A stretch of 64,000 nt of DNA from Magnetovibrio sp. (GCA_026196495.1 JAPHSY010000039.1:1-64000), one strand, 5' to 3'. Positions 1 through 64,000 are shown, counted from the first letter of the stretch. A program made the numbers and translations. Notes: generated from the sequence alone by a model not told the origin.

Positions 1-461
1 CCCCACGCACGCGCCAGGGCACCTTCCCCACGCCCCGGTTTGCCTTTAAACACGTTCAAACCCAAATTTTGCAAGGCATAGCCAAGGAAAAATAAGGCCG
101 CCAACGCCAATAAGGCCGCAGCCAACCACTTTAAGGTATCAAGCTTCATCAATTGCTGTGACGCCAAGGCCGCAATACCGCCCAAAGCCATGTAAGTGGT
201 TGCCCTCCCCAAATGATACGGCACCAATGCTCCACCTGTGAGACGGCGAAATTCGCTCATTTTATCCACAGGTATAATCTCAAGACGAGATTGCACCTGA
301 GATATGACAAATGGTCCACACATTCCAATACAATGTGTGGCTCCACCAGCGAATCCGGCCATTAACAACGCAAAAAGCAGTCCTTCGGAGCCATCAATCG
401 CGGCACTGCATTGCGAAATACCCGACAGCAGCAAACTTTCTAAAAAGATGACCTGATCCAT
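1..461 (-). CDS. sulfite exporter TauE/SafE family membrane protein (partial, runs off the left edge)
   Basis: Minus-strand reading from ATG at 461: MDQVIFLESLLLSGISQCSAAIDGSEGLLFALLMAGFAGGATHCIGMCGPFVISQ...; the THCIGMCGPF motif is typical of the TauE/SafE-like proteins found beside cco genes. Open to the window edge. Confidence 0.8.
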   Translation of the reverse strand, partial: MDQVIFLESLLLSGISQCSAAIDGSEGLLFALLMAGFAGGATHCIGMCGPFVISQVQSRLEIIPVDKMSEFRRLTGGALVPYHLGRATTYMALGGIAALASQQLMKLDTLKWLAAALLALAALFFLGYALQNLGLNVFKGKPGRGEGALARAW

Positions 462-653
462 TTGGTGTACTTCTACCTTATTGTAATTAAAAGTCTTTAT
501 CAGGTGATTTTTTTTGTAATAAAACTGAGCATTTTTCTAGAGCCCAATTGTGGTACTGAAAAGGCATATTTGGGCTATTCAATTATTAGACTGACCTAAA
601 TTAACGTTGCAATAAACAGAAAAACAGTGTTTAAATTCGCCCGTTCGGGGGAC

Positions 654-667
654 TTGACCAATATCAA
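654..667 (+). promoter_or_regulatory. FNR/FixK-type anaerobox upstream of ccoN
   Basis: TTGACCAATATCAA, versus consensus TTGAT-N4-ATCAA (one mismatch), about 115 bp upstream of the ccoN start. Confidence 0.7.
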
Positions 668-780
668 GTGGTTAGTTTTTCCCTTTATATCAGCACTGAG
701 AATGGTCGCTCAAATCAGCATTTCGTCCAATTTCTTGAGCACTGTTCTTAGTAAGACAACAACAAGGTTGGGAGCCAGAG

Positions 781-2262
781 ATGTCTTCAGCATCCCTAGC
801 AAGTTCAGCTGCCTCAGATACGCCGACGTACTATGACGATCTTATTAAAAAGTTCGTTATTGCTGCGGCGTTCTGGGGTTTAGCTGGTTTCCTGGCAGGC
901 GATTTGATCGCTTGGCAGTTGGCCTTCCCGGTCCTCAATTTGGATCTGGAATGGACCACATTTGGGCGCTTGCGTCCTCTTCACACGTCGGCGGTGATTT
1001 TTGCCTTCGGCGGTAACATTCTTATCGGTTCGTCCCTTTATGTGGTGCAACGCACTTGCCGCGCATCGCTGTTTGGCGGCGCGGGCTTAGGTAACTTCAT
1101 TTTCTGGGGTTATCAGCTGTTCATCGTTTTGGCAGCAACCGGCTATCTGCTGGGTATCACCCAGGGCAAAGAGTATGCAGAACCGGAATGGTACGTTGAT
1201 CTGTGGCTGACTGTTATCTGGGTTCTGTACCTGGTTCAGTTCGGCGGTACGATCGTCAAACGTTCCGAGCCGCATATCTATGTCGCCAACTGGTTCTTCT
1301 TGGCATTCATTATTACCGTCGCCATGCTGCACTTGGGCAACAATGCCACGGTGCCGACATTATTCTTCGGCGGTGAATTCACCAAGAGCTACATCGTATG
1401 GGCAGGCGTCCAAGACGCAATGACCCAATGGTGGTACGGCCACAACGCTGTGGGCTTCTTCCTGACGGCTGGTTTCTTAGGCATGATGTACTACTTCGTG
1501 CCGAAACAAGCAGAACGTCCGGTTTATTCCTACCGCTTGTCGGTTATCCACTTCTGGGCTTTGACATTCCTCTACATCTGGGCTGGTCCCCACCACTTGC
1601 ACTACACGGCGTTGCCCGATTGGGTGCAAACCTTGGGCATGACCTTCTCCGTGATGCTATGGATGCCGTCCTGGGGTGGCATGATCAACGGTGTGATGAC
1701 CCTGTCCGGTGCTTGGCACAAGCTGCGCACTGACCCGGTCTTGCGCTTCATGGTCGCTTCCGTTGGTTTCTACGGTATGTCCACGTTCGAAGGTCCTCTT
1801 ATGTCTGTGAAAGCTGTGAACTCTCTCAGCCACTACACGGATTGGACCGTCGGTCACGTGCACGCTGGTGCATTGGGTTGGAACGCACTGATTTCCTTCG
1901 GCGTTATGTACTTCCTGGTACCGGTTCTTTGGAACCGTGAACGTCTGTACTCACTGCGTTTGGTGAACACCCACTTCTGGGTTTCCACCATTGGTATCGT
2001 TCTGTACATCGCTTCCATGTGGGTTTCCGGCATTATGCAGGGCCTGATGTGGCGTACATACGATAGCCTTGGTTTCTTGCAGTACTCGTTCATCGAAACC
2101 GTTGAAGCTATGCACCCGTATTACATCATCCGTGCGACGGGCGGCCTGCTCTTCATCATCGGTGCTGTAATCATGATCTACAACCTGTGGCGTACCGCCC
2201 GTGGCGACATCCGTGATGAAGCTCCGATCGGCCTCGACACTCAATCTGCAGCAGCTGAATAA
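781..2262 (+). CDS. ccoN: cytochrome c oxidase, cbb3-type, subunit I
   Basis: 493 aa; heme-copper oxidase subunit I motifs ([56 protein letters not shown]); followed by ccoO. Confidence 0.97.
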
Positions 2263-2277
2263 GGGAGGATAATTATC

Positions 2278-2997
2278 ATGCAAACTCTGCTTGAACGTAA
2301 CGTTGTCCTTCTGTCGATTGTTACCTTAATTACGGCAGCAATCGGTGGCTTGGTGCAGCTTGTTCCGCTTTACACGATGGAAAGCACCATCGAGAAAGTG
2401 GATGGAATGCGTCCGTACTCTCCGCTCGAACTGGCGGGCCGGAACATTTATGTGCGTGAAGGTTGCTATCTTTGCCACAGCCAAATGATCCGTCCGTTCC
2501 GTGATGAAGTGGAACGTTATGGCCACTACTCTTTGGCTGCGGAAAGCATGTACGATCACCCGTTCCAATGGGGTTCTAAGCGTACCGGTCCGGACCTTGC
2601 TCGCGTAGGCGGCAAGTACTCCAACGACTGGCACGTGGCTCACTTGATCAATCCGCGCGAAGTTGTGCCGGAATCGATCATGCCGGGCTATCCGTTCCTC
2701 GCTGGCCGTGAACTGTCCACCAAAACAATTGCAGCCGATATGCAAACGCTGCGTGTTGTTGGTACGCCGTACACAGATGATCAAATCAAAAATGCCGAAG
2801 CTGACATGCTCGCCCAAGCCAATCCCAATGCGGATGGTGCGGAAGACACTGAAGCTCGCTACCCGAAGGCAGTGATTGGCAACTTTGATGGTGATGTATC
2901 GGTCTTAACCGAGATGGATGCCCTGGTGGCATATCTCCAAATGATGGGTACGCTTGTGGACACCACGTCCTACAAGACGAACTCGGACGGGAGGTAA
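2278..2997 (+). CDS. ccoO: cytochrome c oxidase, cbb3-type, subunit II (monoheme)
   Basis: 239 aa; N-terminal [28 protein letters not shown] heme motif. Confidence 0.97.
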
Positions 2998-2999
2998 TC

Positions 3000-3179
3000 A
3001 TGGATTTGATGACCATCACTGAATTGGCACGTTCAGCCTGGGTCGTATGGCTCACGTTGATCTTCGCCAGCATCTTGTTCTGGGCTTTTCGTCCCAAAAA
3101 CAAGAAGCGTTGGGAAGATGATGCCATGATGATCTTTAAGAACGACAAAGGTGATAAAGGAGGACATGCTCATGGCTAA
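3000..3179 (+). CDS. ccoQ: cbb3-type cytochrome oxidase subunit CcoQ/FixQ
   Basis: 59-aa ORF (below the track cutoff): MDLMTITELARSAWVVWLTLIFASILFWAFRPKNKKRWEDDAMMIF...; single TM; sits between ccoO and ccoP. Confidence 0.92.
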   Translation: MDLMTITELARSAWVVWLTLIFASILFWAFRPKNKKRWEDDAMMIFKNDKGDKGGHAHG

Positions 3180-4026
3180 CATCGAACGTGATGAAGTCAG
3201 CGGTACCGATACCACTGGACACGAGTGGGACGGCCTTAAAGAGCTTAACACTCCGCTACCGCGTTGGTGGCTGTGGACCTTCTATGCAACCATTATTTAT
3301 GCCGTTGGTGCATGGGTTGTGTACCCGTCTTGGCCGACGCTGACCACGTATTGGAAAGGCACAAGTGGATATTCTTCCCGCGTGGACCTGACCAATGACT
3401 TGGCAGCTCAAACTCAAGAACGCTCTGTCTGGACCAAAAAGTTCGCAGCTTTGCCGATCACTGAGATCGCGCAAGACCGCAACTTGCAAGAGGTCGCTAT
3501 GGCTGGCGGCAAAGTTATCTTTGCTGACAACTGCGCACCTTGTCACGGTTCCAGCGGCACCGGCGCGCCGGGTTATCCGGTTCTGGCTGATGATGACTGG
3601 CTATGGGGTGGTTCCCTCGAGGAAATCGAGACCACCGTACGCTATGGCATCCGTGGTGCCCATGATGACACACGCGTCAGCGAAATGCCTGCGTTCGGCG
3701 ACGATTATCTGACAGCTGCTCAGATCAAATCCGTCGCTGGTCACGTGCTTTCACTGTCCGGTCAAGGCGCAAGCTCCGCAGAAGGTGCTGAAGTCTTTGA
3801 GAACGAGTGTGCTGCATGTCACGGTGAAAAGGGTGAAGGCGGTCGCGACTTCGGTGCTCCGAAGTTGAACGACGGTCTATGGCTCTATTCCAGTGCTGGC
3901 GATGATCTCATCGCTCAGATTTCCAAACCTAAGCATGGTGTTATGCCGACTTGGGAAGGCCGTCTGGACGATGTGTCCATCAAGCAAGTGTCCATTTATG
4001 TACACGCGCTTGGCGGTGGCGAATAA
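3172..4026 (+). CDS. ccoP: cytochrome c oxidase, cbb3-type, subunit III (diheme)
   Basis: Two CXXCH motifs (CAPCH, CAACH). The ATG at 3172 follows AAGGAGG; the track start at 3151 is less likely. Overlaps the ccoQ end. Confidence 0.96.
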   Translation: MANIERDEVSGTDTTGHEWDGLKELNTPLPRWWLWTFYATIIYAVGAWVVYPSWPTLTTYWKGTSGYSSRVDLTNDLAAQTQERSVWTKKFAALPITEIAQDRNLQEVAMAGGKVIFADNCAPCHGSSGTGAPGYPVLADDDWLWGGSLEEIETTVRYGIRGAHDDTRVSEMPAFGDDYLTAAQIKSVAGHVLSLSGQGASSAEGAEVFENECAACHGEKGEGGRDFGAPKLNDGLWLYSSAGDDLIAQISKPKHGVMPTWEGRLDDVSIKQVSIYVHALGGGE

Positions 4027-4070
4027 ACTCTCTTAGGGCACGTATTTTCGTGTCTTAGGTTACATGATGG

Positions 4071-4106
4071 GGGGGAAGATCCGGCCGGCCGGGGCTTCTC
4101 CCCTTT
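4071..4106 (+). terminator. strong GC hairpin between ccoP and ccoG
   Basis: GGGGGAAGATCCGGCCGGCCGGGGCTTCTCCCCTTTT: long stem followed by a short T run. Confidence 0.6.
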
Positions 4107-4188
4107 TCACTTCATAAATTATTGATTTTGACCTTTATAAGAAAAACACACATAAACCGAACACTAAGAATTCGAAATCGAGGACAAC

Positions 4189-5622
4189 ATGGACAACACT
4201 CCAGTTGAAGACTATCAGCCTGAAACAACAGAATTGTATGCAAAGCACAAAAAGATCTATCCGCAGAACATTACCGGATATTTCCGGACGCTAAAGTGGA
4301 AAGTATCCGGTTGGGTCATGGCATTTTACTTCCTCGTCCCTTGGATTCGTTGGGACCGTGGCGAAGGCCAACCGGATCAAGCCGTTTTGGCATCCCTAAA
4401 CCTAGGTCGCATGTACGTCTTCAATATCGAAATCTGGCCCCAAGAAGTTTACTACCTGACAGGTATTTTGGTAATTGCGGCCATCGGCCTATTTTTGGCC
4501 ACCGCTATGGCTGGCCGCGTGTGGTGTGGCTTTACCTGCTGGCAAACCGTTTGGACCGACATATTTGTCTGGGTTGAACGCAAAATTGAAGGTGATCGCA
4601 ACAAGCGCAAACGTTTCGATGCGCAGCCTTGGAATTTTGATAAAATCTGGCGCAAAACGGCCAAACAAGCCATTTGGATCGCCTTTTCGCTTCTAACTGG
4701 CGCCGGTTTCTTATTCTTCTTCAATGACGCCCCAACCACAGCAATGAATTTGTTAACAGGAACCGGCTCATATGAAGAATATGGTTTTACAGCCCTATTC
4801 GCGGGAACGACCTATATCCTCGCAGGCTTTGCTCGTGAACAAGTTTGCATCTACATGTGTCCGTGGCCGCGTTTCCAAGGCGCCATGTTTGACGAACACA
4901 GCCTGATCGTCACCTACGAAGCCTGGCGCGGTGAGCCCCGTGGCAAAGCCAAAGCGAAAGACCTTGGTGATTGCGTCGACTGTAACTTGTGCGTCAACGT
5001 CTGCCCCACAGGTATAGATATTCGCGATGGCGACCAATTCCAATGTATTGGTTGTGCCCTATGTGTGGATGCCTGTAACTCGATCATGACCAAACTGGAT
5101 CGCCCAGGTAACTTGATCACGTATGATTCTGCATCCAACCAAATGGCCCGCGAGAAAGGCCTGCCTGAGAAAAAACGCGTCATTCGTCAACGCACCATCT
5201 CATACAGCTTCCTTTTGGCTGCGGTTGCCGGCCTGATGGCGTTTGGCTTGATGAACCGTACAGAGCTTGAAATCAACGTTCAGCGGGATCGCGCACCTTT
5301 GTTTGTACAACTGTCCAGCGGTGAAATCCGCAATGGCTATACGTTCAAGCTGCTCAACATGGTCAACGTTCCGCAAACCTATACCTTGTCCATTGGCGGG
5401 CTTGAAGGTGCGCAAATATCTGTAATCAACATAGCGAAGGATCCTGTGAAACAAGTTACCCTGGAGGCTCCGGGTGATGAAGTTTCCACCTTCCGCGTGT
5501 TTGTGCGTGTTCCTCGTGATAGTCTGGATGATCGTTTCGAAGATATGGACTTCGTCCTAACCAACACCAACACTGGCGAAGTCATTGAATACGGTGCACG
5601 CTTTGCCGGGCCCGATAACTAA
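4189..5622 (+). CDS. ccoG: cytochrome c oxidase accessory protein CcoG/FixG (polyferredoxin-like)
   Basis: CVDCNLCVNVCPTGIDIRDGDQFQCIGCALCVDACNSIMTK [4Fe-4S] motifs plus N-terminal TMs. Confidence 0.96.
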   Translation: MDNTPVEDYQPETTELYAKHKKIYPQNITGYFRTLKWKVSGWVMAFYFLVPWIRWDRGEGQPDQAVLASLNLGRMYVFNIEIWPQEVYYLTGILVIAAIGLFLATAMAGRVWCGFTCWQTVWTDIFVWVERKIEGDRNKRKRFDAQPWNFDKIWRKTAKQAIWIAFSLLTGAGFLFFFNDAPTTAMNLLTGTGSYEEYGFTALFAGTTYILAGFAREQVCIYMCPWPRFQGAMFDEHSLIVTYEAWRGEPRGKAKAKDLGDCVDCNLCVNVCPTGIDIRDGDQFQCIGCALCVDACNSIMTKLDRPGNLITYDSASNQMAREKGLPEKKRVIRQRTISYSFLLAAVAGLMAFGLMNRTELEINVQRDRAPLFVQLSSGEIRNGYTFKLLNMVNVPQTYTLSIGGLEGAQISVINIAKDPVKQVTLEAPGDEVSTFRVFVRVPRDSLDDRFEDMDFVLTNTNTGEVIEYGARFAGPDN

Positions 5623-5628
5623 GGCGGA

Positions 5629-6135
5629 ATGAAAACTATGAGTAAATCTGAACGCCAAGACGGCTGGTGGTACCCGTGGATTTTTGTTGGTGCTTTCGCC
5701 ATCATTATTTCGGTCAACGCGACCATGGCTTTTCTGGCTGTGGACACGTGGACGGGTCTGGAAACCAAAGACCACTTCAACAAGGGCAATAATTACAACA
5801 CAGTCTTAGATCAACGCACACAGCAAAAGGCTTTGGGTTGGTCCTCAGAGTTTACATATGAAAACATTGCCACAGCTGATGACCCGCGCTCTGGTCAATT
5901 CGTTCTGACCTTTAAGGCACCTGATGGCAGTGGCGTGAGCGGCCTTGCCATTCAAGCCCGCGCTGTCCGTCCCACCCACGAAGGGTATGATCAAGACTTG
6001 GTCTTCACCGCCCGTGGAAAAGGCGTTTATATTGCCAATGCGACATTGCCCCTAAAAGGGCTATGGGAACTTCGCTTCCGCGCCAATCGTGCGGATGAGG
6101 TTTATATCGAAAGACAAAGGGTCGAGGTCCGGTAA
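5629..6135 (+). CDS. ccoH: FixH family protein CcoH
   Basis: 168 aa, N-terminal TM, between ccoG and ccoI; WWYPWIFVGAFAIIISVNATMAFLA. Confidence 0.9.
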   Translation: MKTMSKSERQDGWWYPWIFVGAFAIIISVNATMAFLAVDTWTGLETKDHFNKGNNYNTVLDQRTQQKALGWSSEFTYENIATADDPRSGQFVLTFKAPDGSGVSGLAIQARAVRPTHEGYDQDLVFTARGKGVYIANATLPLKGLWELRFRANRADEVYIERQRVEVR

Positions 6136-8567
6136 TGACCGAGCCGCAAGGCAACAAGGCATCGCAAGCCACTTGCTTGCACTGTGGAGAACCCGTCCCC
6201 CCCTCTAGCTTAGGGGGGGATCAGTTTTGTTGTGGGGGCTGCCGTGCGGCTTATGAAATGATCCAAGGAATGGGGTTGGACAGTTATTACCAACGCCGCT
6301 GTCTGGACCCAGACCAGCCAACACTTCGCCCCGAAGACAATGACGCCCATTTTGATTTCCAAACCTATACCGAAACCGATGAAACGGGTATCAACACGCT
6401 TCATCTGATGGTCGAAGGCCTACAATGCGCTGCCTGTGTGTGGCTAATTGAAACGGTATTGCGCAAGCACCCTGGTGTCACATATGCCCGCATCAACATG
6501 ACCACACGCCGTTTGGTGTTGAAATGGAATGAGCAAGAAACCAACGCAGCCGACATTGTCATGGCGGTTACCCACTTGGGTTATCGCTTAGCGCCCTACG
6601 ATCCCACTTTGATTTCAGCAGAAACGCAAAAACGCGAAAAACAATTGCTCCGCGCTATGGTTGTAGCTGGATTTGCAGCAGGAAACGTCATGCTGTTTTC
6701 CGTATCTGTCTGGGCTGGACACAGCCAAGGCATGGGCGAATTTACCCGCGGTCTGATGCATTGGCTTTCCGCCCTGGTGGCATTGCCTGCCATTGCATAT
6801 TCTGCCCGTCCATTTTTCCATAGTGCCATCACTGCACTGAAGGCCGGGCGCACCAATATGGATGTACCCATTTCCCTGGCTGTGATTTTGGCATCGACCA
6901 TGAGCTTGGTCGAAACCATGCGATTGTCGGAGCACGTCTATTTCGACAGTGCCATATCTTTGGTGTTTTTCTTATTGATTGGACGCTATCTGGATAGCCG
7001 TGCACGTGGACGTGCGCGTTCTGCTGGTGAAAACTTGATGGGCCTACGTGCCCGCGCTGTCACCATCTTGTTGGAAAATGGAAAACGCGAAATTGCCCCA
7101 CCTGAAAAGCTCAAACCTGGGATGACGTTTCTCACCACTGCGGGTGAACGTATTGCTGCCGACGGGGTGGTGATCAATGGTGAAAGTGACGTGGACACGT
7201 CCCTCATCAATGGCGAAAGCATTCCCGTTCAAGCAAAACCCGGGAAACAGGTCTTTGCCGGGACCCTGAACCTCAGCGGTGCATTGACCATTGAGGTCAC
7301 GCAAACGGGCGAAGACACCTTGTTGGGTGAGATCGTCCGCCTGATGGAAGCCGCCGAAGATGCACGGGCCAAGTTTGTGGCCTTGGCCGACCGCGTTGCC
7401 CGTCTTTATGCCCCGGTGGTACACACCTTGGCTGCAGGCGCATTCTTGGGCTGGTGGTTGATTGCAGGCTTGGCATGGCAGAGCTCTTTGATGATTGCCA
7501 TTGCGGTTCTGATCATCACCTGCCCCTGTGCCCTAGGCCTTGCCGTTCCGGCAGTACAAGTGGTCGCGGGCGGACGGTTGCTTCAACGCGGCATCTTGAT
7601 GAAATCCGGCACGGCCCTAGAACGTCTTGCTACCGTTGATGTTGCCGTATTCGATAAAACCGGAACATTAACCCAAGGCATACCCGAATGGGTTAACCAG
7701 GATATGGTTTCGCTTCCAGATGCAGAACTGGCGGCATCCCTTGCCATTGCCAGCAAACATCCCCTATCACGCGCGCTAGGCCATGCCCATCCCCAAGTCA
7801 AAGCCGCCCAAGGTGTAGAAGAAGTTCCAGGATTTGGCCTTAAGCTCAACACACCAAATGGCGAAGTACGTTTGGGGCGCAGCAGTTGGTGCGGTGTCGA
7901 ACACGACCACGATGGGGCCGAAGCTGAATTGTGGTTGGCCCGCCCAGATACTGAGCCCATCCGCTTTGCCTTCAGCGACCAAATCCGCGTAGATGCCCAA
8001 GAAACCATTGCGAACCTCAAAGCCCAAGGCATTGAGGTTATACTGTTATCCGGCGACCGCGCCCCGGCAGTGAAGGCCACTGCCGAGGTAGTTGGAATTG
8101 AAGACTGGTCGGCTGGTTTGAAACCCGCCGATAAGGTTCAACACCTTCAAGGCTTGGCCGCCCAGGGCAAACGGGTGATGATGGTGGGTGATGGCTTGAA
8201 CGACGCACCAGCGCTGGCCGCTGCGCATGTATCGTTATCACCGTCCAGTGCCGCCGACGTCAGCCAAACTGCCGCTGATGTAATCTTCCAAGGTGATAAG
8301 CTGGCGCCGGTTTTGGAAACCCTGCGCGTGGCAAAGTTTGCCGATAAGCTGATTAAACAAAATTTTGCTCTGTCGTTTGCTTATAATGCCGCAACCATCC
8401 CCATGGCTTTGGCCGGGTTTGTCACACCCTTGATCGCCGCCATTGCCATGTCAACATCATCATTGATCGTGATTGGAAATTCATTACGGTTAAGCTTTAA
8501 AACGAAACGGGTGCAACCCCCGCAAATGCCCCCTGTTCCCCCGGCAGCTGTCTCAGAGGAAAACTGA
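6135..8567 (+). CDS. ccoI: copper-translocating P-type ATPase CcoI/FixI
   Basis: CPC (ITCPCALGLAVP), DKTGTLT, GDGLNDAPALAAAHVS, N-terminal HMA motif GLQCAACVWLIE. Confidence 0.97.
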   Translation: MTEPQGNKASQATCLHCGEPVPPSSLGGDQFCCGGCRAAYEMIQGMGLDSYYQRRCLDPDQPTLRPEDNDAHFDFQTYTETDETGINTLHLMVEGLQCAACVWLIETVLRKHPGVTYARINMTTRRLVLKWNEQETNAADIVMAVTHLGYRLAPYDPTLISAETQKREKQLLRAMVVAGFAAGNVMLFSVSVWAGHSQGMGEFTRGLMHWLSALVALPAIAYSARPFFHSAITALKAGRTNMDVPISLAVILASTMSLVETMRLSEHVYFDSAISLVFFLLIGRYLDSRARGRARSAGENLMGLRARAVTILLENGKREIAPPEKLKPGMTFLTTAGERIAADGVVINGESDVDTSLINGESIPVQAKPGKQVFAGTLNLSGALTIEVTQTGEDTLLGEIVRLMEAAEDARAKFVALADRVARLYAPVVHTLAAGAFLGWWLIAGLAWQSSLMIAIAVLIITCPCALGLAVPAVQVVAGGRLLQRGILMKSGTALERLATVDVAVFDKTGTLTQGIPEWVNQDMVSLPDAELAASLAIASKHPLSRALGHAHPQVKAAQGVEEVPGFGLKLNTPNGEVRLGRSSWCGVEHDHDGAEAELWLARPDTEPIRFAFSDQIRVDAQETIANLKAQGIEVILLSGDRAPAVKATAEVVGIEDWSAGLKPADKVQHLQGLAAQGKRVMMVGDGLNDAPALAAAHVSLSPSSAADVSQTAADVIFQGDKLAPVLETLRVAKFADKLIKQNFALSFAYNAATIPMALAGFVTPLIAAIAMSTSSLIVIGNSLRLSFKTKRVQPPQMPPVPPAAVSEEN

Positions 8568-8568
8568 T

Positions 8569-8751
8569 ATGGAAGTTTTACTGTATTTGATCCCCATTGC
8601 TTTGGTACTGGGCTTGGCTGGTTTGGGGGCTTTTATGTGGTCGCTGAAATCCGGTCAATTTGACGACATGGAAGGGGCAGCTAATCGCATCTTGTTTGAT
8701 GATGACATACCGCCCGCCCCTAAAAAACCAACGCCTAAATCGGACGATTAG
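8569..8751 (+). CDS. ccoS: cbb3-type cytochrome oxidase assembly protein CcoS
   Basis: 60 aa; MEVLLYLIPIALVLGLAGLGAFMWSLKSGQFDDMEGAANRILFDDD is typical of CcoS. Confidence 0.95.
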   Translation: MEVLLYLIPIALVLGLAGLGAFMWSLKSGQFDDMEGAANRILFDDDIPPAPKKPTPKSDD

Positions 8752-9518
8752 TGTCTACGAGCGTCCAGTTTTAAGGCAACCACCAATGGCACCCCGGCAG
8801 CCAACACATGTTTGATGGAATGGCCCGATGCCATACCACCCAACATCTCAAACACCCCAACATCTGCAAATTCCGTCACCTTGGCTAAGCCATAGAACAC
8901 CATGGCCCAAAGGATCATCGGCCAGGTGATCCAGTTGCGCTGATGCGGATCGGACTTTGGCCACATCCATAAAATCATTGGGATCGCAATGACAGGCAGA
9001 ATTTGCACCAACACATAAGCCCGCAAATCGTCCGTTAATCGCCAATGCAAGGCCAAACCCGCACCCAAACACACCAGGACCGGCAAAGCCACCTGTGCCC
9101 CCCACTTGGGCGCAATGCGGTCTGATATCACCGCAGCCGTCAATGCCATGAAGCCAACCGTGATCGGGATGCGGTCCCAAAACAAAGACGCATGATCCGG
9201 GGCCCAGTGATAGTAGGCCGAGCCCGGTCCGACAAAGACGATGCCGATAAAAAACACCGTTAAGGGCAAACGTGCATCACGCAGCCAACTGTCCGTCGCA
9301 ACACAGTTGGCTAAGACCCAAAGGCCATAAAATCCAATGATGGTAAACGGCAGGTTTGAAATGACATCACCAAAGTTGGGCATCCCCAACCACCCGCGCC
9401 CATCGGCAAAGTTGTGATATTCAACAGGTTGCGGGATGGGACCGGAAAATATGAACATTGCTGCGGTGATCACCGCCATCACACCACCGATAAGGAATAG
9501 CTTTTGAACGTGTGTCAT
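8748..9518 (-). CDS. ceramidase-like (alkaline ceramidase superfamily) membrane protein
   Basis: 256 aa polytopic; YHNFADGRGWLGMPNFGDVISNLPF and GPGSAYYHWAPDHASLFWDRIPIT resemble the ceramidase family. Confidence 0.75.
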   Translation of the reverse strand: MTHVQKLFLIGGVMAVITAAMFIFSGPIPQPVEYHNFADGRGWLGMPNFGDVISNLPFTIIGFYGLWVLANCVATDSWLRDARLPLTVFFIGIVFVGPGSAYYHWAPDHASLFWDRIPITVGFMALTAAVISDRIAPKWGAQVALPVLVCLGAGLALHWRLTDDLRAYVLVQILPVIAIPMILWMWPKSDPHQRNWITWPMILWAMVFYGLAKVTEFADVGVFEMLGGMASGHSIKHVLAAGVPLVVALKLDARRH

Positions 9519-12500
9519 TGGGCTTCTCCCATGTCTTGAGCCAGTCGCTCAACAGCCGGGTAGTCGGTTTTACCACTCCCCAACAATGGCAGTTCAGACA
9601 CGGATACCACAGTCTTAGGCACCATAATCTCAGCAATGCCTGCATCCTTGGCAGTTTGTAGCAAAGCTTGGCGGTCCACATCTCCATATTCGCTCAGCAG
9701 CATTACCTGCTCACCCTTCTTTGGATCAGGCAATGTAATCGCGGCATGGCGGTGGTCTGGCCACGTTTGTACGGCCAAGTCTTCCACTGCACCAAGCGAC
9801 ACCATTTCGCCTGCGATCTTGGCAAATCGTTTGGCCCGGCCTTGGATTTTCACAAAGCCACCATCGTCAATACTGACAATGTCACCAGTATCGTACCAAC
9901 CATGATCGGGCTCCACCAACTGGCCGGGTTGGTCAGCCAACAAATAGCCCTTCATCACATTGGGACCGCGAACGATTAGGCGACCACCTGTTTCAATACC
10001 CGGCACAGGTTCAAGCTTATGCTCAATTCCTGGCAACAAACGACCAACAGTTCCTGCCTTGAAATGCATGGGTGTGTTGAACGACAACACTGGGGCCGTT
10101 TCGGTGGCACCGTAACCCTCCAAAATGCGCAGACCAAATTTGTCGGCAAAGGCTTGGCGGGTCTCGTCTTTGACTTTTTCGGCCCCAGCACACACGTAAC
10201 GGATTTTGAAAAAGTCATAGGCATTGGCGGCACGCACATAACCAGACAAAAACGTATCGGTGCCAAAAATAATTGTGGCTTTGGTGTCATAGACCAGCTC
10301 CGGCACGATACGGTAATGCAAAGGGGACGGATATAAAAATGTCTGCACGCCACTGAGCAACGGCAAGATCAATCCACTGGTCAAACCAAAGCTGTGAAAG
10401 ACAGGCAATGCATTGAACACCGTATCGGTTGGGTTAAACTCAATCCGCGCTGCCATCTGATAGCGATTGGCAAGCAAGTTATTGTGGCTCAACACCACAC
10501 CTTTGGGTGTACCTTCAGAACCAGACGTAAATAACACCGCCGCCGCTTGGGATGGATCTTGCACGTGGGCCTTGTGCCAACGACGTGCACTAAACATAGA
10601 AATCCATGCCGCACATAATTTATCTAACACGGAGATCGTTTGCTTGATGTCTTCCAAATAAATCACCCGAACGTGATCAGACAAAGATTGCACCGTGTCT
10701 TCCAGGTTGCCTGCTTCAACAAATGCTTTTGAGGTTAAAACAATTTGGATTTGAGCAGTCTTCACCGCTGAAACCATGTTCCCCACTCCGGCTGAATAAT
10801 TCAACATTGCCGGGATACGGCCAATCGCTTGCAAAGCAAAGAAACTCACAGCACCGCCAACGGCGTTTGGCAACAGTAGCCCCACGTTCTCTTCTGGTTT
10901 GGTGAAGCTTGATATCTTGTGTCCCAACGCAATAGAGCCAGTAATCAATTTTGAATAGCTGATGGGTTCACGTTTGATGTCTTCCAAGATGGGAACGTTA
11001 GAGCCATGAACAACGCGAGCATCCAGAACAGCTTCAAACAATGTTTGGCGTAAACGGCTGGATTCAAACATCAGATCGCTCATGATGTCGTAAAGCTCCA
11101 ACCCAGCCTGCGTGCGACGTGCGGCGCCTTTAAAATCTTCATTCACGGTAAGTCTGCGCGGCGGCAATATCGTAAGCGTGATTTTTGGGAACCAACGCTG
11201 GCGCACCGTACCTTTGAGCCGTGAAAACACCGTGAACTCTGCCCCGTCAATGCGGATCGGTAAGACATCTGCATCGGCTTTATCAGCAATTAAGGCTGGG
11301 CCTTCATAGACCTTCATCAAACCACCCGTCACCGTAATTCGACCTTCAGGAAAGATGACGCACTTTTTGCCTTTATCGACTTCTTTGATCAACGACTTGG
11401 TGCTGAGTGGTTTGGTTGGATCCATAGGGAACGCATCCACCAATGCCAGAAACGGCTTCATCCACCATTTCTGCGCTATGTATGTGTTTACCGCAAACAA
11501 TGGTTTTTCAGGCAAGAATACCGCCAACAATGCAGCATCTAAAAATGATACATGATTGACCACAATGACAGCACGGTCACCCACGGCTTTCCAGTTTTCT
11601 AGACCTTTAATTTCTGCACGGTAAGCCAGTTTGAAAATCCACTTCAAAACGGCTTTGATCACTTCGTCCGGCAACAGTTTGCAGATATATAACGCCACCA
11701 CGGCATTGGCGATGGCAACACTGAGGAACACGCCCGGTACTGTCATGCCCGCGCCCAACATCACGCTGATGGCAATGGCAGACGCCACCATGAACAAGGC
11801 ATTGATGATATTGTTTGATGCAATGTTGCGCGAACGATGGCTTTCCTCACCACGGCTTTGCAAGATGGCATACAGCGGAACGATGTAAAGACCGCTGGAA
11901 ATTGCCACCAATAACAAATCTACTGTGATGCGCATCCCCATTACGGTGGATAAGAAACTGCCCACCCCTGCCAATTCGCCACCATTGGACGGCAATGCAT
12001 AGCCATAGGTGCTGGCAAAATACAAATCGACCATAAACACGGTCATCAACAAAGCACCAAAGGGGACATACTTGGCGGTAATCTCACCTTTCAAGAGCTT
12101 GTTACAAAGTACAGAGCCAATGGCAATACCGATGGAAAATATCGACAAAAACAACGTCACCACGGTTTCATCCGCGGCCAGGACATCTTTGGCAAAGGTC
12201 GGGAACTGGCTCAGGAACGTCGCCCCCACCAACCAAAACCATGATATTCCCAAAATCGATAAAATCACATCACGACGACTGGCGGCATGGCGGACCATGC
12301 TTCCTGTGGCGCGGATGATGTTGAAATCCACCCTAAGGTCTGCAGCCAGGGCCGGTGCCGTTGGGATAAACAAGCTCGCCACGTAACCCAAGATGGCAAT
12401 CACGATGATCAGACTTGAGGTCAACAACACGCCGCCATCGGTCAAGATCAGCAAGCCACCCGCAATGGTGCCGATCAAGATCGCCAGAAACGTTCCGGCC

Positions 12501-12952
12501 TCCACCATCGCATTGCCACCAATCAATTCATCTTCGGCAAGGTGCTGAGGAAGGATCGCGTATTTCACCGGACCAAACAGGGATGACTGCGCACCCATGA
12601 AAAATAGGACCGTCATTAAGGCCCAGACGTTCTCACTCAAGAACGCCGCTGCAGCCGTGATCATAATCAGGACCTCTACCGCCTTTACGATGCGAACCAA
12701 TTTTGCTTTATCGAAGCGATCCGCCAGTTGTCCGGCCGTGGCACTGAACAAAAAGAACGGCAAAATGAAGATACCTGCAGCCGCTGTCACCATCAGGGGG
12801 CCGTTGACGTTCGCGGCAGCCGCTAACTGAAACGTGATCAGCATCACCAGCGCACTTTTGAACAGGTTGTCGTTCATGGCACCCAAAAACTGGGTCACAA
12901 ACAACGGCAAAAAGCGTCGGCTTTTCAATAAATGTGAAATATCGGCATTCAT
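9515..12952 (-). CDS. MFS transporter (LplT-like) / 1-acyl-glycerophosphate acyltransferase / acyl-[ACP] ligase trifunctional fusion (Aas-like)
   Basis: 1145 aa; N-terminal MFS, middle NHVSFLDAALLAVFLPEKP and FPEGRITVTGG (PlsC), C-terminal LFTSGSEGTPKGVVLSHNN, YGATETAPVLS, YDTGDIVSIDD (AMP-binding). Confidence 0.9.
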   Translation of the reverse strand: MNADISHLLKSRRFLPLFVTQFLGAMNDNLFKSALVMLITFQLAAAANVNGPLMVTAAAGIFILPFFLFSATAGQLADRFDKAKLVRIVKAVEVLIMITAAAAFLSENVWALMTVLFFMGAQSSLFGPVKYAILPQHLAEDELIGGNAMVEAGTFLAILIGTIAGGLLILTDGGVLLTSSLIIVIAILGYVASLFIPTAPALAADLRVDFNIIRATGSMVRHAASRRDVILSILGISWFWLVGATFLSQFPTFAKDVLAADETVVTLFLSIFSIGIAIGSVLCNKLLKGEITAKYVPFGALLMTVFMVDLYFASTYGYALPSNGGELAGVGSFLSTVMGMRITVDLLLVAISSGLYIVPLYAILQSRGEESHRSRNIASNNIINALFMVASAIAISVMLGAGMTVPGVFLSVAIANAVVALYICKLLPDEVIKAVLKWIFKLAYRAEIKGLENWKAVGDRAVIVVNHVSFLDAALLAVFLPEKPLFAVNTYIAQKWWMKPFLALVDAFPMDPTKPLSTKSLIKEVDKGKKCVIFPEGRITVTGGLMKVYEGPALIADKADADVLPIRIDGAEFTVFSRLKGTVRQRWFPKITLTILPPRRLTVNEDFKGAARRTQAGLELYDIMSDLMFESSRLRQTLFEAVLDARVVHGSNVPILEDIKREPISYSKLITGSIALGHKISSFTKPEENVGLLLPNAVGGAVSFFALQAIGRIPAMLNYSAGVGNMVSAVKTAQIQIVLTSKAFVEAGNLEDTVQSLSDHVRVIYLEDIKQTISVLDKLCAAWISMFSARRWHKAHVQDPSQAAAVLFTSGSEGTPKGVVLSHNNLLANRYQMAARIEFNPTDTVFNALPVFHSFGLTSGLILPLLSGVQTFLYPSPLHYRIVPELVYDTKATIIFGTDTFLSGYVRAANAYDFFKIRYVCAGAEKVKDETRQAFADKFGLRILEGYGATETAPVLSFNTPMHFKAGTVGRLLPGIEHKLEPVPGIETGGRLIVRGPNVMKGYLLADQPGQLVEPDHGWYDTGDIVSIDDGGFVKIQGRAKRFAKIAGEMVSLGAVEDLAVQTWPDHRHAAITLPDPKKGEQVMLLSEYGDVDRQALLQTAKDAGIAEIMVPKTVVSVSELPLLGSGKTDYPAVERLAQDMGEAQ

Positions 12953-13136
12953 CTCTTATCCCCATTTTCTCTCATCAGAGCATAGCAGAAATTGGCTCAA
13001 CTCAAGTGTGTATATGGACTACTCACCCTCATATGTAATCGATTGTTTACGTATAGGTCAATGCCTTTAATAAACGATTGTTTACATTTATGTGCGTGCG
13101 ACTATGTATTTCTTTGTTTTCAATAAGTTTGGCCAT

Positions 13137-13166
13137 AAAAAAACACCGCCTCATGAGCGGTGTTTT
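13137..13166 (-). terminator. rho-independent terminator downstream of phoB
   Basis: Top strand AAAAAAACACCGCCTCATGAGCGGTGTTTT; on the minus strand a stem followed by TTTTTTT. Confidence 0.8.
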
Positions 13167-13194
13167 GCATATTCCAATATTTTCAGGACGGAAT

Positions 13195-13890
13195 TTAGCC
13201 AGATCTATGTGTATCAATCGCATACCCCTCCCCACGAACGGTGCGAATTAGATCTGGCGCTTCGTCTACGTTTAAAGCCTTGCGCAAACGGCGCACATGG
13301 ACATCAACGGTACGGTCTTCCACGTAAACATCGCGCCCCCAGACCAAATCCAGTAAACGTTCGCGCGAAAACACCCGTCCAGGTTTTTCCATCAAGGTTT
13401 TCAACAAACGATATTCGGTCGGTCCTAAGTGAACATAGCGCCCTGCTCGCGACACCTTATGTTCTGCCAAATCCATGGTAATATCCGCATATTGGATAAC
13501 TTCTTGGGACAGTGACGGGTTGCTACGACGCAAAAGGCCTTTGAGGCGCGCCACCACCTCACGCGGGCTGTAGGGCTTGACCACATAGTCATCAGCTCCG
13601 GTTTCAATACCGCGCACCCGGTCCTCTTCCTCTCCACGTGCCGTCAAGATCAGTATAGGGATTTCACGGGTTTCACTGGCGCTGCGCAGTTGACGACAGA
13701 CTTCAATGCCACTTAACCCCGGCAGCATCCAATCCAATACGATCGCATCTGGAACATTGTCTTGCGCCATCGCCAAACCGTCTTCGCCATTTTCCGCCAT
13801 CATCACTCGGAAGCCTTCTTTTTCCAGGTTATAAGCTAGCATCTCCGCTTGAGGCGGTTCATCTTCAACAATTAAAACCGTATGGCGCAT
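13195..13890 (-). CDS. phoB: phosphate regulon response regulator PhoB
   Basis: 231 aa; receiver plus Trans_reg_C winged helix; downstream of phoU/pst. Confidence 0.95.
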   Translation of the reverse strand: MRHTVLIVEDEPPQAEMLAYNLEKEGFRVMMAENGEDGLAMAQDNVPDAIVLDWMLPGLSGIEVCRQLRSASETREIPILILTARGEEEDRVRGIETGADDYVVKPYSPREVVARLKGLLRRSNPSLSQEVIQYADITMDLAEHKVSRAGRYVHLGPTEYRLLKTLMEKPGRVFSRERLLDLVWGRDVYVEDRTVDVHVRRLRKALNVDEAPDLIRTVRGEGYAIDTHRSG

Positions 13891-13904
13891 TGCCTTGGTT
13901 CTCC

Positions 13905-14621
13905 TTAGTCCTGAACAACCACAGTTTGGCTGGACAGGTCGTTCTTCGGACGTTCATCAGCAGGCATTTCACCTGTCACCAAGAAGTGTACATTTTCTGC
14001 AATGGATGTCACATGATCACCCATACGTTCCACATTTTTGGCAATAAACAACATGTGTGTACAGGCCGTAATGTTGCGCGGATCTTCCATCATGTAGGTC
14101 AACAGCTCCCGAAACAAGCTGGTGTGCATCAAATCAACCTCTTCATCACGTAATCGCACTGAATTGGCCTTTGCTAAATCGTGCATTGCGTAGGCATCCA
14201 AGACATTAGAGATCATTTCTTGCACTTGGCGAGCCATACGTCGAATGCTGGGTGAAACCTGGCCAATGCGTTCCATCGTTGATAGCGTCATGGTGCGCTT
14301 GGCAACGTTTTTGGCGTAATCACCGATGCGCTCTAAATTTGATGCCATCTTCAAGGCCACAACAACCGCCCGCAAATCATCAGCCATCGGTTGGCGCAAA
14401 GCCAGCACACGAATGGTGAAATTGTCGAGCTCTTCTTCCAATGCATCAATTTTTTTGTCTGATTGGATGACACTTTCCGCCAACTCAACATCGCGACGGA
14501 CTAAGGCATCTACAGCATCACTCAATTGGCGTTCAGCCAGTCCACCCATCTCAGCAATGATGCTGTCAATGCGTCCCAAATCTTCGTCAAAGGATGTGAC
14601 GATATGATCGTTTTCTATCAT
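13905..14621 (-). CDS. phoU: phosphate signalling complex protein PhoU
   Basis: 238 aa; PhoU repeats (MGGLAERQLSDAVDALVRRD..., ERIGDYAKNVAKR, VERMGDHVTSIAENV). Confidence 0.96.
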   Translation of the reverse strand: MIENDHIVTSFDEDLGRIDSIIAEMGGLAERQLSDAVDALVRRDVELAESVIQSDKKIDALEEELDNFTIRVLALRQPMADDLRAVVVALKMASNLERIGDYAKNVAKRTMTLSTMERIGQVSPSIRRMARQVQEMISNVLDAYAMHDLAKANSVRLRDEEVDLMHTSLFRELLTYMMEDPRNITACTHMLFIAKNVERMGDHVTSIAENVHFLVTGEMPADERPKNDLSSQTVVVQD

Positions 14622-14633
14622 AACTAAAAGCCT

Positions 14634-15455
14634 TTAACCGATACGCCCAGTGACATAAGCCTGGGTCCGTTCGTCTTTGGGGTTGGTAAAAATACCTTGG
14701 GTATCGCCGTACTCGACCAAGTCACCCAAATGAAAAAATGCTGTCTTTTGCGACACACGTGCAGCTTGTTGCATGGAGTGCGTGACCATAATGATGGTGT
14801 AGTTTTCCTTCAGCTCATCAATCAACTCTTCAATCTTGGCTGTCGCAATCGGATCAAGTGCCGAGCACGGCTCATCCATCAAGATGACTTCAGGTTCAAC
14901 CGCAATGGCACGGGCAATACACAAGCGTTGCTGCTGCCCTCCAGATAAGCCCGTTCCAGGTGCATCCAAACGGTCACGGACTTCTGCCAGAAGACCGGCT
15001 TTTTCCAAACTGTTCAGGACAATTTCGTCCATGTCCGCACGGGATCGGGCCAAGCCATGAATTTTTGGGCCATAGGCCACGTTGTCATAGATAGATTTTG
15101 GAAACGGATTGGGTTTTTGAAACACCATGCCAACACGGGCACGTAGATGAACCACATCCACACCCTTGGCATAGATATTTTCACCATCCAGTTTAATCTC
15201 CCCTTCGACACGGCAACCGTCCACCACATCATTCATGCGGTTCAAGCACCGCAGAAAGGTGGATTTCCCGCACCCAGACGGGCCAATCAAAGCCGTCACC
15301 ATATTTGAGGGTATATCTAAGTTGATGCTTTTCAGGGCTTGTTTGTCGCCATAATAAACATCAACAGATTTGGCCGTAACTTTATGAGGATTTGAAGCCG
15401 CCACAGAAAGGCCGGGGGCACTTTCGGGGACTTCGGTATGAATGGCAAGTTCCAT
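14634..15455 (-). CDS. pstB: phosphate ABC transporter ATP-binding protein PstB
   Basis: Walker [53 protein letters not shown]. Confidence 0.97.
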
Positions 15456-15467
15456 AGGACTTACTCC

Positions 15468-16721
15468 TTACCAACGACGTTCGAACGACTTGCGCATAAA
15501 GACCGCAATAATGTTCATTGTGATTAAGAAACCCAACAGCACGATAATCGCACCAGATGTACGTTCCGAGAATGCGCGTTCGGGGCTATCAGCCCAGAGA
15601 TAAATTTGAACCGGTAATGCCGTTGCCGGGTCGGTAAAGGCAGCCGGCACATCAACGATGAATGCGACCATGCCAATCATCAGCAACGGCGCACTTTCAC
15701 CCAAAGCCTGTGCCATGCCGATGATCGTACCCGTCAACATGCCTGGCATTGCCAAAGGCAAGACATGGTGCGTGACCGTTTGAATTGGACTTGCGCCCAT
15801 GCCCAATGCAGCTTCACGAATGGATGGTGGTACGGCACGTAGCGCGGCGCGGCCTGCAATAATGATGGTTGGCAAAGTCATCAATGCCAAAACCATCCCA
15901 CCCACCAATGGGGCAGAACGGGGCATGCCAAAGAAGTTCAAAAACATTGCCAAGCCCAACAGCCCAAAGACAATCGACGGAACCGCAGCCAAGTTATTGA
16001 TGTTGACCTCGATTATATCTGTCCATTTATTCTTGGGTGCAAACTCTTCTAGATACACCGCCGTCATCACACCAAGCGGGAACGACAAAGCCAAGCATAC
16101 CGTCAAGCTCAACAACGAACCCATCACTGCACCTAAGATCCCCGCCAGTTCGGGCTCCCGGGAATCACCACCTGTGAAAAAACGGGTGTTGAATTGCAGC
16201 TCGATACGATCCGATGCAATCCACTGATCTACCCAAGTGATTTCCTTATCAGATACGCGACGATCATCCTCAGCCAAAACACGATCGATTTGGCCTTTCA
16301 TCAACATGTCAATGTCATCCGATGTCGGCAACCACACCGTTCGGGTTTGGCCCAACAATTCGGGATCAGCTTTATACATACCTTGCAGATCAAACCCTGC
16401 ACCAGAACTCATCAACTTGTAGAGCTTGCGCTTGTCACGACGCGCTTTCACATCCGGGAAAGATTTGCGCATAGCCACTTTAACAATACCTTGCCAGTCT
16501 TTATCCTTTACCAACTCTTCGTCAAATGTGACTTCCAAACTGGCATGCGTTTGATAGAATGCACCAAAACCACGGGCACCAATCGCTGACAACATAACGG
16601 CCAAGAAACCAACTGCTAAGACGACAGCAATAATTCCATACAGACGAAAACGTTTTTCCGCGCGGTAGCGTCTGGCCAGTCCTGCTTGAATGCGTTCAGA
16701 ATTGCTGAGTTGATCAGTCAT
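15468..16721 (-). CDS. pstA: phosphate ABC transporter permease PstA
   Basis: Permease with an N-terminal extension (DUF3333-like). Start chosen at MTDQLSNSERIQ (16721) rather than the upstream track M. Confidence 0.93.
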   Translation of the reverse strand: MTDQLSNSERIQAGLARRYRAEKRFRLYGIIAVVLAVGFLAVMLSAIGARGFGAFYQTHASLEVTFDEELVKDKDWQGIVKVAMRKSFPDVKARRDKRKLYKLMSSGAGFDLQGMYKADPELLGQTRTVWLPTSDDIDMLMKGQIDRVLAEDDRRVSDKEITWVDQWIASDRIELQFNTRFFTGGDSREPELAGILGAVMGSLLSLTVCLALSFPLGVMTAVYLEEFAPKNKWTDIIEVNINNLAAVPSIVFGLLGLAMFLNFFGMPRSAPLVGGMVLALMTLPTIIIAGRAALRAVPPSIREAALGMGASPIQTVTHHVLPLAMPGMLTGTIIGMAQALGESAPLLMIGMVAFIVDVPAAFTDPATALPVQIYLWADSPERAFSERTSGAIIVLLGFLITMNIIAVFMRKSFERRW

Positions 16722-17706
16722 ATTGTTCTCGATATTTATTGACGATGTGCAAAGCCACAACGTTCAAAACCAAAGTGGTAACAAACAGCATCAGACCCAA
16801 TGCAAACGCTGCCAAGGTTTTGGCGCTATCAAATTCTTGGTCACCCGTTAGCAGGGTGACGATTTGTACAGTAACCGTCGTGACGGCTTGTAACGGGTTA
16901 GCCGTCAGGTTTGCTGCAAGTCCCGCCGCCATCACAACAATCATGGTTTCGCCAATGGCGCGTGATGCTGCTAAGAGCATTCCGCCCATAATGCCGGGCA
17001 GTGCCGCAGGAATGATAACTTGGCGGATGGTTTCTGACTTGGTCGCACCCAGTCCAAATGAGCCATCACGCATGGATTGCGGCACAGCATTGATGACATC
17101 ATCCGACAAACTGGAAATCAGTGGGATAATCATCACCCCCATCACCAATCCAGCCGCCAGCGCACTTTCGGATGAGACATCAAAACCAGCCACCTCACCC
17201 GTGCCACGTAGCCATGGGGCAACAACAAGGGCTGCAAAAAAGCCATACACCACAGTGGGGATACCAGCCAAGATTTCCAAAATGGGTTTAACCCAGTTGC
17301 GCAATTTAGGATGAGCATATTCGGCCAAGAATATAGCGGCAAACAGGCCCACAGGTGCGGCCACAGCCAGTGCAATGGCACTGATCAGCAACGTACCGGC
17401 AAACAACGGCACCGCACCAAAAGAACCGGATGCACCGACTTGGTCTTCGCGAATTGCCGTTTGAGGGCTCCATTCCGTGCCGAACATAAAGTCGACAAAC
17501 GGTATCTCACCAAAAAAGCGCATGGCTTCGAATAATAATGAAGCCACAATACCGACGGTGGTCAAAATCGCGACCGTGGAACTGGTAATCAAGATACCCT
17601 TGATCACAGCTTCCACGGCCTTCTTCGCACGACGAGCTGGCGTGACGTACATCCGGCCTCCACCAGCTCGATTTGCACGAATAGTATTTGATATTGACGT
17701 GGTCAC
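16714..17706 (-). CDS. pstC: phosphate ABC transporter permease PstC
   Basis: 330 aa; LAEYAHPKLRNWVKPILEILAGIPTVVYGFFA. Confidence 0.95.
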   Translation of the reverse strand: MTTSISNTIRANRAGGGRMYVTPARRAKKAVEAVIKGILITSSTVAILTTVGIVASLLFEAMRFFGEIPFVDFMFGTEWSPQTAIREDQVGASGSFGAVPLFAGTLLISAIALAVAAPVGLFAAIFLAEYAHPKLRNWVKPILEILAGIPTVVYGFFAALVVAPWLRGTGEVAGFDVSSESALAAGLVMGVMIIPLISSLSDDVINAVPQSMRDGSFGLGATKSETIRQVIIPAALPGIMGGMLLAASRAIGETMIVVMAAGLAANLTANPLQAVTTVTVQIVTLLTGDQEFDSAKTLAAFALGLMLFVTTLVLNVVALHIVNKYREQYD

Positions 17707-17778
17707 GTCTTAATTCTCCAAACAAATATCGACGGTGACTTTAAATACAATCGCCACCGCCGATTGATTTGCTATGCC

Positions 17779-18810
17779 TTACATATTTAGATCAGCAAAC
17801 TCTTTTGCATCGTTTGCAAATTTGGCACGTTCTGTCTTCGGCATCGGGATCAACCCCTTGTCTGCCAAGTAACCTTCGTCACCCCAAGCTTTGTTGGATG
17901 TGAACTCAGCAACGAATTCAGCAATACCTGGGACTTTGCCTACATGTGCAGTCTTGACGTAGAAGTACAATGCACGCGAAACCGGATAGTCACCGGAAGC
18001 AATATTTTCAAAGGTCACGTCTTTGCCACCGATGGAGGAACCCTGAACTTTATCAGCGTTTTGATCCAAGAAGCTGTAACCGAAGATGCCCAAAGCATTC
18101 GGATTTGCTTCAAGCTTTTGAACAATCAAGTTATCGTTTTCGCCAGCTTCAATATATGCACCATCTTCACGAACCGTGTGGCAAAGAGACTTGTAAGCCT
18201 TTTTGTCTTTCTTCTTCATGGCTTTGATCCAAGGGATGGTTTTGCAGCCACCTTCCAAAGCCAGTTCAGCGAATGCATCACGGGTACCGGAAGTCGGCGG
18301 TGGGCCGAGAACTTCAATTTTCACATTCGGCAAACCCTTGCGCACGTCAGCCCAGGTTTTGTTGTCGTTGGCTTTCAACTTGCCTTCACCTGCAGGGATA
18401 TCTTTAGCCAATGCCAAGAAAATATCATTCAGGGTCAGTTCAAACTTGCCAGCTTTTTTAGAATTCGCAATGGCAATGCCATCATAACCAACTTTAACCT
18501 CGGTGATGTTGGTGATGCCGTTGCCAGCACACTTTTTAACTTCACTGGATTTAATGCGGCGCGATGCGTTGGTGATGTCAGGGTGGCTGTCGCCAATACC
18601 AGCGCAGAACAATTTCAAACCACCGCCGGAACCTGTGGATTCGACAACCGGAGTTTTGAAACTCGACGTTTTACCGAACTGTTCCGCAACTGCGGTAGAA
18701 AACGGAAATACCGTGGAAGAACCAACGATGCGGATCTGGTCACGAGCTTCAGCAGCACCTGCTGCAAACACACCGCCGATAGCGGCAATCATAAGGGTCT
18801 TTTTGAACAT
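17779..18810 (-). CDS. pstS: phosphate ABC transporter substrate-binding protein PstS
   Basis: Signal peptide, QIRIVGSSTVFPFSTAVAEQFG; likely start at MFKKTLMIAAIGG (18810). Confidence 0.95.
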   Translation of the reverse strand: MFKKTLMIAAIGGVFAAGAAEARDQIRIVGSSTVFPFSTAVAEQFGKTSSFKTPVVESTGSGGGLKLFCAGIGDSHPDITNASRRIKSSEVKKCAGNGITNITEVKVGYDGIAIANSKKAGKFELTLNDIFLALAKDIPAGEGKLKANDNKTWADVRKGLPNVKIEVLGPPPTSGTRDAFAELALEGGCKTIPWIKAMKKKDKKAYKSLCHTVREDGAYIEAGENDNLIVQKLEANPNALGIFGYSFLDQNADKVQGSSIGGKDVTFENIASGDYPVSRALYFYVKTAHVGKVPGIAEFVAEFTSNKAWGDEGYLADKGLIPMPKTERAKFANDAKEFADLNM

Positions 18811-18925
18811 CTCGTTCAAACTCCTCTGAGGGCTTTAATAAAAAACTTGTCAGCACACACGCGCCTATCGCGTGGTGTCTCGGCTGCAAGCTATTGCCCT
18901 GCGAGGACCCTTTTATGAAGTTTGT

Positions 18926-18943
18926 GTTACAGGTTTGTGACAG
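18926..18943 (-). promoter_or_regulatory. Pho box upstream of pstS
   Basis: Minus strand CTGTCACAAACCTGTAAC: two 7-bp CTGTNAC repeats spaced by 4 bp, as in PhoB boxes. Confidence 0.85.
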
Positions 18944-18970
18944 TGGTTTCAGGGTTGATATTTCAATGAC

Positions 18971-20221
18971 TTAGGGATTTGCCATCGGGAGCTGAATGCT
19001 AAACGTTGCACCTTCGGAAACTGTACTTGTCACATTCATACGTCCACGATGGCGATTGATAATGTGTTTTACAATTGCGAGTCCCAGTCCCGTTCCACCC
19101 ATAGAACGCGAACGGCTCTTATCGATACGGTAAAAGCGCTCCGTCAGACGAGAGATATGCTCAGGGGCAATCCCTTCACCCTCATTGTGAACCGATACTT
19201 CAATTCCAGCCTCACCCGTGTCTTGAAGAGTATTCAAAAGTTTGACCTGTATGGTCACCGCCGTTTTTTCAGCACCATACTTAACTGCATTGTCCACCAG
19301 ATTTTGGAACACTTCACGCAACTGATCCTCATCGCCTGGAACTTGGATATGATTGTCTGGAACAGATACCTCTAAAGACATCTCTTTTTTCTGGGCCCGG
19401 ATTTGCACCGAAACCACCACAGCTTCAATCACTTTGGATATATCAACTAAATCGGTTGGGCGAATGTGTTCATTCACCTCGATCTTGGACAAAGACAGTA
19501 AGTCATCAATCAACCGAGCCATGCGAGACGCCTCACCATTCATAATGGTGAGAAAACGCTCTTGAGCTTCTGGATCATTTTGTGCCGTGGTTTGTAGCGT
19601 TTCGATGAAGCCGCTCAATGATGACAAAGGGGAACGTAATTCATGACTGGCATTCGATACAAAATCCGCGCGCATGGTTTCTGCGTTCTTCAAAGCCGTG
19701 ACTTCATGCAATGCCACCACAGCACGTACAGATAATGCATACCCCTTGGGTACGGCCATCGCTTGCAACTGATAAAAACGCCGCACGGGAACTTCGAATT
19801 CAACTTCAGCTTCACCACGGGGTTGCAATCCAGAAACCGTATTTTTCAAAATATCTTGTAAATCGGGTTGGCGCATCACCAAACAGATATCGCGGCCATG
19901 AATGCCCGTACCCAGAAGTTCATCTGCGGCCCGGTTCGCAGCCACCACACGACGGTGCTTATCCAAAAGCATCACTGGATCAGGAAGCGCGTCCAAAATA
20001 ACCGAGGCCAAAGTGGTGTCGACTTTGGTGACAGGCTCAGGAAACACACGGGCTTGTTTAAAACCAGCCCACGCCGCACCCGCAGAAATAACACCACAAC
20101 TCAAGATAATTTCCGTCAGGCTAAAACTGTTGTCTGCTGAAAAAGCAGCCAAAGAAGTAAACCCCGGCACCAACGCCATCAGCGGAGCCCAAGAAAATTC
20201 GGATGGAACAAAGCGGCGCAT
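18971..20221 (-). CDS. phoR: phosphate regulon sensor histidine kinase PhoR
   Basis: PAS, FVSNASHELRSPLSSLSGFIETL H-box, HATPase (NLVDNAVKYG, GTGLGLAIVKHI); first gene of the pst locus. Confidence 0.92.
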   Translation of the reverse strand: MRRFVPSEFSWAPLMALVPGFTSLAAFSADNSFSLTEIILSCGVISAGAAWAGFKQARVFPEPVTKVDTTLASVILDALPDPVMLLDKHRRVVAANRAADELLGTGIHGRDICLVMRQPDLQDILKNTVSGLQPRGEAEVEFEVPVRRFYQLQAMAVPKGYALSVRAVVALHEVTALKNAETMRADFVSNASHELRSPLSSLSGFIETLQTTAQNDPEAQERFLTIMNGEASRMARLIDDLLSLSKIEVNEHIRPTDLVDISKVIEAVVVSVQIRAQKKEMSLEVSVPDNHIQVPGDEDQLREVFQNLVDNAVKYGAEKTAVTIQVKLLNTLQDTGEAGIEVSVHNEGEGIAPEHISRLTERFYRIDKSRSRSMGGTGLGLAIVKHIINRHRGRMNVTSTVSEGATFSIQLPMANP

Positions 20222-20460
20222 GCGGGTCTCTCTTCAACCACAAAATCCGTCTCAGCACACCGCGTGGCGTACCTTGCTCATAGGCCATAACACGGCACAC
20301 ACCTTTCCGCCAATGGTTCTTAAGCAAGCCCCGCAGTGAAGGGAAAAATTGCGTCACACAACCAATTACGGATTAATGTGGAACAATTACATCTCATGGT
20401 CTACTGTTGATTTGATGCTGATATTGTGTTTTCAGACCAATAAATAATAACAATACTGTT

Positions 20461-20805
20461 TTGCAGGGGACAAAACTCATGGGGCACAAAGACCCAGAAC
20501 CATCAACACCATCTTGTTGGCTATGCAACACCAACATGGCTGAAGAAGCCAGTGACCTATTAACAGAGCTGTCCAATCCCGAACGATTGATGATTATCAC
20601 ACTCCTTCACGAAAAGGGGGAGCTTCACGTGAATGAGATTGTTGAGCTTTTGGGTGCGAACCGCCCAAGTTTGTCACGCCACTTAGGGCGCCTACGCGAA
20701 CAGTGCTTGGTCACCACCCGGCGTAAACATAATCGGGTTTATTATACCCTTGATAAAACCAAATCTGATCACTTGATCCGTGTCCTTAGCAGCGTGATGA
20801 GCTAA
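20461..20805 (+). CDS. ArsR-family HTH transcriptional regulator
   Basis: 114 aa; LSNPERLMIITLLHEKGELHVNEIVELLGANRPSLSRHLGRLREQCLVTTRRKHNRVYYTL. Confidence 0.88.
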   Translation: MQGTKLMGHKDPEPSTPSCWLCNTNMAEEASDLLTELSNPERLMIITLLHEKGELHVNEIVELLGANRPSLSRHLGRLREQCLVTTRRKHNRVYYTLDKTKSDHLIRVLSSVMS

Positions 20806-21092
20806 ACAAACACCCCGCCCGCCCGCTTTTCACACATTGCTAATTTTGGCCTTTCTAAAGCATTTCTACGACTGCTTAGCGGGCACAATTCAACGACTGA
20901 TATTGAAATATTATTACCTTTCTAAGGTGTGTTTTTTCTTTTATATATCAAATCACTAATACCATAATACTACATCTATTGCTGTGCTAAGAAACTTTGC
21001 TTTGTAAGCACTTAGGTTTTTGCTTTAGTATCACGCACAGAGCCCAAAAGGTGTTCTGATCCAGGAATAAGCAAACCAAAAACTGGGGGATC

Positions 21093-21737
21093 ATGTATAT
21101 GATTGAGTGCACATCAGTCGACAGTGAAGGCATTAAACGAGCCTGTGAAGACATGGCTTGTACGGAGCTGTTGGAATTTCTGGTCAAAGAAAGGTTTCCA
21201 GGCAAGATTGCTGTAACAGCATCTTTGCGGGCGCGCTCAATCATCGTACAGCACATGCTATCCGAAATTGATCCCAACATTCCCATCATCTATTGCAATG
21301 CAGGCAAGGTATTCCCCGAAAGCGAAGAGTACAAAGCCGACATGGTGAAACGTTTTGGCTTCACCAATGTGCTGAGCCCTATTGGTCAGAACGAAACCCA
21401 GATTGTTAAAGGCGATTTGGATCATATCGAATGGGTTAAGGCCCAATACGATCGCAAAACCAGTGGCACCCAAGAAGCCATGCACTTGAACAATACGCTG
21501 GCACAGTACGATTGCTGGATCAGCGCGGTGTATCACTATGACCAAGACAAAACCACACGCACCCGGGTGGAGCGTGAAGGTCGCTTGATCCGTGTGAACC
21601 CAATGTTGGATTGGGACGCAGACCGCGTTTCTGAATTTATGGAAGAATTCGATCTCCCTTACCACAAGCTGGCAAAGCCTGTCGTGGATATGGAAGAAAA
21701 ACACGGCGACGGTACGGAGTTTCCGACCTACGCCTAA
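21093..21737 (+). CDS. phosphoadenosine-phosphosulfate reductase-like protein (atypical; lacks ECGLH)
   Basis: 214 aa; IPIIYCNAGKVFPESEEY...; IRVNPMLDWDADRVSEFMEEFDLPYHKL aligns by eye with the CysH core, but no C-terminal ECGLH is present. Confidence 0.75.
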   Translation: MYMIECTSVDSEGIKRACEDMACTELLEFLVKERFPGKIAVTASLRARSIIVQHMLSEIDPNIPIIYCNAGKVFPESEEYKADMVKRFGFTNVLSPIGQNETQIVKGDLDHIEWVKAQYDRKTSGTQEAMHLNNTLAQYDCWISAVYHYDQDKTTRTRVEREGRLIRVNPMLDWDADRVSEFMEEFDLPYHKLAKPVVDMEEKHGDGTEFPTYA

Positions 21738-21760
21738 GATGCATGACCACGCGACCAAAC

Positions 21761-21798
21761 AAAAACGCCCGCTCATATAATTGAGCGGGCGTTTTTTT
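21761..21798 (+). terminator. rho-independent (possibly bidirectional) terminator
   Basis: AAAAACGCCCGCTCATATAATTGAGCGGGCGTTTTTTT between convergent genes. Confidence 0.9.
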
Positions 21799-21812
21799 GT
21801 ATCCTCAAACCG

Positions 21813-22589
21813 TTAGACTTTGGCGTTGTGCAACGATGTTTCAAACCGCCCGGCATCTGCATTCCAACGATGCAACTGATAAAGCGGCGCAAACTTCATG
21901 TTGTCTTCGAAGTCACCTAGGCGATTGTCAGGTGTTAGGGACGGCACGCACGAGGCAAAGCAGGTATCCAACTCAACGCCGAATTCACGGTGCATGTGAC
22001 CACAAAACAAGTGCACAATCTGTTTGTTCTCAGACACCAGTTTCAAAAAGGCATCAGCCAGAACCGGATCGTCAAACTGGAACGGGTATTTTGAAGTCGT
22101 CACCTCAAACGGCGGGTGGTGCATGAACAAAGCCGTCGGTTTATCCGGTTGTTGCTTGAGCAGTTTTTCCAACGCACCCAAGCGCACGGAACAGGTTGTG
22201 CCAATGTTGAGTTCACGATGCTGGGTATCCATGGCGATTAAGCGCACGGGATAATCATCAATGCTGTAGATAAGGAACCCATCGACCAGTTCTGCCCCAC
22301 CAAGTGTGCCCAAACCTGTGACCAAGTTTTCTCTCTTATCACGGTTACCGACTGAGAAATAAACAGGCACGCCAATATCATCAAACACGGAACGAACAGT
22401 TTCATAAAGCTCCGGCGCGCCGCCCTGGACCACATCACCGTTGTGCAAAATCACATCCGGTTTTTTATCCAGACCTTTGATGTGAGAGACGAATGCTTTC
22501 ATCATCTCGATGCGATCTGGACCATCCGGCATATTTTTATCCATGTCGCCACCAATGTGCGTGTCCGATATTTGAGCAATCAGCATCAA
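21813..22589 (-). CDS. metallophosphoesterase (Icc/CpdA-like phosphodiesterase)
   Basis: ISDTHIGG, HNGDVVQGG, SVGNRD, MHHPPF, FCGHMHRE motifs. Confidence 0.9.
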   Translation of the reverse strand: MMLIAQISDTHIGGDMDKNMPDGPDRIEMMKAFVSHIKGLDKKPDVILHNGDVVQGGAPELYETVRSVFDDIGVPVYFSVGNRDKRENLVTGLGTLGGAELVDGFLIYSIDDYPVRLIAMDTQHRELNIGTTCSVRLGALEKLLKQQPDKPTALFMHHPPFEVTTSKYPFQFDDPVLADAFLKLVSENKQIVHLFCGHMHREFGVELDTCFASCVPSLTPDNRLGDFEDNMKFAPLYQLHRWNADAGRFETSLHNAKV

Positions 22590-22735
22590 TTTCTTCCGTC
22601 TATCTCTGTTTTGGCCCGACTACAGCACTCAGCCGAACAATAAGCGTTCGCTAATATACACATTTTGTATTTTTAGGGACAGAAAATGCGCTATTTTTGA
22701 ATCACATTTATGCGGCTTCCTGAGAAAGAGACCCT

Positions 22736-23092
22736 ATGAGCGATTCCATTCTCGAACTAACGGCACGCCTAACCAAGTTTCGCGATGACCGTGACTGGCG
22801 ACAATTTCACAGCCTGAAAGATTTGATCCAATCCGTCAGCATTGAATCCGGCGAACTGCTGGAACTCACCCAGTGGAAAGACACCCAGGCCGTAGAGGAT
22901 GCCACTTTGGACCCCGATTTCCGCACCCGTTTGAGCGAAGAAGTTGCCGACGTGTTTATCTATCTACTGCTGATTTCTGAGCGCGCAGGCATCGACATCA
23001 TTGAAGAAGCACACCGAAAAATCGACAAAAACGACGCCAAATACCCGGTCGACAAAGCCAAGGGCAACGCCAAAAAATATACCGAACTGTAG
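22736..23092 (+). CDS. MazG-like nucleotide pyrophosphohydrolase
   Basis: 118 aa; HSLKDLIQSVSIESGELLELTQW...RLSEEVADVFIYLLLI. Confidence 0.9.
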   Translation: MSDSILELTARLTKFRDDRDWRQFHSLKDLIQSVSIESGELLELTQWKDTQAVEDATLDPDFRTRLSEEVADVFIYLLLISERAGIDIIEEAHRKIDKNDAKYPVDKAKGNAKKYTEL

Positions 23093-23169
23093 GGGCTGGA
23101 TTTTTCCCAATTTCGAATTATCTCAAGTTTTGCTGCGGACCTCCCAAGAAGCAGCAAAGGACTTTGCAC

Positions 23170-24339
23170 ATGCCCATCGTCAATATGAAGGACATGCTCA
23201 ATCATGCTTACACGCATGGTTATGCCGTTGGGGCGTTTGACGTTGTTAGCTTGGATTTCATCACGGGTGTAATGGACGCCGCCGAACGTACGAAGGCCCC
23301 GGTCATTCTTTCCCTGGCCGAATCCCACTTTGATTATTTCGATTTCGAACTTTTGATGGCCGCAGTTGAAAAAGCCGCCAAGCGTGCCTCTGTGCCCGTC
23401 GCCATCCATCTGGATCATGGGGCCAGCCTGGAAACCGCCATCACCTCCATTCGTTTCGGATGCAATGGGGTGATGGTCGATGCATCCCACCATCCATTGG
23501 AACAAAACATCGCACGGACCCGTGCCGTTCGGAATATGGCCCAAGGTTGCGGGATTCCTGTCGAAGGTGAGCTCGGCTATGTCCCCGGTGTCGAAGGTGA
23601 AGACGCCGAGCGTCACCCAGGTGAAATCAGCTATACATCCGTCGAAGAAGCCAAAACCTTTGTGGAACGTACCGAGGTTGATTTTCTGGCCGTATCCATC
23701 GGCACCGTGCACGGGCGCATGAAGGGCACGCCAAAGCTCGATATTGATCGGCTCAAAGACATCAACGCAGCCCTCAGCATTCCCTTGGTTCTTCACGGCG
23801 GCACCGGATTGGCGGATGCCCAATACGCCAGCCTGATCGAAAACGGCATCGCCAAGATCAACTACTACACCGCCTTGGCTGATACGGCGGGGGACTGCAT
23901 CGACAACAATGTCAAAGCCCAAACACGCGGTTACACCGGACAGGTCAAGGGCGTCGCAAATGCCATCGCCCAAGAAGCGGAGCGCTGCATCAAGCTTTGG
24001 GGCAGTGCGGGACGTGCGGACGCGGTCTTGGAAAAATCCACCCCTTGGAATCCGGTCGAACACCTAATCATCTACAACACCACAAATGCCGATCCCGCCG
24101 ATGATGTTGGCATGATCACCGAAGGTGAGCGTGTGCTGTCTCAAATCCCCGGTGTGCGACGCATCTATACGGGCACGGCAGTACAAGAAAACGCGGGTTA
24201 CAAGTACACGTGGCTGGTTCAGTTCTGTCATAAGGCCGTGATCGATAGCTACCGTGAACACCCCGACCATGTCGCCTTTGCCGATACACACTTTCGCCCC
24301 ATTGCGGGGGACCGGGTCAGTATCGATTATCAAACCTAG
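23170..24339 (+). CDS. class II fructose/tagatose-bisphosphate aldolase with C-terminal Dabb domain
   Basis: Aldolase core (VAIHLDHGAS, VEGELGYVPGVEGE, LVLHGGTGLAD) followed by a Dabb-like tail (SQIPGVRRIYTGTAVQENAGYKYTWLVQF...YREHPDHVAFADTHFRPIAGDRVSIDYQT). Confidence 0.9.
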   Translation: MPIVNMKDMLNHAYTHGYAVGAFDVVSLDFITGVMDAAERTKAPVILSLAESHFDYFDFELLMAAVEKAAKRASVPVAIHLDHGASLETAITSIRFGCNGVMVDASHHPLEQNIARTRAVRNMAQGCGIPVEGELGYVPGVEGEDAERHPGEISYTSVEEAKTFVERTEVDFLAVSIGTVHGRMKGTPKLDIDRLKDINAALSIPLVLHGGTGLADAQYASLIENGIAKINYYTALADTAGDCIDNNVKAQTRGYTGQVKGVANAIAQEAERCIKLWGSAGRADAVLEKSTPWNPVEHLIIYNTTNADPADDVGMITEGERVLSQIPGVRRIYTGTAVQENAGYKYTWLVQFCHKAVIDSYREHPDHVAFADTHFRPIAGDRVSIDYQT

Positions 24340-24362
24340 CCAAAAATCTGGATACAAAAAAA

Positions 24363-24390
24363 GGGAGAGGCATAAGCCTCTCCCTTCTCA
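24363..24390 (-). terminator. terminator between the convergent aldolase and sat genes
   Basis: GGGAGAGGCATAAGCCTCTCCC stem; A-rich flank at 24355-24362 gives a T run on the minus strand. Confidence 0.85.
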
Positions 24391-24410
24391 TTTTGTCAGC
24401 ACTGATGCGC

Positions 24411-25586
24411 TTACAGGTTCTTATAGTATTCCTGCAAAACCGCAACCACTTCTGGGCGGGAGAATTCAGGCGGAATATCTTCACCCGCGCTGAGCATCTC
24501 ACGCTGCTTGGTGCCGGAAATGGACACATGGTGTTCTTTGTCGTGCGGGCAGGTTTTGGCGGTCGCCATGCCCATGCACTTTTTGCAATAGAACGTGATG
24601 TCAATTTTCAGCGGTTGCGTTTCCAACGCACCGTCCCACAGCTTATCAAAGATGTGCTGTGCATCGAACGGACCGTAGTAATCACCAACACCGGCGTGGT
24701 CACGACCAACGATCAGGTGAGAGCAGCCATAGTTTTGACGAATCAAAGCGTGGAACAAAGCTTCACGCGGACCGGCGTAACGCATTTCGATCGGGTAACC
24801 CGCTTGGATCACGGTACCCTTCACGAAGTAGTTATCGATCATCGCTTGGATCGCTTTGGTGCGGGTTTCGGCAGGGATATCACCCGGCTTCAATGCGCCC
24901 AACACTTGGTGAATGTAAACACCGTCGCAGATTTCAACAGCGATCTTTGCGAGGTACTCGTGAGAGCGGTGCATCGGGTTACGCGTTTGGAACGCAGCAA
25001 CTTCGGACCAACCTTTATCAGCAAACTCGGCACGTGCATCAGCAGGACGTTGGTAGAGATCGCCGAACAAGCCCGGGAATTCACCTTCGTCGATCACGTT
25101 AACCGGACCGGCCAAACCAACATCACGCTGTTCGTTGACTTTTTGAACACCTGGGTGCTCGGGATCGGTGGTGGTGTAAACGTGTTGTGCTTCGAACGCT
25201 TTGTCTTCGGCGGACAGCGCGAACTTTTCGTTCACCGTCATGATCGCCATGACCAAGCCGTCTTCGTTCACCAAAGCCACTTCTTCACCGTCGCCGATGC
25301 TGTCAGCCAAAGCTTGATCAGCGGTGAGCGTTACGGGAATGGGCCAGAACAAGCCGCTGGCCAATTTCATATCTTTGCACACACCTTCCCAGTCGGCGCG
25401 GTTCATGAAACCGTCCAACGGAGTGTACGCACCCATGGACAACATCAGAACGTCTGACATTTCTTTGGAATTCATCGGAACCTGTTTGAGGTTCGCAGCG
25501 CGTGCGATTTCAGCGGCGCGTTCGGTTTCCGGAGCCAGAAGCGGCTTCAGACCTTGACCGCCATGCGGTTCAACCAATTGAGACAT
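24411..25586 (-). CDS. sat: sulfate adenylyltransferase (ATP sulfurylase, Sat)
   Basis: 391 aa; [59 protein letters not shown]. Confidence 0.96.
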
Positions 25587-25732
25587 TTTTATTCCTTCTT
25601 ACTCACCTGACGGCCGAGAATCCCCCCGGCCAAATGTGTGTCACGCGCTTTTTACCTTTTTACGCAAACTTTGTGAAGAATTATTTTAATATACACAAAG
25701 TTGCAGTATTTAAGCGCCTCCCTATGAAGTCA

Positions 25733-25817
25733 CGGTGCCGGGCACCGCCAAAAACAGCAATGATTTGCGAGGGTTAAGATTTTTGATATGCCGATGGAAT
25801 ACCGTGCCCATGGCACG
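25733..25817. repeat. pair of short inverted repeats (REP/BIME-like hairpins)
   Basis: CGGTGCC-G-GGCACCG (25733-25747) and CGTGCC-CAT-GGCACG (25803-25817), 55 bp apart in noncoding DNA. Confidence 0.4.
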
Positions 25818-26022
25818 TCCCATCCCCCTCTTTAGACTGGTTATAAGCCACAAAATTGCGTCTGCCTTAGTTTTAGCAAAACAAGTGGGATATCCGCCAT
25901 CGAAAATTATAAAAATCGCATATATGGAGTTGCTGATATGAGGTGGGGCGCCCAGGCGCATCTTGAAAAAACGACAAAACAACGAATTGCGGAGCATCTG
26001 GAGTCTGAGTTTTTGTTTAATA

Positions 26023-26778
26023 TCAAAATGGAATTTCATCATCCAGATCACCACCAGGCTTTATGTTCTTTACCGGGTTTTGATTATCTTTACGTGGTGG
26101 AAGCAATACTGCAGGTGGCTCAACAAGCGGAAGTTTTCGATTCTCATCATCAAGTTCCTTTGCCTCGCCTACAACTTGCATCACATTCGTTGTTAATTTT
26201 TTTACCACATCATAAGAAGCCCACATGCTCCCTGGTACTGCTAAAATAGTAAATGCTATTTTCGTTACGTCCATGTAGCTTAAGCGATTTTTCTCAAGTG
26301 CAATTTCAAAGTCTATTAGTTTTTTATGTAGAGAAGCGCGCTTTGAATCAGGAAATTCTGCTTTATCAATTGCTGCTTTCAACTCGTTAACATAGACGCG
26401 GATTTTATCCTTTAGATTGGGAGGCACCTCGACTGAATCCCGTTTACCTCTTAGGCTGTTATTCACAAGAAGTTGGGTAATATAGTGGTCTAGGTCTGCT
26501 TTGAATTGCCTATGTTCTGCATAGTTATAACGTTCATATTGAGGTACCTCTGCACTAGCAAAGGGCTCAATTTTGTAAGACTTTGCTAACGCAGTAACCA
26601 CGTTCATAAAATTGTATTGTGCTTCTTCGATCAAATAAGATTCTTCGCGTTCGTCCAATGTTTTTATGTAATCTGTTAAGCGTGTCTGCGCGGCATTAGC
26701 CAATTGCATAAATGCGATGGACGCATCTTCAGGTGCATCGTCCAGCTCATCCTGTGTAATAAGATCTAAAATATTCAT
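26023..26778 (-). CDS. hypothetical protein with SSB-like C-terminal tip (DLDDEIPF)
   Basis: 251-aa ORF in an AT-rich segment; starts MNILDLITQDELDDAPEDASIAF, ends GGDLDDEIPF-stop. Confidence 0.75.
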   Translation of the reverse strand: MNILDLITQDELDDAPEDASIAFMQLANAAQTRLTDYIKTLDEREESYLIEEAQYNFMNVVTALAKSYKIEPFASAEVPQYERYNYAEHRQFKADLDHYITQLLVNNSLRGKRDSVEVPPNLKDKIRVYVNELKAAIDKAEFPDSKRASLHKKLIDFEIALEKNRLSYMDVTKIAFTILAVPGSMWASYDVVKKLTTNVMQVVGEAKELDDENRKLPLVEPPAVLLPPRKDNQNPVKNIKPGGDLDDEIPF

Positions 26779-26954
26779 TGTATGAAGCTATCTCTGAGAA
26801 AATGCACAAACACACTCTCCTAAAGCGAGAGATATGATCAAAAACTATAGCTTTTATTGAATTAAGGATAAACAGTCGTTTTAACCTCAGACATTTAACA
26901 GAGTGAATGCAACAAACACCCTCACCGCCCCAAAACCCCAGGCCGACTCCCATT

Positions 26955-27115
26955 CCCCTTCTTAATGTTCCCGGGAATGTCCTCCAACCACATGGTGCGC
27001 ACTGTTAAGGTATAGCGCTCCGCCCACAACAGCTCAGATTTCAGGACTCGTTGATGTGATGTAGCCTCCCTCACAGCCCAAGGGACATAGCTGCTGAGTT
27101 AGCCCCTTCAAACTT
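26955..27115 (-). pseudogene. frameshifted remnant of a YHS-domain protein
   Basis: Reverse-strand fragments SSYVPWAV, EGGYITSTSPE, VVGGALYLNS and VRTMWLEDIPGNIKKGN lie in different frames and align with GGYCAWAVSQGYTASTDPEAWTIVGDKLYLNYSKDVRAMWLGDVPGNIAKGN of the intact gene at 28900-29394. Confidence 0.8.
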
Positions 27116-27259
27116 CTGTCTTAAGGCGTGCGAACGCTTGTAAATTCAGCCTCTTCTGTATAGATAACGTTTATGTATTATTTTTATGGGGATGGTCATT
27201 TTATGAACGCGGCCCCATGATACACTGACGTCAGTACACCCTGGGGCGAGGGCCACATA

Positions 27260-28876
27260 TTGGACTTTAACCTGATTTCAATTGATTACCGTGATCCGGC
27301 TTGGATCGCTGTGGCCTTTTTGTTTGGTTTATCGGTTCGCCAAATCAACCTGCCGCCGATGGTGGGTTTTTTGTTGGCCGGGTTCATGCTGCATCTTTTG
27401 GGGGCTGAAAACGATCAGTTTCTATTGGCCGTGGCCGATTTGGGCGTCACGCTGTTGCTGTTTACCATTGGCTTAAAACTACGCCTCAACACCCTGATCC
27501 GGCCAGAAATCTGGGCCACCACCGGATTGCATATGGTCGCGATCATCGTGCTGACTGTCGCCCTGGTCTTGGCGTTGGGGTGGGCCGGGGTGTTGTTGTT
27601 TGATGGACTGGATTTTTCCAGTGCGTTGGTTTTGGCATTTGCCCTGTCGTTTTCCAGTACCGTTTTTGCGGTCAAGACATTGGAAGACCGCGGATCGTTA
27701 ATGTCGCGTTACGGTCTTGTGGCCATCGGCGTTTTGATCATGCAAGACATCGCCGCCGTGGTGTTCCTGGCCATTTCTGTTGGCAAATTACCATCCCTGT
27801 GGGCATTGGGGCTTTTGGCCTTAATCCCGATACGTCCATTGTTGGGTTATCTGATGCACGCCAGCGGTCATAAAGAATTGTTGACCGTGTTCGGATTTGT
27901 CGCAGCGTTGGGGGGCGCGGCACTGTTTGAAGTGGTCGGCATGAAGGGGGATTTAGGCGCATTGGTGATCGGGATCTTGCTCGCCAATCATGAAAAAGCC
28001 AAACCACTTGCCAAAATTTTGATGAGCTTTAAGGACGTCTTCCTGGTTTGTTTCTTTTTGACCATCGGCCTTACCGGGCTACCGACATGGGAAACGGCAT
28101 CGACGGCTCTTATTTTATTTATTTTGGTGCCGATCAAAATCGTACTGTTCATTTATCTGCTCACCCGGTTTCGTATGCGCGCACATGGGGCCACATTGGG
28201 GGGATTGGTTTTGGGCAACTATTCGGAATTTGGCCTCATCGTCGGGGCAATTGCCATCAGTTCCGGTTGGTTGGAACCCGAATGGCTGACGGTGATTGCC
28301 CTGTCCCTGACGGCATCATTCGTGTTTGCCTCCCCCATCAATGTTTATGCCGACGCAATCTATACCCGCTTTCATAACAGGCTCACGGCACTGGAACGCA
28401 AAGAACGCCTTCCCGGGGATGAGGACATCAACCTGAGGGGGCATCGCATCCTCGTATTCGGCATGGGCCGTGTAGGACGGGCGGCTTATGATGAAATGAC
28501 CAGCCATGTTGAACACAAAATCATTGGCATTGATCTGGATGAAGTTGAGGTCCAACACAATATCGAAGCTGGACGCAATGTGGTTTTGGGCGATGCCACC
28601 AACCCGGAATTTTGGTCCCGGCTCATCACGCCACACCAAGAAATTGATATGATTCTACTGGCGATGCCGCATCACAACGCCAACCTCGATTCCGCCTTGC
28701 GTTTGCGTGAACGCGGCTACCAAGGCCCGATCATCGCCACGGCACTATTTCCATATCAAGAAGAGGAACTGAGGGAAAATGGCATAGATGATGTGTTCAA
28801 CATCTATGCCGAAGCGGGAAGCGGCGCTGTCACCCGCATGAAATTATTCATGGATGAGGCAAAACAAGAAAACTGA
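27260..28876 (+). CDS. cation:proton antiporter, CPA2/KefB type with TrkA-N domain (TTG start)
   Basis: 538 aa; polytopic Na/H exchanger domain plus RGHRILVFGMGRVGRAAYDEM Rossmann domain. Confidence 0.92.
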   Translation: MDFNLISIDYRDPAWIAVAFLFGLSVRQINLPPMVGFLLAGFMLHLLGAENDQFLLAVADLGVTLLLFTIGLKLRLNTLIRPEIWATTGLHMVAIIVLTVALVLALGWAGVLLFDGLDFSSALVLAFALSFSSTVFAVKTLEDRGSLMSRYGLVAIGVLIMQDIAAVVFLAISVGKLPSLWALGLLALIPIRPLLGYLMHASGHKELLTVFGFVAALGGAALFEVVGMKGDLGALVIGILLANHEKAKPLAKILMSFKDVFLVCFFLTIGLTGLPTWETASTALILFILVPIKIVLFIYLLTRFRMRAHGATLGGLVLGNYSEFGLIVGAIAISSGWLEPEWLTVIALSLTASFVFASPINVYADAIYTRFHNRLTALERKERLPGDEDINLRGHRILVFGMGRVGRAAYDEMTSHVEHKIIGIDLDEVEVQHNIEAGRNVVLGDATNPEFWSRLITPHQEIDMILLAMPHHNANLDSALRLRERGYQGPIIATALFPYQEEELRENGIDDVFNIYAEAGSGAVTRMKLFMDEAKQEN

Positions 28877-28899
28877 TCCAAATATGTCTCTGGACATTT

Positions 28900-29394
28900 T
28901 TACTTCTTCAGAACGTTTGGCCAGTTGACATTGCCCTTGGCAATGTTGCCCGGAACATCCCCCAACCACATCGCACGCACATCTTTAGAATAATTGAGAT
29001 AGAGCTTATCGCCCACAATGGTCCAGGCTTCGGGGTCCGTTGAAGCCGTGTAGCCTTGTGATACCGCCCAGGCACAATAACCGCCAAATTGAGGGGCGTA
29101 AGCTTCGGGGGAGGACTTAAACATATCTAAGTTGGCTTGGGTGGAGAACTTCCAGGTGACACCGTTCCATTCATATTCAAAGTCACCCTTGCCTTTCACT
29201 GGGCGACCTTCTGTAAAGTAAGCAACAGGGTCATAGCCACTCACGGCCGTATTGGAAAACGTGCTGGTGTAGATCATATCCTTATCGGCAAGTGCGGGCG
29301 ATACCATCGCAACAGTTAAACCGAACATGACGATAAAAATATAACGAAAGGCATAAGTCATAGCAGTGTCCTCATAGATGTGCTCACTATTCAC
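28900..29394 (-). CDS. YHS domain-containing exported protein
   Basis: Signal peptide; SGYDPVAYFTEGRPVKGKGDFEYEWNGVTWKFSTQANLDMFKSSPEAYAPQFGGYCAWAVSQG. Confidence 0.92.
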   Translation of the reverse strand: MNSEHIYEDTAMTYAFRYIFIVMFGLTVAMVSPALADKDMIYTSTFSNTAVSGYDPVAYFTEGRPVKGKGDFEYEWNGVTWKFSTQANLDMFKSSPEAYAPQFGGYCAWAVSQGYTASTDPEAWTIVGDKLYLNYSKDVRAMWLGDVPGNIAKGNVNWPNVLKK

Positions 29395-29508
29395 CTAAGC
29401 ATTGCCCCCCGCTTTTCAAGCTCAATTGCCCCCCACAACCACAATCGAGTTTCGATTTACCCCTTTGCTTTCAAGGCGTAAACTAAAGGTAGATGTAGGG
29501 GGCCATTT

Positions 29509-31122
29509 ATGAACAAGACACGCAACAAAAATATTGAATGCAAGTTCTTAGGCGCTGCCGGAACGGTGACGGGGTCGTGTTATTTGATCACCCATCCGGG
29601 CGGCAAGTTCTTGGTTGATTGCGGCTTGTTTCAGGGCTCTAAATCCGTACGTGCGTTAAACTATCCGGCCTTTTCATTCCAACCCAGTGAAATTGATTTT
29701 GTCGTCCTTACCCACGCCCATGTGGACCATTCGGGTTTGGTGCCGAAGTTGGTAAAATCCGGGTTTCAAAATAAGGTCTACGCAACCGAAGGCACCCGTG
29801 ATTTGCTCACCTATATGCTGCCCGATAGCGGCTACATTCACGAAACCGAAGTACGTCGCCTCAACCGTCGCAACCTGCGGCGCGGCATCGCAACGGTGGA
29901 ACCGATCTACACCAAATCCGACGGCGAACGCGCAATTGAATTCATTCACACTCAGCCCTACGCTAAACAATTCGAAGCCGCCCCCGGTGTGCAAGTTCGG
30001 TTTTGGAATGCCGGGCATATTTTGGGATCGGCCTCGGTCGAAGTGATTGTTGAAACCGATGACGGACCGGTAAAGTTGGTGTTTTCCGGTGACATCGGCC
30101 CCGACGAAAAAGCTTTCCACCCCATACCCGAAAGCCCCACCGATATCGATTACCTGTTTGTCGAAAGTACCTATGGGGATCGCGAACGCACCGATATAAC
30201 CTTGGAAGAACGCCGCGAAGTATTGAAGCGTGAAATCCTCGACGGACTGAACGCTGGCGGCAACGTATTGATCCCGGCCTTTGCAGTCGAGCGCACGCAA
30301 GAGCTGCTTTACGACATCGGCTTGTTATTGGATGACAAAGATTTACCACCTGTGTCGGTCTATCTTGACAGCCCGTTGGCCATTCGCGCCACCGAAGTCT
30401 TTGAAAGCCATGCAGCAAACTTAAACGACGTATCGGCACGCGGTGGATTGTTCAGAAATCCCCGCTTTAATTTCGTCAACCGTGCCGAAGACAGCATGGC
30501 GCTGGACCGCATCACATCCGGTGCCATCATCATCGCCGCCAGCGGCATGTGCGATGCCGGACGCATTCGCTATCATTTGAAATCAAACCTCTGGCGGCCC
30601 CAGGCGACCGTATTGTTTGTGGGCTATCAAGCCCCGGGAAGTTTGGGTGCAACGCTTCTCAACGGCAACAACAGTGTACGCATTCATGGGCGCGAGATTT
30701 CCGTGAAGGCCCGTATACGCCGGATCGACAATTATTCCGCCCATGCCGATCAGAAAGAGCTGATCAACTGGGTCACCGCACGCCTACCCATCAAACGCGG
30801 TATCTTCATCACCCACGGTGAAGACATGGCACGGGCCACCATGCGCGATCACCTCATCGCGCATGGTTGCAAACCCAAACATCTGTTTATTCCCAAGCTG
30901 GATGAAACCTTTGTGCTGAGCCTCAAAGGCAAAGTGAAGCATTCGCTCATCAACCCGCGGATCGAACAAGAAGACACCATGTGCCGTGATTGGCACAACG
31001 ACTATGCCTCGTTCTTGGTCAACCTGTCGGAAACTTTGCGCACCCGCGAAACGGATGTTGAACGTCACAAGGCGTTGAGCAAACTTCGCAATATTTTGGA
31101 TAAGATAGAGGCTGGACCCTAA
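29509..31122 (+). CDS. MBL-fold beta-CASP RNA metallohydrolase
   Basis: LTHAHVDHSGLVPKLV, SGDIGPDEKAFHPIPE, VESTYGDR, DSPLAIRATEVF, SASGMCDAGRIRYHL-type motifs, NYSAHADQKELINW. Confidence 0.95.
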   Translation: MNKTRNKNIECKFLGAAGTVTGSCYLITHPGGKFLVDCGLFQGSKSVRALNYPAFSFQPSEIDFVVLTHAHVDHSGLVPKLVKSGFQNKVYATEGTRDLLTYMLPDSGYIHETEVRRLNRRNLRRGIATVEPIYTKSDGERAIEFIHTQPYAKQFEAAPGVQVRFWNAGHILGSASVEVIVETDDGPVKLVFSGDIGPDEKAFHPIPESPTDIDYLFVESTYGDRERTDITLEERREVLKREILDGLNAGGNVLIPAFAVERTQELLYDIGLLLDDKDLPPVSVYLDSPLAIRATEVFESHAANLNDVSARGGLFRNPRFNFVNRAEDSMALDRITSGAIIIAASGMCDAGRIRYHLKSNLWRPQATVLFVGYQAPGSLGATLLNGNNSVRIHGREISVKARIRRIDNYSAHADQKELINWVTARLPIKRGIFITHGEDMARATMRDHLIAHGCKPKHLFIPKLDETFVLSLKGKVKHSLINPRIEQEDTMCRDWHNDYASFLVNLSETLRTRETDVERHKALSKLRNILDKIEAGP

Positions 31123-31577
31123 TCCCTTGCTTTCACTTTCAGCACTACCCCTTCGGCAGCAATGACTTCGACCTTAGTACCCACAGGCAAGTCATCGCCG
31201 GACACTTTCCAGGTGCTATCATCAACTTTAATTTTACCAAAGCCGCCTTCGATGGGCTCATCCAAGGTAAAGTGACGCCCAACATATTGTTCACCCCGAC
31301 GGTTCAACGTTGGGTGGTCCGTTTTTAGTGGGCGTTGTTTTAAGTAAAGTCGCCCAACAACAACACTAACCACTGACAAGGCAGCAAAAATAATCAACTG
31401 CCATTCCAGCGCTAAGTCGGGACTAAGCCAACTCACCACACCGGTGATAAGTGCAGCAATACCCAACCACATGAACACGACACCGGGCACGAACATTTCA
31501 AACATCATCAAAATGACACCGGCAATCAGCCAGTGCCAAAATGTGATTTCATCAAACACGGATGTACTCGCCATCAT
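31119..31577 (-). CDS. NfeD family protein
   Basis: Two to three TMs and an OB-like C-terminus (GRHFTLDEPIEGGFGKIKVDDSTWKVSGDDLPVGTKVEVIAAEGVVLKVK); start at MMASTSVFDE. The track start is upstream inside the SPFH gene. Confidence 0.9.
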   Translation of the reverse strand: MMASTSVFDEITFWHWLIAGVILMMFEMFVPGVVFMWLGIAALITGVVSWLSPDLALEWQLIIFAALSVVSVVVGRLYLKQRPLKTDHPTLNRRGEQYVGRHFTLDEPIEGGFGKIKVDDSTWKVSGDDLPVGTKVEVIAAEGVVLKVKARD

Positions 31578-31608
31578 GTCTTTATCCGATGGCGGCGTGG
31601 CGATCACA

Positions 31609-32577
31609 CTAACGAGAAGATGGAACACTGCTGCCCCCTGACTTAGCTGCATCCTCAATGTTGCTAAATGCACCTTTGCCAATCTCCGCAATCCCGGCAA
31701 GAGAACTCAAGATGCCTGTGGCTTCCATGGGCATGAACAGAACTTTTTGGTTACGCGCTGAGGCAATATCTTTCAAAGCTTCTACATATTTTTGTGCAAT
31801 AAAGTAATTCACCGCCTGCACATCACCCCCCGCAATGGCTTCAGACACCATGTTAGTCGCTTTGGCTTCGGCTTCGGCTTCACGTTCGCGAGCTTCGGCA
31901 TCACGATACGCGGCTTCACGGCGACCCTCGGCTTCCAAGATTGCGGCTTGTTTTTCACCTTCAGCCCGCAGCACCGCAGATTGACGAGAACCTTCGGCTT
32001 CCAAAATTTGTGCGCGCTTCTCACGCTCCGCCTTCATTTGACGGGCCATGGAATCCACCAGATCGCGCGGCGGGGAAATATCCTTAATTTCGATCCGAGT
32101 GACTTTTACACCCCACGGGGTGGTGGCTTCATCAACCACGGTCAACAACTTGGCATTGATGTTATCGCGTTGAGACAACAATTCATCCAAATCCATGGAC
32201 CCCATCACCGTTCGCACGTTGGTCATGGTTAGATTGAGGATCGCACGGTGAAGGTCATTGACCTCATAAGCCGCCGATGCGGCATCTAGGATCTGATAGA
32301 AAACAACACCATCGGCCGTGACCATGGCATTATCCTTGGTGATAACTTCTTGGGATGGAACATCCAAGACCTGCTCCATCATGTTGAGCTGTGCACCGAC
32401 ACGATCCACAACTGGGACAATAATGTGCAGTCCAGGCTTTAAGGTTATGGTATAGCGCCCAAAGCGTTCGACTGTATATTCCATGCCTTGGGGTACAACT
32501 TTGACCCCCAAAAACACCACTGCCAGCGCAAAAAGCAGTATCGCGCCTGCAAACCCGGCAAATCCGACCAATTCCAT
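31609..32577 (-). CDS. SPFH/band 7 (stomatin-like, QmcA-type) protein
   Basis: [59 protein letters not shown]. Confidence 0.95.
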
Positions 32578-32737
32578 TGATTTAGCCCCCTAATAACTCG
32601 TCAACTTTTGATGACTAAACTATGGCCGACAAAACCATGGCGGCGCAAGGCAAACTTGTCGAAATCAATTAATTTGGGCCTCTAGACAATAACCTGTAAC
32701 ATGCGATGAAGATTACATTTTTTGGATTTGATAACCG

Positions 32738-33724
32738 ATGACACCATCTGGAAAACCCGCTTGGCCCCAAACCGAAGACGGCACAACTGACTGGGAAATC
32801 GTATTTGAAGATCCGGAAACGGGTTTTATTCAACTGGTCGCACAATCACCCAGTGCCGATATCTTGCGTCAAACCACAACGGTGGTGATTGAAAAGTTGT
32901 TCACCCGTCGTGGCGACGAAGAGGAAGTTGTGAGCCTCAAGGCTCAGCTGGAAGCCATTCTCACATCTGGCAAGGACCTTGACGCACAACAAACCGGCGT
33001 CAGCTTTTTGCTGCGTCAAATCAAAGACACACGTATCGAAAAAGCCCGCATCTATGTTGAACGCAAAAGATCAGGTGCCGCAATTGATCGACGCACAGGA
33101 TGGCTGTGGAAAATCGATGCCCTGCTTAAACCCAAAGTTCTGATTCCTGTCAGTATTCTGTTTGTCATGTTGATTACAGGTTTGGTTTTCGGCGTCCTAC
33201 AAACCACGTTGGGACCATCCCGTCCCGATATCTTAGCGCAAGACGACGCCTTAACCGGAGCCCAACAAGAAGAGTCCGAAGATGCTGAGATGGATGGTGA
33301 TGGCAAAACGCCAGATGATGCCGAAGTTGAAGAAGCAGAGCCCGAAGCGCCACCGCCACCACCAGAACGAATAGAAATTTGGCTCAAAACCATGCGTTGG
33401 CCACTGTCCCAGTTGAGTACCAAAGATCGACCCCAATATTTTGCTGTAATCTTGTTCGTTAAAGACTGGGATACCAAAATTGGTGTTTGTCGCCATACCG
33501 TCAACATTATGGATAAGCTCTATCAAGCATTCAATCACGTCTTGCCCCAAGATCGACGTGCTACTGATGGGGAGCTAAGCGATCTTGCTGCCGTTATTCC
33601 ATCAGCTGTAGATCAGATTTTTGGCTCGTCCGTAATCCTAGAGGCCCAAGTCCACCGCTACGGCTCACCTGGGTTCAAAGCTGCAACACTACCGCCTTAT
33701 TGTAAATCACCGGATAAGGACTAA
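32738..33724 (+). CDS. hypothetical single-pass membrane protein
   Basis: 328 aa, one TM (VLIPVSILFVMLITGLVFGVL) followed by an acidic/proline linker; no recognised family. Confidence 0.75.
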   Translation: MTPSGKPAWPQTEDGTTDWEIVFEDPETGFIQLVAQSPSADILRQTTTVVIEKLFTRRGDEEEVVSLKAQLEAILTSGKDLDAQQTGVSFLLRQIKDTRIEKARIYVERKRSGAAIDRRTGWLWKIDALLKPKVLIPVSILFVMLITGLVFGVLQTTLGPSRPDILAQDDALTGAQQEESEDAEMDGDGKTPDDAEVEEAEPEAPPPPPERIEIWLKTMRWPLSQLSTKDRPQYFAVILFVKDWDTKIGVCRHTVNIMDKLYQAFNHVLPQDRRATDGELSDLAAVIPSAVDQIFGSSVILEAQVHRYGSPGFKAATLPPYCKSPDKD

Positions 33725-36510
33725 ATCACCGCAGGGTCTTTTCGATCATCGCGGGTGTTTTCTTCTACGGCAAGATAACCATCAACTTTGGCCATGGGAA
33801 CGGTAAAGGAAAAACGTGCCCCCTTGCCAGCCGGGTTATCATCCACCCAGATCGCACCACCTAAGAAGGTAATGATTTCACGACAAATCGCCAACCCCAA
33901 TCCGGTTCCACGAGGCATTTGATCGGTACCTTGATTGAGCTGAAGGAATTTTTCAAATACCGCAGCCTTTCGTGCTTTGGGAACCCCCTCACCATTATCA
34001 GTGATCGAAATTCTCAATTGTCCTTGGCGCACACGTGCGGAAACACCAATCACTCCACCCGGGTCTGCACAAAACTTGGCAGCATTTGATAATAAGTTGA
34101 CCATGACCTGAACCAGTTGATCATGGTCGGCCTTGATCATCGGCATCCCCGCAGGTAGGTCCACACGCAGTTTAATTTTGCGTTCTTGAATTAACCCCGA
34201 CATAGCAGCAACAGCCTGTTTGATTACGGCGCGGGAATCCACATTGGCAAGGGCCCAATCCATTTGCCCAGATTCCATTTTTGCCAAATCCAGAATTTGA
34301 TCAATCAATCGGGATAAGCGTTCACTTTCCGTGCGGATTACCAACAAGAAATGTTCGCTTTCCTCATCACTAACATCCGGTGTTTCTGATAAAATTTCAG
34401 AGAACGCTCGAATTGATGTTAGAGGAGTCCGTAGCTCATGTGAAATGGTATTGAGGAAGTCATCCTTCAAAGAGTCTAGTTCTTTTAGTCGTTCGTTTGC
34501 CGCTTGCAGTTTAGCTGTGGTTTCTTCCAATTCACGTGATTTGGTTTCCAGCATACGCGAATACTGAATGGCTTGAGATGTCTCATCCAAGATTTTGTAC
34601 ATCTCATCCAGGCTAACAATGCCCCCCTTAACCACTGAACCAATCATCACACGGGCGGTTGCCGATCCAACAGCACCAGCCAACATTTTTTCAGCTAAAT
34701 CCAGCCACACGGTATCAGCAATCAAATTAGGCCTAAACATGACACCTTGGTCTGCAGCGAAATCACGAAAAGCTTTATCGGCCCGCTCTTCACCAACAAA
34801 ACGTCCCACCAGATCACATAAGTCTCCAATGGATGCAGAGCCCTGAAGGAAGCGTGGGTCCTTCAGGCCTTCGGTATACATAAACACATCCACAAACATG
34901 GTGCCTTGGATACGTTCGATGGTGGTCTGGTGAGTTAACAACGATCCAATCACATAGGCAGAGATGTTAACCAACAAGCTCCAGAACAGTGAGTGTGATA
35001 GGTTGTCAAAGCCATCCATGCCAAACAAAGCGTAGGGACGCAAGAACTCAAGACCAAACGGCCCATAATCAATCAGGCTGATGGGCAACCAGCCCGACTG
35101 TGCAAAGGATGGCAACAACAAGGTATAAGCCCAAACCAAGGTACCCAAAACCATCCCGGTCATGGCACCCTTAAGCGACCCCCCCTTCCAAAACATCCCA
35201 CCAATAATTGCTGGCGCAAACTGAGCCGCAGCAGCAAAAGATACCAAGCCGATTGTTACCAAAGAATACGAACCTGATGCTACGCGGAAATAGGCATAGC
35301 CTAAGATCAAAATACCAATGATCGAAGCCCGACGGACCAACAGCAAAAAGCCACTGAGATTGCTGCGCTTATCCAGTTCAAACCACCGCATCTTCACCAG
35401 TGCAGGAACCACAACATTGTTGCACACCATGGTACTAAGCGCGATTGCCGCCACGATAACCATAGAGGTTGCAGCAGACAGCCCGCCAATGAATGCCAGC
35501 AAAGCCAAAGCGCTCTTACCGTAAAAAATGGGGACCGTGAGCACAAACATATCTGCATCAACACCACCGCCTGGGAATGCTAAGCGCCCGCCAATGGCGA
35601 TGGGCAACACAAAAATATTGATGACCAACAGGTACAACGGGAACAGCCATACAGCCGTACGTAAATGGTTCTCGTCTGTGTTCTCAACCGCTGTAATATA
35701 AAACTGACGCGGCAAACAAATGATCGCCAACATAGATAAGATAATCATCGTTGCCCAGCTGGCATATCCACCTTCTGGATTGATAACAAAAAGATGATCC
35801 AACTGCGCAGCGGAGGCTTTGTTGAACAAATCAGCAAATCCGTCAAAGACACCAAAAGTCACAAAAAAACCAACGGCCAGAAACGCAAACAACTTGACGA
35901 TCGATTCAAACGCAATTGCAGCAACAATGCCTTCGTGATGTTCGCTGGCATCGATATGGCGTGTACCAAATAAAATGGAAAAAATTGCCAAGGCCATTGC
36001 AACCAAGAATGTGGTGTCCAGGCCATACTGAGTCAGAACCGGATTGATGAAACTGGTTTCACCGGAATAATTTGTGATGATCTCAAAACTGGTGGCGATA
36101 GATTTTAACTGTAAAGAAATATATGGCGTCGTCCCCACCACGGCAATCAACGTTACCATGGCCCCCAATTGTGAACTTTTGCCGTAACGCGATGAAATAA
36201 ACTCCGCAATGGACGTAATACGATTGACCTTGCAGATCCGTAAGATCTTAACCCAGCCCACTGACCATACGGCAAACACCAAAGTCGGCCCAAGATAAAT
36301 GGGCAAGAAATCAAGCCCTGTCCGGGCGGCTAAGCCAACCGAACCATAAAATGTCCAGGACGTACAAAACACAGCGATAGAGAGGGTGTAAATGTACGGG
36401 TTTTTCGTTATTGAGCGCCCACGGCTGGATGCTTTATCACCATAATATGCAATCGCAAACAATGTGCCGAGATATAGGATTGAGGCGACGACAACCAGAC
36501 CACCTTGCAT
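33721..36510 (-). CDS. sodium:solute symporter-sensor histidine kinase hybrid (CbrA/CrbS-like)
   Basis: 929 aa; SLC5-type TMs, then DDFLNTISHELRTPLTSIRAFSEIL, NLLSNAAKFC, GTGLGLAICREI. Confidence 0.93.
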   Translation of the reverse strand: MQGGLVVVASILYLGTLFAIAYYGDKASSRGRSITKNPYIYTLSIAVFCTSWTFYGSVGLAARTGLDFLPIYLGPTLVFAVWSVGWVKILRICKVNRITSIAEFISSRYGKSSQLGAMVTLIAVVGTTPYISLQLKSIATSFEIITNYSGETSFINPVLTQYGLDTTFLVAMALAIFSILFGTRHIDASEHHEGIVAAIAFESIVKLFAFLAVGFFVTFGVFDGFADLFNKASAAQLDHLFVINPEGGYASWATMIILSMLAIICLPRQFYITAVENTDENHLRTAVWLFPLYLLVINIFVLPIAIGGRLAFPGGGVDADMFVLTVPIFYGKSALALLAFIGGLSAATSMVIVAAIALSTMVCNNVVVPALVKMRWFELDKRSNLSGFLLLVRRASIIGILILGYAYFRVASGSYSLVTIGLVSFAAAAQFAPAIIGGMFWKGGSLKGAMTGMVLGTLVWAYTLLLPSFAQSGWLPISLIDYGPFGLEFLRPYALFGMDGFDNLSHSLFWSLLVNISAYVIGSLLTHQTTIERIQGTMFVDVFMYTEGLKDPRFLQGSASIGDLCDLVGRFVGEERADKAFRDFAADQGVMFRPNLIADTVWLDLAEKMLAGAVGSATARVMIGSVVKGGIVSLDEMYKILDETSQAIQYSRMLETKSRELEETTAKLQAANERLKELDSLKDDFLNTISHELRTPLTSIRAFSEILSETPDVSDEESEHFLLVIRTESERLSRLIDQILDLAKMESGQMDWALANVDSRAVIKQAVAAMSGLIQERKIKLRVDLPAGMPMIKADHDQLVQVMVNLLSNAAKFCADPGGVIGVSARVRQGQLRISITDNGEGVPKARKAAVFEKFLQLNQGTDQMPRGTGLGLAICREIITFLGGAIWVDDNPAGKGARFSFTVPMAKVDGYLAVEENTRDDRKDPAVI

Positions 36511-36513
36511 GGG

Positions 36514-36795
36514 CTAACTCCGCCCAAGGGGGTTGTTGGTATCATCAAATGTTGGTTCGCGCGGAGACAAGTCACCATTTACTGTCTGGTCTTGACGCAA
36601 TTTCGACGGACGCGCCCCGAACCAGGTGGCAAAAATAATAAAGGCCCAGATACAAAAAATAACCAAGTAACTGAGTGGTATACCCAGAACTAAAAATGCA
36701 CGGTCATATGTCCCAACCAAGGGCGGCAAAAACACAAGAACACCAAACGCATATAGCGTTAGAGACCATTCTTGTTTTCGACCCGTGCGTTTCAT
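36514..36795 (-). CDS. small two-TM membrane protein associated with the symporter
   Basis: 93 aa, two TMs, immediately upstream of and co-directional with the symporter-kinase. Confidence 0.75.
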   Translation of the reverse strand: MKRTGRKQEWSLTLYAFGVLVFLPPLVGTYDRAFLVLGIPLSYLVIFCIWAFIIFATWFGARPSKLRQDQTVNGDLSPREPTFDDTNNPLGRS

Positions 36796-36845
36796 AGCTT
36801 CTCACGAAATTTGGGCATCATTGCCTATACATTTATTGTCAGTAA

Positions 36846-37235
36846 CTACTTAGCCGTTGGGCAGCCTTCAATCCCCAACAATGCATTCACACGTTCGCAG
36901 ACATCCCGTGTCGAATACGGCTTGGTGATATAGTCATCAGCACCTAACTTAAGCGCTTTGTCTTTATCCGATTCACGACTTTTGGCGCTCAATACCAGAA
37001 TCTTTGTCTCAGCCAGATTCGGGTTGGCACGAATGGCCTCACATACCGACAATCCATCACGTTTGGGCAACATCACATCCAAAAGCACCACATCAGGTTG
37101 TTTTTCAGATATTGCGGCTAGGGCCGCTTCACCGTCTTCAGCAATGCGGACATCATGACCAGAACGCTTCATAATAAACTGAAGTGAAAGAACGATATTT
37201 GGTTCGTCTTCTACAATCAGCACAGAGTACGACAT
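36846..37235 (-). CDS. single-domain response regulator
   Basis: 129 aa CheY-like receiver: VLIVEDEPNIVLSLQFIM, DVVLLDVMLPKRDG, VLSAKSRESDKDKALKLGADDYITKPYS. Confidence 0.93.
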   Translation of the reverse strand: MSYSVLIVEDEPNIVLSLQFIMKRSGHDVRIAEDGEAALAAISEKQPDVVLLDVMLPKRDGLSVCEAIRANPNLAETKILVLSAKSRESDKDKALKLGADDYITKPYSTRDVCERVNALLGIEGCPTAK

Positions 37236-37406
37236 CGTGTTCGTAGCTCCCTTATCCCCAAGAATTCCAAGAAATCTACCAAATTTACAGATTACACTTA
37301 TTTAGCAATCATTTGAACTTCGACAATTTCCGTAAATGTTACGGGCATCCTAGCCAACTCATCCCCAAAAGTCATCTTTGACGTCTCTGTATCTACAAAT
37401 GCAACA

Positions 37407-37433
37407 AGGCCCCGGCAATGCCGAGGCCTTGTG
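37407..37433 (-). terminator. hairpin downstream of livF
   Basis: CAAGGCCCCGGCAATGCCGAGGCCTTG inverted repeat about 65 bp after the livF stop; weak T run. Confidence 0.5.
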
Positions 37434-37497
37434 CTATCTGACGAGCAAGGGGGGTAGGAGTGATGAGCGTCCAATCACGCTTGCGCGAGAAAAGACA

Positions 37498-38286
37498 TCA
37501 GATCGCCAGATATTCGTCACGCAGTTCTTTGTTATCGAGAACTTCTTGAGCGGTACCGTTAAACACAACCTCACCCATGTCCAAGATAATCGCACGGTCT
37601 GCCAAGTGCAGAGCAGCAATAGCGTTTTGTTCCACGATGATCGAGGTCATGCCCAGTTTCTTCACGCTTTCGAGAATGCTCTCGATTTCGTGCACGATAA
37701 CTGGAGCCAAGCCTTCATAAGGTTCATCCAACAACAGCAACTTAACGTCCCGAGCCAAGGCCCGAGCAACAGCTAACATCTGCTGTTCACCACCGGAAAG
37801 CGTCACGCCTTCTTGGTTACGACGTTCCGCCAAACGCGGGAAGTGTTCGTAGATGCGTTCAATCGACCAGCCAATCGGCGGGGCAATTTGAGACAGCGTC
37901 AGGTTTTCTTCCACCGTCAGGCCGGGAATGATGCAACGATCTTCCGGCACCAAGGCGACGCCCTTGCGAGAAGCCTGCCACGAATCCATCGTGTGCAATG
38001 GTTCGTGATCCAACCAAACTTCACCATGTCGAAGTTGCGGATCATCCATGCGTGCGATGGAACGCAGCGTGGTGGTTTTGCCAGCACCGTTACGACCAAG
38101 GAGTGCAACGATTTCACCTTCGTGAATATCGAAGTTGACGCCTTGAACGATGTAGCTCTCTCCATAGTAGGAGTGAAGATCCCAAGCCGAGAAATAGGCA
38201 TGTGCGGAACCTTCGTTGGTGACTTTTTCGGCAGTTGGTGTGTTGCCAACGTCGCCCATATCAATACCGAGATTTTGATCGCTCAT
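37498..38286 (-). CDS. livF: branched-chain amino acid-type ABC transporter ATP-binding protein LivF
   Basis: LGRNGAGKTTTLRSIARMD, LSGGEQQMLAVARALARDVKLLLLDEPYEGLAP. Confidence 0.92.
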   Translation of the reverse strand: MSDQNLGIDMGDVGNTPTAEKVTNEGSAHAYFSAWDLHSYYGESYIVQGVNFDIHEGEIVALLGRNGAGKTTTLRSIARMDDPQLRHGEVWLDHEPLHTMDSWQASRKGVALVPEDRCIIPGLTVEENLTLSQIAPPIGWSIERIYEHFPRLAERRNQEGVTLSGGEQQMLAVARALARDVKLLLLDEPYEGLAPVIVHEIESILESVKKLGMTSIIVEQNAIAALHLADRAIILDMGEVVFNGTAQEVLDNKELRDEYLAI

Positions 38287-39053
38287 AGGTGTGCTCCACC
38301 AAGGTATGCTTCTTGAACTTTCGGGTTGCCACGAACGTCGTCTGGTTTACCGTCAGCAATGATTGCGCCCTGCGCCAGAACCGAGATGTGATCGGCCAAA
38401 CTGAACACAACATGCATGTCGTGCTCAATAATAACCTTGGTCATACCGCGGCTCTTAATACGCTTGAGAATTTCAATGGTGCGGTTGGTGTCATGACGCG
38501 CCATACCAGCGGTCGGCTCATCCAACAGCAACAACTTGGGATGCTGGATCAGACACATGGCCAATTCCAAGCGACGTTTGTCACCACGCGACATAGACGC
38601 TGAAATATCATGCCTCTGGTCTTCCAGACCCAAATCCTCAAGAACGTGTTCAGCTTCTTCAATCAGTTCTTTTTCTGCTGACAGCGGCTTGAAGGCATTA
38701 AATTTGAAATTGCCATCACGCTTTGCCAATGCAGGAACGATTACGTTTTGCAGCAGCGTCAGTTCCGGGAAAATTTCCGGAGTCTGGAAAACACGTGCAA
38801 CACCGACTTGGTTAATTTCGTAAGGCGTTTTTCCCGTTAGGGGGACGTCACCGAACATAACCGAGCCACTGTCTGGAACCAAACGGCCCACACACACGTT
38901 CAACATAGTCGACTTACCAGCACCGTTCGGACCAATGATGGCATGTGTTTCGCCTTCTTTGATCTTCAGGTTGATATCGCTGAGAGCCTGCAAACCACCG
39001 AAGGTTTTGTTTACGCCTGAGACGTTCAGGACGATGTTTTCAGATTCACTCAT
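38283..39053 (-). CDS. livG: branched-chain amino acid-type ABC transporter ATP-binding protein LivG
   Basis: GPNGAGKSTMLNVCVGRLVPDSG, SRGDKRRLELAMCLIQHPKLLLLDEPTAGMARHDT; start at MSESENIVLNVSG. Confidence 0.92.
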   Translation of the reverse strand: MSESENIVLNVSGVNKTFGGLQALSDINLKIKEGETHAIIGPNGAGKSTMLNVCVGRLVPDSGSVMFGDVPLTGKTPYEINQVGVARVFQTPEIFPELTLLQNVIVPALAKRDGNFKFNAFKPLSAEKELIEEAEHVLEDLGLEDQRHDISASMSRGDKRRLELAMCLIQHPKLLLLDEPTAGMARHDTNRTIEILKRIKSRGMTKVIIEHDMHVVFSLADHISVLAQGAIIADGKPDDVRGNPKVQEAYLGGAHL

Positions 39054-39057
39054 GTCC

Positions 39058-40209
39058 TTAACCCTCACTCGTCTGTGCTTTGGCCGGAGCCGCAGCGTCA
39101 TCGTCGTCAGATTTATTGCCGCGTTTCTTGAACCAAGCTGCAATCTTAGCGAAGCCTTCCATAATGCCACCTGGCAGGAAGATAACGATAATCATGAACA
39201 ATGCACCCAAGGTTAGGTGCCAACCTTCACCTACAAACGGGTTAACGATGAACACCATGAAGTTTTCCATAAACTGCGGAAGGAATGAGAAAATCTCATG
39301 CAGAACTTGTTCGTTGTATGCTGAGAAGATGTTTTCGAAGTATTTGATCAAACCCGCGCCAAGCAGCGGGCCAATCAACGTACCCAAACCACCCAAGATG
39401 GTCATCAAAACAACTTCACCAGATGCGGTCCATTGCATACGCTCTGCACCTGCCAGCGGATCAGTCGCAGCCAACAAAGAACCAGCCAAGCCTGCATACA
39501 TGCCGGAGATCACAAACGCCACCAACAGGTAAGGACGGGTGTTGAAACCGGTATAGCTCATACGAACTTGGTTAGATTTGATTGCAGCCAACTTCATGCC
39601 AAACGGCGAACGGAAGATACGCAGCGATACAAAGAACGCCAGGATCAACAGGACGGCACAGAAGTAGAAGCCTGGGTAACCGCTCATTTTCATACCGAAC
39701 AACTCAGTCGAGGGCAGACCGGAACCTGTAGCTGCCGCATCAAAGATACGCGGATCAGATTGTTCCAACTGCAGACCCGTTTCACCGTTGGTAACCGGGG
39801 TCAGCACAGAATAAGCCATGTTGTAGGACATCTGTGCAAACGCCAACGTCAAGATCGAGAAGTAAATACCCGAACGACGCAAGCTCACAAAGCCAATCAA
39901 CACCGCAAAAATACCTGCGAGGACGGTACCGAAGATGATCGCCGGAATGACGTTCATGGTCAGCAGTTTAAAGGACCAGACCGCTGCGTAGGAACCGACA
40001 CCCAAGAAGGCAGCGTGACCAAACGATAGATAGCCAGTCAAGCCAAACAGGATGTTGAAACCAATTGCGAAGATACCAAAGATGGCGAACTTCTGCAGAA
40101 GATCAGGATATGATGCACCGACAGGAGCCAGCCAAATCGGCATGGTCAGCACGGCGGCAATAAACACGACCATCAATATAAGGTCTTTACGTGCGCTTTG
40201 AATGCTCAT
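39058..40209 (-). CDS. livM: branched-chain amino acid-type ABC transporter permease LivM
   Basis: [57 protein letters not shown]. Confidence 0.93.
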
Positions 40210-40213
40210 GTTC

Positions 40214-41230
40214 TTAGCTCTCCATCACACCCTTGCGACCCATCAAACCACGCGGACGGACCAAGATAATAACAACAGCGATCAAGTAGATGATAATTTG
40301 ATCGATACCGGGAAGTAGTGATTTGATTTCGTTCATGGAAGAGAACGATTCCAAAATGCCGAGCAGGAAACCTGCAGCAACAGCGCCAGGCAAAGAGCCC
40401 ATACCGCCAACAACAACAACCACGAATGACAGAACCAAGAATTCCATACCCATATGGTAATCAGGGGGCAGGATTGGCGTGTACATCACACCGGCCAAAC
40501 CAGCAACCACAGCAGCCAAAGCAAACACGATCGTGAAGCGACGCTGAATGTTGATACCCAGCAATCCAACCGTATCGCGATCAGCCATACCTGCACGAAC
40601 GACCATACCGTATGTCGTGTACTGCAAGAACATGAACACGCCACCGATGATAGAAGCTGCGAACAGGAAGTAGATCAAACGCCACCATGGATAAACCAAT
40701 GCATCACTTAGCCCAAAAAATGTGCCGACAGGTGCACTGCCAGAGACAAAACCCGGGATTTCTTGCGGCATCGGATTCGCACCAAAGAAGTGCTTAACAA
40801 CTTCTTGGATCACGATTGCCAAACCGAATGTTACCAGGATCTGTTCAGCGTGGGTCCGTTTGTAGAAATGACGGATCAATCCACGTTCCATGGCGATACC
40901 AACAAGGATCATAACCGGTATGGCCATAAGTATTGATATCGGTACCGACCACTCAATGATTGTCGTGCCAAAATCTCCCCACCAGAGTTCCAAGTAAGGA
41001 ACTTCTTTATAAGCTTCAAAGAACGTGATGGAGGTATCGCGAACTTTGTTAGATATGGTGAGAAGTTTTTGCATTGATACGGCACAGAACGCACCGAGCA
41101 TGAACAAAGCACCGTGTGCAAAGTTCACGATACCGAGCGTACCGAAAGCAAGTGTCAGGCCTAGAGCAATCAGCGCATAAGCTGCGCCTTTATCCAGGCC
41201 GTTCAAAATTTGAATGAATATTGCATCCAT
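40214..41230 (-). CDS. livH: branched-chain amino acid-type ABC transporter permease LivH
   Basis: [55 protein letters not shown]; likely start MDAIFIQ. Confidence 0.93.
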
Positions 41231-41333
41231 GATAACCAACCGCCTTTTCAGCGTGCATATCGCTCAACAATCAGAGTTGAGAGACTTTGTGTTTTGGGGG
41301 CAGATGAAACTCGTAGTCTTTAAAAGTTAGGCT

Positions 41334-41365
41334 GTGACACCGATTGCCGAAGCAACCGGTGTCAC
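41334..41365 (-). other. intergenic hairpin between the substrate-binding gene and livH
   Basis: GTGACACCGATTGCCGAAGCAACCGGTGTCAC: 9-bp perfect outer stem, no strong T run. Confidence 0.6.
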
Positions 41366-41382
41366 GATAGACCTAATGAAGC

Positions 41383-42708
41383 TTAGACCTCGTACGGACC
41401 AAGCTCACCACCGAAGATTTTCGGATCGTACTCAACTTGAGCACGCGGCACTTCTTGAACAACTTTCAACAAGTCGAACTGGGAAGTCGGGTTGTCGTTA
41501 CCACGCACAACCAGAACATCCTTGAAGCACTGGTGATCTTCAGCGCGGTACAAGGTTTTGCCGTTACCCATGCCATCGAACTCATGACCTTCGAGAGCTT
41601 TGATAACGCCAACTGGGTTGAAGCCACCAGAACGTTCACATGCATCAGCATACAACAGAGTTTGAACGTAGCAGGTGTGCGCAGCCATGGACGGCGGGAA
41701 GCCATACTCAGCACCGAAGGATTTAACAAACGCTTGCGAACCAGCGTCTTGAAGTGCCCAGTTCCAGTTGGTGGAACCCAGGATACCTTGGATGTTTTTG
41801 CCTGCACCTTGAGCCATCAAACGAGAGAACAGCGGAACAACGATTTCGAAGTTTTTGCCGTTAACTTGCTTGTCACGCAGACCGAACTGAACAGCCTGGG
41901 TCAAGGAATCAACCATGTTTTTACCATAGTGGTTCAGGATCAGCACGTCAGCGCCGGAGTTCAGAACCGGGGTAATGTAGGATGAGAAGTCAGAAGCTTT
42001 CAGCGGGGTGCGGACGGTGTTAACCGTTTGCCAGCCCAGAGCTTCCGTAGCGTTCTTGATGGACTCTTCTTGGGTCCAGCCCCAAGTGTAGTCAGCCGTC
42101 AAGTGATATGCACGACGATCTTTGCCGTACTCTTTTTCCAACACAGGTGCCAGAGCGGCGCCAGACATGTAAGCGTTGAAGAAGTGGCGGAAGCCATAAC
42201 GCTTTTTATCTTTACCCGTGGTGTCGTTGGAGTGGGTCAAACCAGCCATAAAGATGGTGCCCATTTCTTGGCACAGACCTTGAACAGCAACAGCCACACC
42301 AGAAGAAGAACCACCGGTAATCATCAGAACGCCGTCTTTTTCAATCATGCGTTTCGCAGAAGCACGTGCAGCGTCAGATTTGGTTTGCGTGTCACCCGTG
42401 ACGTATTCGACTTTCTTGCCCAAGATGCCGTTGCCTTTGAGGCTCAGCGGCTTCATGGTGTTCATCATACCGCCGTCGCCTTCGCCGTTGATGTGCTTAA
42501 CGGCCAATTTGTAAGCGCGAAGTTCGTCAGCACCCTCTTCGGAGTACGGACCCGTTTGCGGAACGTTGAAACCCAATTTAATAGATTTTGCGCTGCCCGG
42601 ATCGTTGCGGAATGCTTGAGCCTGGCTTGCAAAAATCGTCGGCGTAGCAATAGCGGCACCTGCAATAGCACCAGCTTTCAGAACGCCGCGGCGTGAAATA
42701 TCAGACAT
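41383..42708 (-). CDS. ABC transporter substrate-binding protein (LivK/urea-amide type) with Tat-like signal
   Basis: 441 aa; SRRGVLKAGAIAGAAIATPTIFASQAQA signal; periplasmic-binding fold, heads the liv operon. Confidence 0.9.
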   Translation of the reverse strand: MSDISRRGVLKAGAIAGAAIATPTIFASQAQAFRNDPGSAKSIKLGFNVPQTGPYSEEGADELRAYKLAVKHINGEGDGGMMNTMKPLSLKGNGILGKKVEYVTGDTQTKSDAARASAKRMIEKDGVLMITGGSSSGVAVAVQGLCQEMGTIFMAGLTHSNDTTGKDKKRYGFRHFFNAYMSGAALAPVLEKEYGKDRRAYHLTADYTWGWTQEESIKNATEALGWQTVNTVRTPLKASDFSSYITPVLNSGADVLILNHYGKNMVDSLTQAVQFGLRDKQVNGKNFEIVVPLFSRLMAQGAGKNIQGILGSTNWNWALQDAGSQAFVKSFGAEYGFPPSMAAHTCYVQTLLYADACERSGGFNPVGVIKALEGHEFDGMGNGKTLYRAEDHQCFKDVLVVRGNDNPTSQFDLLKVVQEVPRAQVEYDPKIFGGELGPYEV

Positions 42709-42966
42709 ATTGTAACTCCCTGATGGTTTACGTCACCGCCTCCGGCCCAATCCGGAGATACGGTTAGTGACATGATATTGAGGGGATAGGCCTTGGGGAG
42801 GTCCTTAACTTTTATTATTCGCCCCTGATCCCTCTGTCACTTTGACAGTGAAGAATTTTCAATAATCTAGGGGTAAAGTCGACAACATTTTGCTTTTGCA
42901 TGCTTTTTTATGTTAACTTTGAAAACAATTGTATTGTAAACTTGTTAATCTTGTAAATTTCCAAGA

Positions 42967-44595
42967 GTGTGTAAAATGGCTAAAAACATCATGTTAGGGA
43001 CACGGCTGCGCAAACTACGCAATGATCGTGGACTATCACAGGTTAAACTCGCAGATCAGCTTGGTATTTCTGCGAGTTATCTCAATTTAATTGAGCATAA
43101 CCGTCGCACCCTTACAGTTCCCTTGCTTTTGCGTCTCAGCCAAATTCTTGAGGTGGATCCACAGGTTTTCTATCCCCAGCAAGAGAACTTGCTCAGCGCT
43201 GAGATTACCGAGACCCTACAAGATCCCATGTTTGAGGATTTACAGCTCAGCAATGCCGACGTTGGCACCATGGTCGCAGACGCCCCAGAACTCTGCCAAG
43301 CGGTGATCAAAGCTTATGGAGCTTACCGTAAATCCCATGAAGATTTGCAAATGGTATCTGAACGTTTGGCCCAAGATCCAGTGATCTCCAACGCCGGATA
43401 TCGCCTGCGGATGCTGCTCACATCAATCTTATCATTTTCCGAAATCCTCCACGATACGGACGATCTCAGTGAAAATGAACGCCAAGACTTTTCTAAGATT
43501 GTGATGAACGAATCGGAAAATCTATCCGAGGCCGTTACTGACATGTTGGGGCTGATCACGGGTGATGGTTTGATGGATGTGGCCGAAGGCCTATCACCCA
43601 CGGAAGCGGTGACAGACTTTATGCAGTCTAACAACAACTACTTTCCCGAAATCGAAGACGCCGCAACAGAAATGCGTCGCGAAGCTGGATTGGAAAGTGC
43701 TGCCCCACATATGCGCCTAACTGGATATTTGTTGGAAAAACACGGTGTTACCATTGAAACGGCACCGCCCAACATCCACAGCACGGCCGCCACCGTTTAT
43801 GATGAAGACCGTCGCCAACTGGTGGTTTCGCGTGCACTACCGCAAGAAAGCCTCAACTTTCACCTCGCTCTATTTGCCGGGAAAATGTCTTATGGGCCGT
43901 TGTTAAACAAGCTCACCGATGTTCCAGAATTGCCCAACCAAGCTGCCCGTGCGCGTGGCATCGCCGCTTTGGCCAACCATTTCGCTGGGGCCTGCATGTT
44001 GCCCTATGACGACTTTTTAGCTGCGGCAACCGATACCCGTTACGATATTGATCAGCTAAGCCAGCAATTCTCATCCAGTTTTGAGCAAACCTGTCACCGC
44101 CTAACCACCCTCCGCAATCCCAACAAACCGGGAATTCCCCTGCACTTGATCCGGGTTGATGTGGCTGGCAACATTTCCAAGCGTTTCAGCGCCTCGGGCT
44201 TGCGTATCCCCAAATACGGCAGTGCATGCCCGCGCTGGGCGGTACACCAGGCCTTCATGACGCCAGGCCTTATCCGAGCACAGCTAGATCGCATGCCCGA
44301 CGGCACACGGTATTTCAATGTCGCACGCACCGTCAGCAAGCCGTTGCTGGCCTACGGCATGCCGCAAAGTCATTATGCGGTGTGTATCGGCTGTGAAGTC
44401 AGTGATGCCCGGCGCATGATCTATTCCGATGGTATCGACATTGATCATGCCAACACACCACTCCCCGTGGGGGTCGCATGTCGTTTATGCGAACGCCTCG
44501 ATTGTGCCCAACGCGCAGCCCCCCCACCACCACAAGCAACAACCAGCCCAAGTTTGCGTGGTCAAAATATTTCACCCGGTATTGGCGACATTTAG
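42967..44595 (+). CDS. XRE-family regulator with ImmA/IrrE-like and DUF2083-type C-terminus (short-chain fatty-acyl regulator-like)
   Basis: N-terminal LRKLRNDRGLSQVKLADQLGISASYLNLIEHNRR; C-terminal SACPRWAVHQAF, CIGCEVSDARRMIYSDGIDID, CRLCERLDCAQRA. Confidence 0.88.
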   Translation: MCKMAKNIMLGTRLRKLRNDRGLSQVKLADQLGISASYLNLIEHNRRTLTVPLLLRLSQILEVDPQVFYPQQENLLSAEITETLQDPMFEDLQLSNADVGTMVADAPELCQAVIKAYGAYRKSHEDLQMVSERLAQDPVISNAGYRLRMLLTSILSFSEILHDTDDLSENERQDFSKIVMNESENLSEAVTDMLGLITGDGLMDVAEGLSPTEAVTDFMQSNNNYFPEIEDAATEMRREAGLESAAPHMRLTGYLLEKHGVTIETAPPNIHSTAATVYDEDRRQLVVSRALPQESLNFHLALFAGKMSYGPLLNKLTDVPELPNQAARARGIAALANHFAGACMLPYDDFLAAATDTRYDIDQLSQQFSSSFEQTCHRLTTLRNPNKPGIPLHLIRVDVAGNISKRFSASGLRIPKYGSACPRWAVHQAFMTPGLIRAQLDRMPDGTRYFNVARTVSKPLLAYGMPQSHYAVCIGCEVSDARRMIYSDGIDIDHANTPLPVGVACRLCERLDCAQRAAPPPPQATTSPSLRGQNISPGIGDI

Positions 44596-44600
44596 ATGAA

Positions 44601-45725
44601 TTAGAGCTGATTGTCTTCCAAGCTTAAACACGCAGTCATAGCTTGCCCAAAGCTCAAACCCGCATCACCGGGGGATAGCTTTTCGGGTACCAACACTGTC
44701 ATACCTTCATTGGTCAGGTTTTCAACCAAAGCCCCCGTAACCACACGGTTGAAGAAACAGCCACCCCCAAAGCCAACAGTGCCCAGGCCTGAGCGTTCGC
44801 GTGCAATCAGCACCCAATCCGTCAAAGCCTTGGCCAAGGTCCCATGAAATAGATTAGCCCCAGCTACGGTTTCCATCCCCACCAGCTCCACCAACAACGG
44901 CTGCACATCCAACTGTCCATCAGGCTCGACACTCCAGCCACCTTCGAACACCTGGGGGGCTGTAGCCAGTGCTTCCAAGGCCATGGGCGCTTGCCCTTCG
45001 AACTCTGCCACTTCGTGCACTCCCAACAGCCCACAGGCAGCATCGAACAAACGCCCACAACTTGACGTCACCGGACTATTCAGTTCGCGGGTCATCATTT
45101 CATCAAGCATTGCAGCATGGGGATGATGGGCAAAACGTTCTGCAATTTCAGCACCACGCCCCGACACATGCAAAGCCGCCGCACCCATACGCCAAGGTTC
45201 ACGCGCTGCGATATCACCACCCGGTTGCGCCAAACGTGATAGGTGTCCAAAACGGTCATAGGCATGACCATCCACCATCAACAGTTCCCCGCCCCAAGAT
45301 TCATCCCCGGGACCTAAGCCAAAACCATCCAACGCCAAGCCCAGCAAGGGCCCCTTATGGCCATGTTCACCAGCAACGGAAACAATGTGGGCATGGTGGT
45401 GTTGTACCGCCAAAGTTAGACGGCCCAGATTTTCAGCAAATTGAGTGGAATGGAAATCACGATGTAAATCATGGGCAACAGCATCAAGCTCTGCGGCTCC
45501 ACCAACACGTTCCAACATCGCGCTTAGAAGTTGCTCATAAAGCTCTACAGCTTCCAGGGTTTCCATATCCCCCGCCGTTTTGGTGACATAAGCTTTATCA
45601 CCAAGGATCAAACACAAGCTGGCTTTGAGGTGCGCGCCCATACCCAACACGGTGGGATACGTACGATCTAAATCCAAGACCACGTCAAGAACATCATCAA
45701 CAGCAAGTGACATCTCAGACATCAT
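44601..45725 (-). CDS. stand-alone HypF C-terminal (Kae1-like) domain protein
   Basis: 374 aa; VLGMGAHLKASLCLILGDKAYVT, LAVQHHHAHIVSVAGEHG, VGFGGGCFFNRV; acylphosphatase, Zn-finger and YrdC parts of HypF are absent. Confidence 0.85.
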   Translation of the reverse strand: MMSEMSLAVDDVLDVVLDLDRTYPTVLGMGAHLKASLCLILGDKAYVTKTAGDMETLEAVELYEQLLSAMLERVGGAAELDAVAHDLHRDFHSTQFAENLGRLTLAVQHHHAHIVSVAGEHGHKGPLLGLALDGFGLGPGDESWGGELLMVDGHAYDRFGHLSRLAQPGGDIAAREPWRMGAAALHVSGRGAEIAERFAHHPHAAMLDEMMTRELNSPVTSSCGRLFDAACGLLGVHEVAEFEGQAPMALEALATAPQVFEGGWSVEPDGQLDVQPLLVELVGMETVAGANLFHGTLAKALTDWVLIARERSGLGTVGFGGGCFFNRVVTGALVENLTNEGMTVLVPEKLSPGDAGLSFGQAMTACLSLEDNQL

Positions 45726-46758
45726 TAATCACCAAATCACATTTGACACAGGGGTCCACCGCCAAAACGTGTAGCTCCGCCGCACGTTGCAGGCTCTCCT
45801 TATCAGATACGGCTACATCTCGCAGACCTATCGCGACAACACCGTTTGCCTCAAAATTCAAATCAGTAGGTGCTGATATTTCGTATGCGGCAACCAATCC
45901 ATCTTTAATCTCAACCTTGTGCGTGAGCGCACCACGGGCCGTTTCCACCGTTGCTTCACCAGTACCATCGATATTAAATGCCGCCGCCGATGGTGAACAT
46001 GGTCCCAGATGATCCAGATGGGCCATTTGGGATTTGGGCAAATCTTCTAGATCAACCAGACGTGCCATCAAACGCGCCCGCAAACCCGCACCATAAGTTT
46101 CACGAGCCTGAACAACATCAGCCGCATACCAATGACGTGTCAGCGCCCCAAGTTCGGGGTCTACTTTGGAACCTAAAGCACCAAAACCATTAAGTTCAAA
46201 TTCATCCAAAGCCGCCAGCAACTGATCTGCAAGACCATCTTGGTATAAGCCCGAGTTGATAACATCTTGCAAATTCAAAAGATGCTCACCCACCCCCGCA
46301 ACATCCGGGGTTAGGCCTGCACCACCCACTTGCTTCCAGTTTGCACCACCAAATAATGCCTCCTCAATAAGGGACTGAACATTCAGCGCGGCCCTGGTCA
46401 TTTCAATGTCAGGTTTTAAGCCCAGTAGTTGAGGCCAATCCATAGCAACGCGCATGACCGTCTGGCTCAACATTTCCGCTTCACGCAAAATATCACGTGA
46501 CACTTGTTCACTTTTTGAAGCCTTACCTCCCAACGCCCGTTCAATAGCACCCAGAGCAGCCATACTTTGGGCCGTGGAACAGAGCGAAAAAATCAGCCCC
46601 AAAATTCGCACCGTTTCATGTGCCGATCGACCTGCAAATATTTTCGTGACGCCTTGAGGTCGCGTACTTTCGATATTGACCGAAGCAACATGACCGTTCT
46701 TCACACCCAAACACAGATGAATACGTCCGGCAAAATCAGGGCTGATAGAGGTATTCAC
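45715..46758 (-). CDS. HupK-like (hydrogenase large-subunit-related) protein
   Basis: 347 aa; FSLCSTAQSMAALGAIERALG, RHWYAADVVQARETYGAGLRARLMARLVDL, C-terminal VDPCVKC; overlaps the HypF-like gene. Confidence 0.75.
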   Translation of the reverse strand: MNTSISPDFAGRIHLCLGVKNGHVASVNIESTRPQGVTKIFAGRSAHETVRILGLIFSLCSTAQSMAALGAIERALGGKASKSEQVSRDILREAEMLSQTVMRVAMDWPQLLGLKPDIEMTRAALNVQSLIEEALFGGANWKQVGGAGLTPDVAGVGEHLLNLQDVINSGLYQDGLADQLLAALDEFELNGFGALGSKVDPELGALTRHWYAADVVQARETYGAGLRARLMARLVDLEDLPKSQMAHLDHLGPCSPSAAAFNIDGTGEATVETARGALTHKVEIKDGLVAAYEISAPTDLNFEANGVVAIGLRDVAVSDKESLQRAAELHVLAVDPCVKCDLVINDV

Positions 46759-46842
46759 GGATGGGCTCCCACATGGAGTTAATCGGGGGGTTAATGGGAA
46801 ATACTGTTTCGCAGTTTTGTTTTCTCAGCTTAACAAAGCAAT

Positions 46843-47571
46843 TCAAATGACCTCAATCAATTTGTCGGGGTGATCCGTAAAGACCGCTTCGACACCCCAA
46901 GACCACAACTGCTGTGCACGGCGAACATCGTTCACCGTATAAACCCGCAAAGTCTTGCCCGCATTTACAATCTCATCCACCACCGCCTGAGTTACAAAAG
47001 CATCCCAGCAATGCATGGCCTGGGCACCGAAAGGAGCCATACGTCGCACCCAATCTGGGGGAATAGCTTCGGTTAAATAGGCTAACTCGACTTCCGGTGC
47101 CTTTACCTGAAACATCGCCAGTGCCCGTTCATTAAATGAAGACACCACCAAGGAAACATCGATACCGTTTAGTGCCGAGACGATCGCATCAACAGTTTGC
47201 TGCTCCAAACCCAAAGTCGGTTTGATTTCCAGGTTGAGGGCCAAACTGTGGTGTTTAGAAAATTCCAAGACCTCTTCCAAGTGTGGAATTTTAACATCAT
47301 CATATTTGGAGCCAAACCAACTCCCCGCATCTAAGGCCTGCAATTCTTGCCAGGTCTTCAAAACCACTGGACCAATGCCATTGGTGGTGCGGTCCAATGT
47401 TTCATCGTGAATAACAATGGGAACACCATCTGCACTCATGGTGACATCAAATTCTATGGCTTTTGCCCCCACCTCAACAGCGCGCAAAAATGCAGGCATT
47501 GTGTTTTCAGGCGCTTGAGCCGAAGCGCCGCGGTGAGCAATCAATTTGGGGAATCGATTTGTCATGCACAA
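46843..47571 (-). CDS. glycerophosphodiester phosphodiesterase
   Basis: AHRGASAQAPENTMPAFLRAVEVGAKAIEFDVTMSADGVPIVIHDETLDRTTNG. Confidence 0.95.
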   Translation of the reverse strand: MCMTNRFPKLIAHRGASAQAPENTMPAFLRAVEVGAKAIEFDVTMSADGVPIVIHDETLDRTTNGIGPVVLKTWQELQALDAGSWFGSKYDDVKIPHLEEVLEFSKHHSLALNLEIKPTLGLEQQTVDAIVSALNGIDVSLVVSSFNERALAMFQVKAPEVELAYLTEAIPPDWVRRMAPFGAQAMHCWDAFVTQAVVDEIVNAGKTLRVYTVNDVRRAQQLWSWGVEAVFTDHPDKLIEVI

Positions 47572-47753
47572 ATCTTAGCACAAGCTCATGTTCATCTGGC
47601 ATAACACATGATATAGTCGCACAACCATAGGGACGCATATAGAACAAACAATCAACAAATAGGACATGCTAACGTACTCAATAATGCAGCATAAATTTGG
47701 CATTATTTTTCAAATTCAATTCTGTCTTTCATAAAAAGCATAGGAGAAATTGG

Positions 47754-48380
47754 ATGTTACCGAAAATTGCAAACAAACTCACAAGACATCACACGCCTTA
47801 TGACCTGCGAGCCGTAAATTTCCTGATTATTGACGACAATCCACATATGAGGTTTTTGGTTCGGCAGCTTCTTCACGTATTCGGTGTTCGCAATATCAGA
47901 GAAGCCGATGACGGAGCCCATGCACTGAAAATCCAAAAAATATTTCATCCCGATATTGCCATTTGCGACTGGTACATGTCGCCCTTAAACGGCATTGAAT
48001 TCACACGCATAATCAGAACATCTTCGGATATACGCAATCCATACTTACCCATTATCATGTTAACGGGATACACGGAACTTCATTTGGTTGAACAAGCCCG
48101 TGATGCTGGCATCGATGAATTTTTATCCAAGCCCATATCTGCTCACATGCTTTATGACCGTATCCTATCAATCATCGAAAAACGCAGACCGTTCATCAAA
48201 ACGGCCACCTATCATGGTCCAGACAGACGTCGTCACCATGATGAAACACCCTACAATGGGGTCGAACGACGCCTCAATAGCATGACCTCGACACATGAGG
48301 CTGTGCCTACAAACGATTTATTTGGCAATGTCGCCCTGTCGGCACAGAGCCATATAAATAGAAGACCATCACTTACATAA
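47754..48380 (+). CDS. CheY-like receiver protein with GPDRRR tail (copy 1)
   Basis: FLIIDDNPHMRFLVRQLLHVFGVRNIREADDG...DWYMSPLNGIEF...MLTGYTELHLVEQARDAGIDEFLSKPIS; likely start MLPKIANKL. Confidence 0.88.
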   Translation: MLPKIANKLTRHHTPYDLRAVNFLIIDDNPHMRFLVRQLLHVFGVRNIREADDGAHALKIQKIFHPDIAICDWYMSPLNGIEFTRIIRTSSDIRNPYLPIIMLTGYTELHLVEQARDAGIDEFLSKPISAHMLYDRILSIIEKRRPFIKTATYHGPDRRRHHDETPYNGVERRLNSMTSTHEAVPTNDLFGNVALSAQSHINRRPSLT

Positions 48381-48568
48381 GCCATATGAGTTATGCAGGT
48401 AATTCAATTCACGAATTGCTCAAAAACGTGTTGTTAAGCACACTGCCAATGTGGACGTGGGGTCTACAGGGCAATCCCCAAACATAAAAACAGTAAGAAA
48501 CCACATTGGATTGTGTGAGATTTCCACGAATTTTGCGCGATCTTCAGGTTGCTTAACGGAGGGGTTCG

Positions 48569-49156
48569 ATGACATCCAGTACAGCAGGTCAACTCACTGC
48601 CTATGATCTTCGCGAACTCAGCGTACTGATAATTGATGACAATCAACACATGCGCTATCTGGTGCGCCAACTCCTTTTTGCTTTTGGCATTAAAAAAACG
48701 TTTGAGGCCGAAGATGGGGCAACGGCACTCCAAGCCTTGCAAAATTTTGAGGCCGACTTAGCAATTTGTGATTGGCACATGGCACCCTTAGATGGCATTG
48801 AATTCACACGCATGACCCGCAGGTCCGACGACACTGCAAATCCTTTTCTGCCCATCATTATGTTAACGGGACATACAGAGCTTCATCGTGTGGAAGAAGC
48901 ACGTGATGCTGGCGTTGATGAATTTCTCTCTAAGCCAATTTCCGCATCAAAACTCTATAGCCGCATTGTCAAAATCATTGAAAAACGCAGGCCATTTGTA
49001 CGCTCTCCCATATATTTAGGCCCCGATAGGCGTCGCCGCAGCCACAATCCCGCATTTCGGGGTGAAGAACGTCGCCAAGACATGCTAGATGATGAAGGCC
49101 CTGCCCCTGGGAACCTCTTTGCCAAAACTGTGATGCCATCACATCACGCACCTTAA
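48569..49156 (+). CDS. CheY-like receiver protein with GPDRRR tail (copy 2)
   Basis: VLIIDDNQHMRYLVRQLLFAFGIKKTFEAEDG...DWHMAPLDGIEF...MLTGHTELHRVEEARDAGVDEFLSKPISASKLYSRI; paralog of the previous gene. Confidence 0.92.
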   Translation: MTSSTAGQLTAYDLRELSVLIIDDNQHMRYLVRQLLFAFGIKKTFEAEDGATALQALQNFEADLAICDWHMAPLDGIEFTRMTRRSDDTANPFLPIIMLTGHTELHRVEEARDAGVDEFLSKPISASKLYSRIVKIIEKRRPFVRSPIYLGPDRRRRSHNPAFRGEERRQDMLDDEGPAPGNLFAKTVMPSHHAP

Positions 49157-49231
49157 ACATCAGCCAAACACAAAAACCGCCCCAATTGGAACGGCTGACA
49201 AACTAAGTATTTCTTTGAAAAAGCCAGAAAA

Positions 49232-49318
49232 TGGTGCCCCCAGCCGGAATCGAACCGGCACTCCCTTGCGGGAACTGGATTTTGAATCCAGCGCGTCTAC
49301 CAGTTCCGCCACAGGGGC
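49232..49318 (-). tRNA. tRNA-Leu (anticodon CAA), CCA encoded
   Basis: Reverse strand GCCCCTGTGGCGGAACTGGTAGACGCGCTGGATTCAAAATCCAGTTCCCGCAAGGGAGTGCCGGTTCGATTCCGGCTGGGGGCACCA; anticodon loop TTCAAAA, long variable arm, T-arm GGTTCGATTCC. Confidence 0.97.
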
Positions 49319-49509
49319 ACTGTGTCTTCTGGTGAACGGGGGCCATCATACTCACCGATTGCACAGCGTCAACCGGGAACTGTGACTATTTTTCAAACCT
49401 TAATAATGCCCTATTTCCAAGGCAAAAACCCACGATTGCTCAAAGTGCATAGGGCTGCTATGACCATGGCCCAATAGAATATTGCTTTGGATACGGGGAG
49501 CCCCCTGCC

Positions 49510-50091
49510 TTGCTGCGCAGCGCCTACGACTGGACCATGAAATTTGCGAGCCACGAACACGCACTGTGGGCGTTGTTTTTCGTGGCCTTTATTGAAAGTT
49601 CCGTGTTCCCCATTCCACCTGACATCTTGCTGATTCCTATGATTTTGGCATGCCGGGAAAAAGCGTGGAAAATTGCGGCTGTTTGCACCTTGGGTTCGGT
49701 TCTGGGTGGATTGGCTGGTTATGGTATTGGCTTTTACCTATTTGAACAGTTTGGCCGTCCTATTTTTGAATTCTACGGTAAACTCGACAAATTCGAGGAC
49801 TTCCAGGCCATGTACAATGAATGGGGGGCCTGGGTCGTGGCCATGGCGGGGCTGACACCGTTCCCCTACAAAGTCATCACCATTGCCAGTGGCGTAACGG
49901 CATTAAACATTGGCACCTTTGTCATAGCCTCTATCTTATCACGTGGTGCGCGCTTCTTTATAGAAGCCTGGCTTTTGTGGTATTTCGGCGATCCTATTCG
50001 TGAATTTATTGAAAAATATCTTGGTATCCTCATCACCGGAGGCTTCGTTGTGCTGTTCGGTGGTTTTGTCGCAGTCAAGTTCTTGATGTAG
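49510..50091 (+). CDS. YqaA/DedA (SNARE-associated, VTT) family membrane protein
   Basis: 193 aa; FFVAFIESSVFPIPPDILLIPMILA...GSVLGGLAGYGIGFYLFEQFG...AGLTPFPYKVITIASG. Confidence 0.92.
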   Translation: MLRSAYDWTMKFASHEHALWALFFVAFIESSVFPIPPDILLIPMILACREKAWKIAAVCTLGSVLGGLAGYGIGFYLFEQFGRPIFEFYGKLDKFEDFQAMYNEWGAWVVAMAGLTPFPYKVITIASGVTALNIGTFVIASILSRGARFFIEAWLLWYFGDPIREFIEKYLGILITGGFVVLFGGFVAVKFLM

Positions 50092-50100
50092 GTTCAACCC

Positions 50101-50589
50101 ATGCTGACACCGCTTCGCCTCTACCCCACATTGTTAATCCTGGTTGGCGCTGGTTCCCTGGTTTTCGCCTGGACCGCACAGTATGGGTTCGATTTGGAAC
50201 CCTGCATCCTGTGCCTGTATCAGCGTGTACCATTTGGTGTGGTCGCAATATTAGGGCTCATCGGCTTGGTGAGACCTCAATGGTTATTGCTCGTTTTTGC
50301 TTTGGCAACGGCGGCTTTTGCCATCAATTCAGGGATTGCCTTTTATCACTTTGGCGTCGAACAGCATTGGTGGGTTTCTGCAGCAGGCTGTGGCGGGGGC
50401 GATGTTCCCAAGCAACTTTCCGCTGCAGATATCCTCGCCAGCCTCAATGCTGCACCACCGCCCAAAGCCTGTGACGCCGTAGACTGGACCTTCCTAGGTA
50501 TTTCCATGGCGGGTTGGAATATTGTATTCTCAGGGGGCCTGGCAGTGATTGCAGGGTACATAACAAAAACCCGTAAATGGGGAGCGTAA
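50101..50589 (+). CDS. dsbB: disulfide bond formation protein B
   Basis: LEPCILCLYQRVPFGVVAILG; second Cys pair region (CGGGDVPK...PKACDAVDWTFLGISMAGWN). Confidence 0.93.
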   Translation: MLTPLRLYPTLLILVGAGSLVFAWTAQYGFDLEPCILCLYQRVPFGVVAILGLIGLVRPQWLLLVFALATAAFAINSGIAFYHFGVEQHWWVSAAGCGGGDVPKQLSAADILASLNAAPPPKACDAVDWTFLGISMAGWNIVFSGGLAVIAGYITKTRKWGA

Positions 50590-50592
50590 ATC

Positions 50593-51174
50593 ATGACTGC
50601 CAAAACAAAAAAAGCAGAACCAACCACCACACCCGTGGGCGGACGTATGCCTGGCGACCCAACAAAGGATGTGTTGGTCGAACGCATCATCCGCGTTGAT
50701 CAGGCAGGCGAATACGGAGCTGTACGCATTTACGAAGGTCAGTTGGCGGTTCTGGGCAAAGGCCCCAAAGGCGACATGATCCGCCACATGAAAGAACAAG
50801 AAGACGTCCATCTGGACACCTTCACCAAAATGGCATCCGAGCGCCGCGTACGCCCCACGGCCTTGATGCCATTATGGCACGTGGCTGGGTTTGCATTGGG
50901 TGCCGGAACAGCTCTGTTGGGTGAAAAAGCCGCCATGGCGTGCACCGTCGCCGTCGAAGAAACCATCGATGAACACTACCAGCACCAAATCGAAAAGCTT
51001 GGCGACGATGAAAAAGAGCTGCGCGAAAAATGTATCAAGTTTCGCGAAGAAGAACTAGAACACCGCGACATCGGCTATGAGCACGGTGCCGAACAAGCCC
51101 CGGCTTACCCACTGCTGAGCCGCGCCATTAAGATGGGTACCAAACTGGCAATTAATCTGTCTGAGAAGATTTAG
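50593..51174 (+). CDS. coq7: demethoxyubiquinone hydroxylase family protein Coq7
   Basis: RIIRVDQAGEYGAVRIYEGQLAVLG, MKEQEDVHLDTF, AVEETIDEHYQHQI, EELEHRDIGYEHGAE (diiron EXXH motifs). Confidence 0.95.
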   Translation: MTAKTKKAEPTTTPVGGRMPGDPTKDVLVERIIRVDQAGEYGAVRIYEGQLAVLGKGPKGDMIRHMKEQEDVHLDTFTKMASERRVRPTALMPLWHVAGFALGAGTALLGEKAAMACTVAVEETIDEHYQHQIEKLGDDEKELREKCIKFREEELEHRDIGYEHGAEQAPAYPLLSRAIKMGTKLAINLSEKI

Positions 51175-51184
51175 CCCCGAACAC

Positions 51185-52480
51185 TTATCCCCGAGTACCG
51201 GCAAAGCGTTTTCGGTTTATGAACTCGCTCATGGCTTTGTCCATAAGTTCAGATTCGGTCAGCAGCCTTTTGAGGTTTCTGGCGGAGCCCCCACGTTTTG
51301 TCATTTCCAGAGATTGCTTGACGATTTTTCTGATAACCTCGACCCCCTTGGGCGCCGCAATGTCTTGCTCAAAAAATTGACGTCCTAAACGGTCCCACAA
51401 ACCTTCGAGCATGCTCACACGCATATCGAACGGAAGGGGGCTCATCGCTTCCATGACTTTGTCATCAAGATATGGCAAAAAACCACGGATTTGATTAATT
51501 TCGCGCCCTGTCCAACGCCCTACTTCTATGACGACACTCGGGTTGGCTGTAAGAAGCATAGGAAAATGGCTCCCCATGTTCTTCTTCACCTGAGCAATGC
51601 GGGTTACGTACGTTTTCTTTTTAGAATTCTGGCCACTAACCGGCTTCTTTTCCTTCATTGTCCATGCACCAAATGCGCGGATAACTTCAGGATCCTGAAT
51701 GGACAAGATTTCCGGGCCAAGCGCCATAATTTTTGCACTGTGGTCTAACCCCTCAGCCACAGCGGTCATGAATTCAGGTTCCCAATTCAAAATTTCTGAA
51801 AAGTTCTTTCCTAAGGCCCGGCGCAAGGCCCGCACGAAACTGATCGGTTTGCCTTGAACAAGAACATCCATAAAGGAACTCTTCTGAACCAACAAAAGTT
51901 CGAGGTTGCCACCAAGTCCCATCTTCAGTTCTTTAATCGATCGCGGATCCAACTTAACCAATTGACGTGCCCCACGAAGCTCACGGACGTCTTTAACCTT
52001 TATCTTGCCCAAGTGATCGATAACGACCTTATCTTGATAAGAGGCGGCATTTTTTACAATAATTTCCATTGCCTGTTGAAGATATCGGTCATTCGCTTCA
52101 TTGACCGAATAACCACAACTTCCCACAGGACCCTCTGTTATCAAATGACCAGGATTACCATCAGCATCTAAACAACGGAACTCAATCACCCCCTCTTGCA
52201 AAGCAAGTTCGAACAGGCGCAAGCCGATCTCAATGGCAACATCGTCCTCTTCGATTTCAGCCAAGGTCCGCCCGACAAGCCGCAGCTTGGCTTTAGGGTT
52301 TTGACGAAGATAGAGCTCTTCCAATTTTTGCAACACGGGAAGGATATGATTTGCCACTGTGCGCTTAAGACGCAGGCGTTTAAGCAGCCCGACCTTGCTC
52401 CACATGGCTGTCGGCAACTCCCAGGGCTTCACCCCGTCTGTAGGGGTAACAACCACACGCATAGAACTAACGCCGCCCAT
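51185..52480 (-). CDS. uncharacterised ~430-aa protein (family copy A)
   Basis: 431 aa; paralogous along its length to the 53548-54831 product (WSKVGLLKRLRLKRTVANHILPVLQKLEELYL, EGPVGSCGYSVNEA, SMLEGLWDRLGRQFFEQ). Confidence 0.85.
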   Translation of the reverse strand: MGGVSSMRVVVTPTDGVKPWELPTAMWSKVGLLKRLRLKRTVANHILPVLQKLEELYLRQNPKAKLRLVGRTLAEIEEDDVAIEIGLRLFELALQEGVIEFRCLDADGNPGHLITEGPVGSCGYSVNEANDRYLQQAMEIIVKNAASYQDKVVIDHLGKIKVKDVRELRGARQLVKLDPRSIKELKMGLGGNLELLLVQKSSFMDVLVQGKPISFVRALRRALGKNFSEILNWEPEFMTAVAEGLDHSAKIMALGPEILSIQDPEVIRAFGAWTMKEKKPVSGQNSKKKTYVTRIAQVKKNMGSHFPMLLTANPSVVIEVGRWTGREINQIRGFLPYLDDKVMEAMSPLPFDMRVSMLEGLWDRLGRQFFEQDIAAPKGVEVIRKIVKQSLEMTKRGGSARNLKRLLTESELMDKAMSEFINRKRFAGTRG

Positions 52481-52698
52481 TTCACCTCCCCAGTGAATAG
52501 GTTCAACTTAAACATGATAAAAAGCTTCTATGGCTTGGGGTCTGGCAACCCTCTTGCGTTAATAAAACATTAACATTGCAACCCAACAGCGTCCAGTGCC
52601 CGAAACACAGCAAAAAAACAGGTTTTAAGGCAATGAGTTAAGTTTTTAACTCTCGGGCATATTCTATGATGAAAGCATGAGCTGCGTCGTTAGATTCG

Positions 52699-52791
52699 CT
52701 GATGGGGCTAAAAGATCAGTGCGAGAAGTTGAGATCGGATGGAATTAAGATGGGCTCCAAGTGGTTGATTGACCTGTCTGAGGAGATTTAG
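52699..52791 (+). pseudogene. degenerate 3' fragment of a second coq7
   Basis: In frame: LMGLKDQCEKLRSDGIKMGSKWLIDLSEEI-stop, versus coq7 KELREKCIKFREEE...[gap]...AIKMGTKLAINLSEKI-stop. Confidence 0.75.
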
Positions 52792-53363
52792 TTTAAATCG
52801 CCAGGCCCATTTAGCGGCTTATTCTTCTCATTTCTTGCGTGAATACCTCGTAAAATATCCGCTGCACTTCCTTGAGGCGATTGGTGCCTCATATTGCAAT
52901 CCGCTCCTTTTCGCCCTTTGTATACCCTAACAAGATAATCAACTTGCTCTTTATAAAGAGCAAGTTTCTTTAGAAGTTCCTGGGTATTTAGCTCAGAGCC
53001 AGTCTTACTTTCAGCATGTTTGCTAGTCGTGCCTTCAGATTCAACAGACAATGGATTGGCCACCTTACCAGCCATTAACAATCGGAAGTTTCGGTCTGAC
53101 TCCTTATCTTTACGTTTCTGATTTAAACGTTCTTCTTCATGACGGCCATATTGCTCATCAATATTTCCGATTATATTAGATACCAATGTTCTAATGACTC
53201 GATATAACCCGACCCCAAGACCAACACTTACCACTAATGCAATAAAAGAGACTGAAATTGCTAATGAATTTTGCACCAGTTCCATAGGGGTACGGCTTGA
53301 GACAAGCTCAAGCAAACCGCGTAGGATGATGGAAATTTCCCCCATCAAAGTCCCCCCAACCAT
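52788..53363 (-). CDS. uncharacterised single-TM protein with charged C-terminal domain
   Basis: 191 aa; TM ISVSFIALVVSVGLGVGLYRVI then a K/R/E-rich region; located between the two ~430-aa paralogs. Confidence 0.7.
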   Translation of the reverse strand: MVGGTLMGEISIILRGLLELVSSRTPMELVQNSLAISVSFIALVVSVGLGVGLYRVIRTLVSNIIGNIDEQYGRHEEERLNQKRKDKESDRNFRLLMAGKVANPLSVESEGTTSKHAESKTGSELNTQELLKKLALYKEQVDYLVRVYKGRKGADCNMRHQSPQGSAADILRGIHARNEKNKPLNGPGDLN

Positions 53364-53547
53364 AAAAAACCAACACTCACAGCTATTTCAGAAGCCTTGC
53401 AGGCATACACAATATGAAGTTAATGCAAGAAGAAATTATACCATATGTTGAGTTGGGGCAATTTTTTTAATAATAAATTTATCTTTTGCCATATCAATTA
53501 TACTGGTCATGCACAAAAATTAATAAAGGGCCATCTGGCTAATTAGA

Positions 53548-54831
53548 TCAGCCCGACACCCGTTTGCGCTTCAAGTAGTCACCCATGGAAGCATCCATCA
53601 GGTCCGATTGGGTGATGAGGTTCCTTAAGTTTTTCGCGGAATTGCCCTTTTCCATCATATCCATGGCTTGGTCGGTAATGTTTTTCACCACCTGAGCACC
53701 TTCGGGCTTCTTCAATTCATTTTCCACAAATTCACGCCCCAAGCGATCCCACAGCCCTTCCAGCATGCTCACTTGCATTTCAAAGGGCATCGGTGACATA
53801 ACTTCAATCACCTCACTACCCAGATGTGGTAAGAAGTTACGGATTTTGTCAATTTCTTGATTGCTCCAATTTCCAACAACCTTCACCACATTGGGACTGG
53901 CCGTCAGCAAAATGGAAAAACTCGCCCCCATCACTTCTTTCACTTGGGCAATGCGAGTGATGTATTTCTTTTTCTTTGAACTCTTACCCGATTTGGGTTT
54001 GACCTCTTTCATCGCCCAGGTGCCAAAGGCACGAATAACTTCTGGGTCTTCAATAGACAGCAGCTCCGGACCCATGGCAGTGATTTTCGCCCCATGGTTC
54101 AAACCTTCCGCCACAGCCGAAATAAACTCGGGATCCCATTTGAGAATTTGAGAAAAGTTCTTACCCAAAGCATAGCGCAGAGCGCGCAAGAACGTGATGG
54201 GCTTACACTTGTGCAAAATATCCAGATAGGCTTTGTCTTGAAGCAATAAGGGCTCTAAGTCGCCCTTTAGGCCTTGGCTCAGTTCCTTGATGGCAAGCGG
54301 GTCAAAGCGCACCAACTGGCGTGCTGCGCCCAGATCCTCAACCGTATTGATATCTAGGCGTTCCAACTGATTATAAATGGTCTTTTCAACGACCTGTTTG
54401 CCCTGTTGCAAAATGATCTGCACGGCTTTGTCGAGAAAATGGGCCTTTGCCTCTTCAATGCTGTAACCACAACGCCCCACTGGTCCATCCAAAATGACTT
54501 TTCCGGGTTTGCCCTTTTTTCCCTCGTTCTGAAATTCCAACAGACCTTCTTGTAAAGCTAAATCAAATAGATAGAGACAGGCCTCGATTGCCACATCATC
54601 TTTTTCAATTTCAGTAGCAGAACGTCCAACAATCCGGGGGGTGGCACCTAAGTGTTCTTTCAGATAGAGCTCTTCCAAGCTCTGTAGCACAGGCAGCACA
54701 TATTCTGTAACGGTGTGACTGAGGCGAATTCTGCGCAGCAAGCCAACCTTTGACCACAAACCCGCAGGCACCTCCCAGGCACGTTTGCCTGTTTTCGGTG
54801 TAATCACCACGCACTTACGACCTTCGGCCAT
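53548..54831 (-). CDS. uncharacterised ~430-aa protein (family copy B)
   Basis: 427 aa; paralogous to 51185-52480 (WSKVGLLRRIRLSHTVTEYVLPVLQSLEELYL, DGPVGRCGYSIEEA, SMLEGLWDRLGREFVEN). Confidence 0.85.
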   Translation of the reverse strand: MAEGRKCVVITPKTGKRAWEVPAGLWSKVGLLRRIRLSHTVTEYVLPVLQSLEELYLKEHLGATPRIVGRSATEIEKDDVAIEACLYLFDLALQEGLLEFQNEGKKGKPGKVILDGPVGRCGYSIEEAKAHFLDKAVQIILQQGKQVVEKTIYNQLERLDINTVEDLGAARQLVRFDPLAIKELSQGLKGDLEPLLLQDKAYLDILHKCKPITFLRALRYALGKNFSQILKWDPEFISAVAEGLNHGAKITAMGPELLSIEDPEVIRAFGTWAMKEVKPKSGKSSKKKKYITRIAQVKEVMGASFSILLTASPNVVKVVGNWSNQEIDKIRNFLPHLGSEVIEVMSPMPFEMQVSMLEGLWDRLGREFVENELKKPEGAQVVKNITDQAMDMMEKGNSAKNLRNLITQSDLMDASMGDYLKRKRVSG

Positions 54832-55000
54832 GCTTTTCCACCCTCACCGCGTGAACATCGCCAAAACCGTCATATTTTTAATTTTTTATTGGAACAGAAT
54901 CTCTGGCAACCGACCATAACTGAACATGAGAATAACACTTATGGACTAGCAAGGTCCATTCTGCATCTGCATGCATTGCCAAGGCTTAAAAGCTATGACG

Positions 55001-55231
55001 TTAGACCTTGATAATGGATTTGATCTTACCGCGATGCCGATTTGAACGTTCGGCAATTTGGTTGTCTTGATCCTGGATCGCTGTACGCGCTAAATCCAAC
55101 AGAGCATCACCATAAGATTCATCCAACTGGTCAACAGCTACCCGCCGGTTAGACGATAATGTGCCATCTTCATAGGTCACATTAAACGTCACGAATGTAG
55201 CAGGTTTGCTTTTAGATTTTTTGCGCGCCAT
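55001..55231 (-). CDS. small hypothetical protein
   Basis: 76 aa; MARKKSKSKPATFVTFNVTYEDGTLSSNRRVAVDQL... Confidence 0.6.
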   Translation of the reverse strand: MARKKSKSKPATFVTFNVTYEDGTLSSNRRVAVDQLDESYGDALLDLARTAIQDQDNQIAERSNRHRGKIKSIIKV

Positions 55232-55256
55232 TGGAATTCTCCAGATTGAAATTTAA

Positions 55257-55436
55257 TTAAGACACGCGAACATCAACTCGGTCGCCAAAGCTCTCTGTAA
55301 TAAGATTATGAGCATGACGGGTCATAATTGGATTTTCCTGTCGGCGGATTGTGAAGATGCACTTTCCCTCCGTTTGCGCGTGGGTTACAAAATTCTGCAG
55401 CCCGTATGTAATTAAAAATTTGTGTTCGTTACTCAT
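55257..55436 (-). CDS. small hypothetical protein
   Basis: 59-aa ORF below the track cutoff: MSNEHKFLITYGLQNFVTHAQTEGKCIFTIRRQENPIMTRHAHNLITESFGDRVDVRVS. Confidence 0.5.
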   Translation of the reverse strand: MSNEHKFLITYGLQNFVTHAQTEGKCIFTIRRQENPIMTRHAHNLITESFGDRVDVRVS

Positions 55437-55601
55437 TGTATATCCTTAGATCAATCCTCCACGACGAGTACATCCAGCAAAATACTGAGCAAGTCAGGGG
55501 ATTGAATAAAAAATGCTGAGAAGCCGGGCACAATGACCTATCGGCTCAGTCCTAAGACGACAACGCGTAGCCTGGGCACAAGGCCTGAGGCTTAGGCATC
55601 A

Positions 55602-55763
55602 TCACTCAGCGGTGATTGTTGTTTGATCCATATCACTCAACTCGGTTTTTTCTTCTTGATTGTCCCGAGCAAGTTTTTTGTCCGCAGCTCGCTTAGCCTT
55701 CTTTTCGGCTTTCAAGCGTTCACGTTCGCGGCGTTCAAAATCGTAGTTAGGCTTTCGAGCCAT
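55602..55763 (-). CDS. small Lys/Arg/Glu-rich protein
   Basis: MARKPNYDFERRERERLKAEKKAKRAADKKLARDNQEEKTELSDMDQTTITAE; start at the internal M rather than the track start. Confidence 0.7.
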   Translation of the reverse strand: MARKPNYDFERRERERLKAEKKAKRAADKKLARDNQEEKTELSDMDQTTITAE

Positions 55764-55816
55764 TATCATCCCTTTGGATGTTGGAGAACGCGCAATTGCA
55801 AGAACCACAGATGAAT

Positions 55817-55984
55817 CTAGATTGCTTTTTCAGCTTTTTGCTTCGCAAGACGAAGAGCACGCAAGCGTTCACGCTGGGCTTTCTTCTCTTTCAACGCGAT
55901 TTCTTTTTCAGCGCGAAGCCGTGAAGCTTTTCTTTGCGAGGTGGCAAGCTGTTGTTCCGACTTAGATTTTCCAAGATCAAACAT
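55817..55984 (-). CDS. small Lys/Arg/Glu-rich protein
   Basis: 55-aa ORF below the track cutoff: MFDLGKSKSEQQLATSQRKASRLRAEKEIALKEKKAQRERLRALRLAKQKAEKAI. Confidence 0.5.
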   Translation of the reverse strand: MFDLGKSKSEQQLATSQRKASRLRAEKEIALKEKKAQRERLRALRLAKQKAEKAI

Positions 55985-56117
55985 ATTCCATTCCAGTACG
56001 TCTTGATTGAAGACATCGGCAGCGGACTATGTTGGCCCGAAATCCTTACGGTATGCCGCACAAATGCGGAAAAGCAGCCGCTCCCGACCAAAATCGAGAG
56101 CGGCATGCTCAATCGAA

Positions 56118-56327
56118 TTAATCGATGACTTTGAGGTCTTCAGCAGAAGCTTTGCCGTTACGGCCTTCTTGAAGCTCATAAGTGACTTTTTGACCGTCGT
56201 TCAAAGTGCTCAAACCAGCACGTTCGACAGCAGAGATATGCACGAATGCATCGCCGGAGCCATCTTCAGGCTCGATAAAGCCATAACCTTTGGTCGGGTT
56301 GAACCATTTAACAGTACCTGTAGCCAT
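56118..56327 (-). CDS. cold-shock protein (CspA family)
   Basis: MATGTVKWFNPTKGYGFIEPEDGSGDAFVHISAVERAGL. Confidence 0.96.
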   Translation of the reverse strand: MATGTVKWFNPTKGYGFIEPEDGSGDAFVHISAVERAGLSTLNDGQKVTYELQEGRNGKASAEDLKVID

Positions 56328-56536
56328 TAGAATATTCCTTTTCTCTGGCATCATGACATGCGCACCACAGAGTGTTGCGCGGTGGTATAACGATCACAAT
56401 GTCAGGGGATAACTAAGTAGCTAAAAAGCGTACCAATAAGCTCAGCACACAAAACATTTGTATCACGTATGCCACATAAATGGCGTATATCCCGCTAAAG
56501 TCAATGATTTTAATATTTTCGTTTTATGAATATGCA

Positions 56537-57334
56537 TTAATTTTTGCGTTTTTTCACCAATCCGGCGATGACTCCGCGCATGGTGCGGACCTCTTGTTCG
56601 GTCATTCGGGCGCGTTGAAACATGTTGCGTAAGTTGCGGATCATGCCCGGTTTTTTGGCTTCAACGCCTAAAAAACCGCAGTCCGTTAATTCATGTTCCA
56701 AGTGATTAAACAGACCGACCAACTCTTCTTTGGTGGCGCGGCGGGTATCCAAGCGCACTTCATAGGTTTCATGAGGGCGATCATCAGCAGCCTGGAACCA
56801 CTCATACCCCATCAACAATACCGCCTGGGCCAAATTCAGAGATGTGAACCCTGGGTTCAATGGCACCATCAAGATACTATCGGCCAGCGCAATATCATCA
56901 TTGTGCAGACCAACCGCTTCTTTACCGAACAACACACCACACTGCACCCCTTGGCCGCGCTGCTCATGCATTTCCTGAGCGGCGCCGCGCGGTGTTAATA
57001 CATCCTTGGACATATCACGTGCGCGTGCCGTGGTGGCAAACACATGGCCCAAATCGGCAATGGCATCTGCCGTGGTCTCATAAACACGCGCATTGTCCAA
57101 CACCACATCGGCACCCGATGCCGTTTTGTAGGCCGCATCATTAGGCCAACCATCACGCGGCGCAACGATGCGCATATCCACAAGCGCACAATTCAGCATC
57201 GCACGAGCAACCATGCCAATGTTTTCACCCAATTGCGGTTCCACCAAAATGACTGCGGGACCACCTTCAGCAGCTTCAGATGCCGTAGATTTGGCGGGAC
57301 GGCGGTGTTTGGTTGAGGTCGGAGCGGGACACAT
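56537..57334 (-). CDS. trmJ: RNA methyltransferase, TrmH/SpoU family (TrmJ-like)
   Basis: VILVEPQLGENIGMVARAMLNCAL, LFGKEAVGLHNDDIALADSILMVPLNPGFTSLNLAQAVLLMGYE. Confidence 0.92.
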   Translation of the reverse strand: MCPAPTSTKHRRPAKSTASEAAEGGPAVILVEPQLGENIGMVARAMLNCALVDMRIVAPRDGWPNDAAYKTASGADVVLDNARVYETTADAIADLGHVFATTARARDMSKDVLTPRGAAQEMHEQRGQGVQCGVLFGKEAVGLHNDDIALADSILMVPLNPGFTSLNLAQAVLLMGYEWFQAADDRPHETYEVRLDTRRATKEELVGLFNHLEHELTDCGFLGVEAKKPGMIRNLRNMFQRARMTEQEVRTMRGVIAGLVKKRKN

Positions 57335-57339
57335 GAAGG

Positions 57340-58950
57340 TTAAGCAGCCCTTGCGCCATCACGAAACAGCTTATACACGATGGAATCACGCAACGCATTA
57401 TAAGATGCATCGATCACGTTCCCAGAAACGCCCACGGTTGCCCAAGTACGCCCTGTATCGTCGGTACTTTCAATCATCACTCGGGTGACGGCTGCGGTGG
57501 CCTCACCCGGGGTCAGAATACGCACCTTGTAGTCGACCAAGCGCAGATCAACCAGGGTCGGATACAACGGCAACAAAACTTTACGCAACGCCGCATCCAG
57601 CGCATTCACAGGACCATTACCTTCAGCAACGGCCATTTTTTGATCTTCGTGGTTCTTATCAGGGTGTAATTCCAACTTCACCGTGGCTTCAGATTGGGTT
57701 ACGAGCTTATCCATAACATTCCAGCGCCGCTCATCAATCACACGAAAGCTTGCACAGCGGAAATACTCAGGTACCTCACCCAAAGCGCGTCGGGCCATCA
57801 GCTCAAAACTGGCATCGGCCCCATCATAGGAATACCCCTGTTTTTCTTTGATTTTAACTTTTTCAAGCACCTTGTTGATGCGCGGATCTTTGTCTTCAAT
57901 TTCCAACCCAATTTCACGAAACCGTGCCAAAATATTGGATCGCCCAGCTTGATCAGACACCAAAATTTGGCGATGGTTACCAACACTTTCCGGTTCTATA
58001 TGCTCATAGCATTTTGGGTCTTTTTCCACCGCAGAAACATGCAGTCCACCTTTATGTGCAAACGCCGATTCACCGACATATGGACGATGCCGGTCCGGAG
58101 CACGATTGAGACGTTCATCCAAGGCATGGGAAACATGACTAAGGTGCTTCAGACCTTCTGTGGTGATTCCCGTATCAAAACCCATTTTCAGCATCAAAGA
58201 CGGAATAACACTGACGAGGCTAGCATTACCGCACCGCTCACCTAATCCGTTAATGGTGCCTTGAACCATTCGTGCGCCAGATTTGACGGCTGCAAGCGAA
58301 TTCGCCACAGCATTGCCGGTGTCATCGTGGCAATGGATGCCGACCTTTTCACCTGGGATCGTTTCACAGACTTTTTCGACAATTTCCGCGATTTCAAAAG
58401 GCAACGTGCCGCCATTGGTATCACACAACACCACCCAACGTGCACCACCGTCAATTGCAGCCTTAAGACAGCTCATGGCGAACTCAGGATTGGCTTTGTA
58501 CCCGTCGAAGAAATGTTCTGCATCAAACATCACCTCATCCAACTTGGTGCCCGCATGAGCAACACTGTCTTGGATCATGGCAAGGTTCTCATCGCGTTCA
58601 ATATTCAACGCCACATCAACCTGATAGTCCCAGGCTTTACCCACCATGCATACCACTCGAGCATCCGTTGCCAACAATGCATTCAGCCCTGGATCGTTAG
58701 CTGCACTGCGCCCCGCACGACGCGTCATCCCAAACGTGGTGATACGGGACGTTTTCATAGGCGGCAAGTTATCGAAAAAGGCATCGTCCGTTGGGTTCGC
58801 ACCCGGCCAACCGCCTTCGATATAGTCAACACCCAGTTCATCCAAATCACGCGCAATGGCATCTTTGTCCACCGGTCCAAAATCAACGCCGGAGGTCTGC
58901 GCACCGTCACGCAGGGTAGTATCATAAATATAGACGCGGTTAGCAGTCAT
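57340..58950 (-). CDS. cimA: citramalate synthase
   Basis: VYIYDTTLRDGAQTSGVDF, GIHCHDDTGNAVANSLAAVKSGARMVQGTINGLGERCGNASL; LeuA-type C-terminal domain. Start at MTANRVYIYD. Confidence 0.94.
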   Translation of the reverse strand: MTANRVYIYDTTLRDGAQTSGVDFGPVDKDAIARDLDELGVDYIEGGWPGANPTDDAFFDNLPPMKTSRITTFGMTRRAGRSAANDPGLNALLATDARVVCMVGKAWDYQVDVALNIERDENLAMIQDSVAHAGTKLDEVMFDAEHFFDGYKANPEFAMSCLKAAIDGGARWVVLCDTNGGTLPFEIAEIVEKVCETIPGEKVGIHCHDDTGNAVANSLAAVKSGARMVQGTINGLGERCGNASLVSVIPSLMLKMGFDTGITTEGLKHLSHVSHALDERLNRAPDRHRPYVGESAFAHKGGLHVSAVEKDPKCYEHIEPESVGNHRQILVSDQAGRSNILARFREIGLEIEDKDPRINKVLEKVKIKEKQGYSYDGADASFELMARRALGEVPEYFRCASFRVIDERRWNVMDKLVTQSEATVKLELHPDKNHEDQKMAVAEGNGPVNALDAALRKVLLPLYPTLVDLRLVDYKVRILTPGEATAAVTRVMIESTDDTGRTWATVGVSGNVIDASYNALRDSIVYKLFRDGARAA

Positions 58951-59206
58951 GATTTGGGCCGTCCTAGTCACCAAAAGTCGCAACAATTCGAAGATTGGAG
59001 AATGCCTAATTTCGCACCTGCACACAAGGGTTTCACACCAATTACAGTAAGCTTCTTGTCTTTAGGGTGCAAAACCAATACGCCAAGCTTGGCGTGACAG
59101 GAACATGTGTATATTCTCAAAGTGTAGTGATTCGCCCTAACTACACGCATCACTTTTTGCCAAATTTGGGGATGACGGCACACCGACAAAGGCTTATTCA
59201 TTATCT

Positions 59207-59767
59207 ATGAGTGAGGAATTTGATTTCGAACATGACGACGAGTATCCTGCGTACCGTGAACGGTGCATGGGCTCTAATGTCAATGAGCAAACGCTGCTTG
59301 CTACAGATTACCTTAATCATTTCAATGAATTAGTAATGACGCTGGAAATGCTGGCTGACATGCCAGAGCTTCTCGAAGAAGCCAAATTGTGGGAACCAAA
59401 ACCCTACAAAGACCATTTCCGCGACAGCACAATTGCCGACAAAGAATTGGCCATTGAAGCTTATGACCATGCCCCACCTAAGTTCAAAGAGCCATTTGAA
59501 CAAAACATCAGTAAAATTAACAAACTGATTTTGACCTCTGTTGAGCGCTTGGAAATTGACATCCAAACGGGGGATTTTGAACTGGTACGATCCAATGCCA
59601 GCGCACTCAGCAAAGTTATCCAACGCATTATGGATATGTGCTCGGCCAACATCCACGGGTCTGAAACCACCATGGATCAATCAGAAATTGACAACATTAT
59701 TGGTGCCGACCCAGAACCGGAACCTGTTGGCAATGCACAAGCAGATATCGACGCCTTGTTCGACTAA
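59207..59767 (+). CDS. hypothetical protein with two C-terminal FliM-N-like (CheY-binding-type) motifs
   Basis: 186 aa; helical core, then MDQSEIDNIIGAD and QADIDALFD near the C-terminus, resembling SQAEIDALL of FliM. Confidence 0.75.
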   Translation: MSEEFDFEHDDEYPAYRERCMGSNVNEQTLLATDYLNHFNELVMTLEMLADMPELLEEAKLWEPKPYKDHFRDSTIADKELAIEAYDHAPPKFKEPFEQNISKINKLILTSVERLEIDIQTGDFELVRSNASALSKVIQRIMDMCSANIHGSETTMDQSEIDNIIGADPEPEPVGNAQADIDALFD

Positions 59768-59803
59768 GGCCATACAATTTATCTTTAAAATGGGGGTCGT
59801 TTC

Positions 59804-62173
59804 TTAGGCTGAAGGCTTGCGCGCTTGTTCGATGGGAAACGGTGTCACATTCCCCCCTGCCAAACGTACGAACTCATCATACGGCACAGGGCGGCTGAAC
59901 AAATAACCCTGACCAATATCACTGCCCAATGCATGCAAGAACGTACTTTGACGTTCAGTTTCCACACCTTCGGCAATCACCTTCAGGCCAAGGTTTTGGG
60001 CCATGTTCACAATCGCCTTTGCCATCGTTACGGCATCGGGATTATCCGGCAACCCCGTCACAAACGAACGGTCAACCTTCAAGCTGTCCAGTGGGAATTT
60101 GGTAAGATAGCTCAACGACGAATAGCCGGTGCCAAAATCGTCAATACTGAGCGATACGCCCAAGGCTTTCAATTCCTGCAAAACTTTGACCGTCTGATCG
60201 GCATTTTCCACCAACATGCTTTCAGTCAGTTCCAAATCCAAGTTTGTACAGGGTAGTCCGGTTTGGTCCATAATTTCCTGAACACGCGACGCCAATTTAC
60301 CTTGGCGGAATTGACGCACAGACAAGTTCACCGCAACACTTACGTCCGTTAGCCCTGCGTCCATCCAATCACGCGCCTGACGACAAGCTGTTTCCAAAAT
60401 CCAATCACCAATGGGGACAATCAAACCCGTTTCCTCGCTCACAGGAACAAATTCAACAGGTGAAACGGGACCAAGGTCAGGACTGTTCCAACGTGCCAAA
60501 GCTTCTGCACCGATGATGCGCCCCGTAGCCAAGTCAACTTTGGGCTGATAAGCCAAATGAAATTCATCATTCTCTAGGGCGTGACGCAAACCATGTTCCA
60601 AGGCCATGCGGCGGATTGCATTGGCGCTCAAAGTCGATGAATAGAACTGGAAGTTGTTGCGGCCTTGCTTTTTGGCGTGATGAGACGCGGTATAAACGTT
60701 CTTCAGCAACTCATCGATATTGTCGCAGCTATCGGGGTAGATAATTACACCGATGGAGCCAGAGCTGTAGACCTCTTGTCCATCCACATGAAACGGTTGG
60801 CTCAACGCCTTCAGCATGCGATTGGCTACAGCCTCAACTTCATCATCTTCGCTGACGCTTTCCAAAATGACTGTAAATTCGTCACCAGACAGCCGGGCAA
60901 CAGTATCACGACCACGAACACATGATTCCAGCCGCTTACCCGCAAGTTGCAACACCACGTCACCAGCGGCATGGCCCATGGCATCATTAATGTTTTTAAA
61001 GTTATCCAAATCAATAAACAAAACCGCAAGTTTGGAACCTGCTGCATCAGACGTCGCAACACTTTCACCCAAACGCTCGGTAAATAGATAACGGTTTGGT
61101 AAGTGCGTCAGCGGATCACGGGTTGCCAAAAACTTCAGTTTGTCTTCAGCTTTTTTACGTTCCGTAATATCACGCATCACCGCAATATAGTGCAAACGAT
61201 GGCGTAATTTAAAATCACTGAGGCTGATTTCCAAAGGAAAGCTGGTTCCGTCACTGCGTATGCCAGTAACTTCACGCCCGCTTGTGGTTTCCAAGAAATC
61301 CGTTTCCAAGTTTTTCAATGCTGCAGCAGCATCAGACTGACGCCGCCCACGAGTGCTGGGGATCAAATCTGAAATACCGATTCCAGCCAACGCACCTGAA
61401 TTATGACCAAAAATACGTTCAGCCGCAGGATTAGCCGTTTCAATTATACCCATTTCATTGATGGTGATTAGGCCATCCACGGTGGTTTCCATAATGGTGC
61501 GCAGGTATTCCTCACGCTCCATCACTTCACGGATACGACGGTTCTTTTCCGTAACGTCACGTGCCACCATCATCATCTGGGTGACCTTGCCATCATCATC
61601 TTCTTCGTAGACCGAGGCTGCGACTTCAACATCCAATTCACGACCATCATCGGCCATCATTTTCATGCTGGTGCGGCGTTTTTCCGCCAACAGTTCTTCG
61701 AACTCGTTCTCTAACAAGGGGATGTAGTCAGGGTGAATATAGTCCCGCAGGGAATGCATATTTGCTTCTTGCCCATCAACCCCCAAAAGCGCACAACCGG
61801 CAGGGTTCAAAACAATAATAGAGCCATCCATCGAGCAGATGCAGATCAAGTCAGGGGCAAGGTCAATAAGGCTTGCGTGATGTTCATCGCTTTCCGCAAT
61901 GTTGTCGTACCGTCTGTCTTCCAGCAAATCATTAAGCAGGTCCAAAATGCTTTGGCCTGATTTGCGGATATCTTCGGCATAATCACGATATTGCGGGTGA
62001 GACATGGGGCCGAGCATTTCGGCACTCATCATATCTGCAAACCCAATAATATTATTGAGAGGAGTGCGCATCTCATGAGAAAGCGTGTGCAAAATGCCAC
62101 GGCCTTCTGAATGTCGCGCGCCACCTTGTGTGTCAGAGGCCGGATCGTTGATACGTTCTTTTTTATCGCCCAT
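59804..62173 (-). CDS. HisKA-PAS-PAS-GGDEF-EAL signalling protein
   Basis: N-terminal LHTLSHEMRTPLNNIIGFADMM, two PAS segments, RGRDTVARLSGDEF, GAEALARWNSP; no HATPase domain. Confidence 0.92.
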   Translation of the reverse strand: MGDKKERINDPASDTQGGARHSEGRGILHTLSHEMRTPLNNIIGFADMMSAEMLGPMSHPQYRDYAEDIRKSGQSILDLLNDLLEDRRYDNIAESDEHHASLIDLAPDLICICSMDGSIIVLNPAGCALLGVDGQEANMHSLRDYIHPDYIPLLENEFEELLAEKRRTSMKMMADDGRELDVEVAASVYEEDDDGKVTQMMMVARDVTEKNRRIREVMEREEYLRTIMETTVDGLITINEMGIIETANPAAERIFGHNSGALAGIGISDLIPSTRGRRQSDAAAALKNLETDFLETTSGREVTGIRSDGTSFPLEISLSDFKLRHRLHYIAVMRDITERKKAEDKLKFLATRDPLTHLPNRYLFTERLGESVATSDAAGSKLAVLFIDLDNFKNINDAMGHAAGDVVLQLAGKRLESCVRGRDTVARLSGDEFTVILESVSEDDEVEAVANRMLKALSQPFHVDGQEVYSSGSIGVIIYPDSCDNIDELLKNVYTASHHAKKQGRNNFQFYSSTLSANAIRRMALEHGLRHALENDEFHLAYQPKVDLATGRIIGAEALARWNSPDLGPVSPVEFVPVSEETGLIVPIGDWILETACRQARDWMDAGLTDVSVAVNLSVRQFRQGKLASRVQEIMDQTGLPCTNLDLELTESMLVENADQTVKVLQELKALGVSLSIDDFGTGYSSLSYLTKFPLDSLKVDRSFVTGLPDNPDAVTMAKAIVNMAQNLGLKVIAEGVETERQSTFLHALGSDIGQGYLFSRPVPYDEFVRLAGGNVTPFPIEQARKPSA

Positions 62174-62504
62174 GGCGTTTTATGGCACCCAGTGTAGTCT
62201 TTAGTTTTGGCGGTTATTTAATTCATGATCACCCAAAACCCGGCGAACCAAAATCAAAGAATATTGGAACGCCTTCCTTAAGCACAGCAAATTCTTTGCC
62301 GACTCAGCTACAACCAAACTCAAGAACCACGAGGTCGATACGCACCCATGGTGGAATTCAATCGTGCGACATATTACACCAAATTCATAATAAAGCGAAA
62401 AATATTAATACGTTCCGACTATAAGGTTGATCGAATGATCATCCGGTAACATCTACAACCAAACAAGGTGGGCACAACACCCCAAGCCCACTTCAAGGTT
62501 AAAC

Positions 62505-63893
62505 TTATTGCCGCCGCCAAGTGGTTGTTCCCGCGCCATCTTCAAGGATCACACCTTGCGCTGCCAATTCATCACGAATACGGTCAGATGTGGCAAAATC
62601 CTTACCCGCGCGGGCTTGGTTACGCTGCTCGATTAAAGCATCAATATCGCCATCAGATAGGCCTTCAGCGTCACCTTTGATAGAGCCGCGCAACCAAGCA
62701 TCAGCATCTTGACCGAGCACGCCAAGAATGTCGCCAGACAACATCAACTCGCCTTTTAGCTGTGATTTTTCACGGCCATCGGTGGCGGCATTCAGTTTGG
62801 TTTTTAGTTCAAACAGGTGCGAAATGGCTTTTGGTGTATTGATATCATCTGCCAAGGCTTCCAATACGGGGGCTGAAACTTGGTCTGGAATTTCAGCTTT
62901 CACATCGGCATTTCGCAGCGCCAAATAGAACTCATCAAGTTCCTTTTTCGCTTCACGGATACCATCTTTGCGAAAATCCAAGGGCTGACGGTAATGAGTT
63001 TTCAACAGTGTCAAACGGATGGCTTCACCCGGAAACTCATCCAATAAGTCATGCACAGTGTAGAAATTGCCCAGAGATTTGGACATTTTCTCACCTTCAG
63101 CCATCAAATAGCCATTGTGCATCCAATAATTTACGTACTTGGACCCACCATGCGCACAGGTGGATTGAGCAATTTCATTTTCATGATGAGGAAATATCAA
63201 GTCCTGACCGCCACCATGAATGTCAAAGGTCGGTCCTAGATGCTGTTCACTCATTGCCGAACATTCAATATGCCAACCCGGACGACCACGGCCCCAGGGA
63301 CTTTCCCAACCAGGTTGATCGTCTTCAGACGGTTTCCACAACACAAAATCGGCTGGGTCACGTTTATATGGAGCAACTTCAACACGGGCACCTGCGACCA
63401 TTTCATCACGATTGCGCCCCGACAGCCCACCGTATTCACGGTAGCTCTCAACACTGAACAACACATGGCCTTCGGCTTCGTAAGCATGTCCAGCAGACAC
63501 CAGCTTGCCTATCATGGTGATCATGCCCGCAATGTGTTCGGTGGCACGCGGCTGTACATCTGGATGCATTGCTCCCAAAGCACTCATGTCGTCCAGAAAT
63601 GCCTGTTCCGTACGCTTGGTAATGTCGGAAATGCTTTCACCGCTTTCCATGGCACGGTTGATGATCTTGTCATCCACATCGGTAATATTGCGGGCGTAGA
63701 TCACATGGTCTTCGCCATAGGTTTCACGCAACAACCGATACAAGACATCAAACACCACAACGGGCCGCGCGTTACCAATGTGGGCGTAGTCATAAACTGT
63801 TGGACCACAGACGTACATTCGTACACGTCGTTCATCAATGGGGACAAAATCTTCTTTGACACGTTTGAGCGTATTGAACAGCTGGATGGTCAC
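62505..63893 (-). CDS. cysS: cysteinyl-tRNA synthetase (GTG start)
   Basis: [48 protein letters not shown]. Confidence 0.97.
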
Positions 63894-63899
63894 GGTTGA

Positions 63900-64000
63900 T
63901 TATCCCTTTTGACCTTGCAAACGTGCAATGGCGCGATCGCGCCCAATCAACGGCAAATAAGCTTTCAGCTCAGGCCCATGTTCAAGGCCTGTCAACGCTT
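63900..64000 (-). CDS. gltX: glutamyl-tRNA synthetase, C-terminal end (partial)
   Basis: Minus-strand [32 protein letters not shown]-stop resembles the GltX C-terminus. Confidence 0.8.

Follow-up and report, generated by a model that had tools for sequence, protein, structure and literature searches.

The interval between coq7 and a gene that, from its sequence, we take to be trmJ carries two divergent homologs, A and B, of an uncharacterised protein family, and between them the last codons of a second coq7. The explanation that we favor, with moderate confidence, is that two alternative contents of a genomic hotspot have been stacked by one-sided recombination, with the coq7 remnant (hereafter the stub) as the seam, and that both of the stacked proteins are apparently still constrained. 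The locus is thereby a clear candidate for a housekeeping setting in which a core-gene hotspot has retained two alternative contents next to each other. Its seam is also datable: the coq7 stub and the A/B split differ in age, for a reason that the tree of the protein family shows. The features on which the argument draws are the following, with positions counted in the window, i.e., the whole stretch of 64,000 nucleotides that was analysed:

50593-51174, plus strand: intact coq7, 193 aa (PF03232, E = 4e-66)
51185-52480, minus strand: gene A, orphan-family protein of 431 aa, 55% identity to B
52523-52555, minus strand: 33-bp block in front of A, with 100% identity to the congener G005
52541-52550, minus strand: GGTTGCCAGA motif, exact copy, 60-70 bp upstream of the start of A
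52708-52740, plus strand: probable upstream part of the stub (LKDQCEKLRSD), collinear and in frame with LREKCIKFREE of coq7
52744-52791, plus strand: coq7 3'-end stub, IKMGSKWLIDLSEEI-stop, proposed recombination seam, 37/48 nucleotides identical to the coq7 tail
52788-53363, minus strand: ORF191, 191 aa, convergent with the coq7 stub and overlapping its stop codon
53548-54831, minus strand: gene B, orphan-family protein of 427 aa, 55% identity to A
54902-54911, minus strand: GGTTGCCAGA motif, exact copy, 70-80 bp upstream of the start of B
55001-56327, minus strand: small-ORF block with a cold-shock protein gene at its end (csp, 56118-56327; PF00313, E = 1e-23)
56537-57334, minus strand: trmJ-like gene, at the right-hand boundary of the variable interval; its orthologs adjoin cimA and face coq7

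Ages of the two genes and of the coq7 stub

A and B are homologous over their full length and align without gaps (232/420 residues identical, 77% positive, E = 2e-174), which bears out the earlier description of the two as full-length paralogs. They are the only members of their family found in the 3.1-Mb genome. In a 32-member tree, A is the sister of its ortholog from the congener G005 (72% identity; support 100/100), B falls outside that pair (100/97), and a clade uniting A and B is rejected (AU p = 2e-7). On this topology, the split between A and B is older than that between A and its congeneric ortholog. By identity, the closest known relative of B is a protein from another bacterial family (G031, 58%). 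At fourfold-degenerate sites, A and B are identical at 28 of 112 positions, which is the level expected by chance; between A and the congeneric ortholog, too, the synonymous sites of the gene itself are saturated.

The stub consists of 48 bp that end at a stop codon, in frame and on the coq7 strand, and that align with the last 16 codons of the intact gene. The local alignment scores 42, whereas the best of 1000 shuffles reaches 28 and the best match elsewhere in the window 33, and the stub and the coq7 tail form the top direct repeat of the region, with a spacing of 1617 bp. Because the fourfold-degenerate sites of A and B are at chance, whereas the stub retains 77% identity to the coq7 tail (binomial P about 6e-14 for an expected identity of 25%), a coq7 copy that has evolved without constraint since A and B split is excluded. 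The stub differs from the genome's own coq7 tail at 11 of 48 positions, and the coq7 tail of the congener differs from that same coq7 tail likewise at 11 of 48. The stub thus appears to derive from a coq7 that until recently was still functional, in a lineage about as distant as the congener, although 48 bp together with a weak 33-bp part do not suffice to place the source species. The stub and the genome's own coq7 have the residues KMG in common, whereas the other tails compared have K-F-G or other residues; this sharing could reflect a local copy from the genome's own coq7.

The earlier note had read the whole segment as a coq7 3' end with an internal deletion. This holds for positions 52744-52791, while 52708-52740 has moderate support only, as 21 of 1000 peptide shuffles score equally. 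The same note had placed the fragment upstream of B; it lies instead beyond the 3' end of B, which is transcribed leftward, at a distance of 756 bp and with ORF191 in between. The C-terminal E-x-x-H motif of Coq7 (EELEH in the intact gene product) contributes metal ligands. The stub matches the C-terminus of COQ7 (PF03232), but with only about 16 to 31 codons left it misses the ELEH-containing segment and hence a complete fold with the diiron ligand motifs; with the entire N-terminal part and the E-x-x-H region gone, it cannot be a functional Coq7. No other coq7 stub was detected in the coq7-trmJ intervals of the relatives scanned, a DNA search recovered the coq7-like segment from none of 40 relatives, and no trmJ 3' stub lies next to the coq7 stub.

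Both genes, on the other hand, look maintained as far as sequence tells, as the earlier note had proposed. Conservation reaches at least 80% of the family at 47 positions, of which A keeps all and B keeps 46, the single exception being an L-to-I replacement. Pairwise omega is far below 1, a value that is to be read qualitatively because dS is saturated. Upstream of A, the alignment with the congener runs for 75 bp and then diverges; the 33-bp block there, unchanged in the congener, also speaks for constraint, as does a motif that A and B share. The window has no exact copies of this GGTTGCCAGA motif other than the two that precede A and B, each on the gene strand. A tandem duplication that included the upstream sequence was considered and rejected, since the upstream regions of A and B align only over this 10-bp motif.

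The interval between coq7 and trmJ

The gene coq7 is conserved in 32 of the 41 genomes in the searched set. In those relatives whose contigs carry both genes, in which the placement of the trmJ-like orthologs was judged, its distance from trmJ varies widely: 2-15 bp in G015, 44 in G006, 255 in G008, 620 in G003, 1417 in G012, 1815 in G004, 2423 in G002, 3311 in G007 and 3430 in G010, as against 5366 bp here. What occupies the interval varies as well, from a chromate transporter (G002) through solute-binding proteins (G012 and G010, the latter also with a pentapeptide-repeat protein) to an amidohydrolase with a glutaredoxin (G004), while in G015 the interval is empty. In the congener, an S26 peptidase adjoins coq7 and the ortholog of A lies 147 bp from trmJ; its contig breaks between coq7 and A, so that this arrangement is incomplete. 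Judged by such contents, the coq7-trmJ gap is a cargo hotspot in this bacterial family.

Compared with the congener, about 4 kb of DNA are extra here (52556-56536). This extra DNA begins less than 190 bp from the stub and comprises the stub, ORF191, B and the small-ORF/csp block, up to trmJ. Blocks of small ORFs with csp of a similar kind are found elsewhere in the same genome (C15) and in relatives. Whereas coq7 and A converge tail to tail with 10 bp between them, the stop codon of ORF191 overlaps that of the stub; this junction is tight, like that of coq7 with A here and that of coq7 with trmJ in G015. Such a tight tail-to-tail junction would be expected if it were a native downstream junction of coq7, and ORF191 may on this ground be a former coq7 neighbor. 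As read from its sequence, ORF191 has a hydrophobic, transmembrane-like segment followed by a charged tail, and its GC3 is low (0.35). A close homolog is absent among 100 relatives, in which matches reach only E about 1e-3. Weak matches of ORF191 to YabA and to a silicon transporter fell below cut-offs and were disregarded.

Proposed origin of the arrangement

From the homology between A and B, together with the stub, the hotspot, the order of the tree and the age mismatch, we infer a recombination event of the following kind. Two lineages would have carried different cargo at the hotspot, one with a convergent A directly behind coq7 and the other with ORF191, B and the csp block, all likewise facing coq7. 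A DNA fragment with one version would then have recombined into a chromosome with the other, one end being joined by homology, in coq7 or in trmJ, and the other illegitimately, within the last ~16-55 codons of coq7. Such an event would leave coq7 complete in one copy, set the two cargoes one after the other and preserve, as the seam between them, only the final codons of the second coq7. As to the direction, an incoming A version anchored in coq7 would be marginally simpler. The cimA gene groups with that of the congener (97/98), the coq7 and trmJ trees gave no resolution, and the flanking-gene trees thus do not show which side is foreign. Of the two proposed alleles, A without B is present in the congener, whereas the arrangement coq7-ORF191-B alone was found in none of the genomes searched. 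The earlier note had mentioned recombination with a divergent allele as its second option, and this option is the best fit, the distance of the stub from the genome's own coq7 being the same as that of the congener.

The simpler history that the same note had put forward, in which a unit of coq7 tail plus gene was duplicated and the second coq7 then decayed, is not supported, given the rejection of an A+B clade and the age mismatch. A modified form, in which an ancestor duplicated the whole coq7-plus-gene unit and long kept both coq7 copies functional, the second decaying only recently, would account both for the great age of the A/B split and for the good preservation of the stub, as well as for the putative promoter motif common to A and B. 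We nevertheless regard it as improbable, since A and B are not sisters and the stub is abutted by ORF191 rather than by B. It would further require the long retention of a redundant gene that was lost by all sampled relatives. A second coq7 match is present in only one of the 41 genomes searched (G017), where it is partial and on a separate contig.

The position of A between two coq7 tails, 1617 bp apart, and the KMG residues common to the stub and the genome's own coq7 could also mean that the 3' end of coq7 received A as a small cassette, in a site-specific or transposition-like manner that duplicated the tail as an att-like repeat, with B already downstream. We consider this possible but unlikely, because none of the ORFs in the interval was recognised as an integrase or transposase, its edges are without inverted repeats, the repeats have already diverged by 23%, A occupies this coq7-trmJ interval in the congener too, where the available sequence contains no stub, and no relatives were found on plasmids or viral contigs. 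That the coq7-like segment is a chance resemblance, with A and B having merely accumulated at the hotspot, is in turn very improbable: the segment is indeed short, and a DNA search found it in none of the 40 relatives, but its score lies well above that of every shuffle, and it ends exactly at a stop codon, in the frame and on the strand of coq7.

The stacking of two hotspot contents by one-sided recombination has precedents. Homology-facilitated illegitimate recombination has been documented experimentally (PMC3240628), and at the type VI secretion system (T6SS) loci of V. cholerae, orphan genes are stacked behind displaced 3' ends, which has been attributed to a process akin to it (PMC5361080). 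As in the event proposed here, the orphan immunity-gene arrays of V. cholerae have an incoming version added beside the old one, with a displaced 3' end and the old downstream gene kept; for them, too, the proposed route combines homology on one side with illegitimate joining on the other. Unlike in those arrays, the gene that supplied the stub at the present locus, coq7, is a housekeeping gene, and what has been retained as cargo is a pair of homologs from an uncharacterised family. No effector/immunity logic is implied for A and B.

The protein family of A and B

Both A and B belong, as divergent members, to an uncharacterised, order-restricted family of soluble-looking, mostly basic proteins that are predicted to be all-helical. 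Profile searches recovered members from 53 of 317 genomes of the order Rhodospirillales and none from outside it when 385 genomes sampled from the class and 399 sampled from the phylum, two partly overlapping sets, were searched. In a scan of contigs, A alone returned nothing and a six-sequence alignment returned 8 loci, while a 22-sequence alignment was too diverse for the pattern scan; none of the relatives lay on plasmids or viral contigs, and the record titles of the named loci are those of Rhodospirillales, Rhodospirillaceae, Magnetospira or Alphaproteobacteria.

The statement of the earlier note that the proteins belong to no recognised family stands. Neither A nor B matched any Pfam, NCBIfam, PHROGs or PADLOC family convincingly, with nothing near the cut-offs (the Pfam scan also took in 22 aligned family members), and Rfam returned nothing at the two genes. 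Sequence-profile searches of the PDB with A and B gave short or non-significant matches only, the best of them to a designed helical protein, over a short stretch (E = 0.0017). The AlphaFold models of A (pLDDT 87.7) and of a distant member from family f19 (pLDDT 92.5) are both all-helical, and Foldseek searches with them recovered no significant solved or viral relative (best E = 0.31 and 0.052). TALE, MTERF and designed helical repeats share the all-helical character of the models and are the top Foldseek matches, but these are non-significant (E 0.05-1) with TM-scores of at most about 0.35, and on this evidence A and B are not members of those groups. Profile searches and structure prediction thus lead to no described family or solved fold. 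What they define is a protein family found only in one order, patchily retained, under constraint and with a confidently predicted fold that is without a solved relative, which makes it a reasonable target for structure work.

Most members have a pI of at least 8.5, are without a strongly hydrophobic segment and are soluble-looking. The invariant residues are mainly structural (Gly, Pro, Trp and Leu), few being polar; R37 and W273 are conserved in 100% of the members, and C122, which is part of a GxCG motif, in 93%. This pattern of conservation makes an ordinary enzyme active site less likely and favors a role in binding or as a scaffold. As a tentative working guess, A and B might be non-catalytic helical-repeat adaptors that bind protein or a polyanion (RNA or DNA).

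The presence of two members in one genome is not unique to this case. The metagenome-assembled genome ARS1032 has an independent second pair, arranged head to tail with no gap (L121: 6597-7988 and 7989-9278; 463 and 429 aa), the two proteins of which are each other's closest relatives. It seems doubtful that A and B are heteromeric subunits of an order-specific cellular machine with a new all-helical fold, a pairing that would have arisen at least twice, here and in ARS1032. If this were true, allele stacking would constitute a route from a single-gene function to a two-subunit one. No operon is common to the whole family, and its function is not readable from the neighbors. These include an adjacent, divergent acyl-CoA dehydrogenase operon in families f19 and f22, a helicase with the Helicase_C_2 domain in f5, f6 and f16, a ComEC-like protein in G007 and an ATP-synthase epsilon gene in G031.

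Orphan-family genes in other genomes

In the Rhodospirillaceae MAG ARS1032, two members of the orphan family lie head to tail and gapless (locus L121, 6597-7988 and 7989-9278). These are the closest relatives of one another, so this pairing came about independently of the A/B pair of orphan-family genes in the window. At loci of the bacterial families f19 and f22 (L148 and others), the orphan gene is divergent from a multi-gene operon encoding an acyl-CoA dehydrogenase, a thiolase, a short-chain dehydrogenase, a DsbA-like protein, and a carboxyltransferase.

Upstream of A and around coq7

52559-52573, upstream of A: TTAA-N7-TTAA, CtrA-box-like

This sequence is missing from the corresponding place in the congener G005, suggesting that its occurrence in the window is possibly due to chance. 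In G005, a signal-peptidase-S26 gene (L078, 6641-7585) lies 11 bp from the coq7 stop, the two being tail to tail, as A and coq7 are in the window. The family relative G017 has, besides a full coq7, a partial second match (G017:C1:4919-5260; residues 80-193, 78% identity), which may stem from a contig edge or from contamination.

Cold-shock unit and response-regulator-like ORFs

56074-56450, minus strand: cspA-thermoregulator-like leader (match to RF01766 at 48.9 bits, short of the gathering score of 78)
47697-48380 and 48569-49156: neighboring, mutually similar response-regulator-like ORFs

The RF01766-like leader spans the cold-shock gene (56118-56327). The unit of small ORFs and this gene (54832-56536) is found in several relatives, and occurs a second time in the window genome, on contig C15. 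The two response-regulator-like ORFs match a G005 homolog at 61% and 71%.
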